In this document: one piece after another, positions 1-33,234 of the stretch
Layout of the letters: the number at the start of each line of letters is the position of its first letter
Position numbering within the stretch: the stretch's first letter is position 1
Source: Planctomycetota bacterium
Lineage (GTDB): Bacteria > Planctomycetota > UBA1135 > GCA-002686595
Length of the DNA stretch: 33,234 bases
Reading direction: 5' to 3'
Assembly (NCBI GenBank): GCA_016220035.1
Contig: JACRIO010000185.1
Span: 1 to 33,234 of the forward strand
Made by a program: the position numbers and the translations under genes
The notes under the pieces: model-generated
Seen by the model: only the letters and a program-made list of their open reading frames with translations
Databases searched by the model: none
What the model was told of the DNA's origin: nothing

Positions 1-78
1 CTCATGTCGGACTCGGTCGAGGAGCGGCGCGCGTACATCGACCGGCACGCGCTCGAGGCGACGAACCTCGACGTGTGA
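1..78 (+). CDS. gyrB: DNA gyrase subunit B, C-terminal end (partial)
   Basis: The window opens inside this gene; only the last 25 codons and a TGA stop are visible. The residues read LMSDSVEERRAYIDRHAL followed by EATNLDV. This matches the end of GyrB/ParE TOPRIM-side sequences, where an LMGD-x-VEPRR-x-FIE-x-NAL block is followed by a short tail such as NIDI or NLDV. Family knowledge: GyrB is the ATPase subunit of the type II topoisomerase that introduces negative supercoils. The tail favours GyrB over ParE, but 25 residues do not fully exclude ParE. Confidence 0.8.
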   Translation, partial: LMSDSVEERRAYIDRHALEATNLDV

Positions 79-85
79 TCGCGGA

Positions 86-104
86 GCAGGGCTGGAGGCC
101 CTGC
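86..104 (+). terminator. Hairpin after gyrB
   Basis: A perfect 7-bp inverted repeat (GCAGGGC / GCCCTGC, loop TGGAG) begins 8 nt after the gyrB stop. No T-tract follows, so it may terminate poorly by the intrinsic mechanism or simply protect the 3' end. Its placement directly after the stop is the main support. Confidence 0.45.
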
Positions 105-259
105 GAAACGCAGTCGGAGCGCGGCGGGAAAGGACTTCCGCGGCGGACGCGCGCGAAGTGTCAACTCACCTTCAGCTCCGCATTCGTGAGGTCGATACGT
201 GGAAACGAAGGCGCTCGACCCGCGTGCGCCTCGCACCCCCGTCTCCCGCGCCCCACACC

Positions 260-856
260 GTGTCCAAGTCCAACCAACGCCTCGAATATGGACGCCTCGC
301 CGAAGTCCTCGCCGAACGCGGCCTCGTCGAGCCGCAGGCGTTGCGCGAAGCGCTGCAGTTCTCGACGCAGGGGAACATGCCGTTTCCCGAGGCGCTCGTC
401 ACGGCGAACCTGATCGCGGACTGGGAGCTCTCGCGCGTCGTGTGCGAGATCTACAACCTGCCGTTCCTCACGATCGATTCGATCGAGGTCGATGCGAAGG
501 CGCGCGCGGGGATCTCGGAGCAATTCATGCTCGAGAACGCGCTCATCCCGATCGGACGGTTCGGTCAGGTGCTCACGATCTGCATGCCGGCGCTCGTGCC
601 GGCGGAAGTGCTCGGGTTGCTCGCAGCGGAGACGGACCTGTTCATCATCCCGGTCGTGGGGACGGTGCGCTCGAACCGCAAGTGGCTCGAGAGCAACCTG
701 CGGAGCGCGTTGCCCGCATCGGCGCTGCCGAGCAGCAGCCAGCCGCAGGAGTTGCACGGCGGTGAGTGGAGCTCGATCTTCGATCAGGGTGATGCCGCGG
801 TGCAGTCGGGGATGCAGTTTCCGCCGCTACCGGGGCCGCTCTCGAATCAAGGCTGA
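260..856 (+). CDS. Stand-alone MshEN (GspE/PilB N-terminal) domain protein
   Basis: A protein of about 198 residues from the GTG at 260. Residues 10-60 (RLAEVLAERGLVEPQALREA, then a Gln/Pro-rich link and FPEALVTANLIADWELSRVV) follow the pattern of the MshEN/T2SSE N-terminal domain: a helical pair with a G-x-hydrophobic turn, then a LPF-x-TID strand. Family knowledge: this domain precedes the ATPase core of GspE/PilB/MshE, and in some members binds c-di-GMP. Here no Walker A or B motif follows; the protein ends in a Ser/Pro-rich tail, so it cannot be a motor by itself. An upstream in-frame GTG at 158 would add 34 Arg-rich residues that do not resemble the family, so 260 is preferred. The 3' end overlaps the convergent SDR gene by 10 bp. 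Its role, possibly as a regulator or adaptor, is an inference. Confidence 0.7.
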   Translation: MSKSNQRLEYGRLAEVLAERGLVEPQALREALQFSTQGNMPFPEALVTANLIADWELSRVVCEIYNLPFLTIDSIEVDAKARAGISEQFMLENALIPIGRFGQVLTICMPALVPAEVLGLLAAETDLFIIPVVGTVRSNRKWLESNLRSALPASALPSSSQPQELHGGEWSSIFDQGDAAVQSGMQFPPLPGPLSNQG

Positions 857-1662
857 TCGTCGGGTGTCGGCGCATCGAAGCCGATGCGTCGCGCGAGCAC
901 GCGATCGGAGAGGCGCGGCGCGAGGATCGAGAGCAGCGCGAGCCAGCTCCACTTGCGCCGAAGGGAGTGCTCGGGACGCGGAGCGCGATCGAGCGCGAGG
1001 ATCGCTTCGGCGACGCGAAGCGCGGGATCGGCGCGCGCGAGGTCGGGCGGCGCGAGGCGCGCTGGGTTGGGTTGGGTCTCGAAGAAACCCGTCGCGGTGA
1101 GCGCGGGGGAGAGCGTGCACACGGCGATGCGATCGCGCGCCCATTCGAGGCGCAGGGCCTCGCCGATGGAGACGACGGCTGCCTTGCTCGCGGAGTACAC
1201 GGCCTGGCCGGGAATGCCGCGGCGGCCGACGACGCTCGCGACGTTGATCACGACGGGGCGCGGGCTCGTGCGCAGGAGCGGGAGTGCCGCGCGGCAGGCG
1301 AGGAGAAGGCCGTTGACGTTCGTCTCGAAGGTCTGGCGCAGGAGCTCGGGGTCGAGCTCCTCGACGCGCGCTCGGTAGCCGAGGCCCGCGTTGTTCACGA
1401 GGAGGTCGAGGCCGCCGAGGCGTTGGCGTGCGCGAGCGAACGCGCGCTCGATCGCCGCGGGATCGCGAAGGTCGCAAGGCAGCACGAGCGTGCGCTCCAC
1501 GCCGAGCTCCGTGGAGAGCGCGCGCAACCGCTCCTCGCCGCGCGCGAGGAGCGCGACGTGGTATCCGTGCTCCACGAGGAGCCGCGCGGTCGCAGCGCCG
1601 ATGCCGGAGGAGGCGCCGGTGACGAGTGCGCGGCGCGGCGGCGCGGTCGGAGCGGCGGACAT
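847..1662 (-). CDS. Short-chain dehydrogenase/reductase (SDR) family oxidoreductase
   Basis: A 271-residue NAD(P)-dependent oxidoreductase of the classical SDR fold. The cofactor-binding motif TGASSGIG lies near the N-terminus (about residues 15-22), followed by LLVNNAGLGYRARV (NNAG motif), a Ser in NVASVVG and the catalytic YSASK (YxxxK). The length fits the family. The start at 1662 (MSAAPTAPPRRALVTG) puts the Rossmann motif at the usual distance; a start at 1707 would add 15 residues. The substrate cannot be predicted. The C-terminal tail after the catalytic domain (KWSWLALLSILAPRLSDRVL) is amphipathic or hydrophobic and could touch a membrane, as in some SDRs acting on lipids. It is convergent with the MshEN gene and divergent from the secreted repeat protein. 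Confidence 0.88.
   Translation of the reverse strand: MSAAPTAPPRRALVTGASSGIGAATARLLVEHGYHVALLARGEERLRALSTELGVERTLVLPCDLRDPAAIERAFARARQRLGGLDLLVNNAGLGYRARVEELDPELLRQTFETNVNGLLLACRAALPLLRTSPRPVVINVASVVGRRGIPGQAVYSASKAAVVSIGEALRLEWARDRIAVCTLSPALTATGFFETQPNPARLAPPDLARADPALRVAEAILALDRAPRPEHSLRRKWSWLALLSILAPRLSDRVLARRIGFDAPTPDDQP
871..888. terminator. Hairpin between convergent MshEN and SDR genes
   Basis: A perfect 7-bp stem with a 4-nt loop (CGCATCG / CGATGCG) lies 15 nt past the stop of the plus-strand gene, inside the last codons of the SDR gene. It could end transcription from the left. No T-tract is present, so the call rests on position and symmetry only. Confidence 0.3.
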
Positions 1663-1859
1663 GAGGTCCGGAGTCTCGCGAGTGGGCGGTGCTCGATCCA
1701 TGCGCAAGGCGGGCCTCGTGCACGGGCGCGTCGAGGCGGGTGGGGAGCGATGCCGCGCGATGGGTGCAACGGCCGCGTCCGGGTGGGCAAGAAGAGGTGG
1801 AGCCCTGTGCAGACCAATCCCTTGCGGTTGGAATGGGGGCGGGAGAAAGCCGGCCTTCC
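1663..1859. other. Divergent gap between the SDR and secreted repeat protein genes
   Basis: A gap of 197 nt with no gene; it should hold both promoters. I see no clear consensus promoter pair. A purine-rich GGGCGGGAG stretch about 12 nt before the ATG at 1860 may serve as the RBS for the secreted repeat protein. Confidence 0.35.
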
Positions 1860-4619
1860 ATGCAGACGAAGCACCTCACTCACTCGTGTGTCCTGGCGCT
1901 GCTCGCGCTCTCTGTGGCCTCCGTTCGGGCCCAGGCGCAGTGCGCCGCGAGCTGGGACGACCGCTTCGGAGCGGGCACACCGGACGCCTTGGCGAAGGCG
2001 TGCGTCGCGTGGGACGACGGAACGGGGGAGCACCTCTACGTCGGCGGCGAGTTCACGTCGGTGGGCGCGCAGCCGCTCGCGTTCCTCGCGCGGTGGGACG
2101 AAGGCGCGTGGTCCGCGGTCGGCGGCGGAGTGGACGGCTGGGTGGGCGCGGTGCACGTGCACGACTTCGGGCAGGGGCCGCGGCTCGTCGCGGCGGGCAA
2201 CTTCCTCACGGCGGGAGGCGTGCCCGCGAACCACATCGCGGTCTGGGACGGAGCGAGTTGGTCGCCGCTCGGCGTGGGGCTCGACGAGCTCGTGCTCGCG
2301 CTCGAAACGCATGACGACGGCACCGGCGCGAAGCTGTACGCGGGCGGCACGTTCACGACGTCGGGTGGAGCGCCGGTCGCGCGCTTGGCGAGCTGGAACG
2401 GTACGAGCTGGTCGTCCGTGGGCGGCGGCGTGAACGCGCCGGTGCACGCGCTCGAATCGGCCGACCTGGGAACGGGGACCGCGCTGTTCGCCGGCGGCGA
2501 GTTCACGAACGCGGGAGGGACGGCCGTGAACTACGTCGCGCGCTGGAACGGGAGCGCGTGGTCCGCGCTCGCGACGGGCGTGAACGCATCGGTGCGCGCG
2601 CTCCGTGCGTACGTTCCGCCGTCGATCGGAGCGCCGCGGTTGTACGTGGGCGGCGACTTCCAGATGGTCGGCGCGGCGCCGGCGAACTACCTCGCGGCTT
2701 GGTCCGGGACGGCGTGGTCGACGCCGTGGACGCCGCCTTCGTATCACCCGTCGAACTCGGTGCGCGCGCTCGGGGTGCACGACGACGGGAATGGCGCACG
2801 GCTCTACGTCGGCTGCAGCACGCTCTACCCTGACGCGGCGGTCTTGCGAACGGACGGCGTGTCGATGTCGGTGATCGCCAGCGGTCCAGGCGTCCTGCCC
2901 GTGTACGCGCTCGCCACGTATCACACGGCAGGAGCGCCGAAGCTCGCCGCCGTTGGTTTGCCGTCGACGATGTGGACGGGCGTTTCATCGTGGGACGGAG
3001 CACGCTGGAATGTCCTCACGGACTCGAACGGCGTGTTCGACGTGCGGTGGCCGAGTTTCTCGTATCCATACAAGTCGGGCGTGTATGCGATCGCAGAGGT
3101 CGACGTCGGCGACGGACCGCAGTTCTTCGCGGGCGGTTCGTTCACGCAGGCAGGCGGCGTGCTCGGCGGCAACATCGCGCGGTGGGACGGCACTCGGTGG
3201 CAACCGATGGGGGGCGGCATCGAATGGCCGGGCAGCACTGTGTCCGGCGTGTACGCGCTGCTCGGGTTCGACGAGGGGGCTGGAACCGCGCTCTACGCGG
3301 GTGGACTGTTCACGCAGGCGGGTGGAGCGACGGCGTACGACCTGGCGCGTTGGAACGGGACGAACTGGTCCGCGCTCGGCAATGGCTTCGACGACGAGGT
3401 ACGCGCGCTCGTTGCGCACGACGACGGAACGGGCGCAGAGCTCTACGCTGGCGGCCGCTTCCGCTACGAGGGCAGCCAGCTCGTCAACCGGATCGCGCGT
3501 TGGAACGGAACGAGCTGGTCGCCGCTCGGCGTCGGGATGTCGGGTCCGGTGTTCGCGCTCGCGAGTTTCGACGATGGATCGGGATCAGCGTTGTACGCGG
3601 GCGGACTCTTCCAACTCGCAGGCGGGCAGCCCGCGAATGCGATTGCGCGCTGGAACGGAACGAGCTGGTCGCCCGTCGGCGGCGGGATGACCGGGCCGGG
3701 CGCGTCCGTGTTCGGACTCCTCGTGCACGACGACGGCAGCGGACCTGCGCTCTACGCCACGGGTCCCTTCTCGAGCGCGGGTGGAGCTCCATCGGCGAAT
3801 CTCGCGCGTTGGAACGGAACGAGCTGGTCCGCGGTCGGCGGGGGTCTCGACTCCTACGCCTACGCGCTGGCCGCGCAGGACGACGGCACCGGGAAGGCGC
3901 TCTACGCGGGCGGCACGTTCGCGCACGCAGGCGGCGTTGTCGCGTCGGACCTCGCGCGCTGGAACGGCACGAGTTGGTCCAGCGTCGTCGGCGGCGTCAC
4001 CGTGCCCACCAACGCTTCCGTGTTCGCGCTCGCCTCGGCGGACGAAGGCGGCGGCACCGGCCCCGCGCTCTTCGTCGGCGGGAGTTTCACGGCACTCGGC
4101 GGTGTCGATGCGCACTGGGTCGGCGAGTTGCACGGGTGCCGCATCGCATCGTTCTGTGCCGGCGACGGCCTCGATCCCGACGTGACCACGCCGTGTCCGT
4201 GCGGGAACTTCGGCGCGCAGGGCCGCGGATGCGCGTGGCACGCGGGTCCGTCGGGTGCGGCGCTCGTTGCGCAGGGCCGCATCGCGCCGAGCGATGAACT
4301 CGTACTCGTCGCCGCGGGCATGCCGCTCTCCGCGCCGTCGACGATCTTTTTGAAGGGCGATCAGCTCCTCGTCGGCGGAGCGGTGTTCGGGGACGGCGTG
4401 CGCTGCGTGGGGGGCGGATTGATCCGGCTCGGCACCAAGACGAACGTCGGCGGCAGCGCGCGCTATCCGGAGAGCGGCAACACGGCCATCTCCGTGCGCG
4501 GCGCGACGCCGGTGGGGAGCGGCCTCACGGGCTGGTACCAGACGTACTACCGCAACGCCGCGAGCTACTGCACGAGCGCGACCTTCAACGTGACGAACGG
4601 CGTGCGCGTGATCTGGTGA
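1860..4619 (+). CDS. Secreted protein with about 14 tandem 50-residue repeats and a Cys-containing C-terminal domain
   Basis: A 919-residue exported protein. Residues 1-26 form a signal peptide (hydrophobic LALLALSVASVRAQA). Then come about 14 units of about 50 residues with the pattern LYAGG-x-F-TxAGG-x5-LARWNGTSW-x3-GGG-x4-V-x-AL-x2-HDDGTG; units 6 and 7 (about 2770-3030) are degenerate. The unit resembles Rax2/Kelch-like beta-propeller repeats. The C-terminal 160 residues hold a separate domain with a GDGLD...TPCPCGNFGAQG block, FGDGVRC and a final Tyr/Asn-rich stretch ending NVTNGVRVIW. I recall this domain as a common C-terminal module of secreted planctomycete proteins; that is memory, not a search. 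Several units share long near-identical DNA (around 3360, 3500, 3655, 3810, 3960), which can slip or recombine. A surface or extracellular role is likely; binding partners are unknown. Confidence 0.8.
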   Translation: MQTKHLTHSCVLALLALSVASVRAQAQCAASWDDRFGAGTPDALAKACVAWDDGTGEHLYVGGEFTSVGAQPLAFLARWDEGAWSAVGGGVDGWVGAVHVHDFGQGPRLVAAGNFLTAGGVPANHIAVWDGASWSPLGVGLDELVLALETHDDGTGAKLYAGGTFTTSGGAPVARLASWNGTSWSSVGGGVNAPVHALESADLGTGTALFAGGEFTNAGGTAVNYVARWNGSAWSALATGVNASVRALRAYVPPSIGAPRLYVGGDFQMVGAAPANYLAAWSGTAWSTPWTPPSYHPSNSVRALGVHDDGNGARLYVGCSTLYPDAAVLRTDGVSMSVIASGPGVLPVYALATYHTAGAPKLAAVGLPSTMWTGVSSWDGARWNVLTDSNGVFDVRWPSFSYPYKSGVYAIAEVDVGDGPQFFAGGSFTQAGGVLGGNIARWDGTRWQPMGGGIEWPGSTVSGVYALLGFDEGAGTALYAGGLFTQAGGATAYDLARWNGTNWSALGNGFDDEVRALVAHDDGTGAELYAGGRFRYEGSQLVNRIARWNGTSWSPLGVGMSGPVFALASFDDGSGSALYAGGLFQLAGGQPANAIARWNGTSWSPVGGGMTGPGASVFGLLVHDDGSGPALYATGPFSSAGGAPSANLARWNGTSWSAVGGGLDSYAYALAAQDDGTGKALYAGGTFAHAGGVVASDLARWNGTSWSSVVGGVTVPTNASVFALASADEGGGTGPALFVGGSFTALGGVDAHWVGELHGCRIASFCAGDGLDPDVTTPCPCGNFGAQGRGCAWHAGPSGAALVAQGRIAPSDELVLVAAGMPLSAPSTIFLKGDQLLVGGAVFGDGVRCVGGGLIRLGTKTNVGGSARYPESGNTAISVRGATPVGSGLTGWYQTYYRNAASYCTSATFNVTNGVRVIW

Positions 4620-4634
4620 TGCGCGATCACGCGC
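4604..4634. terminator. Bidirectional hairpin spanning two convergent stop codons
   Basis: A perfect 10-bp inverted repeat (GCGCGTGATC / GATCACGCGC) with an 11-nt loop covers the stop codon of the secreted repeat protein (4617-4619) and that of rsmB (4627-4629, minus). It can form in either transcript and likely serves as a shared end or roadblock. T-tracts are absent. Confidence 0.5.
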
Positions 4635-5952
4635 GACGCAGCCGCGCGGCGTAGCCGCCGTCGAGCGGTCCGCTGGGTCCGCGCGTGTCGGGGAGGTGGT
4701 CGAGCTCGGCTTCGAGCGCGAAGTCCGCGCGCGCTCCGAGGAACGCTTTCACGCGCCGCTGGTTCTCCTCGGGTTCGATGCTGCAGGTCGAGTAGACGAG
4801 ACGGCCGCCGGGGCGGACGCAGCGCGCGGCGTCGGCGAGAAGCGCGGCCTGGAGCGCGCCGAGCGCGACCTGCGAGTCGCTGGAGAAGCGCCAGCGCGCG
4901 CCGGGGCGTTTGCCGAGCACGCCGGTGTTGCTGCACGGCGCGTCGACGAGCACGGCGTCGAAGGCATCGGGAGCGAGACCCTCCGCGCCGCGGCCGGGCG
5001 AGAGCTCGACGTTCGTCGCGAGCTTCAAGCGCGCGAGCGTGTTCGTGACGCGCGCGAGGCGCTTCTCGTCGACGTCGCGGGCGACGACGCGCGCTCCCGC
5101 GGCCGCGAGCACCGCCGTCTTTCCGCCGGGAGCGGCGCAGAGATCGAGGATGCGCTCGTCGGCGCGCGCCTGAACGAGCTCGGCGGCGCGGAGCGCGGTC
5201 TCGCCTTGGATCGTGATGCGGCCTTCGGTGAACGGCACGGAAGCGAGCAGACGCGCGGAGCGGCTGCGCGGCACGAGGAAAATCCGGTCGTGCGCTCCGT
5301 CGCGCGCCGCGATCTCGATGGTCGCGAGCTCCGCGCACACGGCTTTGCGTTCGCCCTGGACCACGCGCACCGACAGATCCGGCTCCTCGAGCGCTCCACG
5401 CGCGAGACCGAACGCGCGCTCCTCGCCGTAGCGCTTGAGCCAGCGCTTCATGATCGGCACGGGCATCGAGAGCGCTTCCTCGGCCCAGAGCAGCGGGTGC
5501 TCCTTCGGGTCGTGGAAGACGGAGTTCGCGAACGCGAGGTCGCGCAGCGGGAGGTCGCGCCGCACGTCGCCCGTGTTTCCGCGCATGCGCGAGCCGAGCG
5601 CCGCGCGCAGCACGATCTCGACCGTGCGACCGTGGCGTTCGCCGAGGGTGATGCGGGCCGCGCGCACGCTCTCGGCGACGACGGCGTGATCGGGGATGCG
5701 GTCGAGGAGGAAGGCCTGGATCAGACCGAGCGCGACGTGCGCGCCGACCGCCGTGTCGGCCTTGCCGCGCGAGAAGTGGCGCACGAGCGTGTTCAGCGTG
5801 CCGCGGCGGCGCAATTCGATGCCGACGAGCGAGAGGAGCAGTCGTCGATCGCGGCCGGAGAGCTGCGCGCGCTCGGCGACGGCCTCCGCGAGCCGCAGCG
5901 GGGTCGCGTGTTGCTTGCGCAGGATGCGCCAGGCGAGGATGCGGACGTTCAT
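4627..5952 (-). CDS. rsmB: 16S rRNA (cytosine-967-C5)-methyltransferase RsmB
   Basis: A 441-residue protein with an N-terminal NusB-like helical domain (about residues 1-140, starting MNVRILAWRILRKQ) and a C-terminal Rossmann methyltransferase of the NOL1/NOP2/Sun family. Visible motifs are the SAM-binding LDLCAAPGGKTAVLA, the acidic ARDVDEKRL, the DAPCSNTGVLGKRPGARW block with the motif IV Cys, and STCSIEPEEN with the catalytic motif VI Cys. Family knowledge: it methylates C967 of 16S rRNA using SAM. The start is fixed by a 4-nt ATGA overlap with the upstream fmt stop, so translation is probably coupled. A longer frame (to 6009) would intrude into fmt. The fmt-rsmB order is also known in other bacteria. 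Confidence 0.93.
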   Translation of the reverse strand: MNVRILAWRILRKQHATPLRLAEAVAERAQLSGRDRRLLLSLVGIELRRRGTLNTLVRHFSRGKADTAVGAHVALGLIQAFLLDRIPDHAVVAESVRAARITLGERHGRTVEIVLRAALGSRMRGNTGDVRRDLPLRDLAFANSVFHDPKEHPLLWAEEALSMPVPIMKRWLKRYGEERAFGLARGALEEPDLSVRVVQGERKAVCAELATIEIAARDGAHDRIFLVPRSRSARLLASVPFTEGRITIQGETALRAAELVQARADERILDLCAAPGGKTAVLAAAGARVVARDVDEKRLARVTNTLARLKLATNVELSPGRGAEGLAPDAFDAVLVDAPCSNTGVLGKRPGARWRFSSDSQVALGALQAALLADAARCVRPGGRLVYSTCSIEPEENQRRVKAFLGARADFALEAELDHLPDTRGPSGPLDGGYAARLRRA

Positions 5953-6896
5953 GCGGGGCGTCCGCTTCCGAACTGCGCATCGGGTGCGATGCGCGCGCCG
6001 CGCAACCACGCATCGGCCGCGAGCACGCCCTTGCCCGCGGGCTTGAGCCGCAGGATCTCGAGCGCGTCGCGTCCGCAGACGACGAAGAGCTCGTGCTTGG
6101 TCGTGACGAGGGTCCCAGGCGCGCGACCGGTCGTGTCGACGTCGGCGCGGACGCGCGCGGCGACGACGATGAGGTCCTCGCCGCCGAAGAGCGTGCGCGC
6201 GCCGGGCCAGGGCGTGTACGCGCGGACGTGACGCGCGAGTTCCTGCGCGGGGAGAGCCCAGTCGATCCAGCCGCGCTCTTTCGTGATCTTGCGCGCGTAG
6301 GTCGCGCGCGCCGCGTCCTGCGCGGTCGCGTGAGCCGTACCGCGGGCGAGTCGAGCGAGCGCTTCGAGCGCGGCTTCACCGCCGAGCTCGGCGAGCCGCA
6401 GGAGGAGCTCACCCGCGTTCTCGTCGGCGGCGATCGGCGTGCGGCGTTCGACGAGCACGTCGCCCTCGTCGAGCGCGAGCACCATGCGCTGCACGCTGAC
6501 GCCGGTCTCCGCGTCGCCGGCGAGGATCGCGGCCTGGATCGGGGAAGCTCCACGCCAGCGCGGGAGCAGCGACGCATGCACGTTGAGCGCGCCGTGCGGT
6601 GCGAGGGAGAGCACGTCCTGGCGCAGGATCTCGCCGTAGCTCGCGACGAGCAGCACGTCGGGCTCGAAGGAGCGCAGCGCGGCGACGAACTCGGGGGTCT
6701 TCGTCGTCGCGGGCTGCACGATCGGGATCGAGCGCGCGGTCGCGAGCTCGACGAGGGGCGAGAGCTCCACCTTCCTCCCCCGTCCCTTGGGCTTGTCCGG
6801 CGGCGTCACGAGCGCCGCGACCGTGTGCTCGCTCGTGCACAACCGCTCGAAGACGGGCACGGCGAAGGGCGGCGATCCGAGGAACACGACGCGCAT
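5949..6896 (-). CDS. fmt: Methionyl-tRNA formyltransferase
   Basis: A 315-residue protein starting MRVVFLGSPPFAVPVFERL, the standard N-terminus of Fmt. The formyl-folate binding and catalytic region is visible as LNVHASLLPRWRGASPIQAA (Asn and His of the N-x-H motif, and the SLLPRWRGA loop), followed by LDEGDVL with the catalytic Asp. The C-terminal OB-like domain recognises the initiator tRNA (YTPWPGA region). It transfers a formyl group from 10-formyl-THF to Met-tRNAfMet. The start at 6896 is chosen by homology; an in-frame ATG at 6911 would add five residues. No def gene precedes it here, unlike many def-fmt operons. Its stop overlaps the rsmB start by 4 nt. Confidence 0.94.
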   Translation of the reverse strand: MRVVFLGSPPFAVPVFERLCTSEHTVAALVTPPDKPKGRGRKVELSPLVELATARSIPIVQPATTKTPEFVAALRSFEPDVLLVASYGEILRQDVLSLAPHGALNVHASLLPRWRGASPIQAAILAGDAETGVSVQRMVLALDEGDVLVERRTPIAADENAGELLLRLAELGGEAALEALARLARGTAHATAQDAARATYARKITKERGWIDWALPAQELARHVRAYTPWPGARTLFGGEDLIVVAARVRADVDTTGRAPGTLVTTKHELFVVCGRDALEILRLKPAGKGVLAADAWLRGARIAPDAQFGSGRPA

Positions 6897-7067
6897 GGGG
6901 GCGGAGAGCATCGCACGGGGTGGGAGGGAGCTCAACGCGCACGGTGACGGAGTTCGTGCACGCGGGCGAGCGCTCGAATCCTCGCCGAGGCGGCGGAATT
7001 CGAGGAGTGTGGCTACGATTCGGATCCTGCGCGCAGCGCATCGCCTGCGCGAGATCCCGATCACGAC

Positions 7068-7084
7068 AAGGAGGAAAGAACATG
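7068..7084 (+). promoter_or_regulatory. Strong ribosome binding site of the DUF1579-type gene
   Basis: AAGGAGG at 7068-7074 lies 7 nt before the ATG at 7082. It is one of the few full-consensus Shine-Dalgarno sites in the window and fixes the start, although the frame is open upstream to 6599. Confidence 0.8.
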
Positions 7085-7570
7085 ACCGAACACGCCGCTC
7101 CCCCGATGCCCCAACCGACCGCAGAGCACTCGTCGCTGAAGCAGTACGTCGGCAAGTGGAACGTCGACTGCAACTGCTACATGGAGCCCGGCACGCCGCC
7201 GATGAAGATGTCGGCGACCGAGTCGATCGAAATGGTCGGCGAGTTCTGGACCGTCAGCAAGTACGAGGCGAACTTCATGGGCGCGCCCTTCGTCGGCCGC
7301 ACGACGATGGGCTTCGAGCCGCACAAGAGTCGCTACGTGATGACGTGGGTCGACTGCATGTCGCCGGTGCTCTTCCACATGACGGGCACGCGGCAAGGCG
7401 ACACGATCACGCTGACCGGCAAGGCGCTCTCGTGCCACACGGGCACCGAGCTCATGCACCGCACGACGTGGAAGACCCTCCACGCGAACGAACACCACTT
7501 CGAGATGTTCGTGACGCTGCCCGACGGCAAGGAAATGAAGATGATGTCGAGCGTCTATCGGAGGGCCTAG
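7082..7570 (+). CDS. DUF1579 family protein
   Basis: A 162-residue soluble protein. The sequence runs from HSSLKQYVGKWNVDCNCYME through TESIEMVGEFWTVSKYE, MGAPFVGRTTMGFEPHKSRY and a closing MFVTLPDGKEMKMMSSVYRR. This is the layout of the DUF1579 family: a G-x-W near the start, an F-G-x-TT-x-GYD-like block in the middle and a short beta-rich end. The fold is probably lipocalin-like; the function is not known. Three Cys residues (CNC and DCMS) could bind metal or form disulfides. The full-consensus RBS suggests strong translation. Hairpin element 1 begins at the last base of the stop codon. Confidence 0.8.
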   Translation: MTEHAAPPMPQPTAEHSSLKQYVGKWNVDCNCYMEPGTPPMKMSATESIEMVGEFWTVSKYEANFMGAPFVGRTTMGFEPHKSRYVMTWVDCMSPVLFHMTGTRQGDTITLTGKALSCHTGTELMHRTTWKTLHANEHHFEMFVTLPDGKEMKMMSSVYRRA

Positions 7571-7658
7571 GAGCCTGGCTCTTTTTTCACCGGTTCGCGC
7601 CTCGGCTCTCTTCTGGCCGTTGCCCCTCGGCGAACCGGTGGAAAAAGTGCCTGGCTCC
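7570..7658 (+). repeat. Hairpin (REP-like) element, copy 1
   Basis: An 89-nt element bounded by GGAGCCTGGCTC on the left and GTGCCTGGCTCC on the right. The arms pair over about 29 bp (two T-T mismatches, one G-T) with a variable loop. GTAT follows the right end. The element starts on the last base of the DUF1579 stop codon and fills most of the space to the convergent sua5 stop at 7674, so it may act as a transcript end. Copies 2, 3 and 4 are in the same orientation. Confidence 0.85.
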
Positions 7659-7673
7659 GTATCGGGTAGACGT

Positions 7674-8687
7674 TCACTCGCTCGCCGCCGCCCTGCTCAA
7701 CCGATCACGCACACCAAGCCACTCCGTCCCCTCCGGCGGCGCTTCGACGAGAATGAGCGCGACCTGTGCCTCGTCGAACGCATGCAGCGTGTCGTACAGC
7801 ACTCGCGCCACGCCTTCCGCGTCTTGCGCGGCAAACGAGCGGGCAACATCCACCTCGACCCGCAACCCCCCAAAATCGAGCCGCGCCACGCGCCCACCGC
7901 GCGCACGCACGAGCGCCGCGAGCTCGTGCGCGCGCGCGAGCTCGCCGAGACGGTGCCCAACGACCACGAGCCGCGCGCGCGGCGCGTAATGCCGCTCCAT
8001 CATGCCCGGCGAAACGCGCGGCGCGTCCGCGTCCGGGTCGTGGCGCGTGAACTCGAGCTCCCCCGCGACCTCCGCGATGCGCCGCGGATCGAGCGCGCCG
8101 GGCCGCAACAGCCTCGGCCTCGCGCCTGTGAGGTCGATCACCGCCGACTCGATGCCGACGTCGGTAGCTCCCGCATCGAGCACCATCTCGATCTCGTCGC
8201 CGAGACTCTTCACGACGTGCTCCGCGCGCGTCGGCGAGAGCTCGGTCGAACGGTTCGCGCTCGGCGCGGCGATCGGGAGCGCGCACGCACGCAGCAACGC
8301 GAGCGCGACGGGATGCGCCGGAACGCGGACGCCGACGGCAGGAAGCCCGGCGGTGACGAGGTCCGGCACGTGCGCGCGTTTCGGCAGCACGAGCGTCACC
8401 GGTCCCGGCCAGAACGCGTTCGCGAGTCGCTCCGCGGCGTCGGGCCAGCGCGTGACGAGCGCGCGCGCCGCGGGAACGTCGGCGACGTGCACGATGAGCG
8501 GGTTCACCGCAGGCCTGCGCTTCACACGATAGAGGCGCTCGACCGCCCGCTCGTCGAGCGCGTTCACGCCGAGCCCATACACCGTCTCCGTCGGAAACGC
8601 GACGAGCCCGCCGCGCTTCAGCTCGTCCGCCGCCCGCCCGATCACGATCGGATCCGGCTCACGCGCATCGACCCGCAGGAGTTCCAT
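7674..8687 (-). CDS. sua5: L-threonylcarbamoyladenylate synthase (Sua5 type)
   Basis: A 337-residue protein. The N-terminal YrdC/TsaC domain (about 1-205) carries FPTETVYGLGVNA, YRVKRRPAVNPLIVHV (the Lys/Arg pair that binds ATP and threonine products) and PSANRSTELSPT. The SPGMMERHYAPRARLVV linker and the C-terminal Sua5 domain mark it as the long Sua5 form rather than short TsaC. It makes threonylcarbamoyl-AMP from Thr, bicarbonate and ATP for t6A37 in ANN-decoding tRNAs. The start at 8687 gives the usual N-terminus (MELLRVDAREPDPIVIGRAA). Hairpin element 2 begins on the base next to this ATG, so the normal RBS position is occupied by the element's stem. The frame stays open through the element to 8834. 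Confidence 0.93.
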   Translation of the reverse strand: MELLRVDAREPDPIVIGRAADELKRGGLVAFPTETVYGLGVNALDERAVERLYRVKRRPAVNPLIVHVADVPAARALVTRWPDAAERLANAFWPGPVTLVLPKRAHVPDLVTAGLPAVGVRVPAHPVALALLRACALPIAAPSANRSTELSPTRAEHVVKSLGDEIEMVLDAGATDVGIESAVIDLTGARPRLLRPGALDPRRIAEVAGELEFTRHDPDADAPRVSPGMMERHYAPRARLVVVGHRLGELARAHELAALVRARGGRVARLDFGGLRVEVDVARSFAAQDAEGVARVLYDTLHAFDEAQVALILVEAPPEGTEWLGVRDRLSRAAASE

Positions 8688-8774
8688 GGAGCCTGGCTCT
8701 TTTTTCACCGGTTCGCGCCTCGGCTCTCTTGCCCCTTCGCTCTCGGCGAACCGGTGGAAAAAGTGCCTGGCTCC
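8688..8774 (+). repeat. Hairpin (REP-like) element, copy 2
   Basis: An 87-nt copy, same orientation as copy 1 with identical arms and a different loop. It sits immediately upstream of the sua5 start codon on the minus strand, with zero spacing. GTATT follows the right end, and a short echo of the right boundary (CTCCGTATCC) appears about 30 nt further on. Confidence 0.87.
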
Positions 8775-8871
8775 GTATTCGGTTGCACCGACGGTTGCTC
8801 CGTATCCGACAGTCGCGCGGCATCCGACGGCCACGGCTTCCGACGATACCGAGCCCCCGCCCGCCCCGCGC

Positions 8872-9195
8872 TCAGATGTGCGGCGTCACCGCCGCCTTGA
8901 GCTTCTCGTACGGCATCTGCCCACGGAACTGCGCGGCGACCTCGCCCTTCTTGATCACGAGGAACGTCGGAATGGCGACGACGCCGTACCGCGACGGCAC
9001 GTCGGAGTTGTCCGACGTGTTCATCTTCACGACCTTGAGCTTGCCCTTGTACTCCTCGGCGAGCTTGTCGACCGACGGCGTCATCGCCTTGCACGGGGCG
9101 CACCACTCCGCCAAGAAGTCGACGAGCACGGGCACGTTGCTCTGGAGGACGGCGGCTTCCCAAGTGGTGTCGGTGACGTCGAGGGCGTTGCTCAT
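8872..9195 (-). CDS. trxA: Thioredoxin
   Basis: A 107-residue cytoplasmic thioredoxin. The active site WCAPC is at residues 31-35 (CAPC rather than the classic CGPC), in the context VLVDFLAEWCAPCKAMTP. The cis-Pro lies in the VVAIPTFLVIKKGE strand, and the protein ends KLKAAVTPHI, at full family length. It reduces protein disulfides and works with thioredoxin reductase, which is not in this window. The start at 9195 (MSNALDV) gives the standard length; a longer frame to 9273 adds 26 residues with no similarity to thioredoxin. It lies between hairpin elements 2 and 3 and is transcribed in the same direction as scpA. Confidence 0.95.
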   Translation of the reverse strand: MSNALDVTDTTWEAAVLQSNVPVLVDFLAEWCAPCKAMTPSVDKLAEEYKGKLKVVKMNTSDNSDVPSRYGVVAIPTFLVIKKGEVAAQFRGQMPYEKLKAAVTPHI

Positions 9196-9318
9196 GGCGG
9201 TCTCGCGAGGATGGAAAGGGTTCGATGCCGGAACGGATGCGTGAGTGACGACCGGCGCGGGACGAAAGGTCAAGACTATGGAGCGCGAAGCCGCGCGCGT
9301 CTACCCCTGATGTCGACA

Positions 9319-9405
9319 GGAGCCTGGCTCTTTTTTTTCCGGTTCGCGCCTCGACTCTCTTGCTCCTCCGCCTTCGGCGAACCGGAGAAAAAAGTGCCTG
9401 GCTCC
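9319..9405 (+). repeat. Hairpin (REP-like) element, copy 3
   Basis: An 87-nt copy in the same orientation, between the trxA start and the scpA stop (9413). Its arms differ from copies 1 and 2: the left arm has TT in place of CA, and the right arm AGA in place of TGG. These changes keep pairing: one A:T pair becomes T:A, one C:G becomes T.G, and one T.G becomes T:A. GTATT follows the right end. Confidence 0.87.
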
Positions 9406-9412
9406 GTATTCG

Positions 9413-10294
9413 TCAGCCGTCGTCTTCGTCATCCGCGTTCGCACTCGCGAGCACCGGCTCCGCCACCGCCGCCTCGATCGCCGTCGCGGCGGCCTCGGGC
9501 TGGGCCAGCTGCGCCTCGTCGTCGAGCACGGACTGGTCGAGCACATCATCCATGTCCGCAGCGTGCTCCTGCTTGAGCGCGAGGACGATCTCCCCGTGGA
9601 GCCCCTCCTGCTCGATGCCGACGATGCCCAACTTGACGAGCTCGAGCATCGCGCAGAACGTCCCGATGAACGATTCGCGCGAAGGCCCGCCCTCGACCTC
9701 GAGGAAGAGCTCGCGCAGCGACATACGCTGCTTCGAGCGCATGCGGTGCGCCATGTCCTTGACGTAGTAGCGCAGCGGGCGGTGCTCGACCTGCACGCGG
9801 TGCGGGCGGTCGGCGAACGTCTCGCGCATGAGCTTCGAGAACGCCGCGAGCAGATCCCACGCGGTGAGCTCGCCGAGTTCGAGCTCCGGCTCCTTCTCGT
9901 CGACGTCGAAACCCGTCGCGCCGCGCTCGTGCTGCTGCGCGCGCAGCTCGTAGCGCTCACCGAGGCGGTCGGAGGCCTCCTTGAAGCGCCGGTACTCGAT
10001 CAGGCGCTGGATGAGCTCGTCGCGCGGGTCGATTTCCTGCGCGAGATCGACGCTTTCACGGGGCAGCAACGAGCGCGACTTGATCGACATCAACGTCGCC
10101 GCCATGACGAGGAACTCGCCCGCGAGCTCGATGTCGAGGTCGCGCAGCGCCTTCAGGTACTCGAGGTAACCCGCGAGGATCTTCGCGATCTCGATGTCCT
10201 TGATCTCGACCTCCTGCTCGCGCACGAGGTGCAGGAGCAGGTCCATCGGGCCCTGGAAGACGCGCTCGAGGCGCACGGTGTAGTGGGCGATCAC
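9413..10294 (-). CDS. scpA: Segregation and condensation protein A
   Basis: A 293-residue kleisin subunit of the bacterial SMC-ScpAB condensin. The N-terminus reads VRLERVFQGPMDLLLHLVRE (the F-x-GPLDLLL-HL motif that docks on the SMC neck), followed by EIKDIEIAKILAGYLEYL and the LVMAATLMSIKSRSLLP helix typical of ScpA. The C-terminal winged-helix (about residues 170-250) is followed by an Ala/Asp/Glu-rich tail. The start is the GTG at 10294, which overlaps the stop of the upstream protease gene by 4 nt (GTGA). ScpB and Smc are not in the window. The tail is longer than usual but shows no motif. Confidence 0.93.
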   Translation of the reverse strand: MIAHYTVRLERVFQGPMDLLLHLVREQEVEIKDIEIAKILAGYLEYLKALRDLDIELAGEFLVMAATLMSIKSRSLLPRESVDLAQEIDPRDELIQRLIEYRRFKEASDRLGERYELRAQQHERGATGFDVDEKEPELELGELTAWDLLAAFSKLMRETFADRPHRVQVEHRPLRYYVKDMAHRMRSKQRMSLRELFLEVEGGPSRESFIGTFCAMLELVKLGIVGIEQEGLHGEIVLALKQEHAADMDDVLDQSVLDDEAQLAQPEAAATAIEAAVAEPVLASANADDEDDG

Positions 10295-11127
10295 CAGCGG
10301 CCTCCGAGGGACACGAGGTTGCGCAGCCAGATGTACAGCGTGTCGATCGAGGAGTAGAGCCAGCTCGAGAAGCCCGAGCCACCGTAGAGGAGGATGAAGA
10401 CGAGGATCATCCCGAAGCGCTCGATGGCGAGGTAGGGCGAGCGCAGGTCGTTCGGGAGCAGCCAGGCCATGACGCGCGATCCGTCGAGCGGCGGGATGGG
10501 GACGAGGTTGAACAGGGTGAGCAGCAGGTTGGTTTTCACCATCGCCTTCATGACGATGGGGAGGAGGTCGTACTTGCGCTCCTCGATGAAGTCGGCCGCG
10601 CCGTTATACCAGCCGGTCAGGACGAGGACTTTGTAGAGAAGGAGGAAGAGGACGGCGAGCAGCAGGTTCGAAAACGGACCGGCGAGCGCGACCAGGCTCA
10701 TGTCGCGCCAGGGGTGGCGCAGGCGGTGGAAGTTGACCGGTACGGGCTTGGCGCCGCCGAAGACGAAGCGCCCCTGCGTCATGAACAAGAGCAGCCCGGG
10801 GAGGAGGATCGTCATCCACAAATCGATGTGGACGATCGGGTTCAAGGTGAGGCGGCCCTCGTCCTTGGCGGTCGAATCGCCGCACTTCCAGGCCGACCAG
10901 GCGTGGGCGGCCTCGTGGGTGCCCAGGCACAGGATGAGGAGCACCACCTGCATCACGATCGCGAGGACGCTCGCGTCGAGCCCGAGCTGGGGCAGCGGCA
11001 GCGCGAGCACCGCGCCGAGGGAGGCGCAGGCGGCGACGGAGCGGCGGAACGGGCTCGAAAAGCGGCGGATGGCGGGTCTCCGTGGGGCAGCGGCGCGGGC
11101 GCCGGCGCGAAGCGCGCTATCTACCAT
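10291..11127 (-). CDS. Site-2 protease family (M50) membrane metalloprotease
   Basis: A protein of about 278 residues with about five transmembrane segments. The zinc site HEAAH (residues 71-75) lies in a hydrophobic helix, followed by GRLTLNPIVHIDL, and the third ligand motif is seen in NLVPIPPLDGSRV (N-x2-P-x4-LDG). The block ALAGPFSNLLLAVLF is also typical of the YwhC-like branch. Family knowledge: these enzymes cleave substrates within the membrane; the target here is unknown. The start at 11127 adds a basic, Arg/Ala-rich N-terminus of 30 residues before the first segment; a later start is possible. Such proteases are often found next to scpA-scpB in bacteria, as here. It is divergent from the Kdo operon. 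Confidence 0.85.
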   Translation of the reverse strand: MVDSALRAGARAAAPRRPAIRRFSSPFRRSVAACASLGAVLALPLPQLGLDASVLAIVMQVVLLILCLGTHEAAHAWSAWKCGDSTAKDEGRLTLNPIVHIDLWMTILLPGLLLFMTQGRFVFGGAKPVPVNFHRLRHPWRDMSLVALAGPFSNLLLAVLFLLLYKVLVLTGWYNGAADFIEERKYDLLPIVMKAMVKTNLLLTLFNLVPIPPLDGSRVMAWLLPNDLRSPYLAIERFGMILVFILLYGGSGFSSWLYSSIDTLYIWLRNLVSLGGRW

Positions 11128-11190
11128 GCATTCGGGGTTGGCACCACGCCGGGAAGGACGGCCCGCGACCACGCCGCGCGCTCGGCCTCG

Positions 11191-11220
11191 TTGATGCAGG
11201 GATCGCGCGAGGCATAGAAT
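11191..11220 (+). promoter_or_regulatory. Candidate sigma-70 promoter of the Kdo/Lpt operon
   Basis: TTGATG at 11191-11196 and TAGAAT at 11215-11220, separated by 18 nt, match the sigma-70 -35 and -10 consensus at 4/6 and 5/6. It lies in the divergent gap between the M50 protease and kdsD and would give a leader of about 170 nt before the ATG at 11400. It is the best promoter-like pair I saw in this gap. Confidence 0.5.
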
Positions 11221-11399
11221 CCCGCGCCGCGGGAGCGAGCGAGGGGTCGTGCGCGTTCCTTCGTGCTTCGGACCGATCCGGTCCGGAACTCGCCGGTGGT
11301 GAACGGGGCAGTGCGTGGCTCGTGTCGCTTCGTCCGGCGGGGCCGCGCGCTTTCGACCTCCACGCAAGACCCGAGTCCGCCTTGATTCGAACCCCGAGG

Positions 11400-12398
11400 A
11401 TGCCGCAGGTGGCCACCGAAGCCGAACTCGTCCAGCTGCGCATCGCGCGGGCCGCGGAGGTCTTGCGTCTCGAGGCGCGCACGATCGCGCAGCTCGAGCA
11501 CCGCCTCGACGAGCGCTTCTCGAAAGCGGTCGAGCTGCTCCTCGCCTGCCAGGGCATGGTGGTCGTCACCGGCGTCGGCAAGGCGGGGCTCGTCGGACAG
11601 AAGCTCTCGGCGACGCTCGCGTCGACCGGCACGCCGTCGATGTTCCTGCACCCGACGGAGGCGCTGCACGGCGACCTCGGGCGCATCCGCGCGCAGGACC
11701 TCGTGCTCGCGATCTCGAACTCGGGCGAGTCGGCGGAGGTGAGCGCGCTCCTCGGGCCCGTGCGCAAGCTCGGCGCGCGCGTCTTGGCGCTCACCGGCGC
11801 CGCGGACTCGACGCTCGGCCGGCACGCGGACTGCGTGCTCGACATCGGCCGGGTCGAAGAGGCGTGCCCGATGAAGCTCGCGCCGACCGCGAGCACGTCG
11901 GCGTTGATGGCGATGGGCGACGCGCTCGCGATGGTCGTGATGCAGGAGCGCAACTTCTCGCGCGAGGACTACGCGCTCTACCACCCCGGCGGCATGCTCG
12001 GCCGCAAGCTGATGCGCGTGAAGGAAGTGATGCGCAAGGGCGAGCAGTTGCCGCTCGTGAAGAGCGGGACGAAGCTCGCCGAGGTCGTGCGCGTCATGAA
12101 CCGCACGCCGGGACGTCCGGGGGCGGCGCTCGTCGTCGACACGGAGGCGCGGCTCGTCGGCATCTTCACGCACGGCGACCTCGCGCGCATGCTCGAGCGC
12201 AACACGCTCGACACGAACGACGCCGTCGACCTGCACATGGGCAAGGCGCCGAAGACCATCCTCGGCGAACAGCTCGTCGAGGAAGCGCAGCACCTCCTGC
12301 ACGAGCACAGGATCGACCAGATCGCCGTCGTCGACGAGACGCGGCGCGCGATCGGACTGCTCGACGTGCAGGACCTGCTCGACGTGCGCATCTACTAG
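11400..12398 (+). CDS. kdsD: Arabinose-5-phosphate isomerase (KdsD/KpsF family)
   Basis: A 332-residue protein. The N-terminal SIS domain (about 35-170) shows VVVTGVGKAGLVGQKLSATL, TPSMFLHPTEALHGDLG and LAISNSGESAEV, all family signatures. LAPTASTSALMAMGDALA and FHPGG-like YHPGGMLGRKL follow. Two CBS domains occupy about residues 205-325 (VKEVMRKGEQLP...GIFTHGDLARML and the second ending GLLDVQDLLD). It converts D-ribulose-5-P to D-arabinose-5-P, the first step of Kdo synthesis. It is followed after 200 nt by kdsC, with hairpin element 4 in the gap. It is the first gene of the operon running to 20230. Confidence 0.95.
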   Translation: MPQVATEAELVQLRIARAAEVLRLEARTIAQLEHRLDERFSKAVELLLACQGMVVVTGVGKAGLVGQKLSATLASTGTPSMFLHPTEALHGDLGRIRAQDLVLAISNSGESAEVSALLGPVRKLGARVLALTGAADSTLGRHADCVLDIGRVEEACPMKLAPTASTSALMAMGDALAMVVMQERNFSREDYALYHPGGMLGRKLMRVKEVMRKGEQLPLVKSGTKLAEVVRVMNRTPGRPGAALVVDTEARLVGIFTHGDLARMLERNTLDTNDAVDLHMGKAPKTILGEQLVEEAQHLLHEHRIDQIAVVDETRRAIGLLDVQDLLDVRIY

Positions 12399-12441
12399 GA
12401 AAGCGGCGTGACGAACACGTGCGAGGGTCTCGGCGCGGTCA

Positions 12442-12530
12442 GGAGCCTGGCTCTTTTTTCACCGATTCGCGCCTTGGCTCGCAGTTCGCCGTTGCTGCTC
12501 GGCGAATTGGTGGAAAAAGTGCCTGGCTCC
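12442..12530 (+). repeat. Hairpin (REP-like) element, copy 4
   Basis: An 89-nt copy within the operon, between kdsD and kdsC. The arms vary from the other copies (ACCGATTCGC with GCGAATTGGT, where copies 1-3 have CCGGTTCGC with GCGAACCGG); one G:C pair becomes A:T and the next becomes G.T, so the stem is kept. GTATT follows the right end. It is far enough from both genes to leave their RBS regions free. Confidence 0.85.
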
Positions 12531-12598
12531 GTATTGGGGGAACGACCGAACCTGGCCCGAGACCCAAACGCGGAGGCGTCCGTCGCCGAGGATCGCCC

Positions 12599-13153
12599 GT
12601 GAGCGCACCGACACACGGCTGGAGCGCTCCGGCGTGGGCGAAGCTCGCGCGGATCGAGCTCGTGGCGCTCGACGTCGACGGCGTGCTCACCGACGGGCGC
12701 ATCGTGTACGGCTACCAGGGCCCGCACGACGAGCTGATGCACTTCCACGTGCAGGACGGGCTCGCGCTGCGCTGGTTGAAGAAGGAAGGCCTGCGCGTCG
12801 TGTGGATCACGGGCCGCGGGTGCGCGGCGACGCGCGCGCGGGCGAAGGAGCTCGAGGCGGACGAGCTCGTCGAGCGTTCGGCGCACAAGGGCACGGACCT
12901 GCGCGCGCTGCAGCAGCGCTTCGGCGTCGCGCGCGAGAACACGCTCGCGATGGGCGACGACCTGCCCGACCTCGCGTTGCGCGGCGACTGCGCGCTCTTC
13001 GCGGCGCCCGCGAACGCCTGCGACGACGTGAAGGAACGCGCGGATCACGTCACGCGCGCGATCGGCGGCCACGGCGCCGTGCGCGAGGTCTGCGAAGCGC
13101 TCCTGCGCGCGCGCGGACGCTGGAGTGCGATCGTCGACGCGGCGCTGCGATGA
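12599..13153 (+). CDS. kdsC: 3-deoxy-D-manno-octulosonate 8-phosphate phosphatase (KdsC type)
   Basis: A 184-residue HAD-superfamily phosphatase of the small, capless KdsC type. Motif I is LVALDVDGVLTDGRIVYG (nucleophile and acid/base Asp), motif II is VVWITGRGC, the Lys is in SAHKGTDLRALQ and motif IV is MGDDLPDLAL. The domain is complete and of family length. It removes phosphate from Kdo-8-P. The GTG at 12599 is chosen because no ATG lies nearby in frame and it gives the usual N-terminus; the frame is open far upstream, through hairpin element 4. The stop overlaps the ATG of the next gene by 4 nt (ATGA), showing coupling to the Lpt protein. Confidence 0.92.
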   Translation: MSAPTHGWSAPAWAKLARIELVALDVDGVLTDGRIVYGYQGPHDELMHFHVQDGLALRWLKKEGLRVVWITGRGCAATRARAKELEADELVERSAHKGTDLRALQQRFGVARENTLAMGDDLPDLALRGDCALFAAPANACDDVKERADHVTRAIGGHGAVREVCEALLRARGRWSAIVDAALR

Positions 13154-16100
13154 AGAAGCTCCTGCTCTTCCTCCTGCTCTTCGGCGCGGGCGTCTCCGTG
13201 CTCGTGTGGTACGTCCAGAAGGACGCTCCGAAGGTCGAGCCGCGGAAGCAGAGCACGACGCAGGTCCCGCCGGACTTCACCGAGATCCCGGTCACGCCGA
13301 GCAAGCCCGGCGGGCAACAGGGCGCGGTCGGTGTCGTGCTGCGCGGCCGCACCGACTTCACGGTGTTCAGCAGCGACGACCCGGAGCACGGCAAGCCGCT
13401 CTACGACGTGCACGCCGACGATCTGAACCTCGTGGAGGCGAACGTTTACGACGCGAAGAACCTCAGCGTCGTCGTGCACGACGTCGAGAAGCAGCGCGTG
13501 CGCTTCGAGCTCGCGTCGCCGTCGACGCGTCTCCCCATCCCGCTCGCACAGGGCAAGTTCTCGCTGGGCGATGGGAAGGCCGTCGAGTTCTCGAACGCGA
13601 GCATGACGCTCCACGAGGGCGCGCCGATCGTCCCGCTCACGCTCGCGACGCCGAAGCTCGTCTGGCGCCTGAAGGAAGAGCGCCTCGTCGACCGCATCGA
13701 GTCGACCGACCGCGTCGAGTTCGACGGCAAGGGCTTCCACGCCGAGGGTACCGGTTTCGATCTCGACCAGGACCGAGGCGAGCTCGTGCTGACGCGCGAC
13801 GGGCTCGTGCGCCTGGACCTGGAGCAAGGCGGCAAGGCCGTGCTCCGTGCGACGGGCGGCGGACCGATCCGCGTGAAGCGCGCGCTCACCAGCGCGGGCA
13901 TGCCGGACGAGGATCAGGAGCTCGAGCTCGTCACCACGGAGGGCGCGAAGTTCGAGGTGAAGGGCGAGGAGCCGCTCGTGCTCGACGCGAGCACGCTGCG
14001 GCTCCACGGCCGCGGCGGCGCGAAGGACCTCGCCGATTTCCGTCTCGCGCGCATCGAGGCGCTGGAGGACGTCGTCGCGACGAGCCGCGGCGACACGTTC
14101 CGCGCGCACCACGCGGAGTTCACCTTCCACGCACCGAGCAAGGCTCCGTCGAACGAGACGACCGCGAAGCACGAGAATCGGCTCGAACGCGGCGTGCTCG
14201 ACGGCAACGTCGTGCTCGAATCGAGCGGCGACGTCTTCCGCGGTGACGCGGCGACGTTCCATTTCGACGGCGCCGGGCAGCTCACGAACGCGGAGATCAG
14301 CGGCTCGCCCAGCGGCGAAATCGTGCTCGGCAAGTACCTGGGCGCGCGTCCCGCGCCGGGCGAGCTCGAGCGCAAGCTGCAGGACGCGAAGGCCCGGCTC
14401 TCAGGCACGGGTCCGCTCGTCGTCACGTTCGCGGGCGACACGGGGCTCGAACTCGCGGGACCGGGCGTGCTGGCGGTGGAGGAGATGCAGTTCGTGCTGC
14501 GCGCGGGCGGCCAGTTGAAGGGCAGCGTGCGCAAGGACAAGAAAGGCGGCGCGCTCGATGCGCTCGGCGGGGTCGCGGTCGAGTACGTCGACACGCGGCT
14601 CACCACGGAGAAGCTCCACCTCGGGCTCGAACTGCTCGAGCCCGGCAAGGAAGCGGTCGTCGCCACGACGAGCGGCGCCACGACGATCACCGGCACGCCG
14701 TCGGGCAAGGGCAAGGTCACGCTCGTCGCGGACGAGGGCCTCGAAGCGCGCACGTCGCAGGGCCGGCTCTCGATCCCGATCGCGCGGCGCGTGACGTTGA
14801 AGGCAGAGGGCCCCGACGGCTTCGACGCGAGCGCCAACCGCGTCAACGACCTCGACTGGGACACCAAGGAGTTCGTCGCGGAGGGCGCGGTGCACTTCAA
14901 CGGCGCGCAGGGCGACGGCAACGCGGAGCGCGCGGTGGTGCACGGGAAGGACTCGGTCGAGCTCTACGGCGTGCCGGGGGATCCGGCGCGGTGGGTGCTC
15001 GCGCGGCGCGAGACGAAGAAGGGCCCGTTCACGGCGGAAGCGCGCGCGCTCGAGATCACGGCCAAGGGCGAGGAGGTGCATGCGCGCGGCGAGGTCGTGT
15101 GCGATCTCGGCGCGGGTGCGGAGCACTACGAGCTCGCGAGCGGCGCGCTCGACCTCGTGCTCGATCCTTTGCCGCCCGGCGTCGACGCTTCGAGCGCGAC
15201 CGAGCGCACGTACCACGCGAAGGCGACGAACAACGTCCGCGCGACCTTCACGTCGCTCGATCGACGCGGCGAGCTCCAGTGCCAGAACCTCGCCGTCGAC
15301 GGCACGGCGCGGAAGACGGCCGAGGCGGCGCGTCTCGGCGACTCCGATCTGCGCGCGGAGGGCGCGGTCACGGTCGATTGGAGCCCGCGCGCCGTCGCGG
15401 CCTCGCCCACGGGCCTGCGCGGTTCGGGCGACCGCTTCACGCTCGATCGCGAGCGTCGCGGACGGCTCGAGTCGTTCGAGGGCCGCAAGGTCGAGGCGCG
15501 GGGCACGCTCGGCGACGCGGGACAGCCGTACGCGATGCACGCGACGTGGATCGACTTCGACGAACACCACGTCGATGCCGCGGACGTCGTCGTCGGCATC
15601 GATCCCGGCGCGGGCGAGCTCCCGCCCGGCAAGCCTGCGGTGTTGCAGCTCACGACGAAGCGCTTCCGCGCGGACGAGAAGCAGATCGTGCTCGACGGCG
15701 ACGCTCACGCGACCGGCCGCACGGGCCAGGGCGAGGGCTGGACCATCGACGCGGGCAAGCTGCGCATCACCGGCGACTTCCGCCGCGAGACGAAGCTCGA
15801 CGACCAGGCGATCGAGCTCATCGAGGCGACCGGAGGCTTCACCGCGGAGCTCGCGGATCGCGCCCGCGCCGTGGGCGACACCCTGCGCGGCAACGCGAAG
15901 CAGACGCGCATCGAGGGCTCGCCCGCGCGCCTCGAGCTCGTCGCGCGCATGGGCGCCATGCTCGAATCGGCGTGGATCCAGTACGACGCCGAGAACCTGC
16001 TGCTCGCGACCGACCGCGGCCGGCTCGTGCCCGTCACCGCCGATGCACGCGACGCGTGGTCGGTCACGTACGAATCCCTGCAACCGTTCGCGCGCGGCGA

Positions 16101-18393
16101 GAACACGATCCTCGTGTTGCGCAACCCGCGCATGCGGCAAGGCGAGAAGGAAGTGCGCGCGCTGTGGGCGCTCTTCTGGGTCGACCGCGAGGAGTGGAGG
16201 CGGCGCGGCGAGAAGGCCATGAAGGAGAAGGCGCAGGGCAGCGACTTGCGCGTCACCGAGCCCGAGCTGCAGCCCGAGGACCCGCGGCGCGACGCGAACA
16301 AGAGCCCCGCGGAACGCTTCGCCGACCTACGCAAGCACGAGATCGCGAAGGTGCTCTCCGAGATGTACCTCGAGGGCAACATGGAGTTCTCGGAGGCGGG
16401 CGAGCGTGTCGCGCGCGCCGCCTCCTTGTACCTCGACCTCAAGGAAGGCCGCGGTTGGGCGCAGGACGCCGACATCATCCGGGACATCAAGATCCGCGGG
16501 AAGTCGCAGCGCTTCCGGGCCAAGGCGCAGTGGATGAGCATCGGCCCGGACCTCTCGCTGCGCGCCGATCGCGCCGTGCTCACCTCGTGCGAGTACGACG
16601 ATCCGCACTACGTGATCGAGACGCACGACCTGCGGATGAAGCCGCCGCGCAAAGGGGGGAGCAAGAGCTTCTACGTCGCGGCGAAGGACAACGCGCTGCG
16701 CTTCGGCGGCAGTTGGGCGATGCCTCTGCCGCCGCTCTACGCGGGCAGCGACGAGAACGGCTACCCGTTCATCGGCGACTTGAACTTCGGCAACACGGCG
16801 CGCTTCGGCACGGCGTTGCGCTCGTCCTTCAACCTGCCGCTCGGCAGCGTGGGCAAGGGCATCGGCGGCCTGTTCAACAAGTTCCTCGACCTGCCTTCGG
16901 TCGAGATCCCCGATGGGCGATGGAAGCTCGACGCGGGTTATCTCGGCTCGCGCGGCGTGCTGCTCGGCACGGGGCTCGAGTACGTCGTGCGCGAACCGCT
17001 GAAGGACGATCCGCGCGGCGGCCGCGTCCTCTTCCACTTCGATTCGTCGATCGACGGGATCCCCGATCGTCAGGAGGACAAGGGCCTCGTCCGTGTCGAC
17101 CCCGACGACCGCTCGCTCCTGCGCTCGTGGTTCCGCGCGCGCGGCCGCTGGGCTCCGACGGAGCGGCGGTGGTGGGACTTGGCGCTCTCGAAGCAGTCCG
17201 ACGCCGGCGTGCAGTCGGAGTTCTTCGAGCGCGACTTCCTCGAGTACGAGCAGAAGGACAATTACCTCCACTACCGATCGACGTGGAGCGATTGGTATCT
17301 GCACGCGAGCGCGAAGGTGCTGTTCGAGGACCGCACCGACATCGAGGAGCTGCCCTCCGCCGGACTCGCGCGCGGCCGCACGCCGATCGGCCACGTCGGC
17401 GAGCTCCCGCTCTACTACACGTCGCAGACGACGGCCGGGTACTTGCGCCGTCGCGACGGCGATCCGCTCTACTTCCCGGCGTTCCCCGACGGCCTCGGGA
17501 GCCGCGACGTCGTGCGCGCCGACACGCGTCAGCGCCTGGAGCTCCCGTTCGACGTCGGCCTCGCGAATCTGCGCGCGACGCCCTTCGTGGAGGGCCGTTT
17601 CACCGCGTGGGACCGCGGCGTCGACGAGACGCAGTCGCCCGTGCGCGTGGGGGCGCTCGCCGGCGTCGAGCTCGGCACCACGTTCTGGAAGCGCTTCTCC
17701 AACGGAAGCCTCCACGCGATCGAACCGCAGCTCTCGCTCTGGGGCGACCTCGGCGTCGAGAAGACGGGCGGCGATCCCGTGCGCTTCGACCACGTCGAGG
17801 ATCCGATCGAGGGCCGCTTCGCCGAGCTCGCGCTGCGCTCTCGCTGGTGGAAGCCGCAGAGCAAGGAGCACCTCGACATCGATCTGCGCCAGGCGTACGG
17901 CACGGACCTGGCCGCCGGTCAGCGCGAGGGTTTCCAGCCCGTCGCCGTGCTGGGCGAGTTCCTCACCTTCGCGGGCAGCGTGCCCATCGGGTTCACGCAC
18001 GACGCGCGCTACGACCTGCGCGAGAACGAAACCGAGTACTCGCGCACGTTCGTCGGCTTCGAGCCGGTGCACGACTGGGGCCTCGAGTTCGGCTACCACC
18101 TCGGACGCGACGACACGCATGTCGTGCTCTACGAAGCGGCGTCGTTCGGGACGCGGTATCGCGCGACACAGAAGTGGGAGCTCGAGTTCGACATGTCGTA
18201 CTCGCTGTCGGACTCGCGCGGTCTGAGCAACTCGTTCCTCCTCCGGCGCATCGGCCACGACTTCATCATGGAGACGGAGGTCGGTTACCGCGCGGGCGAA
18301 GGCGCGAGCTTCAACATCAACTTGAAGCCGCAGTTCGCGTGGAAGCGCTCGAGCCTCGGCCTGATCGACCGCTGGCTCGGGGTCTACCACTGA
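13150..18393 (+). CDS. lptD: Giant single-chain LptC-LptA-LptD-like LPS transport protein
   Basis: A 1747-residue protein. Residues 3-22 form one hydrophobic helix (LLLFLLLFGAGVSVLVWYV) with no clear signal-peptidase site. About 60-240 resemble an LptC periplasmic domain. About 300-400 look like an LptA/OstA unit (GDTFRAHHAEFTF...GVLDGNVVLESSGDVFRGDAATF). About 400-1000 repeat the same pattern (alternating xAxxA and GxV strands), as expected of a long beta-jellyroll stack. About 1075-1747 resemble LptD: an OstA segment (MYLEGNMEFSEAGERV), LTSCEYDDPHYVI (compare the SC-x3-DP of LptD), a MPLPPLY block and then many aromatic-rich strands to the end. In E. coli kdsD-kdsC are followed by separate lptC and lptA; here one gene occupies that slot. 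If the helix is not cut, one chain would join inner and outer membranes. Domain limits are estimates by eye. LptB, LptF and LptG are not in the window. Confidence 0.8.
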   Translation: MKKLLLFLLLFGAGVSVLVWYVQKDAPKVEPRKQSTTQVPPDFTEIPVTPSKPGGQQGAVGVVLRGRTDFTVFSSDDPEHGKPLYDVHADDLNLVEANVYDAKNLSVVVHDVEKQRVRFELASPSTRLPIPLAQGKFSLGDGKAVEFSNASMTLHEGAPIVPLTLATPKLVWRLKEERLVDRIESTDRVEFDGKGFHAEGTGFDLDQDRGELVLTRDGLVRLDLEQGGKAVLRATGGGPIRVKRALTSAGMPDEDQELELVTTEGAKFEVKGEEPLVLDASTLRLHGRGGAKDLADFRLARIEALEDVVATSRGDTFRAHHAEFTFHAPSKAPSNETTAKHENRLERGVLDGNVVLESSGDVFRGDAATFHFDGAGQLTNAEISGSPSGEIVLGKYLGARPAPGELERKLQDAKARLSGTGPLVVTFAGDTGLELAGPGVLAVEEMQFVLRAGGQLKGSVRKDKKGGALDALGGVAVEYVDTRLTTEKLHLGLELLEPGKEAVVATTSGATTITGTPSGKGKVTLVADEGLEARTSQGRLSIPIARRVTLKAEGPDGFDASANRVNDLDWDTKEFVAEGAVHFNGAQGDGNAERAVVHGKDSVELYGVPGDPARWVLARRETKKGPFTAEARALEITAKGEEVHARGEVVCDLGAGAEHYELASGALDLVLDPLPPGVDASSATERTYHAKATNNVRATFTSLDRRGELQCQNLAVDGTARKTAEAARLGDSDLRAEGAVTVDWSPRAVAASPTGLRGSGDRFTLDRERRGRLESFEGRKVEARGTLGDAGQPYAMHATWIDFDEHHVDAADVVVGIDPGAGELPPGKPAVLQLTTKRFRADEKQIVLDGDAHATGRTGQGEGWTIDAGKLRITGDFRRETKLDDQAIELIEATGGFTAELADRARAVGDTLRGNAKQTRIEGSPARLELVARMGAMLESAWIQYDAENLLLATDRGRLVPVTADARDAWSVTYESLQPFARGENTILVLRNPRMRQGEKEVRALWALFWVDREEWRRRGEKAMKEKAQGSDLRVTEPELQPEDPRRDANKSPAERFADLRKHEIAKVLSEMYLEGNMEFSEAGERVARAASLYLDLKEGRGWAQDADIIRDIKIRGKSQRFRAKAQWMSIGPDLSLRADRAVLTSCEYDDPHYVIETHDLRMKPPRKGGSKSFYVAAKDNALRFGGSWAMPLPPLYAGSDENGYPFIGDLNFGNTARFGTALRSSFNLPLGSVGKGIGGLFNKFLDLPSVEIPDGRWKLDAGYLGSRGVLLGTGLEYVVREPLKDDPRGGRVLFHFDSSIDGIPDRQEDKGLVRVDPDDRSLLRSWFRARGRWAPTERRWWDLALSKQSDAGVQSEFFERDFLEYEQKDNYLHYRSTWSDWYLHASAKVLFEDRTDIEELPSAGLARGRTPIGHVGELPLYYTSQTTAGYLRRRDGDPLYFPAFPDGLGSRDVVRADTRQRLELPFDVGLANLRATPFVEGRFTAWDRGVDETQSPVRVGALAGVELGTTFWKRFSNGSLHAIEPQLSLWGDLGVEKTGGDPVRFDHVEDPIEGRFAELALRSRWWKPQSKEHLDIDLRQAYGTDLAAGQREGFQPVAVLGEFLTFAGSVPIGFTHDARYDLRENETEYSRTFVGFEPVHDWGLEFGYHLGRDDTHVVLYEAASFGTRYRATQKWELEFDMSYSLSDSRGLSNSFLLRRIGHDFIMETEVGYRAGEGASFNINLKPQFAWKRSSLGLIDRWLGVYH

Positions 18394-18455
18394 ACCCGCG
18401 CCGTCGTGAACGTGGCGCGCTCCCCGCGGCGCGGCCATACTGACGAGCCCTCTCC

Positions 18456-18563
18456 ATGCTGGCTTTCCTCCAAGACATCGGTTGGCGCGAGTCGCTCGTG
18501 ATCGTGATGGTCACGGCGGTCTTCCTCGGCCTGCGCGCGCGCAAGGCGCTGTACAAGCGGTGA
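18456..18563 (+). CDS. Very small single-span membrane protein
   Basis: A 35-residue ORF, too short for most gene finders, reading MLAFLQDIGWRESLVIVMVT then AVFLGLRARKALYKR. It has one hydrophobic segment (about 13-26) and a basic end (positive inside). It starts 62 nt after the Lpt gene and its stop overlaps the next GTG by 4 nt (GTGA), the same coupling seen at three other junctions of this operon; that is the best evidence that it is translated. Function is not known. Confidence 0.55.
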   Translation: MLAFLQDIGWRESLVIVMVTAVFLGLRARKALYKR

Positions 18564-18757
18564 AGCGGCTCGCTCGATACTTGTCCGGGCGCACGGACGG
18601 CGAGCTCGTGGTGACCGCTGCGTTGGGAATCGTGGCAATTGCATTCACCGTGTTCGCTTCCTTCAAGCCCGAGGCCGCCGACCTCTTGTTCGCCATCTGG
18701 GTCGCGCTCCTAGCGGTCTGCTTTCTGATCCTCCACTGGCTCCGGCGGCCCGCATGA
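18560..18757 (+). CDS. Small two-span membrane protein
   Basis: A 65-residue protein from the GTG at 18560, reading VKRLARYLSGRTDGELVVTA and then two hydrophobic segments (about residues 17-34 and 42-60) ending HWLRRPA. It overlaps the preceding 35-residue ORF by 4 nt (GTGA) and the following TatA/B-like gene by 4 nt (ATGA), so all three are probably translated together. I do not recognise a family. A start at the upstream ATG (18482) would run inside the 35-residue ORF in another frame and is less likely. Confidence 0.6.
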   Translation: MKRLARYLSGRTDGELVVTAALGIVAIAFTVFASFKPEAADLLFAIWVALLAVCFLILHWLRRPA

Positions 18758-19278
18758 CCCTCGCGCTCATCGGCAACCTCGACACGACCGAGCTCATCGT
18801 CGTCGTCATCGCCGCCGTGCTCATCTTCGGCAAGCGCCTGCCGCAGGTCGCCGCGCAGGCGGGAGCGCAGATCGGCAAGCTCCGCCGCCAGCTCGACACC
18901 GCGTGGCGCGATTCCGGCGTCGACAAGGAAGTGCGCGAGGTCCAGCGCAGCATCGACACGCTCCGCGACGCGATCCCGCGCGACCTCTCCGCCGGTTCGC
19001 TTGCGCGCACCGCCGCGAACGAGTTCCAGCGGCGCGTCGACATCAATCAATCACGGCTCGAGGAGACGGCGTCGGCGACGGCCGAAGCGGCGGCCGGGAC
19101 GACGACCCAGGTTTCGTCGCCCGAGCTCTCGACGCCGCCCGTCCCGGTCGCGCCGGCCGCGCCCGCGGCCGAGAGCGCGCTCACCGATCCGATCGTGCTC
19201 CCGCGCAGCCTGCCCCAAGGCGTCGAAGCACGCACCACGGACGGCGCGGCGGGCGAGAGCGCGCCGTCCGGCGCATGA
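18754..19278 (+). CDS. tatA: TatA/TatB-like twin-arginine translocase subunit
   Basis: A 174-residue protein. Residues 12-26 (ELIVVVIAAVLIFG) form the single membrane span, followed by the FGKRLPQVA hinge and an amphipathic helix (about 30-65), the hallmark TatA/B layout. Family knowledge: TatA forms the translocation pore element and TatB is part of the receptor complex, exporting folded proteins. The long tail (after about 105) is Ala/Pro/Ser-rich and unstructured in appearance. The acidic Glu within the span is at the start (TTELIVV), which leans towards TatB-like. TatC is not in the window. It overlaps the upstream gene by 4 nt. Confidence 0.8.
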   Translation: MTLALIGNLDTTELIVVVIAAVLIFGKRLPQVAAQAGAQIGKLRRQLDTAWRDSGVDKEVREVQRSIDTLRDAIPRDLSAGSLARTAANEFQRRVDINQSRLEETASATAEAAAGTTTQVSSPELSTPPVPVAPAAPAAESALTDPIVLPRSLPQGVEARTTDGAAGESAPSGA

Positions 19279-19303
19279 GGCTTGGCGAGTAGACTCCCCG
19301 CGC

Positions 19304-20230
19304 GTGTTCCGCCTCGGCTACGACACGAACGGCCTCGCCCACCACCGCGTGGAGGACGCGCTGCGCCTGCTCGCGAAGCTCGGCTACGGCGGTGTCGCGA
19401 TCACGCCCGACGTGGGCCAACTCGACCTCTACCGGCTCGACCGCGCGGAGGTCCGGCGCGTGCGACGGCTCGCGCGCGAGCTCGACCTCGAGCTCGTGGT
19501 CGAGACCGGCGCGCGATACCTGATGGACCCGGAGCACAAGCACGCGCCGACGCTGCTCGCGCCCGCGGCCCGCGACCGCGCGCGGCGCGTCGACTTCCTC
19601 CGCCGCTCGATCGACCTCGCGCACGACCTCGGCGCTCCGCTGGTCTCGCTCTGGTCGGGGGCGGAGCCGTCCGGGGCGACCGGCGACCCGCCGGGACCGA
19701 CGCCGGGAGTGGGCGACCTCGTGCGGCGCCGCACGCGCTCCCGCCGCGGCGGATCCGCCGCCGTCGCGCGCGGTTGGGACCGGCTCGTCGCGGGACTCCG
19801 CCCCGTGCTCGACCACGCCCGCGGCGCGCGGGTCCGGGTCGGCTTCGAGCCCGAGCCGGGCATGTTCGTCGAGCGCCCGACCGGCTACCTGGAGTTGCGC
19901 CGGCGCCTCGGAGCGCGCGCGGACGAGCTCGGGCTGACCCTGGACGTCGGCCACCTCTTGGCGACCCGGGACCTGCCCGTTGACCGCCAGATACGCGCCT
20001 TGGGGCCGTACCTCGCCCACGTGCAGCTCGACGACACCGCGGTCGGCCGGCACGAGCACCGCATGTTCGGCCAGGGCGACTTGAAGCTCCGGAGCACGCT
20101 GCGCGCCCTGACCCAGGTGCCCTTCACCGGCCTCGCCGCCGTCGAGCTCTCGCGCGACAGCCATCGGGGCGCGGCCGCGGCCGGCGAGGCCCTCGAACGC
20201 CTTCGTCGCGCCGACCCGAGCGAGCGCTGA
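19304..20230 (+). CDS. Sugar phosphate isomerase/epimerase-like TIM-barrel protein
   Basis: A 308-residue protein starting at a GTG. It begins VFRLGYDTNGLAHHRVEDAL and continues LAKLGYGGVAITPDVGQLDL. VRVGFEPEPGMFVE (a metal-ligand Glu), LTLDVGHLLATRDLPVD (Asp and His), and VQLDDTAVGRHEHRMFGQGD (Asp, His) form the usual xylose-isomerase-like metal site. A closing AAVELSRDSH gives the last Glu. The ligands seem complete, so an active enzyme is likely; the substrate is unknown. It follows the TatA/B gene by 25 nt and is probably the end of the operon. The N-terminus is short, and no signal peptide is visible. Confidence 0.8.
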   Translation: MFRLGYDTNGLAHHRVEDALRLLAKLGYGGVAITPDVGQLDLYRLDRAEVRRVRRLARELDLELVVETGARYLMDPEHKHAPTLLAPAARDRARRVDFLRRSIDLAHDLGAPLVSLWSGAEPSGATGDPPGPTPGVGDLVRRRTRSRRGGSAAVARGWDRLVAGLRPVLDHARGARVRVGFEPEPGMFVERPTGYLELRRRLGARADELGLTLDVGHLLATRDLPVDRQIRALGPYLAHVQLDDTAVGRHEHRMFGQGDLKLRSTLRALTQVPFTGLAAVELSRDSHRGAAAAGEALERLRRADPSER

Positions 20231-20428
20231 AACCAGCTCCAAGTCGTTGTCCGGCAAGGCTTCGAGGGCCACTCGCCCGCGCGCGCCACCCCCGCTGAGG
20301 CCCTGGGAACCGGGGTCGGAGCGACCGCCCACGAACCCTGACGAAGGCCCGACTTGTCCCAGCGGGACCCTCCCGAGCAGAATGAGCCCGTTCGACGCCG
20401 CCGCACGGCGTCCAGCAGAGGAGACCGC

Positions 20429-20656
20429 ATGGACACCCAGGAGCAGCCCAACGGCTTGCAGATCTGCCCCACCCGCATCGATGGGGCGCCGGTCCTGTTC
20501 GCCCACAAGGTCACCCCGACCCAGTGCCAGGACCGGCAGCGCGGGCACTACCACAAGTGCTTCACCTGCGCGCACAACAACGCCTTCGTCTCCAACCACG
20601 GACGGGTCGAGTCCGCGCCGCGCCCGGCGGCGCCGAAGAAGGTCCAGGTCGGCTGA
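20429..20656 (+). CDS. Small Cys/His-rich protein, possible zinc binder
   Basis: A 75-residue protein with an RBS (AGGAG about 7 nt before the ATG). Residues 13-49 contain C13, C33, H40, H42, C44, C47 and H49, with the core QCQDRQRGHYHKCFTCAHNN. The CFTC pair plus an upstream Cys is consistent with one zinc site. I do not recognise the family. It is preceded by a 198-nt non-coding gap in which I see no clear signal. Codon use looks like its neighbours. Confidence 0.65.
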   Translation: MDTQEQPNGLQICPTRIDGAPVLFAHKVTPTQCQDRQRGHYHKCFTCAHNNAFVSNHGRVESAPRPAAPKKVQVG

Positions 20657-20737
20657 CGCGCGGGCCGTCCTCGGCCATCGGCGGTGAAGCACGCGCGGGC
20701 GCCCGCTCCACGCCCCGGAGTCGATCGAGAAGTCGTC

Positions 20738-21565
20738 ATGAGCCCGTCCCCCGGAGCACGCCACCTCACGCTTCTCCTCGTGCTCGTTCTCGGGGCCTGC
20801 TCGACACCGCGCATCGACCTCGCGGGTTGGCGGGCGCGGACGACGCGCGAACGCCCAGTCGCGGAGCGACGGGAGCTCGCGGCCGACCGCGCCGAGGTCG
20901 AGCAATTGCGCTCCGCGGATGAGCTCGCCCGCGCGCGCGAACTCGCCCTCGCCCTCGCGGCCGAGCATCCGAACGAAGGCGCCGTGCTCACGCTCGCCTC
21001 GCGCGCGGAGTCGGACGGCGTGTTCCTCTTCCCCGAGAAGGACACGGACGCGCGCAACCACGCCGCGGCGAGCGCGCTCGACTTCGCGGAGCGCGCGTGG
21101 GAGTTCGGTGAGCGCTCGGTCCCGGCCCGGGCGCAACTCGCGTGGGCGCTCGGCACGACGACCCACCTCCAGCCGATGAGCGCGCGCAGCGAGCACGCGC
21201 GCCGGATCCTCGCCGTCGCGACGGCGGTCCGCGCGGAGGAGCCGGAGAACGCGACGGCGCTCGCGACGCTGGCGGTGCTGAACCTGCGGCTCGAGACGCT
21301 GCCCTGGATCGCGAAGCTCATGGCCTCGGGCCTGCCGGAGTCGAGCCTTGCCGTCGCGGAGGACTGCGCGCGCCGCGCGGTCGCGGCCGCTCCGAGTCGC
21401 GAGAACCGGATGATCCTCGCCAAGGTGCTGATCGCCGCCGAGCGCGAGAAGGAAGCGCTCACCGTGGTGGAGGAAGCGCTCGCCGCGCCGCCCGCCTACC
21501 CGCGCGATCACGCGTTGGAGCCGGCGGTGCGCGCGCTCCTCGCGAAGCTCGGCGGAGCACGCTGA
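20738..21565 (+). CDS. Lipoprotein with TPR-like helical repeats
   Basis: A 275-residue exported lipoprotein. Residues 1-21 are a signal peptide with the lipobox LGAC (Cys at 21), reading HLTLLLVLVLGAC. The mature part is helical, with Ala-rich pairs such as ARELALALAAEHPNEGAVLT, AWALGTTTHLQPM and ILAKVLIAAEREKEALTVV, suggesting TPR-like repeats. The function is unknown; such proteins often scaffold envelope complexes. Upstream in-frame ATG (20684) would put 18 residues before the lipobox region, so 20738 is chosen. It stands 229 nt before the FBP aldolase/phosphatase gene. Confidence 0.72.
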   Translation: MSPSPGARHLTLLLVLVLGACSTPRIDLAGWRARTTRERPVAERRELAADRAEVEQLRSADELARARELALALAAEHPNEGAVLTLASRAESDGVFLFPEKDTDARNHAAASALDFAERAWEFGERSVPARAQLAWALGTTTHLQPMSARSEHARRILAVATAVRAEEPENATALATLAVLNLRLETLPWIAKLMASGLPESSLAVAEDCARRAVAAAPSRENRMILAKVLIAAEREKEALTVVEEALAAPPAYPRDHALEPAVRALLAKLGGAR

Positions 21566-21794
21566 AGCTCGGCGTCGATCGACGACGGCGTGTCGGTCGC
21601 GCGTCGTAGCCGCGGCTCGGCCCATCGGCGGAGCACCCTTCGACCGTGTGCGCCGCGCGTGCGCGCCGAGTACGAACAGCGCCCGGTGCCTCGCTCCTTC
21701 CGCACGGACGAGGAATGCGCGTTCGAGCGGCTTCCGCGCGGGCTTTTTCGCTCGTCGCGGCGCGCGCGCACGTCCCGGGAAGGGAGCGGGCTCC

Positions 21795-22931
21795 ATGAAG
21801 ATCACGTTGAGCGTCATCAAGGCCGACATCGGCTCCATCGGCGGCCACATCCGCCCGTCGGACAGGCTGATCGACAGCGTGGACTCGTCGGTGCGCCACG
21901 CGGGCGGGGGTTTCCTGCTCGACCACTACGTCGGGACGACCGGCGACGACATCGCGATCCTCATGACGCACACGTACGGCGTCGGCGCGAAAGCGGTGCA
22001 CGAGCTCGCGTGGAACGCGTTCGTCGAGGGCACGCGCGTCGCGCAGGAGCAGGGGCTCTACGGCGCGGGCCAGGACCTCCTGAAGACGTCGTTTTCGGGC
22101 AACGTGCGCGGCATGGGGCCGGCGGTGGCGGAGATCGAGTTCGAGGAGCGCGCGAACGAGCCGTTCCTCCTCTTCGCGGCCGACAAGACCGACCCGGGCG
22201 CGTACGACCTGCCGCTCTACCTCGCGTTCGCCGACCCGATGAACACGCCGGGCCTCCTGCTCGCGCCGACGATGAGCGCGGGCTTCCGCTTCACGATCAT
22301 GGACGTGAACTGCACCGAGGGCGATCGCGTGATCGAGCTCGACGCGCCCGAGGAGCTGTACGACATCGCGGCGCTGCTGCGCGATCCGGAGCGCTACGTG
22401 ATCGAGTCCGTGCGCTCGCGCCGGACGAGCGAGCAGGCCGTGGCGGCCTCGACGTCGCGCCTGCACAACATCGCGGGCAAGTACACGGGCAAGGACGATC
22501 CGGTGATGCTCGTGCGCGTGCAGAAGGACTTCCCCGCGACGGGCGAGGTGCTCGCGCCGTTCTCGATCGGGCATTTCGTCGCGGGAGCGATGCGCGGCTC
22601 GCACCAGATGCCGTTGATGCCGGTCAAACTCTCGTCGGGCATCAGTTGGTTCGACGGACCGCCGATCGTGAGCTGCGCCGCGTTCTGCGTGCACGAAGGC
22701 AAGCTCACCGAGCCCGTCGACGTGTTCGATCATCCGTTCTGGGACGCCGTCCGCGAAAACGTCGCGGCGAAGGCGATCGACATGCGCCGCCAAGGGTTCT
22801 TCGGCGCGGCGATGCTGCCGATGGCGGAGCTCGAGTACACGGGCATCGTCGAGAAGCTCGCCGTGCTCGATCGCCGCTTCCGCCTGCGGCGCGCGGCCGA
22901 AGCGCGTGAACCGGTGCTCGTGCACGGCTGA
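21795..22931 (+). CDS. fbp: Fructose-1,6-bisphosphate aldolase/phosphatase (archaeal type)
   Basis: A 378-residue protein of the bifunctional FBPA/P (class V FBPase) family. Clear blocks: KADIGSIGGHIRPSDRL near the N-terminus; GDDIAILMTHTYGVGAKAVH with Asp metal ligands; AADKTDPGAYDLPLYLAFAD; and KYTGKDDPVMLVRVQKDFPA, where Tyr230 and Lys233 match the Tyr and Schiff-base Lys described in this family, followed by MRGSHQMPLMPV. Family knowledge: it condenses DHAP and GAP and dephosphorylates FBP in one active site, pushing carbon to gluconeogenesis. It occurs mainly in archaea and in deep-branching or thermophilic bacteria. The ATG at 21795 follows a GGAAGGGAG RBS-like stretch. It is followed by a PAC2 gene, also of a family common in archaea. 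Confidence 0.93.
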   Translation: MKITLSVIKADIGSIGGHIRPSDRLIDSVDSSVRHAGGGFLLDHYVGTTGDDIAILMTHTYGVGAKAVHELAWNAFVEGTRVAQEQGLYGAGQDLLKTSFSGNVRGMGPAVAEIEFEERANEPFLLFAADKTDPGAYDLPLYLAFADPMNTPGLLLAPTMSAGFRFTIMDVNCTEGDRVIELDAPEELYDIAALLRDPERYVIESVRSRRTSEQAVAASTSRLHNIAGKYTGKDDPVMLVRVQKDFPATGEVLAPFSIGHFVAGAMRGSHQMPLMPVKLSSGISWFDGPPIVSCAAFCVHEGKLTEPVDVFDHPFWDAVRENVAAKAIDMRRQGFFGAAMLPMAELEYTGIVEKLAVLDRRFRLRRAAEAREPVLVHG

Positions 22932-23000
22932 TCCGGCTTCGCACGCGGACTTCGGCGCACGCGGCGCGCCAGGAAGGCCGCGAACACGGGAGGACGGTCC

Positions 23001-23942
23001 ATGGAGCAGCTCCACGAGCCCTGGTTGATCGCCGCCTGGCCCGGCATGGGCGCCGTCGCGCAACTCGCCGCGAGCTACCTCGCACAGAAGCTCGGCGCGA
23101 GCATCGTCGAGGACGTCGACCTGCGCACGCTCGTCGAGCCGCGCTCGGTGGACGTGCGCGCGGGCCTCGTGCAAGCGGCGCGCTCGACGCACGCTGCCTT
23201 CCACGCGTGGAAGAACCCGACGGGCGGGCGCGACCTCCTCTTCTACCTCGCGGCCGAGCAGCCGGAGCGCGAGCCGTGGACCTACTGCCGGCGCGTGATG
23301 GCGCTCGCGCGCGGGCTCGGCGCGGTGCGCGTGCTCACCTTCGCCGCGATGGGCACGCAGATCGAGCCGCGCGGGACGCCGCGCGTGTTCGCGGTCGCGA
23401 CGACGCCGAAGCTGCTCGAGGAGCTCGTCGAGCACGGCGCCGAGCCACTCGGCGAAGGGCAGATCAGCGGCTTGAACGGCCTGTTCCTCGCCGCCGCGGC
23501 CGCCGAGGAGGTCGAAGCGGCGTGCCTGCTCGGCGAATTCCCGTACTTCGCTGCCGCGGTCGCGAACCCGAAGGCCTCGTCGGCGGTGCTGCGCGTGTTC
23601 GAGCGCGTCACGGGCATCCCGATCGACCGCGCGGAGCTCGACGAGCACGTGGCGCCGGTCGAGGCGGCGCTCGACGAAGCGCTCGCGAAGCTGCACCGCG
23701 CGGCGGAAGCGCAGAGTGCGCCGCCGAAGCCCGCCGAAAGCGAAGAAGGCGAAGCGTGGAAGGAGGCGACGCCCGAGGACACCGGCCCGACCGCGGAGGA
23801 AGCCCGCCGCGTCGAGGCCCTGTTCGAGCGCGCTCGTCGCGACAAGAGCCAGGCGATCGCACTGAAGGCCGAGCTCGACCGTCTCGGCCTGTTCAAGCGC
23901 TACGAGGATCGGTTCCTCGATCTGTTCAAGCAGGGCGGGTGA
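23001..23942 (+). CDS. PAC2 family protein
   Basis: A 313-residue protein. It begins LIAAWPGMGAVAQLAASYL, matching the PAC2 family start (LI-x-G-x-PGMG-x-V-x-x-x-A-x-x-YL), with QISGLNGLFLAAAA and LLGEFPYFAAAVANPKASS further on, two standard PAC2 signatures. A low-complexity Glu/Ala/Pro segment (about 235-265) links to a helical tail ending KRYEDRFLDLFKQGG. Family knowledge: PAC2 proteins include eukaryotic proteasome assembly chaperones, but the bacterial members' role is unknown. No proteasome gene is in the window. An RBS (GGGAGGAC) lies 6 nt before the ATG. The start of 69 nt after the FBPA/P stop suggests co-transcription. Confidence 0.85.
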   Translation: MEQLHEPWLIAAWPGMGAVAQLAASYLAQKLGASIVEDVDLRTLVEPRSVDVRAGLVQAARSTHAAFHAWKNPTGGRDLLFYLAAEQPEREPWTYCRRVMALARGLGAVRVLTFAAMGTQIEPRGTPRVFAVATTPKLLEELVEHGAEPLGEGQISGLNGLFLAAAAAEEVEAACLLGEFPYFAAAVANPKASSAVLRVFERVTGIPIDRAELDEHVAPVEAALDEALAKLHRAAEAQSAPPKPAESEEGEAWKEATPEDTGPTAEEARRVEALFERARRDKSQAIALKAELDRLGLFKRYEDRFLDLFKQGG

Positions 23943-24167
23943 ACCGCGGAGTGCTCAGGAAAGGCGGTGGGAGCGTCGAGAAGGTCGCGCGTGGAAAGCG
24001 CCGGCTTCCGCGCATGCCCACGCTCCCCACTCATCCCGACCGGCAGGCCGAAGCCCACCTCCGCGACGCAACGCCGAGGGCTCCTCACGGTCCGCTGGCG
24101 CGGGGGGAGCCGGCACAACGGGTGGACGGACTCGGCGGGAGGTTTCTGTAGACTCCCGAGCCCACCC

Positions 24168-25889
24168 ATGTCCGCCACCAACTTCAAGACAGAGAACAAC
24201 ACGTTCCGCAAGCTGCTCGGCAACGGCTTGACCTATCGCGTGCCCCGCTTCCAGCGGGATTACAGTTGGACGGAGACGGAGTGGGAGGATCTGTGGCAGG
24301 ACCTGCTCGGGACGATGTCTCCCGGCGGCGAGGCGTCGCACTACATGGGCTACCTCGTGCTGCAGTCGACAGACGACAGGACGTTCGACGTGATCGACGG
24401 CCAGCAACGGCTCACGACGTTGAGCCTGATCGTCCTGGCAGCACTCAAGGGGCTACAGCGGCGCATCGATGCTGGCGTCGACGCGGAGCGGAACAAGCAA
24501 CGCATGGAGCAGCTTCGCCAGACCTATGTCGGCTACCTCGATCCCGTGACGCTGGTGCCGCGATCGAAGCTGACTCTGAACCGCAACAACGACCGCTACT
24601 ACCAGACATTCATCGTTCCCTTGGCGGCAAGGCTCCCGCAGCACAACGTCAAGGCGAGCGAGCGGACGCTGCGCAGCGCGTTCGAGTGGTTCGACAGGAA
24701 CGTCGAGGCATACGTCGCAGCGAGCAAGTCTCCGGACCCGGGCATGACGATCGCGCAGCTCGTCGATTCGATGAGCGACAAGCTGTTCTTCACGGTCATC
24801 ACGGTCTCCGACGAGCTCAACGCGTACAAGGTCTTCGAGACTCTCAACGCGCGAGGCGTCCGCCTGTCTGCGACGGACCTGCTCAAGAACTATCTGTTCT
24901 CCGTCCTGCATCGGTCAGACGAGCATGAGGTCGAACTCGCCGCCCTCGACGACCGGTGGGAGGGCATCGTCGGTCGCCTGGGAGCCGCGGATCTCCCCGA
25001 GTTCCTTCGGGTGCACTGGAACAGTCGCCATGCCTCCGCGCGACAATCGGAGCTGTTCCAGGTCATTCGCACGCGCGTCACCACGCGCCAACAGGTCTTC
25101 GACCTGCTTCGCGACATGGAGGCCGACGTCGACACCTATGTTGCGCTGACCCAACCCGAGACGCTCGGATGGTCGCCGACCTGGCGCGAGCACGTCGCCA
25201 CGCTGCGCATGTTCAGCGTACGCCAGCCATTCCCTCTGCTTCTCGCCGCGCGCCGCAATCTGGACGACGCGGAGTTCGAGAGGGTGCTTGCGGCCTGCGT
25301 CACGCTCTCGTTCCGCTACAACGTGATCGCGGGCCTGCACACGGCCGATCAGGAGCGCGCGTACCACTCGACCGCGGTCGGAATCGCTACCGGCAGGATT
25401 CGTGACGCACGGGGGACCTTGGACGCTCTGCGCGGCATCTATGTTTCCGACGACAACTTCCAAGCAGCGTTCGCCGACCGCGCGCTGCGTACGACAGCAG
25501 CACGCAACCGGAAGATCGTGCGATACGTCCTGAGCCGACTGGAACGCCACGTCGGCGGAGCGGCGCCCGATCTCGACGACCCGTCGGTCTCGGTCGAGCA
25601 CGTGCTGCCGGAACATCCGGGGCAGGGCTGGGAGAGCTTCGCTGGGGAGTTGCACGAAGCGCACGTCTACAGGCTCGGCAACATGACGCTGCTCGCCGCG
25701 TCGACGAATCGGGATGTCGGCAACGCCGACTTCGAAGCGAAGCGCGCGGTCTACGGAGCTAGCGCGGTGCAGTTGACCGCCAAGATCGCGGCCGAATTCA
25801 CGGAGTGGACTCCGGAGTCGATCGATCGAAGACAGAAGCAGCTCGCCCGGCTCGCGAAGGCGGAGTGGCGGATCGATCAGCTCTCCTGA
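24168..25889 (+). CDS. DUF262/DUF1524 (GmrSD-like) protein, possible type IV restriction or defence factor
   Basis: A 573-residue protein. The N-terminal DUF262 domain shows VPRFQRDYSW (25-34), VIDGQQRLTT (75-84; the DGQQR nucleotide-binding motif) and FETLNARGVRLSATDLLKNY (223-242). The C-terminal DUF1524 domain is of the HNH nuclease type: VSVEHVLPEHP (474-484, catalytic His), RLGNMTLL (502-509) and a following Asn. Both halves appear intact. Family knowledge: GmrS/GmrD cut glucosylated hydroxymethylcytosine phage DNA, and related single-chain proteins are known in defence islands. No other defence gene is nearby. The codon mix (more AGG, TCG, GCA and fewer CGCG runs) looks less extreme than its neighbours, hinting at transfer. 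The start is the ATG at 24168; flanking gaps of 225 and 148 nt hold no genes. Confidence 0.85.
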   Translation: MSATNFKTENNTFRKLLGNGLTYRVPRFQRDYSWTETEWEDLWQDLLGTMSPGGEASHYMGYLVLQSTDDRTFDVIDGQQRLTTLSLIVLAALKGLQRRIDAGVDAERNKQRMEQLRQTYVGYLDPVTLVPRSKLTLNRNNDRYYQTFIVPLAARLPQHNVKASERTLRSAFEWFDRNVEAYVAASKSPDPGMTIAQLVDSMSDKLFFTVITVSDELNAYKVFETLNARGVRLSATDLLKNYLFSVLHRSDEHEVELAALDDRWEGIVGRLGAADLPEFLRVHWNSRHASARQSELFQVIRTRVTTRQQVFDLLRDMEADVDTYVALTQPETLGWSPTWREHVATLRMFSVRQPFPLLLAARRNLDDAEFERVLAACVTLSFRYNVIAGLHTADQERAYHSTAVGIATGRIRDARGTLDALRGIYVSDDNFQAAFADRALRTTAARNRKIVRYVLSRLERHVGGAAPDLDDPSVSVEHVLPEHPGQGWESFAGELHEAHVYRLGNMTLLAASTNRDVGNADFEAKRAVYGASAVQLTAKIAAEFTEWTPESIDRRQKQLARLAKAEWRIDQLS

Positions 25890-26037
25890 TTCATCGCGAG
25901 GACGAAGCGCGGGTGCTTCAGGGCCTCACCGGTCGTCCCGCACCTGCGATTGCCACCTTCGAAATCGTCTCCGACACTGGAACCTCCCCTGGTCCCGGTG
26001 CCCATCGTCGGGCTCGAGACCGGTCCATCAATTCGGT

Positions 26038-27273
26038 TCAGGGCCGAGCGGTGGTCGCAGGGGAGCTCGCGGCCGCGAGGATCTCCGCCTCGGTCAGGAT
26101 GCGCGGCGTCTGCTTCGCGAGATCGAGCACCTTCTGCACGCGCTCGTCCGTCGGTGTGATGCCGCGCTTCTCGAGGAAGTACGTCACGTTCGACTTGCCG
26201 CTCATCGGACCGACCGTGATCACCTGCTCGAGGCCGACGAGATCCGCCGGCACGCCCGAATACACGCGGTTCGCGAGCCACGTGTCGCCCTTCTTGAAGG
26301 CCTTGATCACCGCGGCCGCGTGCACGCCCGTGCCGGTCTCGAACGCGTCCTTGCCGAACACGGGGTAGTTCGGCGGCAGCGGGACGCCCGTGATCGCGTG
26401 CGCGAGACGAACGTAGTCGCCGAGCTTCGAGAGGTCGTTCTGGACGAGCCCCATCAAGCGCAAGTTGACGAGCAGGAGGTCCATCTCCGCGTTGCCCGCG
26501 CGCTCTCCGAGGCCGAGCGCCGTCGCGTGTACGCGCGTGACGCCCGCTTCGATCGCCGCGAGCGCGTTGATCAGTCCGAGCCCGCGGTCGCGGTGCCCGT
26601 GCCAGTCGATGCCGACGTCGACGCCCGCATCGGCGACGACCTGCTTCACGAACGTGATCAGACGCTTCACCCCCGACGGCGTCGCGTGCCCGCAGGTGTC
26701 GCAGACGCAGATGCGCTTCGCGCCGGCCTCGATCGCGGTCGTGTAGAGCGCGCGGAGGTTCTCGGGGCTCGCGCGCGTCGTGTCCTCGGTCACGAACATG
26801 ACCGGCAGGCCGTTCTTCACGCCGAACTCGACTGCTTCGCGCGAGAGCTTGAGCATCGTGTCGAGCTCCCAGTTCTCCGCGTATTGGCGGATGGGGGAGC
26901 TGCCGATGAACGCGCACACCTCGACGGGCCGACCCGTGGCCTGCACGACGTCGACGACGGGCGCGATGTCGGTGACCAGGGTGCGGCACGCGACGTTGGG
27001 CGTGATCCGGAGCTTGCCCATCTCGCGGCAGAGCGTCGTGATGTGCTCGCGCGCGCGCGCACCGGCGCCGGGGAGGCCGACGTTCGCGGTGTGGATGCCG
27101 AGCTGGTCCATGAGGCGGACGAGTTCGATCTTCTGCGCGAGCTCCGGATCGTGCGCCGACGGGCTCTGCAGTCCGTCGCGCAGCGTCTCGTCGTCGAACT
27201 GGATCGGCTTCGCCGTCGTCTTCGGGTCGGCGTTCCAGTCGTGGATCAGGTCGTTCGGGCGCGTGTCGGTCAT
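26038..27273 (-). CDS. LeuA/homocitrate synthase-like (HMGL-type) acyl transferase
   Basis: A 411-residue TIM-barrel enzyme of the DRE-TIM family. Motifs: FDDETLRDGLQSP (the DxTLRDG metal and catalytic motif, residues 27-39), GIHTANVGLPGAGAR, DWHGHRDRGLGLINALAAIE (His-x-His metal ligands), HATALGLGERAGNAEMDLLL (G-x-GERAGN) and FETGTGVHAAAVIK. The start and domain order match isopropylmalate, citramalate and homocitrate synthases. It lacks the C-terminal LeuA allosteric dimer domain (full LeuA is over 500 residues), so it may be free of leucine feedback or belong to a homocitrate-like branch. The substrate cannot be set from sequence alone. The ATG at 27273 has no in-frame rival nearby. Confidence 0.82.
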   Translation of the reverse strand: MTDTRPNDLIHDWNADPKTTAKPIQFDDETLRDGLQSPSAHDPELAQKIELVRLMDQLGIHTANVGLPGAGARAREHITTLCREMGKLRITPNVACRTLVTDIAPVVDVVQATGRPVEVCAFIGSSPIRQYAENWELDTMLKLSREAVEFGVKNGLPVMFVTEDTTRASPENLRALYTTAIEAGAKRICVCDTCGHATPSGVKRLITFVKQVVADAGVDVGIDWHGHRDRGLGLINALAAIEAGVTRVHATALGLGERAGNAEMDLLLVNLRLMGLVQNDLSKLGDYVRLAHAITGVPLPPNYPVFGKDAFETGTGVHAAAVIKAFKKGDTWLANRVYSGVPADLVGLEQVITVGPMSGKSNVTYFLEKRGITPTDERVQKVLDLAKQTPRILTEAEILAAASSPATTARP

Positions 27274-27356
27274 GGAGAGGGTTCGCGGGCGTTCGAGGGG
27301 CCCGTTCGAGCCGCACATCCTACCGTCGAACCACGTGCGGACGGTTCGGGCGCCGC

Positions 27357-27890
27357 TCAGTCGGGCTTCACGGTCGCGATGGCTCCGGTCGCAACGCGCA
27401 CGAGCAGGAACGTGCCGCCGCCGAGGAAGACGAGGCTCAAGACGAGCGGAAGCCAGATCGGCTCGATGTCGCGCACCATCACGGCGTCGGTCGGGTCCGT
27501 GGGATCGACGAAGCACTTCGCGGCCGAGCCCGGGTTGTGGTTCGCGACGATGTCGCGCGCGCTCGAACCGCCGGAGGTCTCCCAGCCGGTGAGCGCGAAG
27601 TCGTTCGACGTGTACGTCGCGCCGGCGTACTCGTAGCGGAACGTGATCGCGGGCCGGTACTTCGTGTGGCCCTTGCGCGTGGAACTCCTGAGCTCGCTCG
27701 TGACGATCGTGCAGGGCACCTGCTCCCAGCTCCGCGCCGCGCGCTCGCGCAGGAGCGGGTAGACGACGCCGAGGACGAGCGCCGCGAGCCCGCCGAGCGC
27801 GAGCAGTGCCCCGAGGATCGCCGTGCCGACGGGACCGAGTGGGCGGCGCTTGCGCCGGGAGCCCAGCGTGATGGGAATCGGGAAGGCCAT
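27357..27890 (-). CDS. DUF3592-like membrane protein
   Basis: A 177-residue protein with a basic N-terminus (SRRKRRPLGPVG), one transmembrane helix at about 24-46 and a second near the end (about 148-170, WLPLVLSLVFLGGGTFLLV). Between them lies a beta-rich domain with SWEQVPCTIVTSELRS...YRPAITFRYEYAGATYTSNDF and the ending NPGSAAKCFVDPTDPTDAVM. That is the classic DUF3592 layout: W-x-x-V-x-x-x-I, Y-x-P-x-I-x-Y-x-Y and a NP-x3-V-x-YP-like strand. The function is unknown. It lies 83 nt upstream of the LeuA-like gene and on the same strand. Confidence 0.78.
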   Translation of the reverse strand: MAFPIPITLGSRRKRRPLGPVGTAILGALLALGGLAALVLGVVYPLLRERAARSWEQVPCTIVTSELRSSTRKGHTKYRPAITFRYEYAGATYTSNDFALTGWETSGGSSARDIVANHNPGSAAKCFVDPTDPTDAVMVRDIEPIWLPLVLSLVFLGGGTFLLVRVATGAIATVKPD

Positions 27891-28025
27891 GTCGGGGCGA
27901 GCCTACCGCTCGAAGGCGCGTCCCTTCACGTCTCGTCCGGCCTTCTCGTGCAGAAACGCGAGGCGGAGAGAAAAGCACACGCGGCGTGAGGACGCCGTGA
28001 AAGGGCCCTCGCGCCGCGCATTGGA

Positions 28026-28044
28026 TGGCGCACGAGGCGCGCCA
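28026..28044 (-). terminator. Weak hairpin after the thioredoxin-fold selenoprotein gene
   Basis: A 6-bp stem (TGGCGC / GCGCCA, loop ACGAGGC) lies 3 nt past the stop codon at 28048. No T-tract follows. Another 6-bp hairpin (CGGCGT/ACGCCG, 27982-27997) lies further downstream. Either could mark the transcript end; the evidence is weak. Confidence 0.22.
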
Positions 28045-28047
28045 CGA

Positions 28048-29034
28048 CTACTTGTTGAGCTCGACCTTCGAGAGCGCGACGAAGCGGTCGAAGCGCTGCG
28101 CGGCGTTGGTGCCGGCGTGCTTCTTCGCGAGGCCCTCCGCGCGCTTCGCGTTGCCCGGCTCGAAGGGCTTCTTCTTCGCGACGTCGCCCACGAAGAGGTC
28201 CCACGCCTTGTCCGCGTCGCGCTCCTTCTCGACGGCGGGTGCGGCGAGCTTGGCCTTCTGCTCGAGCACCTTGGGATTCAGATCGGCGCTGCCCTTGACG
28301 GCCTTGTCCAGCTTGTCCACGAGCGCGTCCGCCTCGGTGATGAAGCCGTTCTCGATGAGCCATCCCGCGCGCTTCACCTTGGACTCCGTGCGCGCGATGA
28401 AGTCGTTCTTGGCGCTCTTCGAGGCTTCGCTGGCGACCTTGTCGCACTCCGCGATCGCGGCGGCGATCTCGCCCTTGTTGAACGACGCCCACGCCTTCTC
28501 GAGCTCCTTCGGCGTGCCCGCGGGCGCCTGCTTCGCCTTCTTGATCTCGGCGACGATCGCCTCCTCGAGCTTCTTGCCCATGTTGCCGGGGTGGCCCTGC
28601 ATGAGCACGCTGCCGTCGTTCCCGATGAGCGCGGTCTCGGGGAGCCCGTTGCCCGTCGTCGAGATGGGGCGCTCGATGGTCCACATGGCACCGTTGCCCA
28701 TCCACTTCATCTTCCAGACGAACGCTTCCCAGACGTCCTTCGGAGTGTTCTGGCACTCGACGAAGATGACCTGGAGGTCGTCGCCATACGTTTCCTGGAG
28801 CTTCACGGAGGCCGGCACGGACCCCCCAATGCAGCCCCCTCAGTTCTTGCCCCAGAACTCGATGAGCACCGGGTGGCCGCGGAGCTCGGAGAAGCTCTTC
28901 ACGCCGAACGAGTTGAGCGGAGCTTCGTGGAAGGAGTACTCGACCGCGGCCGGCGCCGAGACGGTGGAGCCCGAAGTGAGCCACGCACCGCCGACGAGGG
29001 CGAGCGCGGCCAGCGAGAACAGGGGGAGCTTCAT
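28048..29034 (-). CDS. Exported thioredoxin-fold protein with an in-frame TGA (probable selenoprotein)
   Basis: One reading frame of 329 codons is broken only by a TGA at 28842-28840. Reading through gives a 328-residue protein: signal peptide (about 1-27, LFSLAALALVGGAWL...TVSA), then VLIEFWGKN-U-GGC-IGGSVP, where U is residue 65 and C68 completes a UxxC motif that takes the place of thioredoxin CxxC (compare FWATWCGPC). The cis-Pro region GLPETALIGNDGSVLMQGHP follows, then a helical Lys/Ala/Glu-rich C-terminal half. The TGA is followed by a bSECIS-like hairpin. The RBS is GAGAGG before the ATG at 29034. Alternatives are a sequencing error or a recent nonsense mutation; the codon use and conservation on both sides of the TGA argue against a decayed gene. 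The two halves would otherwise be called as a 64-residue protein and a 256-residue orphan. Confidence 0.82.
28813..28833 (-). promoter_or_regulatory. bSECIS-like stem-loop downstream of the in-frame TGA
   Basis: On the minus strand, counting from the base after TGA, bases 14-20 (GGGGGUC) pair with bases 27-33 (GGCCUCC) as 7 pairs including two G.U, around the 6-nt loop CGUGCC. The loop begins 20 nt after the UGA and has G as its second base, in line with the bacterial SECIS rule (apical loop about 16-37 nt after UGA with a G among the first two loop bases). The stem forces GGG codons where this genome otherwise prefers GGC. Confidence 0.6.
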
Positions 29035-29041
29035 GGGGAGA

Positions 29042-29495
29042 CCTCTCTAGTAAGGAGGGGAGTTCGGGCAGCGACCGTACCGCGCCGGGGCGGATCGCAC
29101 AACCCGGCACGGGTTCGCGGGGGGGCGGAGTGGGCCTGGACACGGAGGCTTTCGGAAGGAACGAGGCGCGGACCAATGCGACGAAGGGAGGCCCTGCGTA
29201 CCGGTGCGCGAGGCGCGAGCGACGGCCAAGGGTGAGTTCCCCGCGCGCTGCGTGCGCGATCGCTCGCGGAGTGAGCGATTCGCGCGAGACGTCGCGCGAG
29301 CGAGTGCTGCGAGTCGCGCTCGCTCTGGATTGGCGACATCAGCGGAGCGAAGTGTCCAAAGTAACGGGGGCGTCCAAAGCAGTTCGAGAAAGTCGAAGAA
29401 CGATCGCAACGGTTCGCGCGTCGAGGTATAGGAGAACGCGTCGAGCGGAACAGGACGCTCGACGCTTCCTTTCCGACTGGCATCGAGGAGATCTC
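29042..29495. other. Long non-coding gap between the selenoprotein gene and RHS gene
   Basis: A 454-nt divergent gap with no convincing gene. It holds two GC-rich hairpins: ATCGCTC/GAGCGAT (29259-29279, 7 bp, 7-nt loop) and GCGAGCG/CGCTCGC (29296-29323, 7 bp). The rightmost 100 nt are less GC-rich and likely hold the RHS promoter, but I could not single out a clear -35/-10 pair. Confidence 0.4.
29074..29102 (-). promoter_or_regulatory. Possible promoter of the selenoprotein gene
   Basis: On the minus strand TTGTGC (29102-29097) and TACGGT (29079-29074) are spaced by 17 nt. Each is a partial match to the sigma-70 elements (about 3/6). The start of transcription would be about 30-35 nt upstream of the ATG. 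This is a weak candidate. Confidence 0.28.
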
Positions 29496-29498
29496 ATG
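29485..29498 (+). promoter_or_regulatory. Ribosome binding site and ATG ahead of the 7-bp repeat tract
   Basis: GAGGAG at 29485-29490 lies 5 nt before the ATG at 29496. This is the only good start signal ahead of the RHS coding region. The frame it opens closes at a TGA (29601-29603) after 35 codons, because the number of 7-bp units downstream puts it out of frame with RHS. Confidence 0.65.
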
Positions 29499-29537
29499 CA
29501 GCGCTCCGTCCCGGCGTTGGCGTTTCAGGTTTCGGTT

Positions 29538-29579
29538 CGCACGTCGCACGTCGCACGTCGCACGTCGCACGTCGCACGT
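29538..29579 (+). repeat. Heptanucleotide tandem repeat, 6 x CGCACGT
   Basis: Six perfect, uninterrupted copies of CGCACGT (42 bp). It lies inside the reading frame that starts at 29496 and directly before the RHS signal-peptide region. Seven is not a multiple of three, so each unit gained or lost shifts the frame. The ATG frame and the RHS frame differ by one base; seven (or four, or ten) units would join them. Confidence 0.95.
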
Positions 29580-29581
29580 CT

Positions 29582-32500
29582 AGTGTTGCGCGCTACGTCC
29601 TGAGCCTTCTAGGGTTAGCGTTCTTCCTCCTGAACGCGCCCGCCGCGGGAGCGTTCCAGAACCCGCCCGCCTACAAGAACGGGTTGGAGTGCTCGATGCC
29701 GGTGTTGAACGGCATCCCGTCGAAGCACGATCCCGCGCTCGTCGCCGACAACGATCTGTCGAGTACGGGCTCCTGTTCCTCCAGTTCTGGAACCGTCAGC
29801 GAACTGTCGGACGAAGCGCTCTACCAGGACGCTGGCGACCCCGTCGGCCTCCACAACGGGATGGTGAGCTACCGCGTCACCGACCTCTTTCTCCCGGGGC
29901 GCAAGCTGCATTTCGAGTTCACGCGCCGCTACAACTCGAAGTTCGCGCCCGTGAATGGCCAGCAGGGTCCGGTGGACGGCCCACTCGGCTACGGCTGGGA
30001 TCACAACTTCAACCTGCTGATCCAGTCGAACGACACGCGGACGAGCGCGACGCTCTTCAACGGCAACACGCGCCTGGATCAGTACAGCCGAGCGACGCCG
30101 CCGGGGTCGGGCGACACGCTCAATTCTCCGCTCGGGATCTACAACCGACTCTTCTGGGGGCCGCCGCCGGGCGGTGGCTTGGACACGTTCTGGACGCGCG
30201 GTCGGCATGGATCGAAGGTCGTCTTCGAGTTCGCTCGCTACGTGCCCGGCACGAGCCCGCAGGTCGCGGAGTACCGCGCCAAGTCGATCCAGGACAGCAA
30301 CGGGAACAAGCAGACCCTCGAATACAACGCCACGACGGGCAGGCTCGCCAAAGTCTGGGACGCCCTTGGCCGGGCCGTCGAGTTCTTCTACGACGACGGT
30401 GCCAATCCGCACCACATCACGCGCGTCAAGGACTTCACGAACCGCGAGATCGTCTACGACTACTCGAGCGGCAACCTCGTCTCGGTTCGCACACCGGTCA
30501 CGACTCCGGTGACCGAGAACGGCGTCGTCTTCAACGACTTCGCCGCGGGTCGCACGGAGCGCTACACCTACTCCTCGGGCACCGGCGATCCCGTCCTCGA
30601 CCACAACCTCCTCACCGTGCAGCGTCCCGCGGAGGACGGGACGACCCCGCCGCAACCCGCGCTGGCGTTCTCGTACTACTCCTCGAACACGAGTTCGGGG
30701 TTCAGGGATTGGTGCTCGAGCCAGACGCTCGGCGGCGGCTCGGGAGCGAACGCCGCGGGCGGCACGATCACCTACACGTACTCGACGTCGTCGCTGCCCA
30801 GCGGCGTGGCCCTGCGCACGACGGTGCGCGATCGACGCGGAAACGAGACGGACTACTCCTTCGACATCTCGGGCCACGCGACGCAGATCGACGAGCGCAG
30901 CGGCACGACCTCGACCGTCCTCGCGGCGACCTCCTTGCAATACGACTCGGAAGGACAAATCACCTTCGTCGAGCGCCCGCTCCACAACACGGAGACCCGC
31001 ACCTACAGCACCGGTGCCGGCCTGGGACCCGTCGCCCGTTACGCCCAAGGCAACCTCAGCTCGATCACGATCACCGCCGACGCCCGCGGAACGGGCGGAA
31101 CGAGTTCGAACACGATCGGGGTGAGCTTCCAGTGGGAGCCGGTCTTCAACCACCTGTGCAGTCGGACGGACGAGCTGTCCCGCACGACGGAGTTCGTGTG
31201 CGACTACATGGAGGGCAACCCGGCCCTCGCGGCTCCGCTGATCGCGGCGGAGATGGGCATCAGCTCGACCGATGCCGCCGCGATCGCGGGGATGACCGGC
31301 CTCCTGCGCAACACCGACGTCAACGGCGACACGCTCCAGAACCAGATCGCCGGCAACGTGGTCGAGATCGTCCGTCCGACGGTCGTCCTCTCCTCGACCG
31401 GTGGCTCGAACATCGGCCAGATCTCGCGCGAGCCGAACGCCCAGCAAGAGGCGATCGAGACGTTCGTCTACAACCCGTTCGGGCAGATGATCGCGCGGAC
31501 GGACGCGGAGCAGAACACGTCCGTCTTCCTCTACTACCCGGAAACCAAACCGTTCGACGGCCAGACTCCGTCGGGGAGCGGAACGAACAACGACACCGGC
31601 GGCTACCTCCGGCAAGTCGATCGTGACGTGATCCTGCCGTATGCGGCGAGCGCGCAGCTCAACGGCGTCGGCGTGCGCAACGTGTCGGGCGACTTCGGCC
31701 GCGACACGAACCAGAACCCGCCCGTCGTCAGCGCGAAAACCGACTTCGTCTACAACCCGGTCGGCAACTTGACGGCCGTCGTCGATCCACGCGGCGTTCG
31801 TACCGCCTTCGAGGTCAATGCGCTGAACGAGGTCTGGAAAGTCACACGCGCGTCGGACGTCAGCGCGGTGCCGGGCCGACTCGGTGGGATCGGCGGCACG
31901 GCGGAGGACCTCACGGGCCAGGCCTTCGCCTACCAGCAGAAACGACTCTTCGACGCCAATGGCCGCCTGGCGAAGGCCTTCGTCCAGAACGCCGGCAACA
32001 ACGCCGACGCTGGACAGGTCCCGGGCTATCTCGAGACCCAGTACCTCTACGACATCCTCAGCGACGTGAGGCAGATCGTGCAGGAGGTGGGCACGAGTGG
32101 ATCGACGTCGACATGGCAGTACGCCCATGACCCCAACCAGAACCTCGTCACGCTGACCGCCCCCGAGCAGAACACGGTCACCTACGAGTTCGACGCGCGC
32201 GACCAGTTGACCAAGGTCACGCGCGGGTCGGGCAACGACAAGACGGTCGTCTCCTTCGTTTACGACGCGAACGGCAACCGCACCGAGATCACGGACGGCC
32301 TGAACCACATCACGCATCTCGAGCACGACGGATTCGATCGCGTGAAACGCGTCGAGGACGCGTTGACCAACCGGAAGGAATACACGCGCGACGCGGCCTC
32401 GCTCGTGAGCATGATCGAGGAGAAGGGTTGGACGGACGGGACCTCGGGCTTGTTCGTGTCCTTGCGCAAGAGCACTTTCGATTACGACGCTCGACATCGA

Positions 32501-33234
32501 CTGATCCAAACGGACGTGCAGGATCCCCAGAGCGCGCTCGTCGACGGCTCGCTCACGCCGAACGACGGCAACAAGGTCTCGCGCCGCATCGACTACGACC
32601 GCCTGGGCCGCGTCACCTTCCAGATCGAGGACGACAAGGTCGTTTACGAGACGCGCTACGACGGCCTGAGCCGCGTCTTGAAGACGCTTCAGCCCGACGT
32701 CGGCATCGACGGCACGGCCAACACCGTCGACGCGCATTACGACGACAACGGCAACTTGGTCAAGGTCGTCGAGACCGAGGAGTACCCGGCCGGCTCGACG
32801 AACCCGACGCGCGCGTTCGAGACCTTCGACGTGTTCGACGCGCTCGATCGGCGCGTGTCGACGACCGACAACCTCGGGAACACGACGCGCTTCGAATACG
32901 ACTCCCGCGACAACGTGATCCTGAGCACGGACGCGAAGGGCCCGTCGTCGGGCCTGATGATCAACGGCCGGCCCGCGAACGACCCGGGCAACGCGACCCG
33001 CTACTTCCACGACGGTCTCGACCGACTGCTCCAGTCGGAGATGGACCTCAACGTCGGCGGCATCAGCAGCGGCGGTCTCGACCTCACGAACGGCTACAAC
33101 CCCGACGGCAAGGTCACGCTCAAGCAGAAGTGGGACCTGAATGGCCGGCTCGTCGAGCAGACCGACGATCGCAAGCAGACGACCAAGTACGTCTACGACG
33201 TCGCGGATCGGCTGGTCGAGCAGTGGTTCGCGGA
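29582..33234 (+). CDS. RHS/YD-repeat family secreted protein (partial; start out of frame here)
   Basis: An open frame of 1217 codons that runs off the right edge without a stop. It begins with a signal-peptide-like core (YVLSLLGLAFFLLN, then APAAGA before FQNPP). The DUF6531-like N-terminal domain of RHS proteins follows: AGDPVGLHNGMVSYRVTDLF, LPGRKLHFEFTRRYNS and GPLGYGWDHNF. Then come many YD repeats (e.g. TLEYNATTGRLAKVWDALGR, YEFDARDQLTKVTRGSG, FVYDANGNRTEITDG, YDRLGRVTFQIED). These form the shell that encloses a C-terminal toxin or adhesin in known RHS proteins; the tip lies outside the window. No ATG, GTG or TTG occurs in this frame between the upstream stop (29429-29431) and the signal region; only CTG codons do. 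The first in-frame ATG, at 29696, would lose the signal peptide. The coordinates mark the frame after the repeat, not a proven start. Confidence 0.85.

Follow-up and report, generated by a model that had tools for sequence, protein, structure and literature searches.

Does the single in-frame TGA of an otherwise intact planctomycete gene end translation, or does it encode selenocysteine (Sec)? The question arises in a contig of 33,234 nt (the window, by which we mean the whole stretch of DNA analysed), where a reverse-strand frame at 28048-29034 runs from ATG to TAG (28050-28048) over 329 codons, counting the stop, and is interrupted only at codon 65 (28842-28840), in the context IEFWGKN-TGA-GGC. 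The initial annotation had described a frame open but for this TGA, which would lie at the place taken in thioredoxin/TlpA proteins by the first Cys of the CxxC motif, with the second Cys and the cis-Pro region intact. Each of these observations was borne out, Cys68, G130 and P132 being present and invariant in 26 orthologues. The parts of the locus, in the order in which they would be read, are given below.

29042..29048, reverse strand: putative Shine-Dalgarno-like AGAGAGG, 7 nt upstream of the ATG (from reading the sequence).
28048..29034, reverse strand: gene for a 328-aa protein, almost certainly a selenoprotein, with Sec at residue 65 (frame; 26-row orthologue alignment without frame breaks).
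28954..29034, reverse strand: probable Sec-type signal peptide, residues 1-27, ending ...TVSA/PAA (inspection; low AlphaFold2 confidence over residues 1-27; hydrophobic N-terminus in the orthologues).
28537..28947, reverse strand: predicted TlpA/ResA-like thioredoxin domain, residues 30-166 (Foldseek to PDB; profile match to 2lja).
28840..28842, reverse strand: in-frame UGA, proposed Sec codon, residue 65 (TGA in 26 of 26 aligned orthologues and in further Sec rows; TGC in the Cys copies).
28831..28833, reverse strand: resolving Cys68 of UxxC (invariant in 26 orthologues).
28807..28826, reverse strand: predicted bSECIS hairpin, stem 28826-28820 / 28813-28807, loop 28819-28814 (covariation, recoding test, codon bias).
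28639..28641, reverse strand: cis-Pro position P132 (with G130, in the GLP region, invariant in 26 orthologues).
28051..28530, reverse strand: predicted all-helical TPR-like C-terminal domain, residues 169-328 (AlphaFold2 pLDDT 94; weak TPR matches; C-terminal half of NF041382).

A standard gene caller would split this locus into a 64-aa ORF and a 256-aa ORF starting at GTG 28818, as if the UGA were a true stop in a pseudogene, a sequencing error, or the end of one ORF followed by a separate downstream one. Genes of this sort are cut by gene callers, and the family is likely misannotated wherever it is present. The distribution of the codon argues against a stop. Among 81 genomes from the taxonomic family to which the window's genome belongs, 44 have a long homologue with exactly one TGA (E < 1e-43), and the codon at the Sec column is TGA, never TAA or TAG, in all 26 aligned full-length orthologues (35-61% identity to the window protein for the others in this alignment), as well as in further Sec rows. 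A second collection yielded 38 loci, among which all records with a named group are Planctomycetota, including the complete genome of an isolate, Saltatorellus ferox Poly30 (CP036434.1, with the orthologue at about 1324597-1325568), which makes the family testable. Wider searches traced it to further families within the order and the class, and to other parts of Planctomycetota, with one TGA in nearly every case. As this TGA is shared by dozens of independent assemblies, a sequencing error, such as a misread TGC or TGG at 28842-28840, is excluded. Downstream of the UGA, the dN/dS ratio is mostly about 0.12-0.22 in closely related pairs, to which the estimate is confined because saturation of synonymous sites makes distant orthologue pairs unreliable; this purifying selection indicates that the part 3' of the UGA is translated and selected. 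Furthermore, re-initiation at 28818 would lose the active site, and the hairpin that follows the UGA covaries. On this comparison of sequences, a true stop is highly improbable, and already refuted by conservation, and UGA codon 65 almost certainly encodes Sec.

The hairpin itself required closer description. The initial annotation had placed 20 nt after the UGA a 7-bp stem with a 6-nt loop whose second base is G; the stem and the loop stand as described, with the clarification that 20 nt is the distance to the start of the loop (28819), the stem beginning 13 nt after the UGA (28826). With the U of UGA numbered 0, the stem joins positions 16-22 to 29-35, and the loop, CGUGCC, occupies 23-28. 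The published bSECIS model calls for an apical loop of 3-9 nt with a G in its first two positions, a stem of 4-16 bp and a loop 16-37 nt from the UGA (PMC13188914), and the window hairpin agrees with each of these constraints. The unusual GGG codons noted around the stem were also found: the gene uses 21 GGC, 5 GGG, 2 GGT and 1 GGA for Gly, and of the five GGG, three follow closely on the UGA, two of these falling at the stem. Judged by folding energy, the window hairpin is unremarkable (z -1.08 against dinucleotide shuffles) and not significant against synonymous recoding (P 0.068), and single-sequence folding energy was not used as proof of the hairpin; an Rfam search of the window gave no match. 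Full pairing (7 of 7) in the window is nevertheless improbable under synonymous recoding (P 0.0008, with registers chosen after inspection).

Comparison among orthologues is far more telling. In the 22 distinct sequences that share the main register (set A2), 97.4% of cells are standard pairs, with 23 double-change cells and four of the seven pairs altered on both sides (one pair occurs, for example, as G-C, C-G and A-U); their covariation score is 0.453, versus 0.151 +/- 0.028 after shuffling and no more than 0.113 after sliding. A further set with a shifted register and a GGU loop (A3) is 100% paired, with a covariation score of 0.490. Over 61 distinct Sec sequences, the mean is 6.43 of 7 pairs, versus 4.08 +/- 0.11 after peptide-preserving synonymous recoding (registers again chosen after inspection). 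At codons +5 to +8 and +11 after the UGA, conservation exceeds what the amino acids require, with Val encoded by GTG in 26 of 26, and in one homologue (L164) a one-codon deletion puts the hairpin 3 nt closer to the UGA and leaves the loop intact. Pairing in the scored registers is poor in seven Sec homologues (L146, L148-L150, L157, L174 and L175). In the relatives that have Cys (TGC) in place of Sec, namely the Cys copy of L080, L090, L091, L139 and L141, only 3-4 pairs form, which is the level of the recoded background; the hairpin is therefore missing from the copies that lack the UGA. On this point the comparisons are decisive, and argue that the predicted hairpin is under selection as RNA. 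These covarying hairpins offer a natural set for learning what planctomycete SelB recognises. We also considered a bulged U, as in the SECIS of E. coli fdhF, and rejected it: several orthologues have this U paired with A, so that a bulge is not conserved.

Would the host be able to read such a codon? The assembly from which the window comes (4.78 Mb, 341 contigs, 84% complete) contains all four components whose presence had been proposed as a check, with selA (449.6 bits), selB (314.6 bits; the gene is truncated by a contig end and only partly assembled) and selD (319 bits) above their cut-offs, and a tRNA-Sec with anticodon UCA (72 bits). In the same taxonomic family, selA was found in 75 of 81 genomes, and in all 29 of those with at least 90% completeness and at most 5% contamination. 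These data also bear on a lineage-wide reassignment of TGA to a sense codon (Trp or Cys), which would equally leave one TGA open in frame. Most of the aligned orthologues terminate at an ordinary TGA, so that these genomes still use TGA as a stop codon and its reassignment is excluded; the complete Sec system with its tRNA-Sec, and a specific covarying hairpin that follows the UGA and is missing from the Cys copies, speak against it too. We regard reassignment as even less credible than a true stop, to the point of being negligible. Sec insertion, on the other hand, is strongly supported by what can be read from the genomes: the UGA is conserved at the position of the redox Cys, a bSECIS follows it and covaries, the machinery is present and Cys homologues exist. 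The comparison with related planctomycetes that had been suggested came out in the same direction, with TGA at the same column and a conserved hairpin in most, and TGC in some.

Several other genes of this genome carry features of selenoproteins. The selD gene (L020, G000:C99:3733-4674 +) has an in-frame TGA near its N-terminus (CAG-UGA), and SelD is likely a selenoprotein itself. Three thioredoxin-like proteins, L002 (G000:C324:34724-35590 +), L004 (G000:C213:7175-7987 +) and L005 (G000:C276:389-781 -), have a W-UGA-GPC active site and are likely additional TlpA-like selenoproteins; L002 and L004 reach the Pfam cut-offs of AhpC-TSA and Redoxin. A VPGU-STC protein (L137, G000:C324:2741-3178 -) is related to the known VPGUxxT selenoproteins.

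What might the protein do? The AlphaFold2 model is confident (pLDDT 90) and comprises a signal-like N-terminal segment, a thioredoxin domain and a helical C-terminal domain. Foldseek matched the thioredoxin domain to the PDB entries 2l5o, 3eyt, 3gl3 (DsbE) and 1st9 (ResA) at about 18-24% identity, and a profile match to 2lja was found (E 8e-13). As is characteristic of the TlpA/ResA type, the predicted fold has UxxC at the start of helix 1 and a cis-Pro. The C-terminal domain is all-helical, with weak TPR-like matches. The window protein stays below every Pfam gathering score and every NCBIfam cut-off, including the curated ones for ResA, TlpA and DsbE (16.7 bits versus 170 for ResA), and a search of viral folds in BFVD returned generic thioredoxins only, none at E <= 0.001. 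The protein is thus a probable exported TlpA/ResA-like domain joined to a TPR-like C-terminal domain, the signal peptide being assigned by inspection. It shares with ResA, DsbE (CcmG) and TlpA the fold, the position of CxxC, the cis-Pro and an export-type N-terminal segment, but these proteins have Cys where the window protein would have Sec, lack the extra C-terminal domain and show low identity to it.

Taken as a whole, an exported TlpA/ResA-like oxidoreductase with a nucleophilic Sec, whose UGA65 would be decoded through the hairpin and SelB, is very strongly favoured by these sequences. The hairpin, 13 nt past the UGA, would recruit SelB with Sec-tRNA-Sec, and UGA65 would be decoded as Sec instead of stop. 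The signal peptide would then direct the protein across the inner membrane, where the W-G-x-x-U-x-x-C site may carry out thiol/selenol-disulfide exchange outside the cytoplasm, presumably in the reductase direction: Sec65 would attack the substrate, and Cys68 would resolve the mixed selenenylsulfide. Electrons would probably come from a DsbD/CcdA-type membrane protein, and the genome encodes one DsbD_TM protein; the TPR-like domain probably binds a partner or substrate. One might instead think of a selenoprotein that acts as a peroxidase or handles metal or selenium, since peroxiredoxin-like and metal-related families are known among thioredoxin-fold proteins with Sec (PMC13188914), and one weak Foldseek match was to a glutathione peroxidase (6vpd). 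The UxxC motif, the cis-Pro and the best fold matches, which are to the TlpA/ResA/DsbE disulfide reductases, make such a function unlikely, if still worth bearing in mind beside the disulfide reductase that we prefer. In 36 contigs, no other ORF of the window recurs beside the orthologues, and the context therefore gives no pointer to function, substrate or partner. Elsewhere in the window are a GmrSD-type (modified-DNA restriction) gene matched by both GmrSD_N and GmrSD_C (23967-25889, +), and genes for an HMGL-like protein (26038-27978, -), an M50 peptidase (10291-11367, -) and a beta-propeller protein (1689-4619, +); for the last three no link to the selenoprotein was found.

Sec-containing TlpA-like proteins are a kind already known. 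Published tables (PMC13188914, PMC9312934) list, with UxxC, a 'thiol-disulfide isomerase-like protein' (cd02966), a 'Prx-like thiol:disulfide oxidoreductase' (PF00578) and a 'redoxin family protein' (PF08534). Like these, the window family has a thioredoxin fold in which Sec replaces the first Cys of CxxC; unlike them, it has the signature W-G-x-x-U-x-x-C-x-G-x-[SA]-V-P and a TPR-like C-terminal domain of about 160 aa, almost always uses Sec and falls far below every NCBIfam cut-off. A closer relation exists to NF041382 (VPGUxxT thioredoxin-like (seleno)protein, type 1), itself a (seleno)protein family, which has a homologous helical C-terminal domain (residues 155-326 of the orthologue L039 match 177-348 of the model, E about 5e-8). 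Its Sec, however, lies in VPGUxxT, as against WxxxUxxC in the window family, which lacks the VPGUxxT motif and scores at best about 32 bits, in the C-terminal half only, versus a cut-off of 350. In the same phylum, a complete Sec machinery has been published for planctomycetes P1 and P2 from Porphyra, for which the selenoproteins named in the main text are formate and formylmethanofuran dehydrogenases (PMC4807772). The window's family was not found in Pfam, NCBIfam or open-access papers, and on the basis of these sources it appears to be an undescribed family of a known kind. With its few Cys relatives, it is of a type overlooked by methods that rely on Cys/Sec pairs.

These few Cys relatives nevertheless speak to the history of the site. 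In the maximum-likelihood tree, L139 (Cys) groups with L140, the Sec copy of the same genome (100/100), the Cys copy of L080 groups with two Sec rows (100/100) and L141 (Cys) lies within a clade of family f8 that is mostly Sec (100/100), while L090 and L091 form a separate lineage whose genomes also carry a Sec orthologue. A Cys gene of Gimesia (L089), tried as an orthologue, proved to have a much longer frame and an ordinary TlpA-like domain, and was left out of the counts. Because Cys copies without the hairpin nest inside Sec clades, Sec looks ancestral in this tree, which is rooted at the midpoint, the outgroups being distant. The simplest reading of these sequences, and a likely one, is that the ancestor had Sec and that Cys replaced it four times or more, mostly after duplication. 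For this unnamed Planctomycetota selenoprotein family as a whole, we consider it probable that Sec is both ancestral and near-universal, and that Cys arose at least four times, usually in a duplicate beside a Sec copy, the SECIS being lost each time. According to a 2026 review (PMC13188914), bacteria rarely exchange Sec for Cys, and the documented cases are mainly FdhA and SelD. In these Planctomycetota, Sec is widely used, and its use is probably old; Sec and Cys duplicates in one genome permit a direct comparison of the two residues in the same fold. At L080 the Sec and Cys copies are adjacent and divergent on the same contig (2592-3578, -, and 3902-4891, +). A further group of paralogues (L092-L098) has lost the UxxC/CxxC motif altogether, and seems to form a branch of the family without redox activity.
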